A stretch of DNA of 53,527 nucleotides, from the IMG/VR virus record IMGVR_UViG_3300042922_000627, positions 1 through 53,527 of that record; one strand, given 5' to 3'. The notes under the pieces were generated by a model that ran no database searches, was not told the DNA's origin, and was given only the letters and a program-made list of their open reading frames with translations. Source of the DNA: a virus. Position numbers and translations under genes: made by a program. Positions 1 through 53,527 of this stretch are shown in pieces. Position 1 is the first letter of the stretch, and every line of letters starts with the position of its first letter.

Positions 1-127
1 CTGAAGTGCTGAGCTATTTCACTCATTTTGAGTGTATTAACATGATAATTCTCCATGCCCTTCATCAGTTGGAAATGGTTGTTTTTTACGTCTTTATATG
101 CCGGCGATGCAGTATGATGTTGCTGGA
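1..127. repeat. terminal direct repeat, left copy (circular closure)
   Basis: Bases 1-127 are identical to 53401-53527. The amidase reading frame continues through the join, so the two ends are the same piece of DNA. The length of exactly 127 matches a common assembler k-mer, so I read it as assembly overlap of a circular map and not as a packaged terminal repeat. Unique length is 53,400 bp. Confidence 0.95.
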
Positions 128-218
128 TTGTTTTAAAGGTCTTTGACCCTTTTAGCCCTTCGATATAACTCCGAAGCTCGCCCCTGCTCATAAGAATGAA
201 CTTTCCTTCTTGTTTCAT
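1..218 (-). CDS. endolysin, N-acetylmuramoyl-L-alanine amidase, N-terminal part
   Basis: This is the 5' part of the lysis amidase, cut by the linearisation. The ATG at 218-216 follows an AAGGGTGAAGG ribosome binding site. The first 51 codons (including HHTASPAY, residues 34-41, whose histidine pair is the usual zinc-ligand start of the Amidase_2 fold) run in frame into position 65, which equals 53465, and continue to the stop at 52932. The whole protein is 228 residues. It would cleave the MurNAc-L-Ala bond of peptidoglycan at the end of infection. No signal peptide is visible, so release through the adjacent holin is expected. Confidence 0.93.
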   Translation of the reverse strand, partial: MKQEGKFILMSRGELRSYIEGLKGSKTFKTIQQHHTASPAYKDVKNNHFQLMKGMENYHVNTLKMSEIAQHF

Positions 219-252
219 TTACCTTCACCCTTTCTTATTTTTTTGTAATCAA

Positions 253-283
253 AAAGGATTACCCATTTACTGAGTAATCCTTT
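253..283 (-). terminator. rho-independent terminator after the small moron gene
   Basis: On the minus strand a 10-bp stem (AAAGGATTAC pairing with GTAATCCTTT) is followed by a short T run. It lies just after the stop of the 285-518 gene and before the amidase. Late transcripts from the tail genes must partly read through it to express lysis genes. Confidence 0.8.
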
Positions 284-284
284 C

Positions 285-518
285 TTATTTACCTTCCATG
301 AACCACTTGTCTTCTTCCAAAAACAAATATGTTTCCTTGCCATGGATACGGCAAGTATACCTATATCCCTGGCCTCCTACGCTATGACTCGCTGCCTTCC
401 GGACATCCAATACTTTATCTACATCATATTTCCTACCGTCAGGCCAGATTATATAAATCGGATTTATAGATCCGTCCGATACAAATTGGACCATTACATC
501 AACAAAAACTTTCTTCAT
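285..518 (-). CDS. small uncharacterised moron protein (77 aa)
   Basis: I do not recognise a named family. The ATG at 518 follows GGAGTGAGG at good spacing. The protein is a compact alpha/beta-looking 77-residue chain with the pattern DG..NP....WPDGR...DKVLDV...G..GYRYTC......YLF....W. The same pattern runs through the product of 50047-50346, so the phage carries two paralogues. The gene has its own sigma70-type promoter (553-582) and terminator (253-283), typical of a moron expressed independently of the late programme, possibly from the prophage. No signal peptide or membrane helix is seen. Confidence 0.8.
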   Translation of the reverse strand: MKKVFVDVMVQFVSDGSINPIYIIWPDGRKYDVDKVLDVRKAASHSVGGQGYRYTCRIHGKETYLFLEEDKWFMEGK

Positions 519-552
519 AACAGCCTCACTCCGAACATACGTTTGTTTTTTT

Positions 553-582
553 ATTATATGCCAGGATCGCGGTTTGATGCAA
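553..582 (-). promoter_or_regulatory. sigma70-type promoter of the small moron gene
   Basis: On the minus strand a -35 TTGCAT (582-577) and a perfect -10 TATAAT (558-553) are separated by 18 bp, 35 bp before the start codon of the 285-518 gene. Together with the terminator at 253-283 it makes a self-contained unit. Confidence 0.7.
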
Positions 583-612
583 TAACAGTTTCTTACATGG
601 GCACAGTTTTTT

Positions 613-1215
613 CTATACTGGCCAAACGATGTCCATCCAGCTATCATCCTCACAGGTCAGTATCTGCGCTTTGAGCTCGTGAAACCTTACCCACTGGCTT
701 TTTAGGTGAACGTCAAAGCCGTCGGAATATAGCTTTTTAAATTGATCTATAGTATATGATTTAGGAAAACCTCCCTTCTCCTTCCACAAAACTGTTGTCT
801 GTAAGCCTGCGTTTATACCTGTCAAGTACGCCGTCAGGTTATCTTGATCTTGCTTTTCAAATCCATAAAATTTCATTTCTCCATCTGCATCGGAGTAAAA
901 CCCTTCGAATATGGCATCGGTACACGCCCGGTCAAGCTGTGTGATCTTAGCTGCTTTTTGTTCCTCTGTTGTTGGCTGAATTTGAGGTTTAATCCCTCCA
1001 GTATCCTTATAGTACTCGTGGTAATCTTGGAATACTTTTTGTTCATTTACAGTACAATCCTGTTCTGGAATAAACATCATTGCAACATCAGGGAGAGTGA
1101 TACGAAATCCTCCTGATATACCTATACCAGGTGCACCTTCTGTATAGTCCATATCCCAGACACTACACAATTCCTCAGAATTATAGATTACTTTGCTATC
1201 CTGTAGGTGTATCAT
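613..1215 (-). CDS. DUF4376-type tail fibre accessory protein
   Basis: The 200-residue protein has a C-terminal half like the DUF4376 domain of phage tail proteins: RACTDAIFEGFYSDADGE (about 95-112), then a VLWKEKGG segment and a YTIDQFKKLYSDGFD segment. It follows the long fibre gene with a 2-base gap and has a strong GGAGG site before the ATG at 1215. Genes at this place usually encode fibre caps or assembly helpers. The exact role here is inferred. Confidence 0.75.
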   Translation of the reverse strand: MIHLQDSKVIYNSEELCSVWDMDYTEGAPGIGISGGFRITLPDVAMMFIPEQDCTVNEQKVFQDYHEYYKDTGGIKPQIQPTTEEQKAAKITQLDRACTDAIFEGFYSDADGEMKFYGFEKQDQDNLTAYLTGINAGLQTTVLWKEKGGFPKSYTIDQFKKLYSDGFDVHLKSQWVRFHELKAQILTCEDDSWMDIVWPV

Positions 1216-1217
1216 TT

Positions 1218-4200
1218 CTATATCCTCCCTCTACAATCTAATAATATCCTGCCTGCTACCTGCAGACCATAATTTTTAATATTCGCTATTACTGTAGAAT
1301 CTGTTACAGAGTAATGAAGTATTACATGAGTTTTACTAGCATTAGGTGCCTCAAATTTCATTGCATTCGTACAATCATATACTGAACTTGTACTTCCACA
1401 CAGGAATGTCATGTTTAATACAGTTACCGCATAAACACTAACTCGTTTTGTATTACACGGTACAACAAAACTTATGACGAGTCCATAAGGCCCATTATGC
1501 ACCCAATACGCATTCACCCACCCGAATGCAGCCACTTCATATATACTTGCATCAAGCATTTGATCGAAGAAACTGTCTCTAGGTTGCTTTTCCTCAACAG
1601 CTCTGCTAAGTCCATTTAAGGAATTTATGATACTCTGTCGATAGGATAATGATAAGCTACCAAATGATTGAACATGCATTGTCTTTAGAATCTTATAATC
1701 TGCTGTATATGTGGCCCCAGGATTGATATTTGCCGAACCAGTTGAAGCATATCCAAAATTACCTATCGCTGTGTAAGCAGTTACACCCCATTTTGGATCT
1801 ACAATACCATTCTGTCTTATTTGTATAAATTCCATAGTTGCTGGGTATTTGAAAGCAGAGGGTAATAGGTCAGGATAGGCAGCGCCATTATGGTTATATC
1901 CTATGAAATAACCATCTATACGGAATATAGGATTGGCAACTTCACCTAGCACAATACCAGGCTCAATCCGGATATGATTATCACCCTTGACTAAATCCCA
2001 TATCTCACCATGAATATGTGTATTTACGTCAGATATGGGTTCAGGTTTAACATAGTTTATATAATATGTGAACTTATGCCCTGTATACCCAGGCGCAATA
2101 TTCGCCTTGCAGTAATTGAGATTACGTAAGTCAGTTGTTCCATTATCACATCTTGCCACTACAGCGTTAATAGGTGCAGAAGATGTAGTACTAGGTACAG
2201 TTAATACATTCCCACTCACACCTGTGATCTGAAAAGCCATTGCGAATCCTACTATTGCAATATAATCTCCTGTCTTAAATATACTACCATCTGCGACAGT
2301 CAATGTAGTCTGACCATTTGTGTACGCTACAGATACCGTTGTGGCCGAATTTGGAGGATATTGTGTTAAACTTAGGTCTGATGAAGCTGACCTACCCATC
2401 GCCACAAATAAGGTATACCTACTTTGATCCGTATTTAATGTTTTCCAACCATTCATTATAGCTTTGACCTCATCACCAGTTGGACTAATGGAATCTATAA
2501 AACCACTCTCTGTGTTAGGCATATTAAGATAAAGATATGTGGCATTTAATGCCCATCCATTATCGCTTGCACCGATTGTATCTAATCGTGGCACAATATC
2601 TCCGTTATGTTTGGCAAGTACATTCCTCTTTTCAGAAGTTGTCGTAAATATATCAGGTAAAGCTCCAGTAGGAATAGTAAATGTTTTATAACCAGACGGG
2701 GCACTAATAAATTGCCAATCATAATCCTTACCATATAGTACTCTATATTTACTAAGACGAGTTCCAGAAACTTCCTTATTTTCGATATGGATTTTATCCT
2801 CTCTCTCAAATCTACCTTCCACTACAAATCTTTGTAGATCACACGATTTATATGCAGTTGGAGCTGTCGTACCTTCTATAAGCATTATAGAATCAACGTC
2901 CGCTGCACCTGCCGTACGAAGTTGGAGTACTACACCAATGCTTTCATTATCTCCTGTATTAAAAGTTCCAGGAGTATTTAGCCTGATGGGCGTAAATAGA
3001 TTTGATGCGTATATCGATACAGTGACCTCGGAAGAGATAGTGGTTAGATTTGCACTTATATAGTAGTTGGTATTCTTCTTCACTGGAACCATCTGTATCA
3101 TATTACCAGGGGACGCGCCATTATCAATTCTGAATTTACCATTGACTACTCCAATATATGTATTAGGGATATTGGATGTCCAGTACAACATACCATCTTC
3201 ACAATTACCGTTGATAACCAAATTATGTCGGCGATTCTCAAACATGGGATTCATTAGACAAGCATGATTATCCACATATGGATATTTAGCCATCAGTTCA
3301 GCTAATGGCAGACTAGCATCTTCGGCTGGAATTTCATTAATCATAACGCCATCAATGTTAAATGTGTTACCAATAGCATTAGTTGCGGCAGTTAATCTTA
3401 TATATATTTCAGTAAGACCTACCAACTCTGCATGTAGTACAACACCTATACGTGTAAATGCTGATGCAGAGGCTATTACAGTGTCTCCATGACCACTTAA
3501 TGCCATATCATATGCACCTAATGTAAAATTAATGGCACCACTCATTTTACAGTATGCAGAAAAGAAATAATATTTATTTGGGTCTATCGCTATTTTTTTT
3601 GAATATAAACCAAAGTAACCGCTTGCGGCGGTCGCTGTAGCTTTAATTGAGCTAGACCCGAATACACTCCCAGTACTATCGATAGCCTTAGTAGTATTAA
3701 CACCGATGACCGTATATTTCGAGACATCTTCACAATTACCATCATTACCGAGTAAATTTGTAATTGAAAATCCCTCAAAGTCCAATGTAACCGGGGAAGA
3801 TACTTCGGGTATCTGAACTTTATTGTTCATGCCCCAGCTTAATGTTGGGGATAGCGATACCCCGTTCTTAACTAAAGTGTCCAATTCATCAGCCTTAACT
3901 CCTTGAGCAGCAGTGGCAAAAGCAGAGGCTTCTTTTCCGTCGAGTAGATCAGCATCTAGGCCGCTGCCACTGCCATCGACTGTTTTGATTTTGTCCAACA
4001 CATCTGCTGCAGTGTAATTTGATAAATCTACTTTTAAACTTAATGCATTCTGTTGTGCTGTAGACACTGGCTTATCTGCGTCTGATGTATTATTGACATT
4101 GCTCAACTCAACATCGGATTTATTAAGCGTTACTACACCAGTCTTCCCAGCAACGCTGTTAACTGTGTTGACCTGAGCACCTGCAGCTATGCCATCGAGC

Positions 4201-4925
4201 TTTGATTTGTCGGTAGAGGACATGAACCCGCTAGTCGATGTAGTGGCGGAGCTGTGGACATGATCCCCAGCGGCAACATCATTAGCGCCAGTACCAACAT
4301 TCTTAAACGCTGATGCTCCAAGATCAGCAAACCATTTCATAACTTTACCAAATAGAACTGACAGTTTTTCTCCAGATGATAGGTCCGTCCTTGTTTCAGC
4401 CGGGAGAAATGCTGCTGTCAAATCTGAGCCGTTTCCGTTATTGTCAAGTTTTGCAGTTAGAGCCGTATTCATCATACCGACACTCACCAACGCTGAGGTA
4501 TTTACTATGAGAGTAAATTCTGCTTCGTTAGAAGCATCAATGACTGCGTAAAAGTTCAGGGCAAAATCCGGTATCTCAGAATTAGAAGGAATCGCTATAC
4601 CGGTATTGTCCTGAAGGATAGCGTACAGAGCAGGTGGATTACTTCCGACATGCGCCCATATTCCTATCTGGTTCATTGTGTAGCCGGTTGTCAATCCCTC
4701 GCTGACAATTAAGATATTTACCTTTTTGCCGTTTGTTTCATTAGCCAGACCGACAATGGGAAGAACCTGCTTCTGATTTTTAAGAGCCGTTTGCGCCATG
4801 AGCGAAACCGGTGCCACCGTACCACTTCCTCCAGATGCGTAATCAATTATCAGTTTCGCACCACCAAGTACCTGCTGGTACATGGCAACACCAGCATTTG
4901 TTACTACTGCATTATCCCAAGCCAT
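1218..4925 (-). CDS. long tail fibre protein
   Basis: The 1235-residue protein begins with a phage tail-collar/fibre N-terminal domain of the DUF3751 type (about 1-160), which attaches to the baseplate next to gpI. A repetitive shaft follows (about 200-300) with the HVH motif (AAGDHVHS) and the KLDGIAAGA and GKTGVVTL motifs common in fibres. Two NG(N/D)CED modules (about 390-700) resemble carbohydrate-binding folds, each starting with N(D/G)GNCED. The C-terminal third should contact the host surface. Position after the gpI-like gene, length and composition all fit a P2-type receptor-binding fibre. Receptor unknown. Confidence 0.88.
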   Translation of the reverse strand: MAWDNAVVTNAGVAMYQQVLGGAKLIIDYASGGSGTVAPVSLMAQTALKNQKQVLPIVGLANETNGKKVNILIVSEGLTTGYTMNQIGIWAHVGSNPPALYAILQDNTGIAIPSNSEIPDFALNFYAVIDASNEAEFTLIVNTSALVSVGMMNTALTAKLDNNGNGSDLTAAFLPAETRTDLSSGEKLSVLFGKVMKWFADLGASAFKNVGTGANDVAAGDHVHSSATTSTSGFMSSTDKSKLDGIAAGAQVNTVNSVAGKTGVVTLNKSDVELSNVNNTSDADKPVSTAQQNALSLKVDLSNYTAADVLDKIKTVDGSGSGLDADLLDGKEASAFATAAQGVKADELDTLVKNGVSLSPTLSWGMNNKVQIPEVSSPVTLDFEGFSITNLLGNDGNCEDVSKYTVIGVNTTKAIDSTGSVFGSSSIKATATAASGYFGLYSKKIAIDPNKYYFFSAYCKMSGAINFTLGAYDMALSGHGDTVIASASAFTRIGVVLHAELVGLTEIYIRLTAATNAIGNTFNIDGVMINEIPAEDASLPLAELMAKYPYVDNHACLMNPMFENRRHNLVINGNCEDGMLYWTSNIPNTYIGVVNGKFRIDNGASPGNMIQMVPVKKNTNYYISANLTTISSEVTVSIYASNLFTPIRLNTPGTFNTGDNESIGVVLQLRTAGAADVDSIMLIEGTTAPTAYKSCDLQRFVVEGRFEREDKIHIENKEVSGTRLSKYRVLYGKDYDWQFISAPSGYKTFTIPTGALPDIFTTTSEKRNVLAKHNGDIVPRLDTIGASDNGWALNATYLYLNMPNTESGFIDSISPTGDEVKAIMNGWKTLNTDQSRYTLFVAMGRSASSDLSLTQYPPNSATTVSVAYTNGQTTLTVADGSIFKTGDYIAIVGFAMAFQITGVSGNVLTVPSTTSSAPINAVVARCDNGTTDLRNLNYCKANIAPGYTGHKFTYYINYVKPEPISDVNTHIHGEIWDLVKGDNHIRIEPGIVLGEVANPIFRIDGYFIGYNHNGAAYPDLLPSAFKYPATMEFIQIRQNGIVDPKWGVTAYTAIGNFGYASTGSANINPGATYTADYKILKTMHVQSFGSLSLSYRQSIINSLNGLSRAVEEKQPRDSFFDQMLDASIYEVAAFGWVNAYWVHNGPYGLVISFVVPCNTKRVSVYAVTVLNMTFLCGSTSSVYDCTNAMKFEAPNASKTHVILHYSVTDSTVIANIKNYGLQVAGRILLDCRGRI

Positions 4926-5508
4926 ACATTGCCACCTCCACCGTAAATGCCATTCCCATACCTGCGACAGCAGCAGCTTTATAGTTCCTGCAATATCCAG
5001 CAGGGAAAGCTACATATTCTATGTTGTCGAGATGCGAACGAAGATTTTTATAATATTCCACTCTGTCAAGTACTCTTTTATGCTTTGTTGGGTTTACTCC
5101 TTCATAGGTTGCATCCAATAATAATTTGAAATGATACGGATCCCCTCCATAGGTAAACCATTCTTCAACTTTTGTATCCGGATAAATAGCCGAAATTGCC
5201 TTTTCCACAGCTCCCTTTGTTCCAAGAGTTCTGTGGACATTCCAACTGTCTTTTAATGTTTTTCGTTTTTCTTCTAGGCTATAATTGTAATCCCACCAGT
5301 CAACCTTAAAGTCATAAGCCAATATGTCCAGCAGTTTTTCAGACAGTTCATCAATTCGAGAATAGAGCATCAAGCTTGCTATTTCATCCGGGCGCAACGC
5401 CAATTCGTCAGAAATCGATGAAGCGAGGGCGAGCATATTTTCATCTTTTGCCAGAATCTCTGGAAAAACTCGAAGAAGATTTTCCGATGTTATTCCATAA
5501 TTATTCAT
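4912..5508 (-). CDS. phage tail protein I (P2 gpI-like)
   Basis: A P2 gpI-type baseplate protein of 198 residues. The conserved stretch LLDILAYDFKVDWWDYN, then KR..L..SW.VHR.LGT.GAVE, is the family hallmark. I choose the ATG at 5508, eight bases after GGAGG; upstream in-frame ATGs lie inside or before that site. It overlaps the end of the baseplate J gene by 8 bases and the start of the fibre gene by 14, so translation is probably coupled. It links the baseplate wedge to the fibre. Confidence 0.88.
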   Translation of the reverse strand: MNNYGITSENLLRVFPEILAKDENMLALASSISDELALRPDEIASLMLYSRIDELSEKLLDILAYDFKVDWWDYNYSLEEKRKTLKDSWNVHRTLGTKGAVEKAISAIYPDTKVEEWFTYGGDPYHFKLLLDATYEGVNPTKHKRVLDRVEYYKNLRSHLDNIEYVAFPAGYCRNYKAAAVAGMGMAFTVEVAMYGLG

Positions 5509-6637
5509 TTTCATATCCTCCGTTAGTGATAATAATAGAGTCAATCTGCGCTATCTCGGGAGTAGTGTTGTCAGAACCGTCACTAAGAATCGTAAAAGCA
5601 GGTTCTGTAAGAATAATACGTTTAACTCCTGCCTCTTTAACCAATTGCCGCAACTCGTCAGGATTGATGTCTCGTCCAAGCTTGCCGCATTGCCATTTCA
5701 CATATGCCTGTACTGCTGCATTCACCGCCGATTCGATTTCTGCTGCACTTTTTGAAGCATTATTCGGGATGAAATATGTAAAAATAATATTATAAGGTAC
5801 AACATCCGGATCCTCCACAGTTACGTAATCTGTGAGCGGTCTGACAAAATCATCATTACAGGCAGCAAGCATATCATTTTTTATTTCTGTACTTGCGCCG
5901 GTACCATCATTCATAAGTGCATACAGGTTAACCTTCCCAGGGGAAGGAGTGTTTACGACAACATCCGCTATTTCACCGGATACTTGTTTTGTGAAATAGA
6001 TATAGCCACCTTTCGCTCCAGCGTTACTGTATGCATCCTGGCTGGCTCTCATTAACTCATAAAATTCGTCATCCGTGCTGATATCAGAGCCACCGTCACT
6101 TGAAGTAATATTCTCGCAGTGGTCGTAATAAGCATAAGGTTCAATGATAACGCTTATCTGTCCTGCTGCATATCCGTTTCCAGTTCTTCCGGTGGTCTGG
6201 CACTGGATCTTTACATCGGTATATGTATCACCGGCTTTGACATATGCGTCTGCTGTCGTTTCCCATACAAGCGCTCCCTCAATATCTGTTATCTGTGTTC
6301 CTGATGGTATTAGTATGGAAGTGGACTGTACAGCTGAGATATAAAATCTCACAGTGCAAACTGCAGCTTGAGCCTTCGGGCGTTTTTTGACATAAAATAA
6401 TTCGCCCAAGGCATCAAGGTTTTCACTTTCGGCTCTGCTGGGCAAATTCTGGTTACCTGTGTAATTGTTTAATCCCCGTTCAAGAACCAATACGTCGGCT
6501 ATCCAATTAATAAATAGTTTCTCCGGGCTGGCCGGACGTACTACGCTGCCGGTGATTAGCTCATAAGCGGATATAAGCTTTGTCACCAAGGCATTTGTAT
6601 CTGTACTTATGAATTGATATTCCTTGTTTCTACTCAT
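5501..6637 (-). CDS. baseplate J / gp47 family protein
   Basis: The 378-residue product fits the Baseplate_J (P2 gpJ, T4 gp6-like) family, the main wedge protein of contractile baseplates. Visible features are the early RGLNNYTGNQNLPSRA segment, the LGELF.VKR.PA.A motif, IPSGTQITD, and the PG.V.ly.l..dG segment near residues 225-240. It overlaps gp25-like upstream and gpI downstream by a few bases, the normal P2 order. Confidence 0.92.
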   Translation of the reverse strand: MSRNKEYQFISTDTNALVTKLISAYELITGSVVRPASPEKLFINWIADVLVLERGLNNYTGNQNLPSRAESENLDALGELFYVKKRPKAQAAVCTVRFYISAVQSTSILIPSGTQITDIEGALVWETTADAYVKAGDTYTDVKIQCQTTGRTGNGYAAGQISVIIEPYAYYDHCENITSSDGGSDISTDDEFYELMRASQDAYSNAGAKGGYIYFTKQVSGEIADVVVNTPSPGKVNLYALMNDGTGASTEIKNDMLAACNDDFVRPLTDYVTVEDPDVVPYNIIFTYFIPNNASKSAAEIESAVNAAVQAYVKWQCGKLGRDINPDELRQLVKEAGVKRIILTEPAFTILSDGSDNTTPEIAQIDSIIITNGGYENE

Positions 6638-6950
6638 CGTTTATATCGACCTCCACAGTTGGTATTAATTTTCCCGGAACGCTTTCATCAATTTCAAAAG
6701 TTACACCTACCAGTTCGGCCCGTGGTTCATATTCTGCTATTGCTTCTGTGATTTCAACCATCAGTAAAGCCTTTGCCACGGGTATGGGCTTATCGACAAA
6801 TTGCATTGGTAAACCGAATCCCCGATATAGAGGCACCGTGCCTTGTCTGGTCGAGATAATGATGGCTATATTCTGAATGACCGATGCTATCCTGTCACTC
6901 TCGTTTAACTTTATTCTATTCATATCTTTCGAACTGACCTTAAAGCTCAT
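6630..6950 (-). CDS. gp25-like baseplate wedge protein (GPW/gp25 family)
   Basis: A 106-residue protein with the family core: I..I..ILSTRQGT.P..R.FGLP near residues 25-47, followed by a helix (A..EI..AI..YEPR) and a beta strand pair. In P2 the equivalent is gpW; in T4 it is gp25. It forms the wedge contact to the sheath start. The ATG at 6950 has a GAGGTG site. Confidence 0.9.
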   Translation of the reverse strand: MSFKVSSKDMNRIKLNESDRIASVIQNIAIIISTRQGTVPLYRGFGLPMQFVDKPIPVAKALLMVEITEAIAEYEPRAELVGVTFEIDESVPGKLIPTVEVDINDE

Positions 6951-6959
6951 AGTGCCACC

Positions 6960-7358
6960 TCAATTTCTTAGATATTCAAGCAAACTTACAGAAACCGTCG
7001 CAGACGTCAACTTGCCACCTGCACTGAAGGTCTGCATGTTTATCTTATGCTTTTCTATTGTCCACCGGTATTTACCAAAGGTCTTATCTCCGACGATGAA
7101 TGTAAGGGATTTTCCGCTACGCTCATACTTCCAAATCTTCACAAGCTCCGGAAGTGGATCCACGCCCAGGTATTCCGAAAGTACCATATCAAAAGATATA
7201 GTATCAGGTTCAAGTCCAGTAAATTCTGTAAGTGAATTTGTCAGATGCCGATCATGTTTGGCATATCTTGCACTCCCAGACCACACCAAATTATTTATTG
7301 TTTCAAACGCTTCTGAGGAAACCTGAAAAACAATGTCGCCCAGCGCCCCTATCTGCAT
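6960..7358 (-). CDS. phage tail protein gpU-like
   Basis: The 132-residue product starts with IGALGDIVFQVS and contains H....N.LTEFTGLEPDT, which is the P2 GpU signature. GpU caps or completes the tail. In P2 it lies between the tape measure and gpX, while here it sits between gpV-like and gp25-like genes, an order common in Bacillota myophages. GGGGGTG ribosome site precedes the ATG. Confidence 0.82.
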   Translation of the reverse strand: MQIGALGDIVFQVSSEAFETINNLVWSGSARYAKHDRHLTNSLTEFTGLEPDTISFDMVLSEYLGVDPLPELVKIWKYERSGKSLTFIVGDKTFGKYRWTIEKHKINMQTFSAGGKLTSATVSVSLLEYLRN

Positions 7359-7687
7359 TAAATCACCCCCAGTATAAACCCGTCTCCGTTGAAAACAGGA
7401 AGACAGAGAACCAGAACCGTATCATTTACCGCAGGCATCCAGTATGCAACTACAGCATCATGGTCATGTTTACAGTCTACGATGATTTGCTCTCCTTCAG
7501 ATATGGTGTGCAAATGTTTACCTTTGTTTTTAACGTCTACTATTCCCGGATATTGAATTACACTAAGCCATCCAGACATCATATTATCCTTGTCCTGATA
7601 TAAAACCCTGGCTTTCCTATTTGTGATGTTTATGTTTGTGACAGTTCCAATTCTCACGAGATTTTCCAATATATTTTCATAATCCAT
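7358..7687 (-). CDS. baseplate assembly protein V (short gpV-like spike protein)
   Basis: A 109-residue protein with the OB-fold start typical of gpV (VRIGTVTNINITNRKARVLYQDKD...GWLSV), the base of the membrane-piercing spike. At 109 residues it is only about half as long as P2 gpV and seems to lack a long beta-helix tip. The start abuts the hub gene and the stop overlaps the gpU start, so the three are translated as a coupled set. Confidence 0.8.
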   Translation of the reverse strand: MDYENILENLVRIGTVTNINITNRKARVLYQDKDNMMSGWLSVIQYPGIVDVKNKGKHLHTISEGEQIIVDCKHDHDAVVAYWMPAVNDTVLVLCLPVFNGDGFILGVI

Positions 7688-9000
7688 CAGTATCCCTCCA
7701 ATGTCTTTCGGAGCTGAATCTGTACTGTATAACCTGAACTTCCGATAGAATGCTTTGCCTGTTTAATGATATACTTACCGCTCCATGCTCCCCAGTCTTC
7801 AATCATAATCGTAACCCCTGCCGTCATCTCCGGATTGCCTGGTAAAGTAAATGTAGCTGACTTCTCATATTTGTTTTGCAACCGTAGGCGCTTATATGCC
7901 AGAGTTTTTGCCTCTCCGATACTGTCTACTTTTGCCCATACTTCAAGCTGCTGGTTGTCTTTATTTTTTGCATTATAATCCTCTGTATAAACAATACCTT
8001 CAATCTTTTTCCTGGTAGTCGGATCAACATACCTAACCCGGCAGCTGTCATATTGTTTTCCAGCGGTACCGGTCATAAGCTTATACTTGATGTATGTGCC
8101 ATCACCTCGCTTGATTGTCAGAATATGAGGTTTTGCTTCATACGCTGCTTGATCAAATAGCACAATGATATTATTTGTAACCTTTAGCGATATCCCCGCA
8201 TTATGACAAAGGGTAGACAAAAACTTAATATCACTCATGGCAACCTGTTCAATCCGCTTATAAATCGGGTCGTTCGCTGATTCATAAATACATGACATTC
8301 CGCTATTAGCAGCCATTTGTTTTGCAATACCGGATAAAGTAACCGATTCCCATGCCTTACTTTTTTTCGTCTGCCGGATCTGCGCGATATATGGTAGCGA
8401 TGTACCCTTTATTGTGATTACGGCAGGAGGACCGGAAGTTTCCACACTATCAAGCTCGAACTGGCCGCAGTCAAGAACTTTATCCTTGCCATCACCATTC
8501 CAATTTTCACAGGTAAATACCGACTGAATGCGAAGACCTTTAATGGTCTTTGAGTTTGTCGAATTAGTATTTGCAGACTTACTGCCTCCACTTTGGGTGA
8601 TATAGCTCTCGCTTATATAAGCATCTTTACCGCTGTATTTGATATGCGCCCATCCATTGGATATGGACAAAACCTTGACTTTACTGTCGTAAGCCAGTGA
8701 TCCAACCTTTGCATGGTTCTTACCAGGGCCGCTGCGTACATTCAACCCGCTCCGGGCTGTGACTTTATAGTTTGATGTAGTGGAGGGAGAATCAGCCGCT
8801 GCTTGTATTGCAACATCAAGCCATTTCTCAAGCCAAATACCATCTCTGTCTTGTAAATTAATCTGCAGATCGTCAGCCAGATCTTCCTCATTGTCAGTAT
8901 AGGATAACGATAAAATATATGGCTGGATTGACTTTGTTATATTCACGCCCCCGAAAACTACTTCTGCAGACGTTCTCCTTGCTAAATCCTTATCGCTCAT
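7687..9000 (-). CDS. baseplate hub / late control protein D-like with an internal SH3 domain
   Basis: A gpD-family hub protein (437 residues) that binds the gpV spike. Residues 11-65 form the first hub segment (SLSYTDNEEDLADDLQINLQ). A bacterial SH3 repeat is inserted at about 77-136 (NVRSGPG, KVGSLAYDSKVKVLS, GWAHIKYSGKDAYI), followed by a Ser/Asn/Lys linker. The hub fold then resumes with the RI.SVFTCENWNGDGKD and C.F.LDSVE.SGPP parts and a FL..LC..AG..L.V segment. The start ATG at 9000 overlaps the stop of the gpX gene. The SH3 module probably binds cell-wall peptide during injection. That role is inference. Confidence 0.85.
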   Translation of the reverse strand: MSDKDLARRTSAEVVFGGVNITKSIQPYILSLSYTDNEEDLADDLQINLQDRDGIWLEKWLDVAIQAAADSPSTTSNYKVTARSGLNVRSGPGKNHAKVGSLAYDSKVKVLSISNGWAHIKYSGKDAYISESYITQSGGSKSANTNSTNSKTIKGLRIQSVFTCENWNGDGKDKVLDCGQFELDSVETSGPPAVITIKGTSLPYIAQIRQTKKSKAWESVTLSGIAKQMAANSGMSCIYESANDPIYKRIEQVAMSDIKFLSTLCHNAGISLKVTNNIIVLFDQAAYEAKPHILTIKRGDGTYIKYKLMTGTAGKQYDSCRVRYVDPTTRKKIEGIVYTEDYNAKNKDNQQLEVWAKVDSIGEAKTLAYKRLRLQNKYEKSATFTLPGNPEMTAGVTIMIEDWGAWSGKYIIKQAKHSIGSSGYTVQIQLRKTLEGY

Positions 9001-9209
9001 CCACTCACCTGCTTCCATGGCGGCAGCGTATCGACGGCTTCCTCTATGATATCCGGCAACAAAAGCATAATACCTGCCGGAAAAATATAGTAGTTAATGT
9101 ATTGATGATTTAGATTTATAAGCTTATCTGTATATGCTGCATCCCCCAACTGGGTAAATGCTATGCTATCCCACATATCACCCTGAACAGTTATATATGT
9201 CTTACTCAT
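8997..9209 (-). CDS. tail protein X (gpX-like, LysM-type)
   Basis: A 70-residue P2 gpX-like protein. The pattern Y.TVQGDMWDSIAFTQLGD....LI..N..Y.....FPAGI.L..P is a LysM-like fold of this family. It lies between tape measure and hub genes as in P2 relatives, overlaps both by four bases, and helps join the hub to the tail tube. Confidence 0.88.
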   Translation of the reverse strand: MSKTYITVQGDMWDSIAFTQLGDAAYTDKLINLNHQYINYYIFPAGIMLLLPDIIEEAVDTLPPWKQVSG

Positions 9210-12200
9210 ACATACGCCCTCCTCGCCGCATCAATACCCGCACTTTCTAATACATCCAGTATGAAGTCCCGTAAATTGTTATCGTGCTCCTGGAGAACCG
9301 ACTTGATCTCGTTCACATTTTCGCCCTTCACTTCGTACTGCGGGGAGTAGTCAAGCGATATACTCACTGCACCACCGTACTGTGCAGAAATAGCATTTGT
9401 GCCACGTGTCATAGATGCTTCTTCGGCAGTTAACACCCTCTCGCCTTTGTGGAGTTCAGCAATGTAACCGTCAAACGGTACATAATCCAGACCTTCTGCG
9501 TGAGAGCCGTGAACTGCATATGGGTTGCCTCCACCCACATTGATTGTAGGAGCTGTTGAAGTACTTCCGGCCAGTGCTTCCATTGCTGCGTCAGCAAGCT
9601 TCTTGTAAGCTGCCTGTACTTCCGGAGTCATGTTTTTTGCACCGTCGATGAATCCCTGTATGGTATTCTTTCCACTCTGTGCCGCTTCATCACCGAGACT
9701 CATCTTACCTATGGTAGTTTCAAGCTCTTTCTGCAGAACATTCATGGACGTTTGGAAATCAGTCTGCAAATCGGTAAGCTTTGCAGCGACCGTTTCCTGT
9801 TCATCCCGGAGTTTCTGCCAGTTTTTAACCATAGCTGCGAGGTCTTTGTCACTGGCCTTTGCCATACCGGCAATAGCATTAACGCTGCCCGCACTGCCAT
9901 CCGCAAAGCTGGCAAGCATATCAGAGAGACCTTTTATGTCGGCACTTCTATTGGTCAAATTTGCAAGGTTATCATTATATTTCTTCCAGTAGTCAATTTG
10001 ACTTCCCATAGCAGAATTTATCTTACTTGAGCTTGTTGCAACTGACGCTGCAACATTATCCCAAAGAGAATATTGTCCTTCCAGACTATCGAGAGCAACT
10101 TTGTATGCTTCATCGTATTTTTTAGCAAGATCAGATACTTTCTCCGTAATGTTGGTAATAGCTTTCTGGACTTCTCCTCCTTTTCCTGCTACTTCCTCGG
10201 AATACCCGGCCATGGCGCTTGTAATCTCTTCAATTTTCTTTTTATTTTCACTATATTGAGCCTGAGCCTCTTTTTCCGTTTCTGTCGCATCATTTACGGC
10301 ACTTTTCGCTTTATTAACAGCGTCAATATATGGCGCATACGCTCTTCCCAAATCGCTCTTACCAACATCGGTTAATTTAGCTCCTTGCTCCTGGATTTTT
10401 GACAGATCCTCTTGAGCTTTCGATAATTCACGTACTCTAGCAGTAGTTTCTTCTTTACTCTCATTCAATAACTTCTGGAGTTTGATTTCATCTTCTTTGA
10501 ACTTCTTAAGCTGGTCTTTGTTTGCTTTATATTTATCTCTGACAATTTCAGCCTCGATGATTTTCTCGAGGGCGTCAGCCGTCATATTAAGAGAATCCTT
10601 GTACTCATCATAATGTAGCCCAAGCTCTGGCACAGCCTCGTTAAGCATTTCAACAATAGTAAGGATCTCTTGCTTTGCAGCAGCAGTTTTTCCTTCTACC
10701 GACATCAGCTCTTCGAGTTTGTTCATAAGGTTTACATTGCTGAGGGATTCTCCCTCAACTCCCTTGATGGTGTCATCATATGCTTCCATCAATTCCTTAT
10801 GGGTGTTGATGACTGCCTCATGCTCTTCAGCCATTTCTTTGGCGGTCCGCTTATTTTCCTCGTATGCTTTAGTAGCGTCATCTAATTTATGCTTTAAGAC
10901 TTGCGCCTCGTATGAAGTTTCGCCCATAGCATCGCTTACTTCTTTGTACTCGGCTTCCGATTCCTTCATTTGACGATATTGCTCACGTGATGTAGCCGTG
11001 AGTTCGGCAAGCTCTTCCTGTTCTGTTTTTGTGGCTTTTGCCAGCAAAAAACTCCCTGCAGTCAATGCAGCCACAGCCAAAGTTACACCCATGATGACGT
11101 TTATTCCCGGAATTGTTGCAGAGAACAATGCAGTCGCTGCACCAGCAATTTTTACTGCTACGGCATAAGCCGTAATCCCTGCAGCAGCTAAACCGATAAT
11201 TCCTGTAAAAGCCGTAACTGCTTGGACGAGCTCAGGATGCTTCTGGATAAACGATGTTATTCCACTAAGAACTTGATTCCCTACTTCATATGATTCCTTC
11301 AAGACAGGCGTATAATTATCTCCTATCGCTATCTTAAGATTGTCATACTCATTCTGCATCATTTTAAGTTGACTTTCAGTCGTTGCATATCGCTTTTCAG
11401 CTTCTACAGTCAGGGCGGTATTATCTTTCCACGCCGCATTTGCTGTTTTAAGTGAATCGCTAAGCATTCCACCAGAAGAAGCAAGCGCTAGGACAGCATT
11501 TGACATTCTGATTTCAGTTATGCCGAGGTCTTCCAAAGTAGCAACAGCTGATCCTCCATCTGCCTCAATACGTCCAAGCCCATCTATGAATTTCCCGAGT
11601 GCTTCAACCGAATTCTTTCCCCATGCGACAGAAAATTCATCTGCACTCATGCCTGCAACTTTTGCAAAATTTTTGAGCCCAGGTGCGCCGGTCTGAACCA
11701 TTACCTCAAAATCCTTTAGTAATTTAGATATGGCACTGCCACCTGCCTCAGCTTCGATACCGAGGGAGGACAGAGCAGCTGATACAGCCATGATTTCTGG
11801 TTCAGAAAGTCCGATAATTGAACCTGTTGATGCCAGCCTTGTTGCCATTGACACAATTTCAGATTCTGTGGATGCAGATTTATTTCCTAATCCAACAATT
11901 GTAGATCCAAGCCGTTCGTAGTCATCTGCGGACATTTTTGTAATATTCGCAAATTTAGCAAGAGCCGTTGAGGCATCCATTGCACTAAGGTTTGTTGCAA
12001 CACCCAGATTTGCCATTACCTCGCTGAAGTCCAGGAGATGGTCTTGGGCAATGCCAAGCTGTCCGGCTGCTTCTGTGATTTCATTTAGCTCCCCGGTGGC
12101 AACTGGGATGTCTCCTGAGAGGTCCTTTATACCTTGAGCCAGCTCCGCAAGCTCCCGTTTTGTCAAATCTGTGGTTTTATCAACCCCGGTAATACCAGAT

Positions 12201-12805
12201 TCAAACTTTATTGATGCATCAGCAGTGCTCATAAAGCCATCATATATCTCTTTAAGAGCGACAGTAATTCCGGCTGCAGCTATAGCCTGATTTATTTCCA
12301 TAAAAGCTGCAGAAGCTTTAGAACCAAAACTACTGGCTTTTTCCGCAACCTCAACCTGTTTCTGTTTAAGTACATCCATTTGGTTGCCGAGCTTTGCATT
12401 TTCTTCTGTAAGAGCATCCGTATTTATACCGGCCGCATGGAGTGCATTTTTCATTTGCCCAAGTTTTTCAGTTTGAGCCTGAATGGAAACATTGGTTTTG
12501 TCTATCTGCTGCTGCTTTGCAAGCAGCTTGTTTGCGAGCGTAGACGAATACTCACCCGTTTCCGAAATTTCCTTCTGGATGTTGTCATATTGTTGCTGCA
12601 GGACTTCAAGTTTCTTCTTTGTACCCTCAATCGCTGACTGCTGTTTCTCATATGCTGTAATCTTAGACTGTACTTTATTAAAAGCATCAATTTCTTTCTG
12701 CATGGAGGCTATCTGGCTCTGCGCTGCCTTGAAAGTACTGTTATAGCCACCATCGAGCTGGGCATTTAATTGGAAGAGCATCTCATATTCTCGAAGTGAT
12801 GCCAT
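9206..12805 (-). CDS. tail tape measure protein (TP901 type)
   Basis: At 1199 residues this is the longest late product apart from the fibre. It has an N-terminal coiled coil (about 20-160), a TP901-type core (about 185-540, with SGDIPVATGELNEI and TALAKFANITKMSADD), hydrophobic membrane-like segments at about 535-600, then long charged coiled coils to about 930. It sets tail length and enters the host envelope with the DNA. A GGAGG site lies before the ATG at 12805. It follows the frameshifted chaperone gene, as expected. Confidence 0.95.
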   Translation of the reverse strand: MASLREYEMLFQLNAQLDGGYNSTFKAAQSQIASMQKEIDAFNKVQSKITAYEKQQSAIEGTKKKLEVLQQQYDNIQKEISETGEYSSTLANKLLAKQQQIDKTNVSIQAQTEKLGQMKNALHAAGINTDALTEENAKLGNQMDVLKQKQVEVAEKASSFGSKASAAFMEINQAIAAAGITVALKEIYDGFMSTADASIKFESGITGVDKTTDLTKRELAELAQGIKDLSGDIPVATGELNEITEAAGQLGIAQDHLLDFSEVMANLGVATNLSAMDASTALAKFANITKMSADDYERLGSTIVGLGNKSASTESEIVSMATRLASTGSIIGLSEPEIMAVSAALSSLGIEAEAGGSAISKLLKDFEVMVQTGAPGLKNFAKVAGMSADEFSVAWGKNSVEALGKFIDGLGRIEADGGSAVATLEDLGITEIRMSNAVLALASSGGMLSDSLKTANAAWKDNTALTVEAEKRYATTESQLKMMQNEYDNLKIAIGDNYTPVLKESYEVGNQVLSGITSFIQKHPELVQAVTAFTGIIGLAAAGITAYAVAVKIAGAATALFSATIPGINVIMGVTLAVAALTAGSFLLAKATKTEQEELAELTATSREQYRQMKESEAEYKEVSDAMGETSYEAQVLKHKLDDATKAYEENKRTAKEMAEEHEAVINTHKELMEAYDDTIKGVEGESLSNVNLMNKLEELMSVEGKTAAAKQEILTIVEMLNEAVPELGLHYDEYKDSLNMTADALEKIIEAEIVRDKYKANKDQLKKFKEDEIKLQKLLNESKEETTARVRELSKAQEDLSKIQEQGAKLTDVGKSDLGRAYAPYIDAVNKAKSAVNDATETEKEAQAQYSENKKKIEEITSAMAGYSEEVAGKGGEVQKAITNITEKVSDLAKKYDEAYKVALDSLEGQYSLWDNVAASVATSSSKINSAMGSQIDYWKKYNDNLANLTNRSADIKGLSDMLASFADGSAGSVNAIAGMAKASDKDLAAMVKNWQKLRDEQETVAAKLTDLQTDFQTSMNVLQKELETTIGKMSLGDEAAQSGKNTIQGFIDGAKNMTPEVQAAYKKLADAAMEALAGSTSTAPTINVGGGNPYAVHGSHAEGLDYVPFDGYIAELHKGERVLTAEEASMTRGTNAISAQYGGAVSISLDYSPQYEVKGENVNEIKSVLQEHDNNLRDFILDVLESAGIDAARRAYV

Positions 12806-12818
12806 AAGAAGCCTCCTA

Positions 12819-13363
12819 TCATTTTTTGTTTTTACGTGACGACTTTATTTCTTCAATAATCTGGTTGCTATCCCGGATCCATTTTAGGAATTCCACAATT
12901 GGGAGTGATAACCAGAATGATACCGGCGTATTGTTAGTCTGCGCCATTATAAGGCATTGCCTTCGGAGCCATTTGCCCCCGTCTCCTACTACAGCTCCGA
13001 TTTCAGTAAAAAAGAACGTGAAGCGCTCCTTATTTTGTTATAGTCCGCAATTGGCATTCTCTTAAAAAAGTCTGCACCTATAGGATCAGTACAAGCTCTT
13101 GCACACATGCGTACAAGGTACTCACCTGAAAAGGTAGGAACAATAACTGGCTTGCCAAGCTGTTGCAACTCATTTTCAATTGCAAGAGCGTCATCCCCGG
13201 TGAGCTTGTCCCAATCAAATGTCACCTGAGTAAAGGTTTTGTCTTCATATTCATATGGCTTGCGAAACAAGTGTGTATAAGAATTTCCGCTATCAGCTGC
13301 CTCTTTTTGGGCTGCAGATAATTCCTTTGTGTCGATAACTCCAGTATTTTTCAAATCGGTCAT
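12819..13363 (-). CDS. tail assembly chaperone, -1 frameshift product (gpE+E'-like)
   Basis: If ribosomes slip -1 on the TTTTTTA heptamer at 13013-13007, the zero-frame chaperone is extended instead of ending at 12989. The -1 frame is open from the heptamer to the TGA at 12821-12819 and encodes EIGAVVGDGGKWLRRQC, then MAQTNNTPVSFWLSLPIVEF. Such extended proteins (P2 E+E', lambda gpGT) bridge the tape measure and tube during tail assembly. An internal AGGAG (13030-13026) lies 12 bases before the heptamer, a placement that stimulates -1 slipping in dnaX. The coordinates span both frames and cannot be translated as one continuous frame. Confidence 0.85.
12989..13363 (-). CDS. tail assembly chaperone, zero-frame product (gpE-like)
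   Basis: A 124-residue product resembling the gpE / Mu gp41-type tail chaperones (YEDKTFTQVTFDWDKLTGDDALAIENE). I choose the ATG at 13363, which follows GAGGAG at 8 bases; the upstream ATG in frame has no such site. It should be made in excess over the frameshifted form and keep the tape measure soluble. It lies between the tube and tape measure genes, the canonical place. Confidence 0.88.
   Translation of the reverse strand: MTDLKNTGVIDTKELSAAQKEAADSGNSYTHLFRKPYEYEDKTFTQVTFDWDKLTGDDALAIENELQQLGKPVIVPTFSGEYLVRMCARACTDPIGADFFKRMPIADYNKIRSASRSFLLKSEL
13007..13030 (-). promoter_or_regulatory. programmed -1 frameshift signal
   Basis: On the minus strand, AGGAG (13030-13026), a 12-base spacer and the slippery heptamer T TTT TTA (13013-13007), positioned in the zero frame as X XXY YYZ. 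The zero-frame stop comes 15 bases after it (12991-12989). Confidence 0.85.
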
Positions 13364-13428
13364 GATAAAATCTCCTCTCACTTATATGCAAATATTCCCG
13401 GGGCGAAATACACCCCGGGTTATTTTTA

Positions 13429-13944
13429 TTATTTACCGAGCGCTTTTCTTACATCTGCAAGGTAGTCCCTGCCATTTACAAAGTGTATGTGGTTAAAGGG
13501 ATCGATTTCTCTCATTCGAACGCCATCGATATAAAACGCCCAGTAACGCACGGCAAATTCCACAGTTGGGGTACCGATACTTGCAGGTGCCAGGGAACCG
13601 CCTGAATATTTCGTTGGAATTCCCACCATTACATGCTTATGGCTCTGAAAGGCAATAGTACCGGATGAGGTGTCCTCAATCTGCACAGAGGCCAGAAGAC
13701 TTATCTTATGTAATCTCGGTTCAGATAGTGCAATGGAATTTTCATTCATTGTACGGAATTCAAGTGTCATCTTCATCACATCAATGTAACCAGCAATTAC
13801 AGCCTCCATGTTTCCGGCTACCCCTACCCCAGTAAAGCCCTGTGTTAAGTAAGTTATATCCGGTAGTGCTACCTTTGCTGTCCCCGAATATTCCACACTG
13901 TCCTCATAAACTGCGTATGCGATAATGCTCTCATCAACATTCAT
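13429..13944 (-). CDS. major tail tube protein (P2 gpFII-like)
   Basis: The 171-residue product fits the phage major tail tube family of contractile tails: V.LPDITYLTQGFTGVGVAGN near the start, then MTLEFRT and a C-terminal FYIDGVRMREIDPFN.I. It forms the inner tube and lies just after the sheath gene, as in P2. The 47-bp gap to the chaperone gene holds a GC-rich inverted repeat (CCCGGGGCG... with CCCCGGG) that may be a weak terminator controlling the amount of tube and sheath. Confidence 0.9.
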   Translation of the reverse strand: MNVDESIIAYAVYEDSVEYSGTAKVALPDITYLTQGFTGVGVAGNMEAVIAGYIDVMKMTLEFRTMNENSIALSEPRLHKISLLASVQIEDTSSGTIAFQSHKHVMVGIPTKYSGGSLAPASIGTPTVEFAVRYWAFYIDGVRMREIDPFNHIHFVNGRDYLADVRKALGK

Positions 13945-13961
13945 ATTTCATATCTCCCTTC

Positions 13962-15389
13962 TTACGAACTGAGTGCCGCTGTTACATAGTCAGCGTCATA
14001 CTCAAGAACAAAATCAATTTCCTGTGCCGGACTGGGCGGAGTTATATAGAGATGGATCTTAATAATACCAGCCATCAGACTTGTGAGTGGATTTTCGTTT
14101 TCCCTGAATTCTGCACGAGCACCGAGCAGATAGCCCGAACCTACAAGACCATTAAGCCAGATGTTGCAAGTGTCCAAAATGGAATCAATTAGCCTACGGT
14201 TCATAGGTTTGTCCAACTTACTCCAGAAAGTCGTTATCAGGGTATTTCCTACCCAATCAAACATCCTTGACACGGGGATAAGATAATCCTTTACATCGAT
14301 GCTGGAAGGATAGCAAGCGGTATAATTACCCCATGCTACAAATCCTCCCATAAAATTGAGGGAGGTCATAATACCGGCAGCATTCAGTATGTTTGCCTGT
14401 GCTAATGTCAGTTTTACTTCTTTTCCAGATTCAGTCACCAAAGAATCGCACTGCATTTTTTTATTTGATGGACTTTCATATGGGCTTCCTCCGTTGCCGA
14501 TGTCTACCTGAGCTATCAGTCCCGCAAGTTGTGTTGAAAAGTGAAACACACGATTACCCAGTTTAAGTAATGGCCAGCATACAATTTGGTCCTCATCTGT
14601 GAAATTATTTTGTGCTTTGCTTGCTGCCACCTTGCTATACTCGTCAGCACCTCCCACTGCAGCTGTGCTAATGTCAATGAGCGCCTTAGCTTTAAACATT
14701 CCATTTATCCCTGCTGCTTTTGTTGCCATGACTGCTGCAACTTCGGAATTCATAGAATAACCCGGTGCACAAATCAGATCCGGCACAATGCCGACCACAG
14801 TCAGACACTTTTCGATGTTCTCCAAACCGGTTGCAACAGCAGTATTATCCACCGAAGCAGGAATAACGGCATTGTATGCAACATTGATTGTATTTTCGGT
14901 ATAATGGCTACTATTTGACAGTAACTCTATTACGAGATTTTCTCCGTCATAATAAGTGCTGTAATCAGTATCCTTTTCGTAGGCACCACCTGTTCCTCCT
15001 GCTGCTTTTATCACCAACGCAGAGTCGTTGATTGCCTCAGTAGGCAGTTTCACCTTGTGATTTATCACCTGCTTGTCTGCTGCCACTACAGCGGATTTCA
15101 TTGTCGAAGTTGCGAGCATATTCACAAAAATAACTGGCTGGCAGCCATAAAGCTTAAAATGCGAATACATAAACTCACAAAGATTGTAGTTACTCCAGTT
15201 ATCAGAGTATCCGAGTTTCTCAACAGCTTCTTCAAAGCTTGTACAAAGCACAGGATCTCCGACCGCAGCTGGGGATTCTACCCGCTGTACCGGAGCTGTA
15301 CCTATAACGAACGGTATACCGACTTTTGCCGTTATAGGGGTACCCACACTTGTTGCCTGCTCGGATACATAAACTCCATGATTAGGCAT
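13962..15389 (-). CDS. tail sheath protein (P2 gpFI-like)
   Basis: A 475-residue contractile sheath protein. It starts PNHGVYVSEQATSVGTPI and has GIPFVIGTAPV, the Bacillota/P2 sheath N-terminus, then GF.AWGNYTACYP and the conserved C-terminal NRRLIDSILDTCNIWLNGLVG segment. The AAGGAGG site is strong. It marks the virus as a myovirus morphotype. Confidence 0.95.
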   Translation of the reverse strand: MPNHGVYVSEQATSVGTPITAKVGIPFVIGTAPVQRVESPAAVGDPVLCTSFEEAVEKLGYSDNWSNYNLCEFMYSHFKLYGCQPVIFVNMLATSTMKSAVVAADKQVINHKVKLPTEAINDSALVIKAAGGTGGAYEKDTDYSTYYDGENLVIELLSNSSHYTENTINVAYNAVIPASVDNTAVATGLENIEKCLTVVGIVPDLICAPGYSMNSEVAAVMATKAAGINGMFKAKALIDISTAAVGGADEYSKVAASKAQNNFTDEDQIVCWPLLKLGNRVFHFSTQLAGLIAQVDIGNGGSPYESPSNKKMQCDSLVTESGKEVKLTLAQANILNAAGIMTSLNFMGGFVAWGNYTACYPSSIDVKDYLIPVSRMFDWVGNTLITTFWSKLDKPMNRRLIDSILDTCNIWLNGLVGSGYLLGARAEFRENENPLTSLMAGIIKIHLYITPPSPAQEIDFVLEYDADYVTAALSS

Positions 15390-15403
15390 TTTTCATTTCC
15401 TCC

Positions 15404-15769
15404 TTATTTTGATTTCAGACTGGCTACCAGCTTATTGTAGTTGACATTAAGCAAGTTACCAGCTGTTTTGACTTTTATGCGGTCCTCCGCAAGTGTTCCT
15501 CCTGGAACAATAAGTGTTGCAATCAGCGGATACACATGAACAGCATCAGGAAGAGATGCAACCGCCTCTTCCTTCGTTCCGCTGAAAACCATTCCTGACT
15601 GAATCACTCCACGAACACTCGGACCAATATAAACACAAAAACTGCCGACATTGTCAGCAGTTTTTTCAGACTTTGAACCTATATTCTTTTCATCAGTCAC
15701 TGGTTCTGGGATCTGAACTTCCTCTATAACTTCATCAGTCTCAGAGGATCGATTCTTTTTTACAACCAT
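15404..15769 (-). CDS. uncharacterised virion-region protein (121 aa)
   Basis: Not recognised. The first 45 residues are charged and probably disordered (E/K/S rich); the rest (SFCVYIGPSVRGVIQSG onwards) looks like a small beta-rich domain. It is placed between the tail completion genes and the sheath, with a GGAGG site inside the end of the upstream gene. Proteins with this location in similar phages are small tail-linked hypotheticals. Confidence 0.7.
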   Translation of the reverse strand: MVVKKNRSSETDEVIEEVQIPEPVTDEKNIGSKSEKTADNVGSFCVYIGPSVRGVIQSGMVFSGTKEEAVASLPDAVHVYPLIATLIVPGGTLAEDRIKVKTAGNLLNVNYNKLVASLKSK

Positions 15770-16251
15770 TTAAAGGCCTCCATTCTGACAACAGGTATTT
15801 TCCATGTGGAGATCATCTCACCGCAGTAGTATGGGGCAGTGTCATCAGGATATACCAACGATTCCAGCCCTGCCTCAAGGTCAAGCTGAAATTGCTTCCC
15901 GATGACCACCTGCTTTAACAGCTCTATGCGCAACCGCTCCATTAAGTTTATGAGCATAAGAGCTCCTTCTTCTTCGTTGTCGTTAAATACACAGAATATT
16001 GAACGTATGATTGCCGAGGCAGATATGTTCTGTCCTTGAGGTTGAATATCCTTTCCGGTAATCAGTTGATGAATGATGTATGGAGCTTTTTTTTGTGCCG
16101 AATTGCTATCTTTAAGGCGCATAAGGTAAACATCAGCATTACGGTATGTTTGCTCAATGTCACCTTTTTGTAGTTTAACCGGCATTATAATATCGCCAGT
16201 TGATTCTTTTGTGAAAAGTTTAAATTGTTCTAGCAATGTAATCCGATTCAC
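15760..16251 (-). CDS. probable tail terminator / completion protein (163 aa)
   Basis: The 163-residue product starts at a GTG (16251) that overlaps the stop of the minor tail Z gene. It has no motif I can name with certainty. Its place between the minor tail Z-like gene and the sheath, plus segments such as IIRSIFCVFN and GEMISTWKIPVVR (a typical end-of-domain beta hairpin in tail terminator folds), suggest the tail terminator that sits at the neck. This is positional inference. Confidence 0.6.
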   Translation of the reverse strand: MNRITLLEQFKLFTKESTGDIIMPVKLQKGDIEQTYRNADVYLMRLKDSNSAQKKAPYIIHQLITGKDIQPQGQNISASAIIRSIFCVFNDNEEEGALMLINLMERLRIELLKQVVIGKQFQLDLEAGLESLVYPDDTAPYYCGEMISTWKIPVVRMEAFKWL

Positions 16252-16829
16252 TTTCTACCGCCTCCAATTCCTGCCAATACCCTTGTAATTTCATGCTCAA
16301 TACGTTTTTCATAAGTTTCGCGGATTGTTTCATCCATCATTTTAATAACTTCGTCATTCTGCATCATATGAGCTGCACTGGGTCCAAACTTTTGCTCGAC
16401 TGGGAATCTTGATGTCCCAACACGCTCAAATATGCTTATTGGCCCAAAAATCTTAGCTGCAAAAGCATGTTTAAGCACCGTGGCAGCACCGCCTTTTTTG
16501 ACCTGCGTTTGCACTTCACCACCTCGCGAAAATTTAGTATTGAACGTTAAAAGAGGTATGACATTGCCTGAATAACTAATAGACATTGAAACAACACCAC
16601 CATCTTCACTTGCAATATGCGATTTTATTTTTACTTTTCGCATAAAATCATTTTTATTAATAGCATACTGGCTGGCTGCAAACTCACCAGCCCTTGTTTT
16701 TGCCGTTTCTCCTGCACGTTTCATTGCAGCGGATGTGACTTTCCATATGCCGCCCTGTACTCCGGCCAGGATTTTATTTATCCGGTCAAGGCTGTTGGCG
16801 CCAACCTGATTAACACGAATGTAATTCAC
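16248..16829 (-). CDS. prophage minor tail protein Z-like
   Basis: The 193-residue product has the Minor_tail_Z pattern: AMKRAGETAKTRAG near residues 36-49, a KIK..IAS...G.VSMSISYSGNVIPLL beta region, and a FERVGTSRFPVEQ.FGPS motif near 135-150. It belongs to the neck/tail completion set between capsid and sheath genes. The start is GTG after GGAGG and overlaps the upstream gene. Confidence 0.85.
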   Translation of the reverse strand: MNYIRVNQVGANSLDRINKILAGVQGGIWKVTSAAMKRAGETAKTRAGEFAASQYAINKNDFMRKVKIKSHIASEDGGVVSMSISYSGNVIPLLTFNTKFSRGGEVQTQVKKGGAATVLKHAFAAKIFGPISIFERVGTSRFPVEQKFGPSAAHMMQNDEVIKMMDETIRETYEKRIEHEITRVLAGIGGGRK

Positions 16830-17197
16830 TCGTCAATCGCCTCCAATTCTACCCGTAGCATACCGACTTCGCAGACTGAAGCTGCCACATGGTACTCTCG
16901 GAAAAAGTCCCCGTCATTTATCTTTATCCTTGTGCCTTTTTCCGGCACCACACCGCCAAGGTCGGAGGCAGCGCAATGCATGATAGTGGTCACAAGGTAT
17001 AACCCTTCTACATGGTCGGCCTGGAGCTGACGCCGGTCCTTCTCTTTCAAGCCAGACAATGTGATGGAAATACCTTGATGTTCTTCTCCATCGTATGTCA
17101 TACCATCATAGATTACCGTGTGCAGCTCCGCAAACTCTTCAGTGTTCATAAACACATTCTTGTTGTCTGCTTCGACCATATCTTTAAAACTGCTCAT
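16826..17197 (-). CDS. head-tail joining protein
   Basis: A 123-residue protein starting MSSFKDMVEADNKNVFMNTEEFAELH, which fits head-tail joining/ head completion proteins of lambda-like morphogenesis clusters (N-terminal helix with FMN..EFAE.H, followed by a beta barrel). It lies directly after the capsid cluster. Its ribosome site is weak and it overlaps the upstream stop, so coupling is likely. Confidence 0.7.
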   Translation of the reverse strand: MSSFKDMVEADNKNVFMNTEEFAELHTVIYDGMTYDGEEHQGISITLSGLKEKDRRQLQADHVEGLYLVTTIMHCAASDLGGVVPEKGTRIKINDGDFFREYHVAASVCEVGMLRVELEAIDE

Positions 17198-17658
17198 AAA
17201 ACTGGATTCTCAGCGGAAAGAGAAGGCGGATCCTCGTCATCGATGACGTCATCATCGGTTTTCTCTTCCTCGTTGTCAAAGAATTCATCCAGGGCAGCTA
17301 CTATATCGTCCTTCGTCATCCCGACCTTGAAAGACAGCCCATATTTTTTCATTAGTTCCTTAAGTTCGTCAGCTTTCATTTCGGAGCTATAGAACGGTTT
17401 TTCACCCGCATTTCCATCCGGAGTATTTTTACCTGTACCTGTTACATTCTCTTCTTTATCAGGAGTTGCAACAGGCGTAGCGGCCTCTTCTATCACATCA
17501 ATATCTAAACAATAAATAGCGACACCTATATCAACTAAGCGTATTGCTTCTATATCATCGACTTCAAAAGGTGGACTTCCGACGTCTTTTGGGTCAATGT
17601 GTTTTGATCCTAGAGTCTTGTGGCCGTACGTACCATTAACAATTTTTATAAGCTGCAT
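17194..17658 (-). CDS. head-associated protein with a HeH/SAP-like helical motif
   Basis: A 154-residue acidic protein. Residues 1-60 form a small domain; 62-92 is a Pro/Thr/Gly linker; residues 97-125 (ADELKELMKKYGLSFKVGMTKDDIVAALD) look like a HeH/LEM/SAP helix-extension-helix unit, often seen in phage neck proteins near the capsid gene. The tail is very acidic. It has an AAGGAG site and sits right after the capsid gene. Likely head-tail connector accessory; not certain. Confidence 0.65.
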   Translation of the reverse strand: MQLIKIVNGTYGHKTLGSKHIDPKDVGSPPFEVDDIEAIRLVDIGVAIYCLDIDVIEEAATPVATPDKEENVTGTGKNTPDGNAGEKPFYSSEMKADELKELMKKYGLSFKVGMTKDDIVAALDEFFDNEEEKTDDDVIDDEDPPSLSAENPVL

Positions 17659-17684
17659 TTGCTTACTCCTTTCCGGTCAACGAC

Positions 17685-18758
17685 CTATTTCACGACATTT
17701 GCCGCATACATCCATGGGGACTTCTGCAAAGGTGCCGCGAGCGGACGAGAACCAAGTCTTAGCTTCCGGATATCATGGTCACGGTCAACAACAAATTTTG
17801 GAACACGCTGCAGCGCGAATGTGTGGTATTGTTCATCCGGCTCAATCTGGCTTATCTGTGCATACATCATATGTCCACATCCAGGGGATGTTACCATTGC
17901 GGATTTGGCAGGAAAGAATCTTTGTGTTGTTCCGGAATCGTCTACATATGTTTCACGGACAGAGAAGATGTCCAGTTCGAATCCGGAGAAGTTCAACCTG
18001 CCGAGCCATGAAACGCCGGGAGTAGTGATTTTCGGTGCAAGATTGCCAAATTCAGCTCTCCTGTTGTCGAGTCTTTTCTGTATTCCTGCATCGGACAGTA
18101 TAAAGTTTGCGGCTGTTGAACCGAGAATGAGGTCGGCAACGGCTAGACCTCTGTCTGCTAATGCTCCACACATAGCTTCGACATCACTCCAGAAGTTACC
18201 GTTGGTATCATCCCACTCGTCGCTGACGGTGTAGATAGCAGGATTACCTCCTGATGTGTCGTAATAGAACACATCATATGTCTGTCCAACGGTCTTATTG
18301 TCTATATATGCCGTCATTGTGCAGCCGTTGTTGATCATTGTCTGGACTGCCATCCATTCCTCTCTGCGAGTAATGCGCCTATCAAGATCAGACAAATCAC
18401 GTATATGCAAAGCCCTTGCGCGTTCAGCCTGCGAAGACCCCGAAAACAATGCCTCACCAAAGCCGCGCTTCTGTAAGTCATCCAGTGTAAGCAAGCGGGA
18501 GGGAAGAATACTAGGTGGCTCAAACTCGTCAACCTCGTAACCACCACGGCCTACAGGAATATCACCAGCACGTGGTACTACAAATGGAGCAAGCCTGCGG
18601 TCACCGTCCTGATATTCTACCAATACCTTATTGGCAGCAAAAATGTCGCCGGTGCCAGTCGGAAAATATCGGTCACGGAAAAAAGTCATTTGCGGAACAA
18701 TTTCCTGCACCATACCAGCCATATAGTAGGTGTCGAATAAATCAATGTTGTTTGGCAT
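17685..18758 (-). CDS. major capsid protein (lambda gpE type)
   Basis: The 357-residue product fits the lambda gpE capsid family: L...Y.....VP.MTFFRDRYFP near the N-terminus, DRRLAPFVVPR, then RREEWMAVQTMINNG and the C-terminal P.FVVDRDHDIRKLRLGSRPL. It is preceded by the gpD-like decoration gene in lambda order (C-Nu3-D-E). AAGGAGG site before the ATG. Confidence 0.95.
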   Translation of the reverse strand: MPNNIDLFDTYYMAGMVQEIVPQMTFFRDRYFPTGTGDIFAANKVLVEYQDGDRRLAPFVVPRAGDIPVGRGGYEVDEFEPPSILPSRLLTLDDLQKRGFGEALFSGSSQAERARALHIRDLSDLDRRITRREEWMAVQTMINNGCTMTAYIDNKTVGQTYDVFYYDTSGGNPAIYTVSDEWDDTNGNFWSDVEAMCGALADRGLAVADLILGSTAANFILSDAGIQKRLDNRRAEFGNLAPKITTPGVSWLGRLNFSGFELDIFSVRETYVDDSGTTQRFFPAKSAMVTSPGCGHMMYAQISQIEPDEQYHTFALQRVPKFVVDRDHDIRKLRLGSRPLAAPLQKSPWMYAANVVK

Positions 18759-18776
18759 TTCTATATACCTCCTTAT

Positions 18777-19175
18777 TTAAGATAACACCGTACCGAGATA
18801 GATGCCGCGTTCACGCAGCTTGTCTTTGTCTGCCTCGGATAAGGTGTAACCATCTTTTACGGTCAGTGCATCGATATTGAAGCACCCTCCTGTGAATACA
18901 GCTGCATTTACTGCTGCAGTGGTTCCTATCTCGGTGTCATCGCAAAGGATACTGTCAGGAGTAAGCGTCTCATTTGTTATTGCTGTAGTACCGAGAATAA
19001 CGAGCTTTCCATCTCCAGCGGAGCCAGAGGATTTTGCAAATACCGTGCCGCGCGGAAATGTTGCAGTTGCGCCAAGTTGTCTGATGACGCCAGAGTTGAC
19101 ATGAACCGCAGGTGATACGCCGGCAAGCAATTTGTCATACGCTACTTTTCCGACTTTTCTGTTCAAATGTTTCAT
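18777..19175 (-). CDS. head decoration protein (lambda gpD-like)
   Basis: A 132-residue capsid-cementing protein. The KLLAGVSPAV start and the long beta region with GTVFAKSSGSAGDGKLVILG fit the head decoration family found between the scaffold and gpE-type capsid. It stabilises the expanded capsid. Confidence 0.85.
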   Translation of the reverse strand: MKHLNRKVGKVAYDKLLAGVSPAVHVNSGVIRQLGATATFPRGTVFAKSSGSAGDGKLVILGTTAITNETLTPDSILCDDTEIGTTAAVNAAVFTGGCFNIDALTVKDGYTLSEADKDKLRERGIYLGTVLS

Positions 19176-19177
19176 TT

Positions 19178-19594
19178 TTACTTATCCTCCTTGTTCTGAA
19201 TTTTTTTTGCATCTGCACGACCAGCCGCCATACGCTGTGCGGGTGTGAGAGGCTTATCCTCTTCGATAGTAACAGTAGCAGCCGATACATCGTTAGCGCC
19301 TGAGGCATTTGTGTCTTCCTGCATATTATCCAAGGTTACTTTTCCCTTCTTTGCAGCTTTTTGAGCTGCGCGGAAAGCAAGTTCCTGAGCATTGCAGGCT
19401 GTTTTCCCATACTTAGCTTCTTTTACGGTTTCATCATCGTATAAAGAAGATATTGTATCTATCTCCTCAATGCGCTTGCGTTCTGCTTCGACTGCTGATC
19501 CGTCATCTGTGGATACAGCGGCCTTTGCCTCGGTCATAAGCTGATTTGCCAACTCCGGATTTTCAGCACGGAGCTCTTCAAGATTTTTGGCCAT
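19178..19594 (-). CDS. nested scaffold protein (lambda Nu3-like internal start)
   Basis: Inside the protease-scaffold gene there is a near-ideal site, AAGGAGG, seven bases before an in-frame ATG at 19594 (MAKNLEELRAENPELANQ). Starting here gives the 138-residue scaffold domain alone, as Nu3 is made from within lambda C. The internal ribosome site is visible in the sequence; its use is inferred from the lambda case. Confidence 0.75.
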   Translation of the reverse strand: MAKNLEELRAENPELANQLMTEAKAAVSTDDGSAVEAERKRIEEIDTISSLYDDETVKEAKYGKTACNAQELAFRAAQKAAKKGKVTLDNMQEDTNASGANDVSAATVTIEEDKPLTPAQRMAAGRADAKKIQNKEDK

Positions 19595-20425
19595 GAGTTT
19601 TCCTCCTTCTTGACCACCGGTTGTAGCCGGTTGAGTTTTATTATTGTCATCCTCTTGCGAGGTTGCGACCGTTTTAATTCCGTCAGGTAACTTAGCGAAT
19701 GACGGCATGTGCATTGGCCGTCCATTTACCATGAGCAGGCGTCCGTCTGCACTTGCCGCAATCTCCGGCTTATCATATGCAGAAGCAAGCATTTCATCGG
19801 CAAAGCCTGCGTCGATGATTTCCTGACCCACAAAGGTAGCCGTCTTAGACATCATCGCGAGCAGTTCCTCTTCCGTCTTGCCCGTTCGTTCCTTATAGAT
19901 TTCCACCTGGGATTTGTCTGTCGGATCAAGCCAGGTTTCTGCTAAAGCTCTCAGCTCGTCCGCATTGTATCCACCAAAAAGAAATCCCCAGCACTTGTGG
20001 ATCATGAACTGGCTCGCTGGATTGACCTGGATGATATCGGCAGCGCAAGTAATGTGAGTACCGCCCGACATGGCAACGCCATCTATCCTCGCGGTCTTCT
20101 TTGCCGCAAGCTCTCGTAGTCGGTTATGGATGGTAACAGATACTTCCGAATCGCCGCCAATGCTGTCAATGCGCATGAGTAGGGTCTTGGCTCCTTCGAT
20201 GGCTTTCAAATCCTCAAGGAATTCATCAAGTATAATGAAGTTTCCCTGCTGAGGCTCACCGGTCCACCAGTCTATGGGCCTTGTCTTCACGATTTCCCCA
20301 TAAAACTGAATCTCGGCATCCAGACCGTCTGTCATCGTCATTGCGTAACAACTGCGCCGGATATTCACCGAAGGAGGTTTCAACAAACCTTTTCGTGCAA
20401 ATATCCCGTTAAAAAACTTAGGCAT
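19178..20425 (-). CDS. ClpP/S49-like prohead protease fused to scaffold domain
   Basis: A 415-residue prohead protease-scaffold protein of lambda gpC/Nu3 layout. Residues 36-175 form a ClpP-type domain: LLMRIDSIGGDS, the Ser motif GVAMSGGTHI (Ser120) and the His motif MIHKCW (His143). The usual ClpP GxASxA box is altered to GVAMSGG. The C-terminal part (278-415) is a charged, helical scaffold rich in Lys, Ala and Glu. I choose ATG 20425, overlapping the portal stop, with an AAAGGAAGTG site. The protease should trim the scaffold and portal region during maturation. Confidence 0.9.
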   Translation of the reverse strand: MPKFFNGIFARKGLLKPPSVNIRRSCYAMTMTDGLDAEIQFYGEIVKTRPIDWWTGEPQQGNFIILDEFLEDLKAIEGAKTLLMRIDSIGGDSEVSVTIHNRLRELAAKKTARIDGVAMSGGTHITCAADIIQVNPASQFMIHKCWGFLFGGYNADELRALAETWLDPTDKSQVEIYKERTGKTEEELLAMMSKTATFVGQEIIDAGFADEMLASAYDKPEIAASADGRLLMVNGRPMHMPSFAKLPDGIKTVATSQEDDNNKTQPATTGGQEGGKLMAKNLEELRAENPELANQLMTEAKAAVSTDDGSAVEAERKRIEEIDTISSLYDDETVKEAKYGKTACNAQELAFRAAQKAAKKGKVTLDNMQEDTNASGANDVSAATVTIEEDKPLTPAQRMAAGRADAKKIQNKEDK

Positions 20426-22016
20426 TTGGTTCACTTCCTTTCGTATTTTCGTCACCGAGGACGGCCATATATTTACCGCCTCCGGCATCAAGTAATTTTT
20501 CATTCTCAAGCTTGAGCTGTTCGACATTAGCCTCCCAGTCGCCACCGCCCAGCTCGCGGGTAACATGTTCATGAGTTTTGAATCCACGGTCAACGTTCAT
20601 TATTGCTGCTTTAACTTCTTTACTTGGGTCGATCTGTCCTTGCACTGGCCCGATCCAGCGAGCACCGCACCATGCAGCCCGGATTCTCGGATCGTCAAAA
20701 AAACCTGGAGCCTTTATCCGCCCTCTGGCCACAGCCTCAGCAAGCCATACTTCATATACAGGTTGACAAAAATCGTCAACAAACCATTTCCGACGCATCT
20801 TGAATGCTTCCCACGCATCCATTAGTGCTGCTCTGGCCGCAGAATACGAGCTATTAAATTCTTTTATTAATACATCGTATGGTAGCTCCAAGGCAGCACC
20901 TATAATACGGCATATTGTTTTCACAAAGCTCTCGAAGCCTGTTGTAGGAATATTCGGATTACCGAACTTGATATCTTCTCCGTCTTCAAGGTGGGCGACT
21001 GTGCCAGGTCCCATTTCGTGCTCGTTTTCGCTGTGAGATACTTCGTCTGGCTGCTCACCAGGTATACCCACTACATCGCCGGATCCGGTTTCATTTATTG
21101 GTATATCCGTTGTATCCGTTTTTGTTGTTATCCATGCAGTAAAGAAAGACTGAACCAGTGCTGCCATAAGTTCGCTCTCAGTATATCTCCGCAGTTGCAA
21201 CAACGGTTCTATAACAGGGGCCAAATAAGTAACACCCCGGTACTGATCAGGCCGTTCACTGTCCATGACATGCAATATGTTTGGCAATCCTGTTTTTATT
21301 CCATATGCTTCGACACGAGTCCACCTCGGAGTCTCAACTACAAGCTGATTCGGATATGTATTCCGGATATGATAGGCTACAATCTTGCCGTTCTGGTCTA
21401 CTTCCACACCATCGTGGACAATATTCCCGTTATCCGGATTTTTTCCATCAGTGAATCGAGGGGAAGGTGTCACGGCTGTACCGTATTCCGTTGGTGTGCT
21501 TACCCGGTCTGCTTCGATAAGATGAATGCGTAACGAGTATGGATTTGTAGGCGTCGGGTCATACCTCTTGAAGAGAGGAAATACATCTCCACTCATGAGC
21601 CATGATTTCAATGCTAACTGCTGTAATCCCTCGAAGTTATTTACACCTGTTGCATCGCAATTTTCTTTCTTTTGAGCCCACAAAGTGAATTCCGCTTCCG
21701 TTAATCGCTGCCAAGCTTTAGCAGCTTCCTGAGACAGCCCCAACACATCACGGTTGATAGAGCTTTTCAAAGTGAGTCCAGTACCTACAACCTTTGTCCT
21801 GTTGGTATTTATTGCTGAAGTTGCAACAGGGGATGCCATGTATAACATTCTGCCACGTTGCCGGAGCGTATAGTTATTCCAGTCTATATCCTCAACCGGT
21901 GAGCCACTGACCGCATTAAATCCCTTGAGTGCCCGTCGTATTATACTTGCACCTGCTTCACTATATCCTTTTACCTGCGGCGTACCCATTCGTCGTACAT
22001 AACGTCTATTGCTCAA
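20418..22016 (-). CDS. portal protein (lambda gpB type)
   Basis: A 532-residue lambda-type portal. Motifs: RGRMLYMASPVATSAI near residue 50, VGTGLTLKSSI, W......F..WA......D, RRYTESELMAALV, and FNSSYSAARAAL...W in the C-terminal half, a hallmark of the family. No ribosome site precedes the upstream ATG at 22037; an AGGAGG ten bases before a TTG at 22016 decides my start. It forms the ring through which DNA enters the capsid and docks the terminase. Confidence 0.9.
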   Translation of the reverse strand: MSNRRYVRRMGTPQVKGYSEAGASIIRRALKGFNAVSGSPVEDIDWNNYTLRQRGRMLYMASPVATSAINTNRTKVVGTGLTLKSSINRDVLGLSQEAAKAWQRLTEAEFTLWAQKKENCDATGVNNFEGLQQLALKSWLMSGDVFPLFKRYDPTPTNPYSLRIHLIEADRVSTPTEYGTAVTPSPRFTDGKNPDNGNIVHDGVEVDQNGKIVAYHIRNTYPNQLVVETPRWTRVEAYGIKTGLPNILHVMDSERPDQYRGVTYLAPVIEPLLQLRRYTESELMAALVQSFFTAWITTKTDTTDIPINETGSGDVVGIPGEQPDEVSHSENEHEMGPGTVAHLEDGEDIKFGNPNIPTTGFESFVKTICRIIGAALELPYDVLIKEFNSSYSAARAALMDAWEAFKMRRKWFVDDFCQPVYEVWLAEAVARGRIKAPGFFDDPRIRAAWCGARWIGPVQGQIDPSKEVKAAIMNVDRGFKTHEHVTRELGGGDWEANVEQLKLENEKLLDAGGGKYMAVLGDENTKGSEPNA

Positions 22017-22073
22017 TGCTTTTTCGCCTCCTGTCATATAATTTAGCCGGGAGTCCGGACGGACATATACTTG

Positions 22074-22331
22074 TTACCAATCTCTCGGTAATATTCCGAA
22101 AGCCTTTCTCGGTTTTCTCCGTTGCAGCATTGCTGTAAGTTCATCTACCCTGCGCTCCGCTTCTGTAATTTCATTTTTTAATTTATCAATATCAAAACGG
22201 GTGAGCTCTCTGTCATCAATGGTATAACTTTTCACACCGCCATTCACCAAAGCAAGATATGCAGTTCTCAATTTTGTGAGAGCACTTTTCCAGAAGTCAA
22301 GTCTTGCCTGGATTTCAATTTTATCTACCAA
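22074..22331 (-). CDS. small head protein (gpW / DUF6148-like)
   Basis: An 85-residue helical protein lying between large terminase and portal, the place of lambda gpW. The pattern ARLDFWKSAL..LR.AY..L..GG.KSYTIDDRELTRFDID resembles DUF6148/gpW-type head-tail joining proteins. GGGGGTG lies eight bases before a TTG at 22331, preferred over the ATG at 22358 that overlaps the terminase gene without a site. Confidence 0.75.
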   Translation of the reverse strand: MVDKIEIQARLDFWKSALTKLRTAYLALVNGGVKSYTIDDRELTRFDIDKLKNEITEAERRVDELTAMLQRRKPRKAFGILPRDW

Positions 22332-22344
22332 TGTTTTCACCCCC

Positions 22345-24309
22345 TTACCAATCGTCATAGTATTTCTTCAGAGAATTACCACTTTTCTTTTTTCGTGGCT
22401 TTTGTACCTGGGCCGATGCTGCTTCATTGGATGATGTATTACCAGGTAAAACAGCAGCGACTTTAACGCGAATATCATTTTTCGCTACTTTAAGGCGTTT
22501 ATCTATTGCATCTAGATCCGGTGATAACGCCTTGAATGCAGCAAACGCATAGTTTCGGCAATCAAGAGCTTCGTTACGTTCGTGTCCGGGTATCTTCTCC
22601 CATACCCAGGGTTGTTTCTTCTCAGTATCGTAAACAAGCCGCTCCGATAGTAGCCCTTTAAAATAAGCATCACCGTAATCATCACGCTTGGGAAAGTGGC
22701 TGTACTTAGTTCCCTCAGTCTGCACTCGGAGATTATCCATGATAATCTGTTTTCCCGCATTAACGCCTATATCATATCGCCAGCATGTTCCGATAACCTT
22801 CTTAACTCCGTTTTTGGTTACTACAATTTTCTGCTTTCGTGGTGGCGCAGTGAATGGTGCATCGTGCTTATTGCTTCCGGCGATAGCAAAAACCTTTTTG
22901 CCGATGCGCTTATAGCATTGTTGCCGGACTTCTTGTGTAAAATGGCCGCCCTCATCAGCAAACGTCATTGACAATCTCAAGCCAGATCCGTCAGAAAAAC
23001 GAAAGACATGTTCCAAAACATCGTCCAATCGGGTCCAAGTTTCCGTATCGTCAGGGCGCCCCATTATAATGCCTTTCTTAATTCCCCAATTTTCTCCGAA
23101 ATGCCCAAAACCAACAACCTCATATTCGAGACGGTCATCCTGCGTATCTACGCCACAGGTCAAAACCAGGACACCTTCTGGGAGTTCGGCGCCTTCCGGA
23201 TATTCCTCTCGCCGTGCAAGTAGGCTGTCCTCGTCCTCCAGATCGCCACGATCCTCCCATAGTTCACCGAAGCGTGTGTTATAAACGACCTGTAGTTTCT
23301 TTGAGCTCCCTATTGCATTGAGATATAGTAATATGATTGATTCCCATGAGGCCCAAGGTGAAACAAAAGCATTGAGCCAGAAGGAACGCACACCGTTCTC
23401 ATATGCTGCTGGATTCTCTGCAATCCATTTTCCAGTCTGCCGCTTCATTTCCATTTCGGAAGATATACAGCCGCATCCGGGACATACATAGGAAACGTCT
23501 GTCACCTTGTATGTTTTTTTATTTGCTACGATGATTTCCTCATGCTTATATCTAATTGAAGAGAATGCTATGTTATGATACTCTCCACAATGAGGACATC
23601 GTGAACACCACCGTTCCATTGTTCCTTCGACAAAAGAAGATTCAATAGCACTGGCATTTTTTATTGTCGGGGTAGATACCTCAACAGCCTTTGCGTTGTA
23701 GAATGTTATCTGCCTCGCTCTGGCAAGCTCCCACGGGTCACCTTCTTTTCCTGCCGATGTTGCCCATCGGTCACGCTCGTCACCGAGTATATAGCGGATA
23801 GGTTTTGACGCCAGCGAGTGAGCTTCGGTCGAGCCGCACATTGTCAAAATGCCGCCCGGGTATGTCTTTTGCAATATGGTATTGGCACTGTCCCGGTTCT
23901 TTGGGTCAGCCACCTTTGTCTTGAGTGATTTACAATCCCTTATCATCGGAGCAATTCGGAGCTTAGAGTAATCCTTTGCATCAATGGTGGTCGGGTGGAT
24001 AAACAAAATGCTACCCGGATCTTCATCGATAATGTAACCGATAGTGTTGTTTAATACTTCCGATTTTCCGACCTGTGAAGCAGACGCTACAATTATGCGG
24101 TGCACTTTTGGGTCTGTAAAGGCGTCCATTGGTCCCTGGAGGTAGGGGGTTCTGCTTGTGCGCCATGGCCCAGGTTCAGCACTACTCTCTGGTGAAAGCC
24201 TACGCTTCCTATCAGACCACTCTGAAACAGTCAGGTCTTCAGGGGGTTTCATGCCGGCGATTGCTTTTGATATCGCTGCGTTCAGCCGAAGTTCATCACT
24301 TTTAATCAT
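22345..24309 (-). CDS. large terminase subunit (GpA family)
   Basis: A 654-residue lambda gpA-family packaging motor. The ATPase domain has the Walker A-like ASASQVGKSE (75-84) and Walker B ILGDERDRW (about 175); a zinc-ribbon-like CSRCPHCGEYHN and CPGCGC follow; the nuclease domain begins LTCGVDTQDDRLEYEV (about 375). I choose ATG 24309, which overlaps the small subunit stop by eight bases. It cuts concatemers and pumps DNA. GpA-type enzymes act at cos sites, so cohesive ends are likely. Confidence 0.95.
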   Translation of the reverse strand: MIKSDELRLNAAISKAIAGMKPPEDLTVSEWSDRKRRLSPESSAEPGPWRTSRTPYLQGPMDAFTDPKVHRIIVASASQVGKSEVLNNTIGYIIDEDPGSILFIHPTTIDAKDYSKLRIAPMIRDCKSLKTKVADPKNRDSANTILQKTYPGGILTMCGSTEAHSLASKPIRYILGDERDRWATSAGKEGDPWELARARQITFYNAKAVEVSTPTIKNASAIESSFVEGTMERWCSRCPHCGEYHNIAFSSIRYKHEEIIVANKKTYKVTDVSYVCPGCGCISSEMEMKRQTGKWIAENPAAYENGVRSFWLNAFVSPWASWESIILLYLNAIGSSKKLQVVYNTRFGELWEDRGDLEDEDSLLARREEYPEGAELPEGVLVLTCGVDTQDDRLEYEVVGFGHFGENWGIKKGIIMGRPDDTETWTRLDDVLEHVFRFSDGSGLRLSMTFADEGGHFTQEVRQQCYKRIGKKVFAIAGSNKHDAPFTAPPRKQKIVVTKNGVKKVIGTCWRYDIGVNAGKQIIMDNLRVQTEGTKYSHFPKRDDYGDAYFKGLLSERLVYDTEKKQPWVWEKIPGHERNEALDCRNYAFAAFKALSPDLDAIDKRLKVAKNDIRVKVAAVLPGNTSSNEAASAQVQKPRKKKSGNSLKKYYDDW

Positions 24310-24844
24310 CGTCAGTATCCGACTTATTTCCAGTGTCCCAACTTCGCCGCTCACGAACGCGCTCATTATATTTCTTAGCGTCGTATTGATAATGCGAAAG
24401 TTCCCCCATGACCTTATGTATTTCCTTACGGATAAACTCAGCCGCCTCTGCAGGAGATGAAATAGCAGCGACATCCACCGCTAGCCTGCCCGGTAACGCC
24501 ATAAGCATACCTCGAATTGTATAAATCAAATCCTCGGTCATGGCCGCAACATCCTCTGAACGGTGCATTTTCCCCTGAAGTTCCTTAGCCTCAAGCACTG
24601 AAACAATTGCTTTAGCCTTTTTAATGCTGACGTCTGCGTCCAGCTTTTCTTTTTCGGCCGCGCTTAGCGCTTTTTCTTTCATGCGGTATTCTATATATTT
24701 TTGAACTGCGTCAGTGAGCAGATATTTGCCTTTGTCACTTTCGATGATTCCGTCTTGTGCGAGCTGCTGTATCCGTCTGCCTGTTACTCCCAAAACAGCA
24801 GCAAGCTCAGTGCCAGATACCTCGGTTTTTGTGGTTATGTCCAT
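24302..24844 (-). CDS. small terminase subunit (Nu1-like)
   Basis: A 180-residue Nu1-like subunit. Residues 8-40 are a winged HTH (VSGTELAAVLGVTGRRIQQLAQDGI), followed by a long helix with K/A/E repeats and the LPGRLAVDVA..SSP.E segment found in these proteins. It recognises the packaging site and recruits the large subunit. GAGGA site before ATG 24844. Confidence 0.9.
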   Translation of the reverse strand: MDITTKTEVSGTELAAVLGVTGRRIQQLAQDGIIESDKGKYLLTDAVQKYIEYRMKEKALSAAEKEKLDADVSIKKAKAIVSVLEAKELQGKMHRSEDVAAMTEDLIYTIRGMLMALPGRLAVDVAAISSPAEAAEFIRKEIHKVMGELSHYQYDAKKYNERVRERRSWDTGNKSDTDDD

Positions 24845-25086
24845 CGAATTCCTCCTTGTGCGTAACGAAATGGTCGAAAAAAAAATTTATTACATACACG
24901 AAATTTGGGGTCGACGAGCCCGCATGGTATGCCGACACCCCGTCACAGTACCTTTTTCTATCGGCAGTCATTTTATGATGCTGTTGCAACTCTCTGTAGT
25001 TTGATTATAGCTCTTTATAGGAGGTCGCCCAGGTACAGACACATCTTATAAGGTTTGTGCCTGCCCTGGACTGAGAGCATGAAGAA
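24845..25086. other. non-coding stretch with two dyads; candidate cos/packaging region
   Basis: No gene seen. It holds a long imperfect hairpin at 25029-25069 (arms CCAGGTACAGACACA and TGTGCCTGCCCTGG, with the palindrome CTTATAAG in the loop) and a GC-rich dyad near 24908-24942 (GGGGT... with ...ACCCC). No T run follows, so these are not ordinary terminators. Position directly before terS, with a GpA-type terminase, makes this the best cos candidate. Inference only. Confidence 0.45.
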
Positions 25087-25611
25087 CTACAGCTTTGTTA
25101 TAAGTTCTGCCTTGCTATATGTCTTAACATCCTTTGTCATGAGTGAGAGGAAATCATCACGAGAGAATTCTGATAGCCTGAATACTTCCTCTGGTCTCAT
25201 ACCTAACTGCTTACCTATTTCATTTACTGATTTACCTTCAGTAAGTAAGCGTTGAACTATTGCTTTCATTGGGCCGAGTAGATGAGTACCACGTGCCCTG
25301 TTGTGTGTGACCGTACCATAAATATCACCAGCTGAATCTGTATGCTTCACTATGACAACGGGTACTTTACCACTAAGCTTTGTTATCAGTGGTTCTTCTC
25401 CTGACACCATCCACCGATGAAAGCCGTCGATGATGGTCATGTCCGGTCGTACCACTATAGGAAGCGTCCAACCGTTGGTGAGTATGGACTGTTTGAGCAG
25501 ATTCAAGTTCTCGCGTGTGACCTTGTTTGGGTTATAGTCATTAGCTTTAAGCCTACTCCTGTCTATCCATTGAAGCGAACCAAGTGGTGCAAATATATCT
25601 ACATCATGCAT
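25087..25611 (-). CDS. ParB/Srx-superfamily protein, IbrB-like
   Basis: A 174-residue protein with a ParB/sulfiredoxin fold: W.DRSRLKANDYNPN, LLKQSILTNGWTLPIVVR, then the active-site-like IDGFHRW (61-67), where true ParBs have GxRR. The C-terminal helices (AIVQRLLTEGKSVNEIGKQLGM) are HTH-like. Pairing with the upstream PAPS-reductase-like gene matches the IbrA/IbrB pairs known from enterobacterial prophages, named there as regulators. GGAGG lies eight bases before ATG 25611, inside the upstream gene. It may bind or modify nucleotides; the reaction is unknown. Confidence 0.8.
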   Translation of the reverse strand: MHDVDIFAPLGSLQWIDRSRLKANDYNPNKVTRENLNLLKQSILTNGWTLPIVVRPDMTIIDGFHRWMVSGEEPLITKLSGKVPVVIVKHTDSAGDIYGTVTHNRARGTHLLGPMKAIVQRLLTEGKSVNEIGKQLGMRPEEVFRLSEFSRDDFLSLMTKDVKTYSKAELITKL

Positions 25612-26758
25612 TTGCTTCGCCTCCTTTCCGGAAGCGCTTGGCATATTCTGCATAAGAGCAGTATATATCCTGGTATATAGCGCGTAATGTTCTGAGCTTT
25701 GGATCACCGGCTATAAGTCCCTCATATATTTTGCGATAGTCACGTGGTCTTGCCATGCCATCCATCTCAATGAACAATTTACGGTAGCGTTTGGCCACAG
25801 CCACTTTATGCGGGGTATTGAAATACTCTTCAGGACGCTCAAACAGCATTTCCATGAGTAATGCCCGGTAGTCCTTTATGTCATCACCTTCAAGCTCTTT
25901 CCTCTTTCGGGAAGTGCGCCTGAACATTTCACTGTCCCAATACAATACAGCCAGGTATGCATTCGGCTCTCTGCGTATGACCTTCTCCATGAGTGTCGGT
26001 TCATATTCACCCATATGGACCAAGCTCGGTACCGTATCCACTGAAAAGAACTGTGACACTCGGAGCATATTCCGATTTGTTCCTGATTGGTACATATGCA
26101 GGTAAATGACCGGAATGTCGACCTTTTCATTTTTCAGATACAGCCAAACGTCAGATGTCTTCCAGTCATATATGGGATAAATCATATTTTTGTTGGTGAT
26201 ACCGCCTGCGCCCATATTAAGCGCTGACATATACTGTAAGCGCTGTACTGACTCGGAAGTCCTCACACCCGTTATCATGATTCCATCCATAGTGACTTTC
26301 GGTAGGAAAGTTTGATAACTGTCTACGCGTGGTCGTAGCTTCGGATGATTTAGCAGGGCGAATGGAGGCGGCCGCCTTATCCATATATCCTGCTTTTGTC
26401 TGTCCCAGCATATGAACGACTCATCGCTCGTAAGCTCATTCAGACAATTAAAATGTTTTACCTCAACACACCACCACTGGAATTTGGCGCCGGCGAGTAG
26501 GAATTTCTTTCTCCATACTTTGACGGTTTCTTCAATACAATCGAAGATTGCTTCCTCGTCTATAAAGAGGACTGTCAGGAGAGAGGCATCTATCTCTCCT
26601 GAGTGGATCAGCTTCAGAGTAAGGTCAGCCAGACACAAACTGTCTTTACCTCCGGAGAATGACATATACACCGGTACACCATTTGAAAATACATTTTTTA
26701 GCCTTTTCCTTGCAACGGTTACTACATCCATGTCGGATTGCACACGCTTTATAGCCAT
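25604..26758 (-). CDS. PAPS-reductase-like ATP pyrophosphatase, IbrA-like
   Basis: A 384-residue PP-loop ATP pyrophosphatase. The SGGKDS loop is at 35-40, followed by V.FIDEEAIFD, then GVRTSES at 164-170 and YPIYDWKTSDVW at 194-205, all typical of PAPS-reductase-fold enzymes. The large C-terminal helical part (IbrA-type) exceeds the classical CysH length. The family adenylates a substrate, often for sulfur transfer; DndC of DNA phosphorothioation shares this fold. No cysteine desulfurase is encoded here. It overlaps ParB-like genes on both sides. DNA or nucleotide modification is a hypothesis. Confidence 0.88.
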   Translation of the reverse strand: MAIKRVQSDMDVVTVARKRLKNVFSNGVPVYMSFSGGKDSLCLADLTLKLIHSGEIDASLLTVLFIDEEAIFDCIEETVKVWRKKFLLAGAKFQWWCVEVKHFNCLNELTSDESFICWDRQKQDIWIRRPPPFALLNHPKLRPRVDSYQTFLPKVTMDGIMITGVRTSESVQRLQYMSALNMGAGGITNKNMIYPIYDWKTSDVWLYLKNEKVDIPVIYLHMYQSGTNRNMLRVSQFFSVDTVPSLVHMGEYEPTLMEKVIRREPNAYLAVLYWDSEMFRRTSRKRKELEGDDIKDYRALLMEMLFERPEEYFNTPHKVAVAKRYRKLFIEMDGMARPRDYRKIYEGLIAGDPKLRTLRAIYQDIYCSYAEYAKRFRKGGEANA

Positions 26759-27342
26759 ATCCGCTCACCACATTTCTGGCAGAGGATATACTTGCGCTTC
26801 TCTTCCGCAGGTTCGGAAGGAGGGACATATTGCTCGGCGGTTTGCGCAGCTGCTTCCTCCTGAGCTTCGTATTTATCCCTGGTTTCCTTGATGTCGTTCT
26901 TGCGGCTCTCGTCAATAGTGCCGTATTCCTGCAGTGCTATTCCTGCCTCGTCTGCTTCCATGACGATGGATTTCAATAAATCCTCTTCAAAGCCTGGAAT
27001 ATCAAGGTCGTCTTTTAGCTCCAGGATAAAAGCATCGAACGTAGCCAGGTCATCGACACCCAAGTCGAATACTCTGTTGTCTGCCAACATCAACTTTTTC
27101 TTTCCCGATTCTGTCAGGCCAGATACAATATAGCAATCCGCTTCTGTTCTCCCCAGAGAACTGAGGGCTTCATACAAACCATTGCCGGCCAGTATCACAT
27201 TGTCCTCGTCGATGACGATGGGGCGGATCTGGTCGAACATTTCTATTGATCGTCTGAACTCATGGAGCTGTTTGTCAGTATGCAAACGCACATTACGCTC
27301 CGGCTTTTTGAGATCAGCCAGCTTTTTCTTGATTATCTTCAT
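26749..27342 (-). CDS. ParB N-terminal-domain protein
   Basis: A 197-residue ParB/Srx-type protein: LHTDKQLHEFRRSIEMFDQIRPIVIDEDNVILAGNGLYEAL (about 20-60) replaces the usual G(N/H)xR box with AGNGLYEA, then LADNRVFDLG (about 86-95), a motif seen in ParB domains next to phage DNA methylases. The C-terminal end (CQKCGERIWL) has a single CxxC, maybe half of a zinc site. It begins inside the stop of the symporter and ends inside the start of the PAPS-reductase gene, so the four proteins are made from one message. Confidence 0.8.
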   Translation of the reverse strand: MKIIKKKLADLKKPERNVRLHTDKQLHEFRRSIEMFDQIRPIVIDEDNVILAGNGLYEALSSLGRTEADCYIVSGLTESGKKKLMLADNRVFDLGVDDLATFDAFILELKDDLDIPGFEEDLLKSIVMEADEAGIALQEYGTIDESRKNDIKETRDKYEAQEEAAAQTAEQYVPPSEPAEEKRKYILCQKCGERIWL

Positions 27343-28715
27343 GCCCTCACCGCCTTTCGGGATGCGAGGACAGCCACTATGCCGCTCATGAGCACAGTGG
27401 TTAAACTTCCGATTGTCTTATACAGAGCAATATTGAATATATTGCCGTAAGCGAATATCGGCAAGCCTAAGCATAATGAAATCAAGACACCAATAAAAAC
27501 GCCCCGAGCAGATAACTTCTTGCCGAGTAATGTCATTACTGTTGGCAAGAGAGTCGATGCCCTGAGCGTACCATAAAACAAAAACAACCATGTTACTGTC
27601 AGGCCTGGTATATTGGAAATCGCTATTGCTACTACCAGCAGCATTAACATAGTAAGCTTTGACTTTTTTATGCTGCTACCAGTCTTGAGGTCCGACGTCA
27701 TGGATGCAGCTGCACATAGATTACTTGATACTGTGGATAGCAATCCAGATAGTATCATAAACAGGAATGGTATAAGAACCCACGCTGGGAAGATGGAAGA
27801 TATAAACTCGAAATTTACCATTCCCACATCAGAGGCTTTGAAGCCTGAGCCTGCTGCTATGAATCCCATCGCTCCCATTGCTATGGGTACGAGGGCAAAT
27901 ATTAACGCTCCAACAAAAAACGCCTTACCTATATGCTCCTTCCTGATTGAAAACACTCGTTGCCAAAAACATTGGTCTCCAAATGGTCCAGATGTCAGTC
28001 CTATCGCTGTAGGTAATCCGAAACCGAGGAATACCGCCAGCCCTGTTTGTGATGTCAACGAGGTCATGTTACCATTGATGGAGCCGAGTCCTTGAATTAG
28101 CGCAGACGCTCCACCATTCATTTTAAGCGCCCAAGGCACAAGTAATATACAACCACCTAAAATGATTATCATTTGCAAGGTGTCAGTTGCAACTGCCGCC
28201 TTAATGCCTGAAAACTGAGAGTATGAATAAGCAATCACAGCGAGCAGCATTGTCATAACCCAGAAGGGAAGTCCTGTTATTAGCGAAAGTATTTTACTCC
28301 CGGCCAGTAGTTGCACCGCTGTAGATAGAATAGCTAATGTCCCAAGCTGGAATGAATAAATGCCCTTCACTTTATTGCTTTGATATTTTTCTCCCATATA
28401 TCCGGATAGAGTAATACCCTGTGGAAATTCATTCCGGATCCGTTTTGCAAATGGGATAAATAACATAAGGCAAAGTACATTCGGTACCAGGAACCAGAAC
28501 ATTCCCGGTATACCATTTTGATATGCCTGCTGTCCTGAAACAAACAGTGCAGGTGCCCATACCCATGTTGCAGCAATACTCATGGCCGAAATCCCAAATG
28601 GAATTTTCCTGTCGGCTACATGGAACCTCTCAGCATTGGCCGTCCATTTAGTGAATATCACGGTCGTTGCTATCATAATAAAAGCATAAATAAATAATAC
28701 AAGAAAACCGTTCAT
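27339..28715 (-). CDS. sodium/solute symporter (SSS/SLC5 family)
   Basis: A 458-residue inner-membrane transporter with about 12-13 hydrophobic segments. SSS marks include ISAMSIAATWVWAPALFVSG (about 44-63), GYMGEKY, and AVATDTLQMIIILGG (about 173-187), where the family couples Na+ binding to import. The substrate cannot be read from sequence; the N-terminal AATW.WAPAL region resembles urea/DUR3-like members. A full-length SSS transporter is very unusual in a phage. A GGAGG site is preceded by a structured leader, and the stop overlaps the ParB-like start. Confidence 0.92.
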   Translation of the reverse strand: MNGFLVLFIYAFIMIATTVIFTKWTANAERFHVADRKIPFGISAMSIAATWVWAPALFVSGQQAYQNGIPGMFWFLVPNVLCLMLFIPFAKRIRNEFPQGITLSGYMGEKYQSNKVKGIYSFQLGTLAILSTAVQLLAGSKILSLITGLPFWVMTMLLAVIAYSYSQFSGIKAAVATDTLQMIIILGGCILLVPWALKMNGGASALIQGLGSINGNMTSLTSQTGLAVFLGFGLPTAIGLTSGPFGDQCFWQRVFSIRKEHIGKAFFVGALIFALVPIAMGAMGFIAAGSGFKASDVGMVNFEFISSIFPAWVLIPFLFMILSGLLSTVSSNLCAAASMTSDLKTGSSIKKSKLTMLMLLVVAIAISNIPGLTVTWLFLFYGTLRASTLLPTVMTLLGKKLSARGVFIGVLISLCLGLPIFAYGNIFNIALYKTIGSLTTVLMSGIVAVLASRKAVRA

Positions 28716-28716
28716 G

Positions 28717-28824
28717 TAAAAAATCCTCCTTATTTTTTGTTTCCCGCTGCCGGCTGCTGGCGAACAGACACGACCCGGTACTGACTTTGCGTAAAGGAGA
28801 AACGCAGAGCCAAAATCCTCCTTT
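28717..28824 (-). promoter_or_regulatory. structured 5' leader with alternative hairpins
   Basis: The minus-strand leader holds the first Shine-Dalgarno AAAGGAGG (28824-28817), an exact anti-SD CTCCTTT (28799-28793) and a second SD AAGGAGG (28731-28725). The anti-SD lies entirely in the loop of a competing hairpin (TGCGT 28806-28802 with ACGCA 28792-28788). Pairing of CTCCTTT with either SD would block translation; forming the small hairpin restricts it. Folding is inferred by eye. Confidence 0.5.
28730..28813 (-). CDS. short upstream ORF / possible leader peptide of the symporter operon
   Basis: Between two GGAGG sites an open frame starts at TTG (28813) or CTG (28807) and encodes up to 27 residues containing QYRVVSVRQQPAAGNKK. 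Its stop TAA overlaps the AAGGAGG of the symporter. It is much richer in GC than its surroundings. TTG lies only three bases after its GGAGG, CTG nine bases, so the start is uncertain. Its placement suggests a leader peptide whose translation controls the operon. Not proven to be translated. Confidence 0.45.
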   Translation of the reverse strand: MALRFSFTQSQYRVVSVRQQPAAGNKK

Positions 28825-28825
28825 C

Positions 28826-28858
28826 AAATAAAATAGCGACTCCTTTTTAGAAGTCGCT
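28826..28858 (-). terminator. terminator-like hairpin (attenuator candidate) before the symporter operon
   Basis: Minus-strand stem AGCGACTTC / GGAGTCGCT (9 bp, one GU pair, loop TAAAAA), followed by ATTTTATTT. No room for a promoter exists between it and the first SD, so island transcripts starting upstream must pass through it. Confidence 0.65.
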
Positions 28859-28883
28859 TGCTTATGTGGGATTTTACAGTTTA

Positions 28884-28948
28884 ATGCTATCAAATATCAC
28901 TCGGGACATCAATACGGGGATTCGGGACATTAGGGGTTATTCGGGACA
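28884..28948 (-). promoter_or_regulatory. promoter with three TGTCCCGA direct repeats
   Basis: The 8-mer TGTCCCGA (minus strand) occurs at 28948-28941, 28929-28922 and 28908-28901, 19 and 21 bp apart, so on one helical face. A promoter-like TTGATG (28912-28907), 17-bp spacer and TAGCAT (28889-28884) overlaps the third copy. This looks like an operator array controlling the symporter island. Confidence 0.55.
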
Positions 28949-28971
28949 ACTTTTATAATCTTAATTACTAA

Positions 28972-29118
28972 TTATTTTACTGGCTCAACACATGCAGGCT
29001 CAAGATAATGTGCAAATCCATTCTCGTAGCATTCATCGAAATAATTACACTGTGGACAATTCTCAAATTGTACCTTGATAATATTGCCTTTATGCATGAC
29101 TTCTATATTTTGTTCCAC
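28972..29118 (-). CDS. small Cys-rich protein (48 aa)
   Basis: A GTG start (29118) lies six bases after AAGGAGG, an ideal site. The product has CPQC, then FDECYENGF, YLEPACVEP. Four cysteines suggest a metal knuckle. The ECY.NGF..YLEP segment is close to ECYNGFSAYEP in the product of 31164-31316, so the two appear to be related. Function unknown. Confidence 0.7.
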   Translation of the reverse strand: MEQNIEVMHKGNIIKVQFENCPQCNYFDECYENGFAHYLEPACVEPVK

Positions 29119-29137
29119 ATTATACCTCCTTCAACAC

Positions 29138-29407
29138 TTATTCATTATGCGATACGATTTCTTGAAATTCATCATATTCATAACCGCTACATTCTTCTTT
29201 ACAATCGGCTTCATTATTGACACATCGGTATCTGTATCCTTCATCTTCTGTTTTAACGCTAATAAACCAATTACAACTAAGACATAGATTACGCTTTCCT
29301 CCTATTGTGAATCTTGCTCCGCAATAATCACACTGGCATTTAACTGGTTCACCTACTACAAGTGTTTCTCTCATTGCACCTACACATCTTTCACAGGCCA
29401 AAACCAT
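29138..29407 (-). CDS. zinc-ribbon-like small protein (89 aa)
   Basis: A Cys-rich protein with CERC, CQCDYCGARF and CLSCNWF pairs, then a CVNNEADCKEEC stretch, pointing to one or two zinc knuckles. The start is unsure: ATG 29407 has a close GGGGG, and a longer frame begins at 29488 inside the terminator of the CPBP gene, which argues against it. Function unknown; acts perhaps as a nucleic-acid-binding regulator. Confidence 0.6.
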   Translation of the reverse strand: MVLACERCVGAMRETLVVGEPVKCQCDYCGARFTIGGKRNLCLSCNWFISVKTEDEGYRYRCVNNEADCKEECSGYEYDEFQEIVSHNE

Positions 29408-29475
29408 TACCCCCAAAATTACACTATATTCATGATCCGACGTACTTTTCTTATTTTGCGCCCAAAAATGGACAT

Positions 29476-29506
29476 AAAAAACGCACATCGTTTAAATGAA
29501 TGTGCG
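29476..29506 (-). terminator. rho-independent terminator of the CPBP gene
   Basis: On the minus strand CGCACATTC and GATGTGCG form a stem with loop ATTTAAA, followed by TTTTTTA. It lies about 50 bases after the CPBP stop. Confidence 0.75.
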
Positions 29507-29553
29507 GTAATAGAATGATTCTTGATATATAAAGATTGCGAACTAAATCAATT

Positions 29554-30348
29554 TCATATTATGTTCATTTTTATTGTTGGCATTTCTTTTTCAATCTTTT
29601 TATTGAAGAATTCATTTTTGTTCTTTAGAACTATAGGAATACAAATAATTACACATATAGTGGTTGCTAAAGCATAAAACAAAACGCCTTCTCTACTTTG
29701 AAGAAGTGTAACAGAACCGACATTAACGCCAAAGTGGAACAATATCATGCATAATAAATTCCCACTGGTTTTCATATATACCCATGCCATAAAAATCGAA
29801 AAACATATTATCAACATTACAAACAGAAAAAAGCCCGATAATCCATAAGTAAATTTGCAGTGCCATATACCCCATAATGAACCAACGACTATTGTACTGT
29901 AAAACATATTATGCTTTTTTGCAAACATAGGTAATAGATAACCTCTCCAGCCGATTTCCTCTGTAATACATCCGAGCATTGCAGTAATAATTGTGATAAC
30001 ATATCCTAACGAAGTATCTTTCCAAATCACAAATTGATTTCCCATCGAAGATATTATCAGTGATGAAATTAAGATTACAGCCACAGGCAAGAATAAGGAT
30101 ACTAACATCCATAACAGAATTTTTTTTGTTTTAACAGAATTCCAATTCATTTTCACCCAAGCAGACCAATTATTTAACATCCCGCAAATGAGAACAAGTC
30201 CGATTGTAGGTGCATATTGTGGTGAAATAAATGCATTGTTTGTAAACATATATGCCGCTCCCAAAATAATTGTTATTAAAAAGGTAATCACAAAATAAAT
30301 AGCTATTATGTATCTTTTAAGAAAAGAGTTCTCGGTTTTTGTCTTCAT
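29554..30348 (-). CDS. CPBP/CAAX-type intramembrane metalloprotease
   Basis: A 264-residue membrane protein with about eight helices. The family motifs are clear: EEIGWRGYLLP (about 131-141; the glutamate pair and arginine), WGIWH (about 160-164) and a later FHFGVN (about 215). CPBP (Abi-like) proteases cleave membrane peptides; in bacteria they process or give immunity to peptides. As a phage moron it could alter the lysogen surface or block other phages. It has its own promoter (30450-30422) and terminator (29506-29476), and a GGGGG ribosome site. Confidence 0.9.
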   Translation of the reverse strand: MKTKTENSFLKRYIIAIYFVITFLITIILGAAYMFTNNAFISPQYAPTIGLVLICGMLNNWSAWVKMNWNSVKTKKILLWMLVSLFLPVAVILISSLIISSMGNQFVIWKDTSLGYVITIITAMLGCITEEIGWRGYLLPMFAKKHNMFYSTIVVGSLWGIWHCKFTYGLSGFFLFVMLIICFSIFMAWVYMKTSGNLLCMILFHFGVNVGSVTLLQSREGVLFYALATTICVIICIPIVLKNKNEFFNKKIEKEMPTIKMNII

Positions 30349-30382
30349 AATCTTGCCCCCTGATTAAAACAATTTTTTGTTG

Positions 30383-30450
30383 CAAACAATACTGATTATA
30401 AAAGGTAACTCATTACAAACAATACTACACTTGGAAAATTTCTATGTCAA
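30383..30450 (-). promoter_or_regulatory. promoter and direct-repeat operator of the CPBP gene
   Basis: Minus-strand TTGACA (30450-30445), 17-bp spacer, TAGTAT (30427-30422). An 11-bp direct repeat AGTATTGTTTG sits at 30426-30416 (touching the -10) and again at 30393-30383. The repeats suggest a repressor site. Bases 30349-30522 hold no gene. Confidence 0.7.
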
Positions 30451-30522
30451 GTTTCACTCCTTACCGCACTATTCAGTTGTCAAAGATCATGTATTTCCGT
30501 TACTATCTATTCATATCTCGAA

Positions 30523-31110
30523 CTACTTGTTTACCTGAAATATCCACAAATAGCTGTGATTCTTTCTGGCATGCTTTTGCTCATATACCGGTTTTGGTCT
30601 TTTTGTATTTATCAGAATGAACAAATCTTCTGCATACATTCCAAGTTCTTTCTCAGCAATATTTTTTATTTCTTCGTGTGTCCAATACTGCTTACCACCG
30701 TAAATTTCATCTTGGCACTTACATAAAATATAGCCTTTACTCCTGATTGCTCTTTTTAATTCGCATAGTCCATCCCTGTACATTTGGACAATATCATTAT
30801 GAGTTGTAAACCTGGTAGTATTGTAGCAGTGTTGCATACCTTTCAGCTCAAGCCTTGCATATGGAGGGTCAATCGCTCCGTGGTCAAAAGAATTATCCTT
30901 GTGCGGCAGCTGTCTAAAATCTATGCCCATTTTTATGTCGGTACCAACAATTTCATATTTGCTTTTATCAATGTCTTTCCAAAAAACTCCCCTGCCATAT
31001 GTAACATCTGCTATTCTGCTACCCTTTTCAAAATATAGGTTAACAGCATTTTTTATTAACCCTGAATTGCATCCGTGATGCACTGTATAAATAATCTTTT
31101 CTTCTTCCAA
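30523..31110 (-). CDS. DNA methyltransferase (DPPY type)
   Basis: A 195-residue SAM-dependent methylase of the N6-adenine/N4-cytosine class: motif X-like HHGCNSGLI (about 11-19), motif I ADVTYGRGVFW, acidic GTDIK, catalytic DPPY (about 99-102), and the end motif HARKNHSYLWIFQ. Motif I lacks the usual FxGxG and reads VTYGRG. No target domain is obvious, so it is a compact solitary methylase. I choose TTG 31110, eight bases after AGGAGG; the ATG at 31158 has no site. It may protect phage DNA or tag sites for regulation. Confidence 0.85.
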   Translation of the reverse strand: MEEEKIIYTVHHGCNSGLIKNAVNLYFEKGSRIADVTYGRGVFWKDIDKSKYEIVGTDIKMGIDFRQLPHKDNSFDHGAIDPPYARLELKGMQHCYNTTRFTTHNDIVQMYRDGLCELKRAIRSKGYILCKCQDEIYGGKQYWTHEEIKNIAEKELGMYAEDLFILINTKRPKPVYEQKHARKNHSYLWIFQVNK

Positions 31111-31163
31111 ACTTTTCACCTCCTGGTTGGTGCGCAATAGACTTATGATCCGACGCATCTTTC

Positions 31164-31316
31164 TTATAAAGCGTCGGTTTCCTGTTTTATCATTTCTACA
31201 TTGGGTTCATAAGCACTAAACCCGTTATAACATTCATTTGCCTGTTTGCACCCGTAAAAGCTGTCATCTTTGTGCCTACAAGTATTACAGCAATGATATA
31301 ATTTTTCTTGAGCCAT
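31164..31316 (-). CDS. small Cys-rich protein (50 aa)
   Basis: ATG 31316 after GGAAGGATGA. The product has HCCNTC, YGCKQANECYNGFSAYEP; five cysteines. Its ECYNGFSAYEP segment is shared, with small changes, by the 48-residue protein at 28972-29118. Possibly a metal-binding mini-protein. Function unknown. Confidence 0.65.
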   Translation of the reverse strand: MAQEKLYHCCNTCRHKDDSFYGCKQANECYNGFSAYEPNVEMIKQETDAL

Positions 31317-31371
31317 TTTTTCAGTCATCCTTCCTGCGGGGGATTTAACGCCCTCGCTCGGTTTTTATTCA

Positions 31372-31806
31372 TTATGCGAAACATTTTTCCTGTTTATCTT
31401 TTATATTCTTTCGGAACTGTTCCATCTGTTCTGGTGTATACGCTTTTTTCTTTTCGTCTTGTCCGTCATCTATGAATACCAGTGGTAGTGGCTGCCACGC
31501 AATAACCTCGTAACGGTAATTACATGCATCATGCCACGTTGGGATTCCGTTGCCGTCCCATGCAAAGTATAGTATACAGGGCATTTTTGCCCCCTTAACA
31601 GTAACTAGATATGGCTTACTTTGTATTGTCGGATTTGGCTCCGGCAACCGCTCATTACATGGAATCCAATCGAATGTAGTATACTGATTTTCTTCATTAT
31701 CTTTTTGAGCATAACCACAAGTTTTATCCCTGTAGCCTGTAGAAAAGCACTCTCCAGCAATTTTATAGCAACAATTATTTTCCGATAAACATTTCTTATT
31801 TTTCAT
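31372..31806 (-). CDS. DUF551 domain protein
   Basis: A 144-residue protein. The N-terminal 40 residues hold six cysteines (KKCLSENNCCYKIAGEC), then the DUF551 core: FDWIPCNERLPEPN, YLVTVKG, and YEVIAWQPLPL (about 98-108). DUF551 proteins are common in phage accessory and early regions; no activity is known. The last 30 residues are a charged helix. Confidence 0.82.
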   Translation of the reverse strand: MKNKKCLSENNCCYKIAGECFSTGYRDKTCGYAQKDNEENQYTTFDWIPCNERLPEPNPTIQSKPYLVTVKGAKMPCILYFAWDGNGIPTWHDACNYRYEVIAWQPLPLVFIDDGQDEKKKAYTPEQMEQFRKNIKDKQEKCFA

Positions 31807-31842
31807 TGATTTACACCTCGCTTCCTTCGCATTAGACTTATT

Positions 31843-32256
31843 TTATTTTTCAAACTGCTTACCTGCCCTCAAAAACCTGTAACAAACCTTTTTTATACTT
31901 TCTGCGGTGTTGTTACCACCCATTTCTTCAGCCACCTGGCTCCATGGTTTGAGGTCTACAAACCTCAGATACATAATAAGCCTTATTTGATAGTCGTGAA
32001 TACTATCTATATATTGCTGTATTTTCATTTGTTCTTCAAAGAGGCGCTTCTGTTCCTCAACAATCTGCTGCTGCATGTCCACAATGAGCGGGATAATCTC
32101 TCCAATAGGGTTCTTTGTCCCAGTCTTACGCGGCATATCTGTCAATATCTGCACTCCAGACTGTAGCCTTTCCTCCAGGTCAACCAAACGCTGAGTGTCC
32201 CGGTCAATCAGCTTTTGTATGTAGTACAGTTTAGATAATTCTTTTAAGTCCACCAC
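31843..32256 (-). CDS. sigma-like / ArpU-type late transcription regulator
   Basis: A 137-residue protein with a long N-terminal helix and a C-terminal sigma-region-4-like HTH: Y..SIHDYQIRLIMYLRFVDLKPWSQVAEEMG...TAESIKKVCYRFL (about 85-130). Similar proteins (DUF1492/RinA/ArpU group) sit at the end of early operons of Bacillota phages and switch on late genes. Its place at the early-to-late border fits. Start GTG 32256 after GGGGG. Role inferred. Confidence 0.72.
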   Translation of the reverse strand: MVDLKELSKLYYIQKLIDRDTQRLVDLEERLQSGVQILTDMPRKTGTKNPIGEIIPLIVDMQQQIVEEQKRLFEEQMKIQQYIDSIHDYQIRLIMYLRFVDLKPWSQVAEEMGGNNTAESIKKVCYRFLRAGKQFEK

Positions 32257-32279
32257 AACGCCCCCTTTTAAGTATTACT

Positions 32280-32438
32280 CTATTCTTTTCTTTTGCATTT
32301 ACTGAAACAGTTTTCTTTCTGTCGCTTGCTTCCAGTATAGTATTTGCAAAATCCGTCCTCGCCCTTCCGAAATCCTGGACATATATCTCCGACTTTCAAC
32401 AGCTTATTTTCCAATGACTTAGGTTTTCTACCTTTCAT
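32280..32438 (-). CDS. small Cys-containing protein (52 aa)
   Basis: ATG 32438 lies five bases after GGAGG and overlaps the stop of the next gene upstream (TCATGA). The basic product carries CPGF, FCKYY and ENCFSKCKRKE. Not recognised; likely a small zinc-binding phage protein. Confidence 0.65.
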   Translation of the reverse strand: MKGRKPKSLENKLLKVGDICPGFRKGEDGFCKYYTGSKRQKENCFSKCKRKE

Positions 32439-32695
32439 GATGGCCTCCTTTTTCTTTTGAAACGTGCTGCATGGTGACAAGTACTGAAATGTGAAATATA
32501 GCCGAAACCAGTTACTTTATTTAGATCACCTTCAAATTCACAGCTGATTACCTTTCCATTCGGTGTAACTACCTTACCTGCTGATTTTTCCTTGGCCCAG
32601 TATGGAACGAGAGAGGGGTCACATGGCATACTCTTTCCGTTTGACGTTTGTATAAAAACTATGTATTCTCCGCACCCTCTGCATTTTGGTGACAT
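32435..32695 (-). CDS. small zinc-ribbon protein (86 aa)
   Basis: The product starts SPKCRGCGEYIVFIQTSNGK.MPCDP, a phage zinc-ribbon type (CxxC near residues 5-8, then MPCDP), and ends with HFSTCHHAARFKRKRR. Strong GGAGG site. Common in Bacillota phage early regions; function unknown. Upstream bases 32700-32818 hold no gene I can support. Confidence 0.7.
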   Translation of the reverse strand: MSPKCRGCGEYIVFIQTSNGKSMPCDPSLVPYWAKEKSAGKVVTPNGKVISCEFEGDLNKVTGFGYISHFSTCHHAARFKRKRRPS

Positions 32696-32818
32696 ATAAT
32701 ACCTCCTCGCTGATCGTCCTCTATTTGGGATAGCAGAATGGGCGGCTCATTCCAATTAGTCCCTTATGAATATTCAGTTTTAATCTCACCGCTGCCGCCG
32801 AGCAGTGGAGCTTTATTT

Positions 32819-33301
32819 TCATCTGAGCCAGTTCCACAGTCCTTGTTTACCCTTCACCGATATAGGCTCCGGCAGTATTGTCATATTCGCAAATTCCCAT
32901 GCGAAACGACCTTTTCTCCAATCGCCAAAGATTTGTTCTTGTCGGGATATATATTCCACCTTGTCAAAATCATAGGCAGTATTCGGGCATTTCACGATAT
33001 GAAGTCCATTGTCCAAAGTGTTATACATCCGATAACAGCCGATAAGCTCAGCAGTAGCGATAACGCATCCATAAGGAAGGGTATCAAAGCTGTATATGTC
33101 TGAAAAATCTAAAGCTTCTGCAAACAAGTAAAGCTCTCTGTCAGGATATGTGCCTGTGTTGAACGGCTTTATCGCAGTATGAATTGCTATTGGGCCTCGG
33201 TAAGATATTTCCCAACTGCGAGTCTCATATTTCTTTGCTCTGCAGGCTAGAAGGGAAGCCCATGGCTGCCATACAGTTACTGCTTTCATTGAATCAACCA
33301 C
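32819..33301 (-). CDS. ASCH domain protein
   Basis: A 160-residue ASCH (PUA-like) protein: MKAVTVWQPWASLL (about 5-18), KKYETRSWEISYRGPIAIHTA, GCVIATAELIGCY and FAWEFANM match the family. ASCH domains bind RNA or modified bases; some are ribonucleases or cleave N4-acetylcytidine. A GTG start at 33301 has an AGAGG site; the ATG four codons later is the alternative. In phage it may act on RNA during takeover. Confidence 0.85.
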   Translation of the reverse strand: MVDSMKAVTVWQPWASLLACRAKKYETRSWEISYRGPIAIHTAIKPFNTGTYPDRELYLFAEALDFSDIYSFDTLPYGCVIATAELIGCYRMYNTLDNGLHIVKCPNTAYDFDKVEYISRQEQIFGDWRKGRFAWEFANMTILPEPISVKGKQGLWNWLR

Positions 33302-33316
33302 GATTTTTCCTCTCCT

Positions 33317-33595
33317 CTAAATATAAGAACCTACTATAACAGAATCATCTGAGGCTACCGGTGGTACTAATATCATGTGGACAGGTATCATTTTCTTTAT
33401 CTCAGCTAATGAATCCGAAAGTACTACCATTCTGGTAGGTTTATTTTTAATATTCCATAGCCGTGCAACATATTTGCCAGGGTAATCCTTTGGACTGTTA
33501 TAGACTACGATTATAGGCGGGTTCGCTATCGGTGCTAAATTGACGTCTATAAATGTTTCAAGGATTATATCCCCGCTACTGTCATATATATTCAC
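33317..33595 (-). CDS. uncharacterised early protein (92 aa)
   Basis: GTG 33595 follows GGAGG at seven bases. The product is a compact alpha/beta chain (DIILETFIDVNLAP, PGKYVARLWNIK.KPTRMVVLSDSLAEIKKMIP). The helix-strand layout (VVLSDSLAEIKKMI) is common in small phage early proteins (a PGKYVAR motif). No function assigned. Confidence 0.68.
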   Translation of the reverse strand: MNIYDSSGDIILETFIDVNLAPIANPPIIVVYNSPKDYPGKYVARLWNIKNKPTRMVVLSDSLAEIKKMIPVHMILVPPVASDDSVIVGSYI

Positions 33596-33927
33596 TTTAA
33601 TACCTCCTCAGCGCGGCGATTCCACCGCTTGATAGTTTCTCCTTTGCTGTGATCATGCCAGGCTGTGCAGTCATTCTGGAATTTCGTCTGACAGCAAGGG
33701 CAGGAGATTTCTACAACATAGCTGTTCTCAGTTATAAGAGGATGTTCATTACCGCAGAATGGGCAAGGCTTAAGTTTTGTGTACTCTTCGTAATTAGTAC
33801 ATATTCCCCCGTCCCAAAACGCACAGTCATTATAACAGTTCCAATTATTAACCCCTCTGCCAATATGGCAATTCAATCTTTTCTGTTTATTTGCACTTGT
33901 TTCATCAATGACATCTGTCTTAATCAT
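33592..33927 (-). CDS. Lar-family restriction alleviation-like protein
   Basis: A 111-residue protein whose second half has the Lar pattern: KLKPCPFCGNEHP, ISCPCCQTKF, then W and KRWNRR at the end. The first half has CHIGRG, NCYNDCAFWDGGIC, another possible metal site, so it may be a two-module zinc protein. Lar of Rac prophage eases type I restriction by stimulating host modification. Start ATG 33927 after GGAG; the ORF's upstream ATG lies in the SANT gene without a site. Confidence 0.75.
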   Translation of the reverse strand: MIKTDVIDETSANKQKRLNCHIGRGVNNWNCYNDCAFWDGGICTNYEEYTKLKPCPFCGNEHPLITENSYVVEISCPCCQTKFQNDCTAWHDHSKGETIKRWNRRAEEVLK

Positions 33928-35099
33928 ACAAACTCCTGTTCCTGAGTTCCGACCATCACACCGGCTCTCTGCAAAATTCGCCATTTCTTTTGGTGCTGCT
34001 TTTTTCTAGCCGACCGGCAACGTTTACATAACCGATCAGATTCTCTTTCGAAGAATGTGGCTCCGCAACGGACACAGTATTGAGGCTTTATTCTCTCAAA
34101 GTCAATGCAGTTATCACAATCTTCTTGTCCTGCGGTACATCCCCGTATATCATGCCACTTCATGCACATATGCCGTTGCCAGTATGGCTCATATCCGAGT
34201 TGATTTCTGCGGATCAGCAGCAGCTCCATAAGCTTGGTCAAATCCTTCTTGACTGGAACACGCCGCCTAGCTTCAAATGTTGTCAGTTCCGGTTTTCCAG
34301 TTCCCCATGCACCATCACCTAACATAGAGCGTACTTTATCAGCGTTTTCAGTGCGGTAGAAGTCGAATACCCGCCCTCGGATTGCCTTTTCCGATTTTTC
34401 AAGGACTTCTCCAATTGCTCCATAGCTGTAACCGGCGCGAATCATATCTGCAAGGATTTGGAAATGCTTTTCTTCCCACGATTTATGATTATCCGCTTTG
34501 ACAGGGCGTTCTTTGAGTTTAAGGTCACATATCCTGCGCTGTATTGCGCCGGCCGATCTCCCCAGTATCTGCGACAGTTCTAAATATCCATATTTGAATT
34601 GTTTTAAGTAATCTTTCAGTCGGGCATCTTCCTGGGGACTCCATGGATCCTTTCGATAGTTAGCATTGCATGCGAAATCCTGACGTCGCTGTTCGATCAC
34701 CCAATCTGGCTCTTTACCCAGGATTAACGGTTCCATTTTTGAAAAATCCAGAAAACCTTTATTTTTCTCAGCCCATTTCCAAAACTCGTCTATGTAAACA
34801 ACCCGCCAGGTACATTGGCTATTGCGCTTATTGTGGACGGGAAGCCCTCTGTTTTCAACCCAGCTTTTCATCTTGTATGAGTAACTGGTATCGGAACCTG
34901 TTACCACTTGGATGAGCTGATTAAGGGTGACGTACTCTCCGCTATCAAGGAAGGGCGGGAGACCCAGGCGCTGCACTCGTATCAATATTGCACTTTTTGT
35001 ACGGTTAAGCTGTTTGCACAGGCCTGGTACCGATATATACCCCCAATTATCTGAGAGGTAAGCTTCGTCTTCTTTTGTCCACTTACGCCCCATACCCAT
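33924..35099 (-). CDS. SANT/Myb-like DNA-binding protein with C-terminal zinc finger
   Basis: A 391-residue protein with two to three SANT/Myb-like helical units: KWTKEDEAYLSDNWG (5-19), WSPQEDARLKDYLKQF (about 153-168), and WEEKHFQILADMI.AGYSYGAIGEVLEKSEKAIRGRV (about 209-245). The C-terminal part has CVRCGATFFERESDRLCKRC, a zinc knuckle. Phages of Clostridia often carry such a protein in the early/middle region; it probably regulates transcription or organises DNA. It follows the ParB gene after no gap. Confidence 0.8.
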   Translation of the reverse strand: MGMGRKWTKEDEAYLSDNWGYISVPGLCKQLNRTKSAILIRVQRLGLPPFLDSGEYVTLNQLIQVVTGSDTSYSYKMKSWVENRGLPVHNKRNSQCTWRVVYIDEFWKWAEKNKGFLDFSKMEPLILGKEPDWVIEQRRQDFACNANYRKDPWSPQEDARLKDYLKQFKYGYLELSQILGRSAGAIQRRICDLKLKERPVKADNHKSWEEKHFQILADMIRAGYSYGAIGEVLEKSEKAIRGRVFDFYRTENADKVRSMLGDGAWGTGKPELTTFEARRRVPVKKDLTKLMELLLIRRNQLGYEPYWQRHMCMKWHDIRGCTAGQEDCDNCIDFERIKPQYCVRCGATFFERESDRLCKRCRSARKKQHQKKWRILQRAGVMVGTQEQEFV

Positions 35100-36449
35100 T
35101 TACTTCTCAGCCTCGCTATTCTCAAACAGTTCATGTGTACCGTTCATCAGGGCTTTTTCCTCGTCTGACATTTCATAGCCGAGTTCTTCAAGCAGGGCAT
35201 AAATCTCATCAAGGACCTCATTTTCAACCTTCTGTGCGTTCCAGTTGTAATAGCTTTCAGTCTCTGAGTCATTTGCCAAGTAGGTAACAAGGAATAAATG
35301 CCTCTCAGGCTGTGCTGAAATTCTGTCATAAATAGAAGTTTCAAATGCATCTTCTTCATCATCGTTTCCATCCTCGGGCTGTGTGATGTCAAGCAACTCT
35401 GCTAAATCATCTATATCTACGTTGGGGTAGTCAAATATTGTTTTTATGGATTGCTTTATAATGGAGCCGATATTCTTTTTGCATTTAGTATTCGATATAT
35501 CTTTTGCAAATTTAAGCCTGAGCTGATAGGCTCTCTTTGTAACTTCTTTCAGAGCCACTTTCAGCTCCTCAGTTTTCTTGCGTTTCTCTTCAGTTGCTGT
35601 ATCTACCACTCTCGGCTGGCCTTTCTTATAGAGAGTATAGTAGTTAACGTAACTTTTGTTGCCGGGCGAGGTATAAAAATATTCTACTGTATCGGCATCT
35701 TCGGGTTTTTTGACTTGATTGCCTTGTGATGGATAATAAGTTGTTATGTATTCAAAACCATTGATATTGTCTATTTCAGTTGCAAATTCTTTTAAACTTG
35801 CTTCTATCAATGACTTATTTGCATTACACTTTTCATTTTCAATAGCCTGCTGTAATTCCCATTTAAAATTGGAAGTACCTATTTTTTCAAGTACTTTATT
35901 CCTCAAAGCGACATCCTGGATTCTTTCCAGTTCAATGAAATCCAATAGCGTAGCTCCACGGTCTACAGCTTCCTTAACCTTTTTGTTGTTCAGTTTTGTA
36001 ATATTCAATCTACGTCTTACAGTGGTTTCTGAAAACCCTGTTCTTGCTGAAATATCAGTGATTGAATCCCCAAGTTCAAGCAGCATCTGAAATCCTTGGG
36101 CCTGCTCCCAAACTGTGAGATCATTACGTTGCATGTTTTCCATAAGCATTGTTTCTTGCTGAGTCTTTTCATCCATATCAGACAAAACACAGGGAAGTTC
36201 TGTAAGACCAGCAAGCTTTGCAGCACCTAATCGACGATTGCCGATGACCACATAATATCCCATTTCCTCCTGTGCCTTTGGGTCGTCTGCTCCGACACCC
36301 GTAATAATGCTGAACCAAGGAACAACAGTCAGGTTCTGGAATATTCCATTGACCTTAATGCTTTCTGCAAGTTCTGTCAGGTCGCCAAGGTCCCTTCTTG
36401 GATTTTTAGGGTGATTATGTAATTTGCTTATCTCAATATTTTGAATCAT
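35100..36449 (-). CDS. ParB/RepB/Spo0J-family protein
   Basis: A 449-residue protein with a canonical ParB N-domain: I.KLHNHPKNPRRDLGDL (6-24), YYVVIGNRRLGAAKLAGL (about 65-82), MLMENMQRNDLTVWEQAQGF (about 100-119), then the ParB HTH (SITDISARTGFSETTVRRRLNI). The last 200 residues are helical and acidic. No ParA is encoded, so classical partition is unlikely; phage ParB proteins of this kind are thought to act as regulators or nucleases. The ribosome site GAAAGGAGCAAAACCAC is shared with the Sak4 gene. Confidence 0.88.
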   Translation of the reverse strand: MIQNIEISKLHNHPKNPRRDLGDLTELAESIKVNGIFQNLTVVPWFSIITGVGADDPKAQEEMGYYVVIGNRRLGAAKLAGLTELPCVLSDMDEKTQQETMLMENMQRNDLTVWEQAQGFQMLLELGDSITDISARTGFSETTVRRRLNITKLNNKKVKEAVDRGATLLDFIELERIQDVALRNKVLEKIGTSNFKWELQQAIENEKCNANKSLIEASLKEFATEIDNINGFEYITTYYPSQGNQVKKPEDADTVEYFYTSPGNKSYVNYYTLYKKGQPRVVDTATEEKRKKTEELKVALKEVTKRAYQLRLKFAKDISNTKCKKNIGSIIKQSIKTIFDYPNVDIDDLAELLDITQPEDGNDDEEDAFETSIYDRISAQPERHLFLVTYLANDSETESYYNWNAQKVENEVLDEIYALLEELGYEMSDEEKALMNGTHELFENSEAEK

Positions 36450-36469
36450 AGTGGTTTTGCTCCTTTCGA

Positions 36470-37312
36470 TTAGAACAATGTCAATTGTTCATATTTGCCT
36501 TTCTTCAGGCTATTCTTATTTTTGGGTGATTCACTCACAATTTCAGGTATTTCATTCACTGTTTTTGCCGTTTCGTTCACACTTTCTGTTATTTTAAACA
36601 GTTCTTTGATAGTACGCCGCCAATGCCAGATATCAAGAAAGTAGAAAGGGGTGTACCAGACATTTTGCTCGGACAGTGATTGGGTCGGGGGAGTGGTAAG
36701 AGTATTTCCGACGATGATGTACCCGGGACAACCTAATAGGCTGAGCTGAATATAACACATCATAGCGGCGGTGAAGTCGATGTCTTGGGCTACAAATAGG
36801 ATATGCTGCTGATAGTTTATGCCTTGGCGTTTAGCTTCGTTGGCAAAAGCGATAAGGAGAGCTCCAGCGCCACAGCAGCAGTCATTGACTGATATGTAAC
36901 CTTTCTTACTGAGTTCGGCTTCAAGATTACCGGTGCTTATCATCGACATTGCTTTGCATACATCGTAAGGTGTAAAGAATTGACCGTTGCGGTCGTTTCC
37001 AAGCTCCAGCCTCATGTACAGCTCGCCAAGCAAGTCCTGTTCCTGATTTTCCTCCAAGGCATTTATGACTTCAGCGAGCATTGAGGAAAACTGCTCTAAT
37101 TCGACAGACGTGTATTTTTTAGAGATATCGGAATAGAGCTTTTCTCGTTCCTCACGCCGTTCAACATCTGCCATCGAAAGTGTGCAGGCTGCCATTGTCA
37201 CAAAGTCAGACCAGATTATCCATCTGTTGTGTTTCCCGGAGTGAGTTAATCCATCAAAGGTTTTAACTATAGCTTTCTGATGGCCATTTTGTAAACGTGG
37301 AGGGTTTGACAT
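36470..37312 (-). CDS. N6-DNA methylase-fold protein lacking the NPPY motif
   Basis: A 280-residue HsdM-like protein: RLELGNDRNGQFFTPYDVCKAMSMI (about 103-127) and the SAM loop NDCCCGAGALLIAFANEA (about 142-159). Where active methylases have (N/D)PP(Y/F), this protein has YIIVGNTLTTPP. The first 40 residues carry a phage-specific NRWIIWSDFVTMAA helix. Length is about half of HsdM. It may have lost catalysis and bind DNA or SAM only. ATG 37312 chosen because a GGTGA site lies at five bases. Confidence 0.82.
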   Translation of the reverse strand: MSNPPRLQNGHQKAIVKTFDGLTHSGKHNRWIIWSDFVTMAACTLSMADVERREEREKLYSDISKKYTSVELEQFSSMLAEVINALEENQEQDLLGELYMRLELGNDRNGQFFTPYDVCKAMSMISTGNLEAELSKKGYISVNDCCCGAGALLIAFANEAKRQGINYQQHILFVAQDIDFTAAMMCYIQLSLLGCPGYIIVGNTLTTPPTQSLSEQNVWYTPFYFLDIWHWRRTIKELFKITESVNETAKTVNEIPEIVSESPKNKNSLKKGKYEQLTLF

Positions 37313-37313
37313 T

Positions 37314-37673
37314 CTATTCACCGCCATTTCTTTCTTGTCCAGATTTAAACTCCTTCCACTTTCTCCTTTCAGCTACTTTATTTAAAGCACTTTGAGCATC
37401 ATCAAACCTCATGTGATATTGCGTGTTCAAAATACTTTCCCTGAATTCCTTGTAGTCCTCTCCCGGCTTACGTCTGACTATTTTAAAAGTATCATTAGCG
37501 GAAATGGGGCACATTACTTTGTATGTGCATCCCCGGTTGTCGATGTAGGCCTTTACAAACCGACATTGGGTATCTGCAGGGTGCAATGTTCCTTTTATAC
37601 CAGGACATACTGTCTGTGGTGGAAACTTTATATTCGGACACATGCAGCACCGCATTTTTAAATATTCAGGCAT
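37314..37673 (-). CDS. uncharacterised Cys-rich early protein (119 aa)
   Basis: Starts PEYLKMRCCMCPNIKFPPQTVCPG; further cysteines follow (ADTQCRFVKA, CTYKVMCPIS), suggesting a zinc site. The C-terminal half is a charged helix (EFRESILNTQYHMRFDDAQSALNKVAERR). GGAGG is eight bases before ATG 37673. Not recognised. Confidence 0.65.
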   Translation of the reverse strand: MPEYLKMRCCMCPNIKFPPQTVCPGIKGTLHPADTQCRFVKAYIDNRGCTYKVMCPISANDTFKIVRRKPGEDYKEFRESILNTQYHMRFDDAQSALNKVAERRKWKEFKSGQERNGGE

Positions 37674-37714
37674 TCTCATTACCTCCAACTTCTTTATGAA
37701 TTAGAGTGGGGATG

Positions 37715-37735
37715 GAGGGCGATTTTCTCGCCCTC
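37715..37735 (-). other. perfect 8-bp stem RNA hairpin
   Basis: GAGGGCGA / TCGCCCTC with loop GAAAA, overlapping the stop of the 32-residue ORF. No T run follows, so it is not a standard terminator. It may be an mRNA processing or stability element within the early operon. Confidence 0.5.
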
Positions 37736-37832
37736 ACCCAGCCTCGAATCCACGGCGATATATCCTTTGCAAATCCTCTTCCATCTGCAGCTTATCCATT
37801 CGCTTTATGGCCTTGTAGTCCTCACGCTTCAT
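37734..37832 (-). CDS. mini-protein (32 aa)
   Basis: ATG 37832 overlaps the end of the acidic-tail gene (GATGAAGCGTGA). The product MKREDYKAIKRMDKLQ is a basic/acidic helix ending GFEAG. It lacks a good ribosome site but would be coupled to the upstream gene. Weak support. Confidence 0.4.
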   Translation of the reverse strand: MKREDYKAIKRMDKLQMEEDLQRIYRRGFEAG

Positions 37833-38358
37833 CATCAGAATCATCACCGCCTTCGTCATCATCATCATTCTCAAGGCCATAATCGTCGTCAGTGACGTCG
37901 GTGTCATCAGTATTCTCAAGCGGTTCTGGATTGCCAACGTCCTCAGCCTCCAGGTCGTCATCATAGCCTGATGAATCATCCTCACTGGCTTTTGGCAGCT
38001 TTTCTCCAGTCAGGAGGCTTTTTTCAATTACCTCCCGGTTAAAGAACTGCAGCCACATAGCGTGCATATTCTTATACAGGTTTTTGATTTTGCTGAAAAG
38101 CACATCGCTGATAGCAAACGACTCGGAAATTTTGTAAGTGAGTACACCGTCCTTATACGCAAATACCATGGCTGCATCTGGACTGGATTGTTCCTTTTCC
38201 TCACTTTCCAGCAAACTCATTTGTTCAAGTCCATTGACCGGGCGAATGGTGAGGGTAATGGGATAACTGTCGTTTTTGAACCGGAATACCAGCTCATTCT
38301 CGTCACATACTCCCTGAAGCTTTTTCTTGTAAGCTTCGTACTTTGCAATTTCACTCAT
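37822..38358 (-). CDS. uncharacterised early protein with a poly-acidic tail (178 aa)
   Basis: Residues 1-115 form a folded domain (ENELVFRFKNDSYPITLTIRP); from about 120 the chain is almost only Asp, Glu, Gly and Ser (DDDYGLENDDDDEGGDD). Such tails mimic DNA charge or bind basic proteins or SSB-like partners. It overlaps the RuvC-like gene and lies in the replication-recombination block. AAGGAGCAAGG site. Confidence 0.7.
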   Translation of the reverse strand: MSEIAKYEAYKKKLQGVCDENELVFRFKNDSYPITLTIRPVNGLEQMSLLESEEKEQSSPDAAMVFAYKDGVLTYKISESFAISDVLFSKIKNLYKNMHAMWLQFFNREVIEKSLLTGEKLPKASEDDSSGYDDDLEAEDVGNPEPLENTDDTDVTDDDYGLENDDDDEGGDDSDDEA

Positions 38359-38863
38359 TTTCCTTGCTCCTTTCGATTTTTATATATTTTGTTTCAATGA
38401 ATGTGAGGCCTATTGCGTAGGCAGCCCATATGTCATCTTTGAAACCGTGAAACCAGTCTGGATTTTTCAGAGTACCTCTGCCACATTTGAAATCATGCTT
38501 TGCAAATCGGTCTATAAGTGCTCTGCGGATATTTGGATCTCCAGCTTTACTGTCATGGCAGATATGCATTTTTTCTTCCATGCGGTAAATGAGCTGGGGC
38601 TTGGCGTATGTCTTGCGCCTGAATACTTCATAAAACCTACCAATCCAGAAAACTGTGTCCAGTACATCTTTGCCGATTAGATTTCCGTAGCTCTGCATCA
38701 TTTCGATAGCCGTGCGGTCATCCTCTTCAAACTTCATGGCTCGAATTTCCTTGCGGAGTTCTTCGTTCTTGAGAATTCCAAATGCTAATGGTCTCAGGGT
38801 ATCAGCATCGATTATGCAATATGCGCTTTTTGTATTGCCCGGGTCTATAGCTATAACTCTCAT
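38351..38863 (-). CDS. RuvC-like Holliday junction resolvase
   Basis: A 170-residue RNase H-fold protein. VIAIDPGNTKSAYCIID (3-19) holds the first catalytic Asp, a Glu lies in AIEMMQSYG (about 52-60), and the end KDDIWAAYAIGLTF (about 141-154) supplies the last acidic residues, the RuvC pattern. It resolves junctions before packaging. GGAGG nine bases before ATG 38863, overlapping the small membrane protein gene. Confidence 0.85.
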   Translation of the reverse strand: MRVIAIDPGNTKSAYCIIDADTLRPLAFGILKNEELRKEIRAMKFEEDDRTAIEMMQSYGNLIGKDVLDTVFWIGRFYEVFRRKTYAKPQLIYRMEEKMHICHDSKAGDPNIRRALIDRFAKHDFKCGRGTLKNPDWFHGFKDDIWAAYAIGLTFIETKYIKIERSKENE

Positions 38864-39042
38864 TTCATGTATCCTCCTGCGTAAGCGCCACCGCCGAACA
38901 TTACCAGGCCGATGGCCGAATGGATTATACTCTGAGTAAACGCTATGTTGTTATTTTCCATGGCTCCGACCGTTCCTAAAACTAACATGAAGCCCATGAA
39001 GCTTATTACTCCACAAATCCTTTGAAAAGTCTTTTTCTTCAT
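38860..39042 (-). CDS. small two-helix membrane protein (60 aa)
   Basis: Two hydrophobic segments (GVISFMGFMLVLGTVGAM and SAIGLVMFGGGAYAGGYMK) joined by a polar loop, with a basic start MKKKTFQR. AGGAGG site. A membrane protein inside the replication block is unusual; it could anchor replication, act as an early antiholin, or exclude other phages. Function unknown. Confidence 0.65.
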   Translation of the reverse strand: MKKKTFQRICGVISFMGFMLVLGTVGAMENNNIAFTQSIIHSAIGLVMFGGGAYAGGYMK

Positions 39043-39052
39043 TGGTGACCTC

Positions 39053-40009
39053 CTATTTCTGCCGCCAGCTCGGACCAGTCAATACAATTCCTCTGCACAT
39101 TTCCATGAGGCGGTCAATAGTTGCCTCGGCTGTTATGCTGTCCTTTGTTGAATGCGGTGTCATCCTCCCGATCAAAGCCTTGTCGTCATAATTGGTGGTG
39201 ACGATTGTTGGCATATAAGACTCATACCGACCGTTGATAATGTTATAGATTGTCGATACTGCCCATTCGGTGGGAGGCTCTTTGCCCATATCATCTATGA
39301 CCAGGAGCGGAACTTTTTTGTAGAGATTGAGTACATCGCTTTCCTCGATGTCGCCACGGTCAAAAGTCCTTTTGATACGCGACAGCAAATCAATCATTGT
39401 CATACATATTACCGGTGTGCCTTTATGAATAAGCTGATTAGCTATCGCTGCCGCAAGATGTGTTTTACCTGTGCCAGCAGGTCCGGCGATAAATAATCCG
39501 TTTCGACCTGGCTCTTTCTTTTTTCTCGGCAGCATTTCATCGAATGTGTCTGCGTAGTATTTTGCTTTTTCAGCAGCGGCTTGATTGTCTTTTGTGATTT
39601 CGAAGGTTTTGAATGTACGGCGTAAAAATCGTTCGCTCATGCCTGACTCGCCGATTTTTTTGCGGATTTTCTCCTTTAACAAACGATCATTCTCAGCCTT
39701 TTTCTCGGCCTCCTCGGAAGCCTTTTTCTCGGCTGTTTGCTTTTCGTGTGCTGCAATAGCTTCCGAGCAGGTGCATTTTTCTAGGCCTGTGGGAATCCAA
39801 AATATCTTTTTTCCTACGGCAAATCCTTTGGTATATCTGGGGTTTCCGCAGTATTCACAGGCGACCGGCTTAGGCGGGTTGAATTTTTCAGCCCTTGGGT
39901 CATTACTCAAGATGAAATCTTCACCCTTAGCCAGCTTCACATTATTCTTTAAATCCTGTGAGATGGAAGGATCCATTGTCCGACCCATTATTTTGCCTAT
40001 TGCCTCCAT
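39053..40009 (-). CDS. DnaC-like helicase loader (AAA+ ATPase)
   Basis: A 318-residue loader. An N-terminal zinc knuckle CEYCGNPRY...CTC (about 46-82), a charged coiled coil, then the AAA+ core with Walker A GPAGTGKTH (about 174-182) and Walker B LLVIDDMGKEPP (about 233-244). It places the host replicative helicase at the origin together with the upstream DnaD-like protein. ATG 40009 preferred (GGGGTG site); it overlaps the upstream gene by 68 bases. Confidence 0.9.
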   Translation of the reverse strand: MEAIGKIMGRTMDPSISQDLKNNVKLAKGEDFILSNDPRAEKFNPPKPVACEYCGNPRYTKGFAVGKKIFWIPTGLEKCTCSEAIAAHEKQTAEKKASEEAEKKAENDRLLKEKIRKKIGESGMSERFLRRTFKTFEITKDNQAAAEKAKYYADTFDEMLPRKKKEPGRNGLFIAGPAGTGKTHLAAAIANQLIHKGTPVICMTMIDLLSRIKRTFDRGDIEESDVLNLYKKVPLLVIDDMGKEPPTEWAVSTIYNIINGRYESYMPTIVTTNYDDKALIGRMTPHSTKDSITAEATIDRLMEMCRGIVLTGPSWRQK

Positions 40010-40748
40010 TTGTCTGCACCCCCTCCAATTCATCATCCCAGCGCCCTTGATTAAGCCAAGTTGCTGGGTTTGGTATATACTGACCATCATCTTTCAGCCA
40101 TTGTTTTGACTTTTTGGCGGCTTCTACTGCCGATATGATTTTGGCGAACCGCTTCGATGATGGCTTTATCTTATTCCAAGATTTGAGTGCCGCGCCCCTG
40201 CCGACCTTTTTCGGATAAGCATTCCAAAATTCATTAAATCGTTGAATTTGAAGATTTTCCTTTTCACTTTCAATATCATTTTCAATATCATCTTCAATTT
40301 CATTTTCATATTCAGTATTTTGCTCCGATTTTGCTAAGTCTTTTGCTATATCATTTGCTCCGATTTTGCTTTTTTTACTACCACTGCAAGAAGCCGCTAA
40401 CGCTCTTTTTTCGCTCAATTCGCCATCCTTAACCATTCGTTTTTGAAATAGAGTGTCACCTTCGATTATCATTACACATTCTTCAATCAATTCCGTCAGA
40501 GCAGACTCTATTTCTTCATTTGTAAAAGGCAAAAGCTTGGTCAATTTGTAAGCAAAATTTTTGATTTTGCTCTCATTTTGCTTATCTTTTTGCTTTAGCA
40601 AAAGTTTTCCGTACTTATCCGACTTATGTAAAATGCACATTATTTTGATATAGACTCCCTGCGTTGCCGCACAACATGCGTTCAGCTTTTCGTCAGTCAA
40701 ATAGTCCTGAACATACAGAGGTAAGTACGGCTGGTCTCTAAGTGCCAT
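39942..40748 (-). CDS. replication initiator / DnaD-like replisome organiser
   Basis: A 268-residue phage replisome organiser. The N-domain PYLPLYVQDYLTDEKLNACCAATQGVYIKIMCILH is a winged-helix phage replication start (DUF1376-like); the C-domain FNEFWNAYPKKVGRGAALKSWNKIKP and GQYIPNPATWLNQGRWDDE is the typical end of these proteins. A low-complexity linker (ENEIEDDIENDIESEKEN) connects them. The gene carries phased TTTTGCT iterons (40318-40594), so it probably binds an origin within itself. ATG 40748 after GGTGA. Confidence 0.85.
   Translation of the reverse strand: MALRDQPYLPLYVQDYLTDEKLNACCAATQGVYIKIMCILHKSDKYGKLLLKQKDKQNESKIKNFAYKLTKLLPFTNEEIESALTELIEECVMIIEGDTLFQKRMVKDGELSEKRALAASCSGSKKSKIGANDIAKDLAKSEQNTEYENEIEDDIENDIESEKENLQIQRFNEFWNAYPKKVGRGAALKSWNKIKPSSKRFAKIISAVEAAKKSKQWLKDDGQYIPNPATWLNQGRWDDELEGVQTNGGNRQNNGSDNGSFHLTGFKE
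40318..40594. repeat. phased TTTTGCT iterons: candidate replication origin
   Basis: TTTTGCT (AGCAAAA on the coding strand) occurs at 40318, 40329, 40341, 40364, 40565, 40576 and 40588, with a one-base variant at 40353. Spacings are 11-12 bp in both clusters, close to one helical turn and not multiples of three. A 17-bp unit TTTGCTCCGATTTTGCT is repeated at 40319 and 40354 in two different reading frames. The last copy is half of a perfect palindrome (TTTTGCTTTAGCAAAA). This is DNA-level, not protein-level, repetition. Confidence 0.65.
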
Positions 40749-40807
40749 TGTTTTCATCACCAACTTTCTAAGGGATTAGCTGCCCAGGTGAATGAGCAGC
40801 CTTTTCA

Positions 40808-41233
40808 TCAAAACGGTAATTCGTCATCGTCGGATCCATCCAGTTCGGAGTATTCTCCAAGACTGCTTGAACTGCTTTCAGTATCACGATATGCCTGTTT
40901 GCTGCCGTCATCCTTCTTACTATCACCGAAGTAAACATTGTCGGCATTTATTTCAGCTACCTTCCGTAGATTGTCGTTCTTATCCGTGTAAGAGCGGATT
41001 TGCAGCCTACCATGAACCACTGCCATACGACCTTTTGTGAAATACTTGGAAACGTACTCTGCGGTTTTGCCCCAGGTCACGATGTCAATAAAATCCGTTT
41101 CTTTCTCACTGTCTTGTGATGTTCGGTCACGTTCACATGCAATCGTGAATGAGGCTACAGGCACATCTTTTTTCGTATATCGGAGCTCAGGGTCGCGTGT
41201 AAGGCGACCCATGACAACAATGTGATTAAGCAA
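40808..41233 (-). CDS. ssb: single-stranded DNA-binding protein
   Basis: A 141-residue SSB with the OB-fold start LNHIVVMGRLTRDPELRYT, FTIACERD, DFIDIVTWGKTAEYVSKYFTKG and the C-terminal acidic tip DDDELPF that recruits host partners. A TTG at 41233 lies eight bases after GGAG and gives the usual SSB beginning (M-L-N-H); the ATG at 41239 is only two bases from the site. Works with the Sak4-like ATPase and the loader. Confidence 0.94.
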   Translation of the reverse strand: MLNHIVVMGRLTRDPELRYTKKDVPVASFTIACERDRTSQDSEKETDFIDIVTWGKTAEYVSKYFTKGRMAVVHGRLQIRSYTDKNDNLRKVAEINADNVYFGDSKKDDGSKQAYRDTESSSSSLGEYSELDGSDDDELPF

Positions 41234-41247
41234 TGCCATCACTCCTT

Positions 41248-41490
41248 TCAGTCAAGTGTACCCTCTGATTTCTTATCAGGCTTAGGTCCGAATAGGATAG
41301 AAAGAGCATCACCCATGTTGTACGATTCCTTTGTGAAATAAACTCTGCTGACTATAGCAAGCTGTTCCTCTTTCTTCACCAATTCAGTGAATCTCTCGAG
41401 ACTGACAGTAACGTGTTCGTGGTCAATACAGATTTCCAACGTTCCAAGACCTTTCTTGTGTTCTTCCTGATTATTTCCTGTGTTTTCCAT
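41248..41490 (-). CDS. uncharacterised early protein (80 aa)
   Basis: GAGGAG site before ATG 41490. The centre ICIDHEHVTVSLERFTELVKKEEQLAIV (about 21-48) resembles short helix-forming phage early proteins. It ends a few bases before ssb. Function unknown. Confidence 0.65.
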   Translation of the reverse strand: MENTGNNQEEHKKGLGTLEICIDHEHVTVSLERFTELVKKEEQLAIVSRVYFTKESYNMGDALSILFGPKPDKKSEGTLD

Positions 41491-41551
41491 GCTATGTAGC
41501 TCCTCTCAATTTAAATAACTCTTTTGCGGTTGTGGCGAAACGCAAGTCTCA

Positions 41552-41848
41552 TTATTCCATCCCTAAATAGTTCCGGCCAAACTCCCGGATAAATCGCTCT
41601 GTGTCCCAGGACTGCTCTCGCATGATCTTTTCCTGAGCCCATTGTTGGATTTTTAACCTAGTTGATGCGTTTTGGTGAGCTGATTCAGAACCGAATATGT
41701 GGCAGCGGTTATGACATAAGCGGACTGTCAGGCCATACTTATCAGATTTCTTTCTGCGTGACCCTCCAAAAGCGTGGTGTGTATCCAATGGGTCAGCGGT
41801 TCCGTTTCGGCCACATAAAAAGCAATGATTGTCTGTTGCAACTCCCAC
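41552..41848 (-). CDS. HNH-like zinc nuclease-fold protein
   Basis: A 98-residue protein with an HNH-like core: CFLCGRNGTADPLDTHHAFGG (9-29) and LCHNRCHIFG (about 44-53), i.e. CxxC, the DxHH pair and HxxxCH. Small proteins of this type (DUF968/Ref-like) occur in phage recombination blocks. GTG start at 41848 after GGAGG, overlapping the NinB-like stop. Confidence 0.78.
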   Translation of the reverse strand: MGVATDNHCFLCGRNGTADPLDTHHAFGGSRRKKSDKYGLTVRLCHNRCHIFGSESAHQNASTRLKIQQWAQEKIMREQSWDTERFIREFGRNYLGME

Positions 41849-42372
41849 TATATGCCACCTCCGTTTCCAAGAAATCTATTAAGCTCGTCAGGTGACATCG
41901 TTTCGATACCGAGCGATTCTGCCTCCTGAATGAGCTGGTCAATCAACAGACTCATTTGCTTGGTGTCGTAGGTGGAGGAGCCGTAGTACAGGATGACGTT
42001 TGTACAGCCAAGAATTTTACTGGGTAATGTTTCTGTTTGCCATCCGGTACCACGGCATTCCCAACCGTCCCGGAGCTTTCGGACGGCTTCATCTTTCACG
42101 CAGACCGTCTCAGATACGCCGCCTATACTCCGTATTGCATCCTTATAAACCACGGCTTTGTCGATGGACATTGCAGCTGCAATCTTGTCAATCAGCACCC
42201 ATGCATAAGCATTTGCGTCCAGAGAGCGTTTTTTTCGGAACTTTTTGATTTCAATATCAATATCTGAATCCTTTAGCTCGTCGAAGGTTTCCCTGAAATC
42301 TTTGCGAACGATCACGGTTATGTGCTGCTCACCGTTTCTGCCGAATGTCAAATCTTTAAGCCGTCCTATCAT
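41848..42372 (-). CDS. NinB-like recombination protein
   Basis: A 174-residue protein with KKFRKKRSLDANAYAWVLIDKIAAAM (about 42-67), the RSLDANAYAW hallmark of phage NinB/Orf-like recombination mediators, and the C-terminal half typical of Bacillota members (YGSSTYDTKQMSLLIDQLI). ATG 42372 overlaps the nuclease gene. It probably helps load the recombinase on SSB-coated DNA. Confidence 0.75.
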   Translation of the reverse strand: MIGRLKDLTFGRNGEQHITVIVRKDFRETFDELKDSDIDIEIKKFRKKRSLDANAYAWVLIDKIAAAMSIDKAVVYKDAIRSIGGVSETVCVKDEAVRKLRDGWECRGTGWQTETLPSKILGCTNVILYYGSSTYDTKQMSLLIDQLIQEAESLGIETMSPDELNRFLGNGGGI

Positions 42373-42980
42373 AGTGCCACCCATTTCTCAGCAAATGTCT
42401 CTATTAGTCCCTGACGTTTGAGGAATTTGAGGAAGTCCTCAATCACCGGGATAATACTCGGAGTTTCCTCACGACTGTACCCTTCAGGCCACACATTGGT
42501 ACCATTGCTGACAAGGTACATAAATTCTTTGGCTTCCGGCACAAGCTCAAAGTATGTAGGGTGCTGGGTACTGTCGAGGTACTTGCCAATTTCATAGCTG
42601 CCAGAAAACTTTATGTCGAAGATTATCCCGGCTTTTAGAGCGTCCAATCTGCCATGAAGCAGAATAGGGACTCCTGAGACTTCGATTTCACGCCTTGCCT
42701 TAAACTGTAGTACACCGTTCTTGATTATCCTGGAGACAGAAGTTGCCGCTTCGTACCAGCCATGTGACGGATCACCGCAACCGCTCATAATATCCGTAAC
42801 CAAATTCTCAAAGTCGATACCTTTCTGCATAGCTTCGTTGGTCGGTGTTGGTTCTCTTCTCAGAGTTGCAACAAATTCTGCATAGGAATCTCTTTCACTT
42901 GTAGCATCCTCATAAGGGTTTTCCTGCATGGCGTACATCCACGAGGAAAGGAGCGAGTGTGTAATAAGGTATCTGTCCAT
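42369..42980 (-). CDS. PD-(D/E)XK nuclease (recombination exonuclease)
   Basis: A 203-residue RecB/lambda-exo-like nuclease. The catalytic strand GRLDALKAGIIFDIKFSG (about 107-124) gives the D..(I)FDIK motif, with the upstream glutamate in GIDFENLVTDI. It begins after AAGGAGG and directly follows the Sak4-like gene, the standard nuclease plus annealase/recombinase pairing. It would resect ends for recombination-driven replication. Confidence 0.85.
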   Translation of the reverse strand: MDRYLITHSLLSSWMYAMQENPYEDATSERDSYAEFVATLRREPTPTNEAMQKGIDFENLVTDIMSGCGDPSHGWYEAATSVSRIIKNGVLQFKARREIEVSGVPILLHGRLDALKAGIIFDIKFSGSYEIGKYLDSTQHPTYFELVPEAKEFMYLVSNGTNVWPEGYSREETPSIIPVIEDFLKFLKRQGLIETFAEKWVAL

Positions 42981-43933
42981 TATCTAGCCTCCTTGTCCTC
43001 CAGCGCCGGTACATATTTTTTCTTTGCCTGATCAAATATCAGCTTCAACTCAGCCATCTTAGCTTTGAAATCAGCGCCGATTTCTTTCTCTGATGTGAGA
43101 GCGTGCTTGATAGCTTTGATTTTCGGCATTGCTGCATTAGCGGTTTTTGCATCTATGACTGTTTCTGAAATAGCTGCATATTCGGCCATTGCTGCATCGT
43201 AAGCAGCTAGTTCCTGTGCCCCATCCTCGACTTCCTTCGCAGCGAGAGTATTGTATTGTTTGAACAACTTTGTAAGGAAGTCGTTTGCATTGGTAGGAGT
43301 GAGTTCAGGCACTTTGATGACACCTTTAATTCCCCTGGTTCCTTTGGCAAAATATTTCTCGCAGTTGGAAAATCCGATTGTGCGTTCGTTACCAAATATT
43401 TCAACAAAGCCGCCAAGGTCCATAGGTTCCCAAACATTGTTTTTTGTCTGACCTTCAACCTTAATACGGAGGCGGGTGTTGTCGCCATCCTTCTCCTCGA
43501 TGGCGTGGAATATAACAATGATGTGCTTTTTTAACTCATAGAAGCAGTAATCCATGAGCCGGACAAACTCTCTACCGACTGCACCATACCCCTGTAGGGA
43601 CAAGCTGCCGTCCCGTTTACCATTCTTGATATCCTTCTTCATAGCCCAAAGTCCCATTAGTGAAATGAGCTTCCCACCTGTATCAAACACAAGACTATCA
43701 AAGTCCTTTGTGTTTTCAGGTGTGAGGTCTTCAAGAATTTCATCGTAAGTCTGTGGCTGGATATAGGGTTTGCGATACCTAGGTTCAATACGGTCGATAC
43801 CAAAATCGACGTCGATATGAAGTGGATTTGGTGCAGAGAGCGCTAGAGTGGATTTGCCGATACCAGGATAACCGGCTATAAGGATACGGATTTTCTTTTT
43901 GCCCTCGGAAATTTCATTTGGATTTCTAATCAT
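42980..43933 (-). CDS. Sak4-like RecA-fold recombinase ATPase
   Basis: A 317-residue AAA_24/Sak4-type protein: Walker A AGYPGIGKSTLA (about 20-31), HIDVDFGIDRI, Walker B SLVFDTGGKLISL (about 79-91) and VIFHAIEEKDG. Sak4 proteins are minimal RecA-like single-strand annealing enzymes that act with SSB, and an SSB gene lies nearby. The C-terminal 90 residues are an Ala/Lys-rich coiled coil beyond the usual core. Site GAAAGGAGCAAAACCAC. Confidence 0.85.
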   Translation of the reverse strand: MIRNPNEISEGKKKIRILIAGYPGIGKSTLALSAPNPLHIDVDFGIDRIEPRYRKPYIQPQTYDEILEDLTPENTKDFDSLVFDTGGKLISLMGLWAMKKDIKNGKRDGSLSLQGYGAVGREFVRLMDYCFYELKKHIIVIFHAIEEKDGDNTRLRIKVEGQTKNNVWEPMDLGGFVEIFGNERTIGFSNCEKYFAKGTRGIKGVIKVPELTPTNANDFLTKLFKQYNTLAAKEVEDGAQELAAYDAAMAEYAAISETVIDAKTANAAMPKIKAIKHALTSEKEIGADFKAKMAELKLIFDQAKKKYVPALEDKEAR

Positions 43934-44382
43934 GTGGTTTTGCTCCTTTCGGTTATTGAATTATTTGTAGAGGCGGTTTTACGCCTGATGTACTGCCGTA
44001 CTCTGTGGGTGAGCCATGCTTGCATTGTGTCAAAGCCCTCGGCCTTAACAAATTCTTTCAGCGCCTTATACTCGTCATCTTCAAGACGACAGGATATCCG
44101 GCAGGTGAGGCGGTGACCATCGTTCTTATCCTTAGTCGCCTTTGAGCTGTCATCCTGGGGAGTCTGAATAGCTGATTTATCTTCCGACAGCTTATCAGGG
44201 GCGAATTTCATCAACAGCGCATTCATTGCGTCATTTCTAAGCTGAATACCGTACTCATTCCCACGCTCACATTTACTTTGCATGGTTTTGTCGTACTTAG
44301 GGTATAGCTTCTGGACAACAGACACTATCTCTTTGGCAGGGAGTTGGCGGCTTGTCCGTAGTTCTCTCAAATCAGCGTCCAT
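43930..44382 (-). CDS. uncharacterised phage early protein (150 aa)
   Basis: Residues 1-65 look like a helical HTH-like domain (LRELRTSRQLPAKEIVSVVQKLYPKYDKTMQSKCE), followed by a linker and a C-terminal helix pair (CRLEDDEYKALKEFVKAEGFDTMQAWLTHRVRQYIRRK). GGGGG lies eight bases before ATG 44382. Probably a DNA-binding regulator of the early operon. Not identified. Confidence 0.65.
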   Translation of the reverse strand: MDADLRELRTSRQLPAKEIVSVVQKLYPKYDKTMQSKCERGNEYGIQLRNDAMNALLMKFAPDKLSEDKSAIQTPQDDSSKATKDKNDGHRLTCRISCRLEDDEYKALKEFVKAEGFDTMQAWLTHRVRQYIRRKTASTNNSITERSKTT

Positions 44383-44551
44383 CTGCATGGCCCCCTTGCT
44401 TGACAGCTCTTTTGGGAGCTGATAGACTTAATGTAGTGGTTTTGCTTGGAGGCTGTTCCCGTTGCTGCGGGGCAGCCTCTTTCTTAGCACAATCGCAAGT
44501 CTCGTTAGGATCTAAGTTCGCACCACAATAGATACAAGTCCTATAAATCAT
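44372..44551 (-). CDS. small zinc-ribbon protein (59 aa)
   Basis: Begins MIYRTCIYCGANLDPNETCDC: C..C and C.C, a rubredoxin-like half ribbon, then a proline/serine tail. GGGAGG site nine bases before ATG 44551. It overlaps the next gene by 11 bases. Confidence 0.65.
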   Translation of the reverse strand: MIYRTCIYCGANLDPNETCDCAKKEAAPQQREQPPSKTTTLSLSAPKRAVKQGGHADGR

Positions 44552-44553
44552 GT

Positions 44554-44850
44554 CTATATTCCTCCCGTTGTGTCATCCTTTAGTCCAAAGTAGTCAAGCC
44601 AGAACTGTTCTTTCCTTTCGGCACATGGCCTATCCTCTTGGTAATTAACCATATGTTCTAGGACCTCTTTGCCACATTGAGGGCAATATGCTTGATTAAG
44701 TAGAGGCACCAGGATTATGCCATCGTCAAAACTAAAATGAGTATTACAATTGTCACACCGTGGCATCAGGTTCTTTGAATAATTAATAAGTTCAGCACAT
44801 GTAATGTTTAGCCAGCCTATTCCGTTCTCTTTTCTCAAAAATTCAGCCAT
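44554..44850 (-). CDS. zinc-ribbon early protein (98 aa)
   Basis: MPRCDNCNTHFSF and AYCPQCGKEV give a two-CxxC zinc ribbon; N-terminal helix before it and acidic tail after. AGGTGA site five bases before ATG 44850. Function unknown, probably nucleic-acid binding. Confidence 0.68.
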   Translation of the reverse strand: MAEFLRKENGIGWLNITCAELINYSKNLMPRCDNCNTHFSFDDGIILVPLLNQAYCPQCGKEVLEHMVNYQEDRPCAERKEQFWLDYFGLKDDTTGGI

Positions 44851-44859
44851 ATCAATCAC

Positions 44860-45912
44860 CTACACTTTCGTGAGCTGCCGCCATAATGCCGGTGCCATAG
44901 TGGCAATCCGGAATCCGGTGGCTTCAAGCTCGGTAGCTCGGTCATAGCTGGTTACATCCTGACTGTGACGGGTAACGGCGTTAGCTAGGCCGTAGAGGGA
45001 GAGATCGCCTCCTGATATCAAGTGGCCTAAAATGCCTTCGCTTTCATTTTGGGTTATGCTGTATTCTTTTGATGTGAGTTCAACCACCTTCGGAACGAAA
45101 GGAGGATCGATTTTTGCTTGGGTGCTTTCCCTGAGACGTTCAACTATTTGGGAAAAACGTGCCTGGTCTACGGCTGCATTAACAGCGTCCTCAACCTTCA
45201 TTAGAAATGCACGGTCATCAGCCTCAATAGTTTCATCACGAAAGATATTGAAATTGTCATCACTCTCGTTGGAACGTCCAACATGATACTTCCTGACTGC
45301 GCCATCCTCAGCAATCATGCCATTTGTGCAGACTAATCTGAATATAAGAGGTTTGATTGCAACACTACCGTGGCCAACCTCTGAATTAGATATAACAATG
45401 CCTGCTTGTACAATATCACCTTTGGTAACCTCGGCAGTAATGCGAGGATTGACGACTTTAATGTACATGCGACTATCGGTCAGCTCGCAGCTTTCCACAT
45501 TAGCACCGTCCATATTGCCTATAATCGGTAAAACTGTTTGAGCGACCTCGAAATTGTCAATCCTACGGTAACGGTCACTCAAGAATGCTCTTGCTGTACC
45601 ATCGAGAGTGCGAAGCATGCGTCGTGTGTTAGGCTCCTTATCAAACCAACTGTTGACGTTGCTTGACAGGAGAGAAGGATTCTCACTCCTCATGCGGTCA
45701 TAATACTGCGCAGGTATTTTTAGGTGCTGGCCGAATTGCCTGTGAGCTATGTCGTTAATACCGAATATGTCCCGGTCACCAGCATTCAATTTGAAGCCGG
45801 ATTCGTCTGCATCCATACGCAGCGAGCCAGTGTCGACAATTAGGTCTCGTTTCGCCTTTGCCTGGCGGTCGAGCTCAATAGCCATTTCTTGCAATGTTCT
45901 TCCTGTTTTCAT
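44860..45912 (-). CDS. DUF932 protein
   Basis: A 350-residue DUF932 (phage/plasmid LGT_TIGR03299-like) protein: IPAQYYDRMRSENPSLLSSNVNSWF (about 65-89), RMLRTLDGTARAFLSDRYRRIDN (about 94-116), then GIVISNSEVGHGSV and RLVCTNGMI, the conserved core. Such genes are widespread in phages and plasmids and may act on DNA, but no activity is settled. AAAGGAG site, ATG 45912. Confidence 0.88.
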   Translation of the reverse strand: MKTGRTLQEMAIELDRQAKAKRDLIVDTGSLRMDADESGFKLNAGDRDIFGINDIAHRQFGQHLKIPAQYYDRMRSENPSLLSSNVNSWFDKEPNTRRMLRTLDGTARAFLSDRYRRIDNFEVAQTVLPIIGNMDGANVESCELTDSRMYIKVVNPRITAEVTKGDIVQAGIVISNSEVGHGSVAIKPLIFRLVCTNGMIAEDGAVRKYHVGRSNESDDNFNIFRDETIEADDRAFLMKVEDAVNAAVDQARFSQIVERLRESTQAKIDPPFVPKVVELTSKEYSITQNESEGILGHLISGGDLSLYGLANAVTRHSQDVTSYDRATELEATGFRIATMAPALWRQLTKV

Positions 45913-46133
45913 GTGTTTGCTCCTTTCAGTGCAGCTCTCTTGGCTGCAATTCTTGCGTCCAGTATTTCTTTGCCTCCCGGCTGCCGGAGGAAGTCTTTGA
46001 CACAATCCAGTACCGTTGCGGCGAGGTCATCGCTCACATGCTTCGGGATAGCCGAAAAATCAATCTGAATGTTGTTGGTCAGCTCGCCCTCATCAGGAGG
46101 ACAGTAATTAGCCGCTCGCCGTGCTCTTTCCAT
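45909..46133 (-). CDS. uncharacterised small early protein (74 aa)
   Basis: Starts MERARRAANYCPPDEGELTN and ends RIAAKRAALKGANT. AAAGGAG site ten bases before ATG 46133; it overlaps DUF932 gene start. No family recognised. Confidence 0.65.
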   Translation of the reverse strand: MERARRAANYCPPDEGELTNNIQIDFSAIPKHVSDDLAATVLDCVKDFLRQPGGKEILDARIAAKRAALKGANT

Positions 46134-46156
46134 AATAATCACTCCTTTCAAAATTA

Positions 46157-46172
46157 GGCGCATATATGCGAC
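46157..46172. promoter_or_regulatory. operator-like palindrome O4
   Basis: GGCGCATATATGCGAC, a near-perfect 16-bp dyad matching the switch-region consensus GTCGCATAWATGCGAC. It overlaps the stop of the Cro-like gene, downstream of the start site, so bound repressor may act as a roadblock. Confidence 0.6.
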
Positions 46173-46381
46173 TATTGAACCAAAAAAATTTCTATTGCCT
46201 CTTCTTTGGTCAGAACTAGGGCATCGCATATTTTGTGCATATCTCCGATACGGAGCTTTCCATCTTTAAGCCTACGATAGAAGGTGCTTCTATCTATGCC
46301 TATTTCATCGGCAACAGCCTCTTTTGTGGTCTCACGTTCTACGATTTTCCCATTTAATTTGTTGGTATCCATGTGATACAT
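46172..46381 (-). CDS. Cro-like HTH repressor
   Basis: A 69-residue HTH protein (MDTNKLNGKIVERETTKEAVADEIGIDRSTFYRRLKDGKLRIGDMHKICDAL), first gene of the leftward early operon and divergent from the CI-like gene. The recognition helix is around DRSTFYRRL. ATG 46381 lies seven bases after AAAGGGGG. It should compete with the CI-like protein at the shared palindromes to commit to lysis. Confidence 0.82.
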   Translation of the reverse strand: MYHMDTNKLNGKIVERETTKEAVADEIGIDRSTFYRRLKDGKLRIGDMHKICDALVLTKEEAIEIFLVQ

Positions 46382-46416
46382 TACTTTACCCCCTTTGATG
46401 ATATTTGCAGGTATTT

Positions 46417-46533
46417 GTCGCATAAATGCTACTTTGTGTTTTAAGAATACTCTTTGTCGATGCCATTGTCAATAAAAAAGTCGCATAAATGAACATCTTT
46501 TTTGTTGCAATATTGCGACACTAATGTTATACT
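46417..46533. promoter_or_regulatory. genetic switch: divergent promoters and three operators
   Basis: Leftward promoter: TTGACA (46472-46467), 17-bp spacer, TATTCT (46449-46444). Rightward promoter: TTGCAA (46505-46510), 17 bp, TATACT (46528-46533). Operator-like 16-mers: GTCGCATAAATGCTAC (46417-46432, just after the leftward start point), GTCGCATAAATGAACA (46480-46495, upstream of the leftward -35) and GTTGCAATATTGCGAC (46504-46519, over the rightward -35). With 46157-46172 they share GTCGCA..A.TGC.AC. Confidence 0.8.
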
Positions 46534-46552
46534 AAGTGGCGGAGGTGTTATC

Positions 46553-46894
46553 ATGACTACTGGAGAGCGTATTCGTGCTCGTAGGAAAGAAATCAACGTT
46601 TCGCCCGACGAGCTAGCTGATAAAATTGGAGTATCACGGTCAACCATATTTAGATGGGAGAATGGATTTATTGAGAAAATGCCAGTAGATAAGCTGGTAC
46701 CGATTGCTAGAGTATTACAAACTACCGTAGGTTACCTAATGGGATGGGAAGACGAGGAACAAACACCCGCCTCCGGCGCCGAAGACGGGTATGAAAGTGA
46801 AGCTAAACGTTTTTTTGAAGCTCTTCCTGAGAATCGTAAACTTGAGGCTTTAAATTATCTTCGGTATCTTGCAGCGAATCCAGACAAGCAATGA
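46553..46894 (+). CDS. CI-like repressor (XRE family)
   Basis: A 113-residue protein with an N-terminal XRE HTH (ERIRARRKEINVSPDELADKIGVSRSTIFRWENG, 4-37) and a short helical C-terminal part. It has no LexA/S24 peptidase domain, so induction does not use RecA-driven self-cleavage; an antirepressor or another trigger is needed. ATG 46553 is seven bases after GGAGG. It faces the Cro-like gene across the operators and is the likely lysogeny repressor. Confidence 0.85.
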   Translation: MTTGERIRARRKEINVSPDELADKIGVSRSTIFRWENGFIEKMPVDKLVPIARVLQTTVGYLMGWEDEEQTPASGAEDGYESEAKRFFEALPENRKLEALNYLRYLAANPDKQ

Positions 46895-46964
46895 ATTTCT
46901 GCTTTTCATCTTGCGTAAGTTGGCAAAAGAGCCCTCTTATATCCATCCATGTCAGTGTAACCAT
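46803..46964 (-). CDS. small antisense gene overlapping the CI-like gene (53 aa)
   Basis: AGGAG nine bases before ATG 46964 starts a 53-residue frame (MVTLTWMDIRGLFCQLTQDEK...) whose last 92 bases run antisense to the end of the repressor gene. A promoter-like TATAAT lies within the palindrome region at 47014-47030. The helix LTQDEKQKFIACLDSL looks protein-like. Transcription from here would oppose repressor mRNA. Translation unproven. Confidence 0.5.
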   Translation of the reverse strand: MVTLTWMDIRGLFCQLTQDEKQKFIACLDSLQDTEDNLKPQVYDSQEELQKNV

Positions 46965-47013
46965 ATGTAACAACTCCTTTTGTTGTGAGATACCTGTCGA
47001 CATTATGTTAATT

Positions 47014-47030
47014 ATAACGGATTCCGTTAT
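47014..47030. promoter_or_regulatory. perfect 17-bp palindrome (operator candidate)
   Basis: ATAACGGATTCCGTTAT: two perfect 8-base arms around one base, different from the switch operators. On the minus strand a TATAAT overlaps it. It lies between the antisense mini-gene and the SHOCT gene. A separate regulator probably binds here. No gene between 46965 and 47137. Confidence 0.6.
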
Positions 47031-47137
47031 TTTAAAAAAGAGTAAAACTGGCTAAATTTGTTAGTATTGATTAAGAATAGGTTTTTTATATATTGTATGG
47101 CATTAAACAATATGAGTATGGTCAGGAGGAGATATTC

Positions 47138-47593
47138 ATGGCCGAGGTTAACATCACATTACATTGTATGAATGGATTTACGTTATTCACAAAAGGCGAA
47201 AATCTAATTGTTACAACGAAGCGTGCAGAAGAAATATTTCCAATATCTAAAATTCAATCTTTTATTCTCAAAGAACCGAGGACACTAAGCCCTGGAAGCA
47301 TATTATTCCGCACAGCTCAATCATCATCGGCAGGTATTAATATAGGCTTTGGAATAGGTGTAGCTCTTGGAGCAGAAAAGACATTTTTCTTTCAAAAGTC
47401 AGATTTTGAGACTGCAAAGAACCTGCGTGATTATATTTCCGATTATGGCAAAAAGTCTTCCGGAGAAGTGACAAATGGTAAAACAGTTGTATCTGTAGTT
47501 GATGAAATTCGTGGACTAAGGGACTTGCTTGATGAAGGAATACTCACTCAGGATGAATTCGATGCAAAGAAAAAACAACTTTTAAGCTTGTAA
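47138..47593 (+). CDS. PH-like/DUF4429 protein with C-terminal SHOCT domain
   Basis: A 151-residue protein. Residues 5-105 look like the PH-type DUF4429 fold (TLHCMNGFTLFTKGENLIVTTKRAEEIFPISKIQSF). Residues 120-151 are a SHOCT motif (IRGLRDLLDEGILTQDEFDAKKKQLL). ATG 47138 follows AGGAGG at eight bases. SHOCT proteins occur often in prophages between repressor and integrase; function unknown, maybe oligomer-driven regulation. Bases 47594-47778 hold no gene. Confidence 0.8.
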   Translation: MAEVNITLHCMNGFTLFTKGENLIVTTKRAEEIFPISKIQSFILKEPRTLSPGSILFRTAQSSSAGINIGFGIGVALGAEKTFFFQKSDFETAKNLRDYISDYGKKSSGEVTNGKTVVSVVDEIRGLRDLLDEGILTQDEFDAKKKQLLSL

Positions 47594-47778
47594 GAGAGTG
47601 ACACCAATGATAGAAATCATTTAAATTACTCTTCTTACACAAAAGACACAGAAATAATCAGTGGAATCATTTACAATTGTCCATTGTACTTATATTAACT
47701 TTACAAGGGCTACTTGTTTCTGCAAAATAATTGCATGTTTATATGACAAGCAACATTATGATGAGAGGAGTGATGCCG

Positions 47779-49398
47779 GTGGCCAGAAAAGCTATGTTTG
47801 ATAGAAAGACGTCTGCGATTGCCGTCATCTATGCCCGGTATAGTAGCCATTCGCAAAAGGATGTCAGTATAGAGCAGCAAGTTGAGGAATGCCAGGCATA
47901 TGCTGACGTAAACAATATGAAGGTCATTGCTGTTTATGCCGACCGTCATCTTACGGGAAAAACGGATAAGCGTCCGGATTTTCAAAGAATGATGAGGCAT
48001 GCGGAAAAGAAACAGTTTCAGGTTATTATATCGTATAAATCAAACCGTATGGCTCGTAACATGCTTCAGGCTTTACAATATGAAGAAAAATTATCTAAGT
48101 TTGAAATCAGAGTCGTTTATGCAAAAGAGGAGTTTGGCGATAATGCTGCAGGTAGGTTTGCCCTTCGTACCATGATGAACGTTAACCAGTTCTATAGTGA
48201 GAATATGGCTGAGGATGTCATGAGGGGAATGCTCGACAATGCGGAAAATTGCCTCATTACGAACGGCTGTCTGCCCCTAGGTTATAAAAAGGGGGATGAT
48301 GGAAGGTATGCTATTGATGAGCCTGCAGCTGAAATAGTCAGGGAGATATTTACCCAAGTAGCATGCGGAGAGCCATTTATGGATATTGCTTCTGACTTGA
48401 ATACTCGCAATATTAAAACTAGCAAAGGAAATGTATGGAACAAAAACAGCTTTCATTCAATTCTGACCAACGAGCGTTATACAGGAGTTTATATATACGA
48501 TGAAGTACGAGTTGATGGAGGTGTCCCTCAGATCATCGACAAGGAGCTATTTTTCAGAGTGCAGGAGGTATTGAAAATGAAAAAGAACCCTCAAGGCCGT
48601 CACCGAATAAATGGCGATTACTTGCTCACTGGCAAGCTATATTGTGGCCATTGCAAAAGTCATATTGTTGGCGTATCAGGCACAGGCAAATCTGGCAATC
48701 TTCATCATTATTATGCATGTATGGGTAAGCGCCTTGGAAAGGTATGTAAGAAGTCACCGGTACGTCGTGATTGGATAGAACAGGAGGTCGCTAAAGCCAT
48801 CAAACAGTATATAATCCGTGATGATGTACTTAACTGGATAGCCGATACTGTAACTGAATACGGTAGGAAGAATAAGGATAACTCTCAGACCTCTTTGTTG
48901 GAAAACCAACTTGCCGAGAATAAAAAGGCTACAAAGAATTTGCTTTCTGCTATAGAACAAGGAATTGTAACGGAAACGACCAAAAGCAGACTTCTGGAGC
49001 TTGAAGCCGAGCAATCCAAAATCATAGGCCTTCTTGCAATCGAAAAATCAGAAATTCCAGAGATAAAAAGAGAGCATATTGTGGCTTGGTTGGAAAGTTT
49101 CAAGGATGGAGATATTGAGGATAAAAAGTTTCAGTCAAAGTTATTTGACACATTCCTCACTGCTGTTTATATTTACGATAATGATTTACGGATAGTATTC
49201 AATTTTACTGGAAAGAAAAATACAATTGAAATTCCATTAAAGGCGGAAATTATTGATAATATTAAGATTTCGGGTACGGCTGATAGTTCGTATAAATTCT
49301 CCTATGGGTCACCAAAAGAGAGCCATACGAACACAGCGGCAACCATTTATATGGTAAGCAATGTGTTCGTTTTGGTTTCACCACTAATTAGAAAATGA
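47779..49398 (+). CDS. int: large serine recombinase (phage integrase)
   Basis: A 539-residue large serine integrase. N-domain AVIYARYSSHSQKDVSIEQQVE with catalytic Ser22, then YADRHLTGKTDKRPDFQRMM and the conserved SNRMARN; recombinase domain (about 150-260) with LPLGYKKGDDGRYAIDE; zinc ribbon (YCGHCK...YYACMG...VCKKSPV, about 290-335) and a coiled coil (about 370-420). GTG 47779 lies eight bases after AGAGGAG; ATGs at 47773 or 47731 are alternatives. It inserts the circular genome at attB; excision would need a directionality factor, perhaps the nearby HTH protein. Confidence 0.93.
   Translation: MARKAMFDRKTSAIAVIYARYSSHSQKDVSIEQQVEECQAYADVNNMKVIAVYADRHLTGKTDKRPDFQRMMRHAEKKQFQVIISYKSNRMARNMLQALQYEEKLSKFEIRVVYAKEEFGDNAAGRFALRTMMNVNQFYSENMAEDVMRGMLDNAENCLITNGCLPLGYKKGDDGRYAIDEPAAEIVREIFTQVACGEPFMDIASDLNTRNIKTSKGNVWNKNSFHSILTNERYTGVYIYDEVRVDGGVPQIIDKELFFRVQEVLKMKKNPQGRHRINGDYLLTGKLYCGHCKSHIVGVSGTGKSGNLHHYYACMGKRLGKVCKKSPVRRDWIEQEVAKAIKQYIIRDDVLNWIADTVTEYGRKNKDNSQTSLLENQLAENKKATKNLLSAIEQGIVTETTKSRLLELEAEQSKIIGLLAIEKSEIPEIKREHIVAWLESFKDGDIEDKKFQSKLFDTFLTAVYIYDNDLRIVFNFTGKKNTIEIPLKAEIIDNIKISGTADSSYKFSYGSPKESHTNTAATIYMVSNVFVLVSPLIRK
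49311..49376. other. attP candidate: 44-bp dyad at the 3' end of int
   Basis: Within the last codons of int, 49327-49370 is an imperfect inverted repeat centred at 49348/49349: outer arms ACGAACACA (49327-49335) and TGTGTTCGT (49362-49370), inner arms ACCAT (49342-49346) and ATGGT (49351-49355), same centre. ACCAAAA and TTTTGGT flank it. Serine integrase attP sites are about 50 bp, partly symmetric and close to int. No T run follows, so a terminator is unlikely. Confidence 0.55.
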
Positions 49399-49403
49399 AA
49401 ATA

Positions 49404-49449
49404 GAGGTTACCTTAATGATTGAATAGTTTTAGGGTAGCCTCTTTTTTT
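49404..49449 (+). terminator. rho-independent terminator after int
   Basis: GAGGTTACC (49404-49412) pairs with GGTAGCCTC (49434-49442) with one GU pair, followed by seven T. It lies six bases after the int stop. Confidence 0.85.
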
Positions 49450-49454
49450 AATCA

Positions 49455-49484
49455 TGTTATAACTAAATGTGTTATTTTATAACA
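49455..49484. promoter_or_regulatory. inverted repeat upstream of HTH gene
   Basis: TGTTATAA (49455-49462) and TTATAACA (49477-49484), exact inverted arms 14 bp apart, in the promoter region of the 49540 HTH gene. Likely an autoregulatory operator. Confidence 0.5.
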
Positions 49485-49539
49485 AAATCCAGTCGAAATC
49501 CTTAGTTGCTGTTAGAATTTAACGCAAAGGGGATGGCTT

Positions 49540-49788
49540 ATGATTAGGATTTTACTGTCCACAAGGCTTGGCGAGCGTAGGTGGACTCAAGCGGATCTGG
49601 CAAGGAAAACAGGCATACGACCCTCGACAATCAGTGATATATACAATGAGATGGTGGAACGGATCAATCTGGAGCACCTCGACCTGATATGTGATGCTCT
49701 GGGATGTGATATCAATGATATAATCGTTCGGATACCGAATAAAAAATCAAAAACAGATTCGTATAACAATAACAAGAAAAAGGAGTAG
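49540..49788 (+). CDS. small XRE-family HTH protein
   Basis: An 82-residue HTH_26-type protein: LSTRLGERRWTQADLARKTGIRPSTISDIYNEMVERINLEHLDLICDALGCDINDII. The C-terminal 20 residues are Lys/Asn rich. AAAGGGGATGG site. As the next gene after int it could be a recombination directionality factor or a second repressor; this is positional guesswork. Confidence 0.82.
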   Translation: MIRILLSTRLGERRWTQADLARKTGIRPSTISDIYNEMVERINLEHLDLICDALGCDINDIIVRIPNKKSKTDSYNNNKKKE

Positions 49789-49808
49789 CCTACTCTAACA
49801 GGAAAAAA

Positions 49809-49835
49809 GCCCGAGTTTTACCCGGGTCTTTTTTT
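49809..49835 (+). terminator. terminator after the HTH gene
   Basis: GCCCG / CGGGT stem with an A/T loop followed by C and a T7 run, 20 bases after the stop. Confidence 0.7.
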
Positions 49836-49849
49836 ATATAAAAATTAAA

Positions 49850-49885
49850 GGTCCCTCTCTCCCGGAAGACCGAGAAAGAGGGATC
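49850..49885. terminator. long GC-rich hairpin, probably bidirectional terminator
   Basis: GGTCCCTCTCTCCCGG and CCGAGAAAGAGGGATC pair over about 16 bp with two mismatches and a short loop. A/T runs lie on both sides. It insulates the lysogeny genes from the cargo genes. Confidence 0.65.
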
Positions 49886-49957
49886 TTATATAAAAGTAAA
49901 TAATATTAATTATAACATTCCTGTCTCGTGACGCTTTTAGAAAATAATCAGCCATAA

Positions 49958-49986
49958 CTGACACTCCTAGTATTTTCTATTGTAAT
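49958..49986 (+). promoter_or_regulatory. candidate promoter of the 50047 gene
   Basis: CTGACA (49958-49963), 17-bp spacer, TGTAAT (49981-49986), preceded by the hairpins at 49809-49885, so the downstream gene needs its own promoter. Confidence 0.45.
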
Positions 49987-50046
49987 TATTATACTAAAGC
50001 CATAAAATAAAATAAACATATGTTCGATTTTTAAGGAGTGAAATTT

Positions 50047-50346
50047 ATGCCATTTGGCCATGAGCAGAAGGAATGGGCTGAAAGAAAAGAGCATGACATA
50101 TACGAACAGAAGACTCAATTCAATGAGTTTATTACTGTTAAAGCTATGATGCGAAAAGATGGAAATGTTATTCCTACTACTTTTACATGGGAAGATCAAG
50201 AGATTAAAATTGAAAAGGTATTAAAGGTCCAACAAGGATCCTCTCTTAAGGAAACTGGTATTGCTGGAACACGATTTTTATGTCAGGCTATGAACAGACG
50301 GTTTTACTTATACTATACCGGAAGGCAATGGTATATAGATTTGTAA
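50047..50346 (+). CDS. small moron protein, paralogue of the 285-518 product (99 aa)
   Basis: The ATG at 50047 is eight bases after AAGGAG. The first 25 residues are charged (FGHEQKEWAERKEHDIYEQK). Residues 26-99 align with the 77-residue product of 285-518: DGN.IP....WED.E...EKVLKV...S..ETG.AGTRFLC......YLYYT...WY. The family is unknown. Presence of two copies in separate transcription units suggests a useful role in the lysogen. Bases 50347-50462 hold no gene. Confidence 0.78.
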   Translation: MPFGHEQKEWAERKEHDIYEQKTQFNEFITVKAMMRKDGNVIPTTFTWEDQEIKIEKVLKVQQGSSLKETGIAGTRFLCQAMNRRFYLYYTGRQWYIDL

Positions 50347-50462
50347 GTCGTGACTCAAGCAGATTGCGATCATAAAAAATCTGCATACTCTTGTAAATGT
50401 GCAGCTATTGCAACACGGTCGAGTAAATCTGCTAGTACTCTAATAGCTAACCCGTTTTGAAT

Positions 50463-50957
50463 TTATCGATTACCTCTTGTTTTATTATAGCCTTTGTTGT
50501 ACGAGTTATATACTGTGATTGTGTTTCGCTCTAAATCATTTAATGAATCAAACCCACTATTTTCTAATGCAATCATTTTAATGGTAAAATCATCGCCATA
50601 TTTGTAATCCGCATAAACATCCCCATTGCCCTTACCTGTAAAATGGTTGTTAACTCGATTCAGTACTTGCTGTCCTTGCCCAACATAATACAAATTTTTC
50701 GTCTCATTTAAGAGAATGTAGACACCTGCGAAATTATACTTGGAAGCATATTGGGGGCTACCTTTTCCGCCAAAACTCTTAGTCCTCATTCCAAAAAATT
50801 CTTCAGGTGTCATCTCTAAAGTGTTATTAGCTAACCGGGTAACTTGACTCCGAATTTTCTCTTTCTGATATACTTGAAAGATGAAAATACATATGATTAT
50901 TAAGATTAACAATGCAAAAATATATATAAAATTCTCTGGGTTTACCATATTTTTCAT
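50463..50957 (-). CDS. membrane-anchored GIY-YIG domain protein
   Basis: A 164-residue protein with one N-terminal membrane helix (FIYIFALLILIIICIFIFQV, 11-30) and a GIY-YIG-like nuclease domain: GVYILLNETKNLYYVGQGQQVLNRVNNHF (about 78-106), with the second motif as YYVGQG and an ERNTITVYNS..KGYNKTRGN end. The catalytic arginine seems to be in QQVLNR. Anchoring a nuclease at the membrane suits cleavage of incoming phage DNA. It lies opposite to the KAP gene. No close homologue recalled. Confidence 0.78.
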   Translation of the reverse strand: MKNMVNPENFIYIFALLILIIICIFIFQVYQKEKIRSQVTRLANNTLEMTPEEFFGMRTKSFGGKGSPQYASKYNFAGVYILLNETKNLYYVGQGQQVLNRVNNHFTGKGNGDVYADYKYGDDFTIKMIALENSGFDSLNDLERNTITVYNSYNKGYNKTRGNR

Positions 50958-51134
50958 CCCCCAATCAATTATCCATTTTGTTTATTTCCAATATATACAA
51001 ACAATTCTATCATATTAAAGAGCAATTGTTAACGGCGCAAGCAAATTCCGGCAATTTGTATAAGAGTATAATGTATGTTTTTTTCGCGATATGTATTATA
51101 ATTATGGTAAAAATATGTAAATACTGGAGGTTTT

Positions 51135-52409
51135 ATGGAGTATTTAGATTTAAATTTTAATGATCATGATTTTCTCAATAGAAAAACATTTGTTACTAAC
51201 ATTATGAGAGTAATAGAAGGGTGGAATCCTAAAAGTCAAGAAAATAAATCCATAGTTTTTTCTCTCGATTCTTCATGGGGATCAGGAAAAAGTTATCTAC
51301 TAAATATGTGGAGAAATTGGATACTAACTGATTATGAAAATAAAAATTATGCGGTAGCGTACTATAATGCCTGGGAGAATGATGATTTTAATAGTTCATT
51401 TACTCCTCTTGTTTATTCATTACAAGACATAAAAATTAATGACTCTAATGAAACAGTTTTCAAAAACTTTGAAGAGAGATCCAAAGCATTTCTTAAATCA
51501 TGTGCAATCGCATTGGTAAAAGATGGTATAAAAAAAGTTTTTGGTGATGAAACAGCAAATCTAATTGACAAAGGCATTGATGCAGCTTCTCAAAAGAAAG
51601 TGGAAGATTATTTTGATAGTTTTAGATCGTTTAATGATCAGAAAGAAAAGTTTACTGAAGCATTAAGAAATTTAATCCCTGAGGATGGGAAACTTATAAT
51701 TTTTATAGATGAGTTAGATAGATGCCGACCGACATTCGCTGTAGAAACTTTAGAAGTCATTAAACATTATTTCAATATTGAAAATATAGTGTTTGTTATG
51801 GCTATCGATTTAGTTCAATTATCACATTCAATATCAACTTTATATGGAAATGATATGGATTCATCTGGTTATCTACGGAGATTTTTTGATTTTAATATTA
51901 ATATTCCATCTGCGGATATAAGAGAATACACTCTTAATTTATTATCATCTTATTCTTTAAACCATTCTAATGATTTTATAGATATGGTAATAAATTTATA
52001 TGATAAATTAGGTTTGTCGCTTAGAGACGTTAATAAAATAACAAATAATTTGTCAGTTTTTCTTCTATATTATAAAGAAGTAATCGCTAAAATTGAATAT
52101 ACGCGCTTAATCCCAATAATAGAAATGTATCTATATTTTATGATTCTTAAGTATAAATATCCTACAATATACAGAACTATACTTAACACTGAATTTTTGT
52201 TTTATAATAATACTCCAAAATATGGAAGTGTGATAGAAAAGAAATATATTGTATCACCTAATATACAAAATTTTATGAAGGAATTAGAAAACGGTAATGC
52301 ATTAAGGATTGATGGTGTCCTTATAAAAAAATATGGATTTGAGCATGAAAACACTGTAGACGTGTCTTTTTCACAGCATATAGAAAGAACTATAGAAATG
52401 TTCAGTTAA
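51135..52409 (+). CDS. KAP-family P-loop NTPase
   Basis: A 424-residue KAP NTPase: Walker A GSGKS (49-53), YYNAWENDDF typical of the family (about 76-85), Walker B LIIFIDELDRCRPTF (187-201) and the arginine-rich YLRRFFDF (about 252-259). KAP proteins are membrane- or defence-linked ATPases; no transmembrane insertion is evident between Walker A and B here, though a helix near 120-160 is hydrophobic in part. The gene is much more AT-rich than its neighbours and stands alone on the plus strand. It probably came by transfer and may give exclusion of other phages. GGAGG site. Confidence 0.85.
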   Translation: MEYLDLNFNDHDFLNRKTFVTNIMRVIEGWNPKSQENKSIVFSLDSSWGSGKSYLLNMWRNWILTDYENKNYAVAYYNAWENDDFNSSFTPLVYSLQDIKINDSNETVFKNFEERSKAFLKSCAIALVKDGIKKVFGDETANLIDKGIDAASQKKVEDYFDSFRSFNDQKEKFTEALRNLIPEDGKLIIFIDELDRCRPTFAVETLEVIKHYFNIENIVFVMAIDLVQLSHSISTLYGNDMDSSGYLRRFFDFNINIPSADIREYTLNLLSSYSLNHSNDFIDMVINLYDKLGLSLRDVNKITNNLSVFLLYYKEVIAKIEYTRLIPIIEMYLYFMILKYKYPTIYRTILNTEFLFYNNTPKYGSVIEKKYIVSPNIQNFMKELENGNALRIDGVLIKKYGFEHENTVDVSFSQHIERTIEMFS

Positions 52410-52428
52410 ATATATATTGTTATAAAAT

Positions 52429-52455
52429 GCCCTCAAGGATCTCATCCCTGAGGGC
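52429..52455. terminator. bidirectional terminator between KAP and holin genes
   Basis: GCCCTCA (52429-52435) and TGAGGGC (52449-52455) form a perfect 7-bp stem, extended by A/T-rich flanks on both sides. It lies 20 bases from the KAP stop and 8 from the holin stop, where the two convergent genes meet. Confidence 0.75.
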
Positions 52456-52462
52456 TATATTA

Positions 52463-52930
52463 TCATTTACCTTCTGTTATTTTTTCTCCTGCAGCATCAA
52501 CGGTACCTTTAAATAATGCAATAGCCTTTTTTAGAAATCCAGGTACAGGAGCTCCCATCTTGCCTGCATTTTCAATTATGCTGCCAAGCTCTGTTAATAT
52601 GTACCACACCACGACTACAGGACATAGCAATACCGTGTACTCAAAAGGTAGTTTTATGCTTGGTAGATTATTTATAATCGAACCTATAACGCCGTCAAGT
52701 ATAGCCGCAACTAGCACTACAACAATACAACCTGCTTTATGCCAAATTCCTTCCCTTCCCCTTTTTGAGCTCCATTCTCCGTTTTTAACAGCAGCAGCTG
52801 ATCCAGATACCCAATCACCGACAAGGCATGATATAAATATTACGACAAGCCACCCGAACCACCCCAACATTGCAGATATAGCCACAAAAATGCCTGTCAC
52901 AACCGCTTTAAATGCATTTATATTTTCCAT
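52463..52930 (-). CDS. phage holin (phi29/TcdE-like, holin_4 family)
   Basis: A 155-residue holin. ENINAFKAVV..IFVAISAMLGWFGWLVVIFISCLVGDWVSG is the family beginning, KRGREGIWHKAGCI..VLVAAILD and PFEYTVLLCPVVVVWYILTELGSIIENAGKMG follow: three to four helices plus a helical tail. ATG 52930, eight bases after GGAGG, overlaps the amidase end. It permeabilises the membrane to free the amidase. Confidence 0.92.
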   Translation of the reverse strand: MENINAFKAVVTGIFVAISAMLGWFGWLVVIFISCLVGDWVSGSAAAVKNGEWSSKRGREGIWHKAGCIVVVLVAAILDGVIGSIINNLPSIKLPFEYTVLLCPVVVVWYILTELGSIIENAGKMGAPVPGFLKKAIALFKGTVDAAGEKITEGK

Positions 52931-52931
52931 G

Positions 52932-53527
52932 TTACTTTCCTCCATAACTTTTTGCTATTTTTATAATCAGAGCTTTAAAGGCTGGGTCTATGTCCTTCCT
53001 TTTCAGCCAGTATGAGTAGCTTGAATCTATTTTTTCAACAACGATCTGAAGGGCCATTTCAAATGTCAACGGCTCTTGCATTGCAGCTTTTATCAAAGGT
53101 ATAAAGTTCTGCTCTGCAGCTGCCTTTGAATTTCCCCCGAAATACTTTGTTCCCGGGCAAGATTTATTTTGTACCCAGCAATGGTATATAAGCGTTGAAG
53201 TGGACGGAGTTATATTGAATTTTTTACAAAGCAGAGCATTAAGCAATATAATGCTTTGCTTTTGCTCCTCTGTCATATTGTCAGAATCGAAGTTGCCCAC
53301 ATTTTCAATTGTAATGGAGTTTCTGTTCTGATCTCCGAGGAATCCGCCTCCGTCTTTGGAAAGCGGCCGGCCAACACATATGGCTCCATCAGGAAATGTA
53401 CTGAAGTGCTGAGCTATTTCACTCATTTTGAGTGTATTAACATGATAATTCTCCATGCCCTTCATCAGTTGGAAATGGTTGTTTTTTACGTCTTTATATG
53501 CCGGCGATGCAGTATGATGTTGCTGGA
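52932..53527 (-). CDS. endolysin amidase, C-terminal main part (continues at 218-1)
   Basis: The main part of the amidase; its 5' end lies at 218 across the circular join (bases 53401-53527 equal 1-127). The conserved blocks RNSITIENVGNFD (Glu), STSTLIYHCWVQNKSCPG (the second zinc His and the Cys) and an EQN.IPLI helix are present, with the first zinc histidines in the N-terminal piece. No separate cell-wall-binding domain is obvious; the last 60 residues (EPLTFEMALQIVVEKIDSSYSYWLKRK) may bind the wall. Confidence 0.92.
   Translation of the reverse strand, partial: QQHHTASPAYKDVKNNHFQLMKGMENYHVNTLKMSEIAQHFSTFPDGAICVGRPLSKDGGGFLGDQNRNSITIENVGNFDSDNMTEEQKQSIILLNALLCKKFNITPSTSTLIYHCWVQNKSCPGTKYFGGNSKAAAEQNFIPLIKAAMQEPLTFEMALQIVVEKIDSSYSYWLKRKDIDPAFKALIIKIAKSYGGK
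53401..53527. repeat. terminal direct repeat, right copy
   Basis: Identical to bases 1-127; see the left copy. It should be removed when the map is circularised. Confidence 0.95.

Follow-up and report, generated by a model that had tools for sequence, protein, structure and literature searches.

Why would a phage keep a sodium/solute symporter in one operon with two ParB-fold proteins and a protein annotated as a PAPS reductase, immediately ahead of its terminase genes? The question was raised by the virus record IMGVR_UViG_3300042922_000627, which was analysed over its whole length of 53,527 nt (positions 1-53,527, hereafter the window). With two ends that overlap by 127 identical bases, the window resembles a complete circular phage. 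It encodes a serine recombinase and a CI-type repressor, and no tRNA gene was found in it. The four genes described from the sequence in the original prediction were confirmed as one operon, located on the minus strand, with overlaps of 4 nt (SSS/ParB1), 10 nt (ParB1/PAPS) and 8 nt (PAPS/IbrB-like) (Table 1). The motifs AGNGLYEA, SGGKDS, GVRTSES and DGFHRW are all present. The observation thus holds, and the interpretation that accompanied it is partly supported by the results below. The start of the IbrB-like gene was set to the ATG at 25611 instead of the GTG at 25707, and its relatives begin about there. The matches to PF00474 and PF01507 are above the Pfam gathering score and the match of the IbrB-like protein to PF02195 (ParB_N, 2.5e-5) is just under it.

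Table 1. Positions of the cassette, its leader, the adjacent terminase genes and other methylase-type genes in the window.
Feature	Positions	Strand	Matches and remarks
Putative promoter, -10 box TAAAAT, -35 weak	28871..28876	-	Scan match, by itself not above shuffle expectation
10-bp hairpin then U-rich tract, terminator-like or 5' stabilising	28835..28858	-	Similarly placed hairpin visible in most other leaders
Leader segment	28793..28824	-	Shine-Dalgarno-like AAAGGAGG (28817-28824); anti-Shine-Dalgarno UCUCCUUU (28793-28800)
SSS-family (sodium/solute symporter) transporter, 458 aa	27339..28715	-	PF00474 2.1e-18; phrog_20720 601 bits
ParB1, stand-alone ParB/Srx-fold protein, 197 aa	26749..27342	-	phrog_620 2.3e-42; phrog_498 (DNA methyltransferase) 4.3e-26
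PAPS, IbrA-like PP-loop ATP pyrophosphatase annotated as PAPS reductase, 384 aa	25604..26758	-	PF01507 6.9e-12; phrog_2302 1.1e-84
IbrB-like ParB-fold protein with TIIDGFHRW, 174 aa	25087..25611	-	phrog_2159 7.6e-66
Terminase small subunit, immediately downstream of the cassette	24302..24844	-	phrog_57 3.5e-29
Terminase large subunit, GpA type, downstream context	22345..24474	-	PF05876 9.4e-75; PF20454 2.5e-74
N6_Mtase-like gene	36470-37327		PF02384
Methylase-like gene	30523-31158		

A complete transporter in such a message had been thought very rare in phages. This was wrong: when the same gene order was sought elsewhere, more than 180 distinct homologous cassettes were found in viral contigs and in genomes of gut Clostridia, with the fixed order transporter-[PPX]-ParB1-PAPS-IbrB-terminase. 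The bracketed gene, PPX, lies between SSS and ParB1 and codes for another PP-loop protein, of about 260 aa; it is absent from the window. The conservation of this order in so many distinct cassettes excludes a chance association. Scans anchored on the symporter gave 80 loci in viral contigs and 67 loci in genomes, the latter coming nearly all from gut Clostridia (Lachnospiraceae, Oscillospiraceae and relatives). Among these SSS-anchored loci, 109 display the arrangement SSS-PPX-ParB1-PAPS-IbrB and 20 the arrangement of the window, SSS-ParB1-PAPS-IbrB; the remainder consists for the most part of contigs cut off prematurely, with a few incomplete or decayed cassettes. The cassette of the window was also recovered at 100% identity from a 53.5-kb contig of a Eubacterium MAG. 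Per genome the cassette is uncommon, the IbrB marker being detected in 4 of 299 Lachnospiraceae genomes, two of which were seeds.

The PAPS protein of Faecalibacterium phage FP_Taranis was used as the query of a further scan, which avoids selecting on the symporter. Among its best 80 loci, 60 carry a transporter of the FP_Taranis gp35 family, 10 carry SSS and 10 carry neither; in the last 10, the contig itself begins within the cassette or at its border. Far from never being linked to the other three genes, a transporter is thus present in 70 of the 70 testable loci among these best 80, which bears out the functional link drawn in the original prediction. SSS and gp35 were never seen together in one of these 80 loci. 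Over all scans, the distinct PAPS sequences are associated with SSS in 118 cases (a count inflated by the SSS-anchored scans), with the gp35 type in 64 and with no transporter in two, and nine are cut by a contig end. The two loci without transporter are L246, which is decayed, and L150 (phage PJN03), which has a different gene order. The linkage of the transporter is near-obligatory. In the literature, prophage 14 of C. clostridioforme LM41 contains genes of PHROG 424 and 2302 two positions apart, filed as host metabolism (PMC11318856), so that the cassette had apparently been encountered before without being recognised. No description of the transporter-linked cassette was found in the literature searched, whose coverage excluded preprints and most subscription journals.

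The SSS protein scores 66.9 bits against PF00474 (curated cut-off 22.8). By profile, its nearest relatives of solved structure are the DUR3 urea symporters (3.6e-23) and the SLC5A7-type choline transporter (1.9e-18). The helix SGLLSTV is a candidate Na2 site, in which the Ser is conserved in 124 and the Thr in 122 of 124 sequences; this pair would correspond to the Na2 ligands of the SSS family. The symporter genes of the window and of locus L002 differ at 61, 21 and 195 sites of the first, second and third codon positions, a distribution that shows purifying selection. The gp35 protein of FP_Taranis is annotated just as "transporter membrane protein", and its family (334 aa) has neither a PHROG match nor a Pfam match that passes the cut-off. 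The closest structure to its AlphaFold2 model (pLDDT 85, pTM 0.81) is the human choline transporter CHT1, a member of the SSS family (TM 0.70, E 8e-5), and the gp35 profile aligns with the SSS profile (hhalign 91%, E 1e-6). The transporter position therefore retains a divergent SSS-type (LeuT/SSS) carrier even after replacement of the sequence. The possibility that a second, unrelated transporter had been recruited independently was rejected, since the profile comparison makes gp35 a distant SSS relative. Urea and choline, suggested by the PDB neighbours, are a lead to the substrate and nothing more, and from the kinship with DUR3 and choline transporters amines are a reasonable first guess.

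The cassette spans the interval from the leader and a small regulator gene to the terminase, and contains no other conserved gene besides PPX. It adjoins at least three unrelated kinds of terminase: the GpA type of the window, the type that follows PF10668 small subunits and at least one more. The cassette genes co-vary with each other (r 0.62-0.82) more than with TerL (0.26-0.59). In cassette-less phages with the same terminases, the content of this slot was taken from TerL-anchored scans. It consists of ParB-N6/N4 methylase fusions (L242, L243, L288, L300 and L330), C5 methylases (L288, L300 and L330), ParB-amidoligase fusions (L304 and L306), a free amidoligase (L300), ParB with Mom, an established DNA-modifying enzyme (L336), ParB with WbqC and PIG-L (L326), or an ordinary IbrA/IbrB pair (L282). 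Nothing recognisable or modification-like was detected in the slot of L238, L251, L254, L315 and L316. The replacements are mostly known or suspected DNA-modification genes, and the interval between the presumed late leader and the terminase can be regarded as a swap site for DNA-modification modules.

On the whole records, C5 or N6/N4 methylases above cut-off are found in 2 of 23 cassette phages against 5 of 12 relatives, a weak depletion (Fisher p 0.03, or 0.07 after removal of one near-duplicate). The window encodes two further methylase-type genes (Table 1), and thus has candidates for modification other than the cassette. These genes, the weakness of the depletion and the empty slots of relatives were counted against a role in DNA modification.

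We give an even chance to the following explanation: a late-expressed mobile cassette modifies the phage's own DNA with a substrate brought in by the transporter and attached by an AMP-forming PP-loop enzyme. This DNA-modification reading is based on the enzymes that replace the cassette in the slot (ParB-methylases, C5 methylases, Mom, amidoligase, WbqC/PIG-L), on the fixed order and the near-constant presence of a transporter, on the LeuT/SSS-type carrier kept despite the replaced sequence, and on the covariation of the cassette genes beside several terminase types. A change of DNA before packaging had been proposed originally, and the slot replacements support it.

Control by the leader had also been proposed. 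The leader of the window contains, in order, the TAAAAT box, the hairpin, the Shine-Dalgarno-like sequence, the anti-Shine-Dalgarno sequence and the real Shine-Dalgarno. The motif TAAAATYYTA is present in 98 of 160 loci, at a median distance of 98 nt upstream of SSS. Among 135 leaders, 101 carry the anti-Shine-Dalgarno CTCCT ahead of the symporter start (7.3 expected), and the pairing probability of the Shine-Dalgarno is 0.80 in symporter leaders versus 0.52 with shuffled upstream sequence (n=135). Control by the leader is real and exceeds chance, and its specificity for the transporter had to be rejected: the leader is common to SSS, gp35-family, ParB-methylase and ParB-amidoligase genes. It therefore governs the first gene of the operon whichever gene that is, and gives no evidence for a ligand-sensing riboswitch. 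Rfam at gathering thresholds returned zero matches, hence no known riboswitch that could name the transported ligand. From its location after the regulator gene and before the terminase, we infer that the promoter is a late promoter.

A conserved structured leader at the head of the operon would suit a control of transcription or replication, in which the cassette provides IbrA/IbrB-type co-activators of late genes and the transporter acts as a nutrient or signal sensor, or as an importer for the switch. IbrA and IbrB are annotated as co-activators of prophage gene expression (an annotation that was counted against the DNA-modification reading), and the PAPS and IbrB-like genes are an adjacent, overlapping pair matching phrog_2302 and phrog_2159. 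We consider this explanation unlikely, since the same leader precedes slot genes of cassette-less phages, and is hence uninformative about the transporter, and since the genes replacing the cassette mostly encode DNA-modifying enzymes.

Concerning the PP-loop proteins, the motif SGGKDS is conserved in 193 of 194 PAPS and in 114 of 116 PPX sequences. The catalytic motif ECGxH of PAPS reductases was found in none of 310 sequences (0/116 PPX and 0/194 PAPS), which makes sulfate reduction by either protein unlikely. The cysteine dyad of DndC was not recovered in PAPS either: a single Cys column is conserved in at least 90% of sequences (98%), and CC and CxxC occur in 15 and 12 of 194 sequences, respectively. 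An earlier argument against sulfur chemistry, the absence of any conserved Cys, was softened in view of this column. In the AlphaFold2 model of PAPS (pLDDT 81), the PP-loop domain matches FAD synthase, APS/PAPS reductase, NcsA and TilS, and the approximately 150 C-terminal residues found no match in the structure comparison. PAPS displays 24.7% identity with IbrA of phage PhiR5_2. PADLOC matches to BrxP and DndC (about 60 residues covered) and to MTase_II (the ParB part alone covered) were discarded for membership. Most loci have a gap of about 780 bp between SSS and ParB1; the lack of an ORF there in some of them was a filter artefact, as tblastn finds an intact PPX. PPX is missing in the window and in about a third of cassettes and is therefore not essential; this absence was also counted against the DNA-modification reading.

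The labels of these proteins in Pfam and PHROG (PAPS reductase, auxiliary metabolic gene) and the filing of PHROG 424 and 2302 in the LM41 survey (PMC11318856) are in line with an auxiliary metabolism, where the transporter and the "PAPS reductase" raise the sulfur or nitrogen supply of the host during infection or in the lysogen. This is quite unlikely, given the lack of ECGxH and a position in the terminase operon, away from the lysogeny genes; it also leaves the two ParB-fold partners unexplained. The sulfur role envisaged in the original prediction is weakened by the missing ECGxH and by the single near-invariant Cys in place of the DndC dyad, and its idea of host supply in the lysogen fits poorly with a cassette that heads the terminase operon.

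The two ParB-fold proteins differ in their nucleotide motifs. In ParB1, AGNGLYEA replaces the box-II Arg motif of the canonical ParB CTPase, which is found in none of 174 sequences (GNGLY instead), and the protein ends with a CxxCG knuckle, the CxxC tail being conserved in 172 of 174 sequences. The motif DG[FY]HRW is kept in 175 of 179 relatives of the IbrB-like protein. The box-II Arg is needed for NTP binding in the ParB folds tested (PMC12704722). Together, these motifs suggest a division of labour between a DNA-guiding ParB (ParB1) and a nucleotide-using ParB (IbrB-like). The ParB1 profile matches the ParB part of the L288 methylase fusion with 179 bits; ParB1 thus looks like a methylase ParB domain set free, which also argues for the DNA-modification reading. 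Anti-defence or the exclusion of competitors, by conversion of an imported precursor into a soluble nucleotide-like inhibitor or by altered nucleotide pools, seems very improbable. ParB-fold proteins can bind several NTPs (PMC12704722) and nucleotide depletion has been proposed for them (PMC10853773), but ParB1 lacks the Arg concerned and the slot neighbours target DNA. A modification of host or phage tRNA by TilS/NcsA-type enzymes with an imported amine, suggested by the presence of TilS and NcsA among the structural neighbours of PAPS, is the least probable, as ParB1 is tied to DNA methylases and the window has no tRNA genes.

Under the DNA-modification reading, the SSS transporter would import a small molecule undersupplied by the host, the candidates being amines or amino-acid-like solutes in view of the kinship with DUR3 and choline transporters. 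The PP-loop protein, aided by PPX in most relatives, would turn either the imported molecule or the base into an activated AMP intermediate, and the two would then be joined by the PP-loop protein(s). ParB1, devoid of the nucleotide motif and akin to the ParB domain of phage methylases, may steer the complex to DNA, and the IbrB-like protein, which retains the DG-x-HR motif, would be the NTP-using partner. The modification would take place while the genome is readied for packaging.

Two precedents argue for such a mechanism. CmoY, which is asparagine-synthetase-like, uses an AMP-forming reaction to couple glycine to the carboxymethylcytosine of phage DNA, and ParBc genes accompany CmoX (PMC12783734). 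The CmoA-CmoX-CmoY system (5-carboxymethylcytosine-glycine; PMC12783734) shares with the cassette, as proposed here, a phage AMP-forming ligase that puts a small amine on DNA with ParBc nearby, whereas the cassette has PAPS-reductase-class PP-loop proteins and a transporter, without the C5-methylase handle. PF00145, expected for a C5-methylase of the CmoX type, was detected in 1 of 23 cassette phages and not in the window. In the 7-deazaguanine pathway, QueC is the PP-loop enzyme. The DNA-deazaguanine clusters of phages include preQ0 transporters, as in Vid5 and EC151 (PMC8310023, PMC6266253). These phages share with the cassette, under the reading proposed here, a transporter that supplies a precursor for DNA modification alongside a PP-loop enzyme. 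Their transporter is of the VUT/COG1738 family, whereas that of the cassette has the SSS/LeuT fold. TGT/DpdA (PF01702) was absent from all 23 cassette phages (control positive in 14 of 14 genomes), and no que genes were seen with the cassette.

Three other systems share parts of the cassette. Phage and prophage IbrA/IbrB pairs have the same adjacent PAPS-reductase-like PP-loop and DG-x-HR ParB proteins, but ordinary pairs such as that of L282 lack the transporter and ParB1, which the cassette fixes together in one operon. Dnd/Ssp phosphorothioation (DndB and DndC) also combines a ParB-superfamily protein with a PAPS-reductase-class PP-loop protein. Unlike it, the cassette has a transporter and ParB1, lacks the DndC cysteine dyad, and has no DndA, DndD or DndE in its operon, although DndA could be host-encoded. 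Finally, the phage ParB-DNA methylase fusions (phrog_498; PMC12704722) occupy the same slot, with the same leader and a homologous ParB domain, and the cassette has PP-loop protein(s), IbrB and a transporter in place of the methylase. By analogy, the cassette would unite the ideas of the CmoY type and of the preQ0-transporter type, using different protein families and without their hallmark enzymes.

More tentatively, the cassettes may represent a widespread, undescribed class of hypermodification in phages of gut Clostridia, in which a LeuT-fold importer brings in a substituent from the gut that the PP-loop enzymes and the ParB pair attach to DNA before packaging. Surveys of phages often place "PAPS reductase" genes among those for sulfur or host metabolism, a label that is probably wrong for the PAPS family of the cassette. 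The isolated phage FP_Taranis of Faecalibacterium prausnitzii carries the cassette and opens the idea to mass spectrometry. If it is true, the pairing of a transporter with an AMP-forming enzyme would define a DNA-modification chemistry that is new, and with it a new way of protecting viral genomes, many gut phages would be given a reason for carrying an importer, and the protection of these phages would depend on a metabolite derived from the diet or from the microbiota.

Between the window and the homologous cassette locus L002, the sodium/solute symporter (SSS), the IbrB-like protein and the terminase large subunit (TerL) display identities of 88%, 82% and 82%, respectively, whereas the values fall to 51% for ParB1 and 63% for PAPS. 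The locus is therefore a mosaic, in which the middle of the cassette (ParB1 and PAPS) has been exchanged independently of the other genes.

In relative phage loci without the cassette, the slot ahead of the terminase genes is occupied by other gene sets. L304 (3275-4660) and L306 (5127-6512) each encode a fusion of a ParB domain with a putative amidoligase (PF12224), which may be a distinct system for modifying DNA or protein. In L336 (982-2351), a gene of the Mom family (PF25680) directly follows a small ParB-like gene just upstream of the terminase. The slot of L326 (3213-5976) contains a PIG-L deacetylase, a ParB-like protein, a WbqC-like protein and one unassigned protein, a set that looks like another modification module.

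The ends of the window (1-127 and 53401-53527) share 127 identical bases, and the record is thus probably a complete circular genome or an excised form. The phage also carries two further methylase-like genes, a membrane protease and a KAP-family NTPase that is a candidate defence or exclusion gene.

Features of the window with their matches and locations
Feature	Position	Match	Location
Conserved leader	28717-28876		head of terminase operon
CAAX/Rce1-like membrane protease	29554-30348	PF02517 (3e-16)	upstream of leader
Methylase-like gene	30523-31158	phrog_24333	
Methylase-like gene	36470-37327	PF02384 (41 bits)	
KAP-family P-loop NTPase	51135-52409	PF07693 (3e-33)	near lysogeny end

The leader is composed of a 5' hairpin, a decoy Shine-Dalgarno and an anti-Shine-Dalgarno. 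No matching family was detected in Rfam. A leader with these three parts is common to many Clostridia phages, where it precedes whichever gene is first, and it is possibly an undescribed phage leader RNA.
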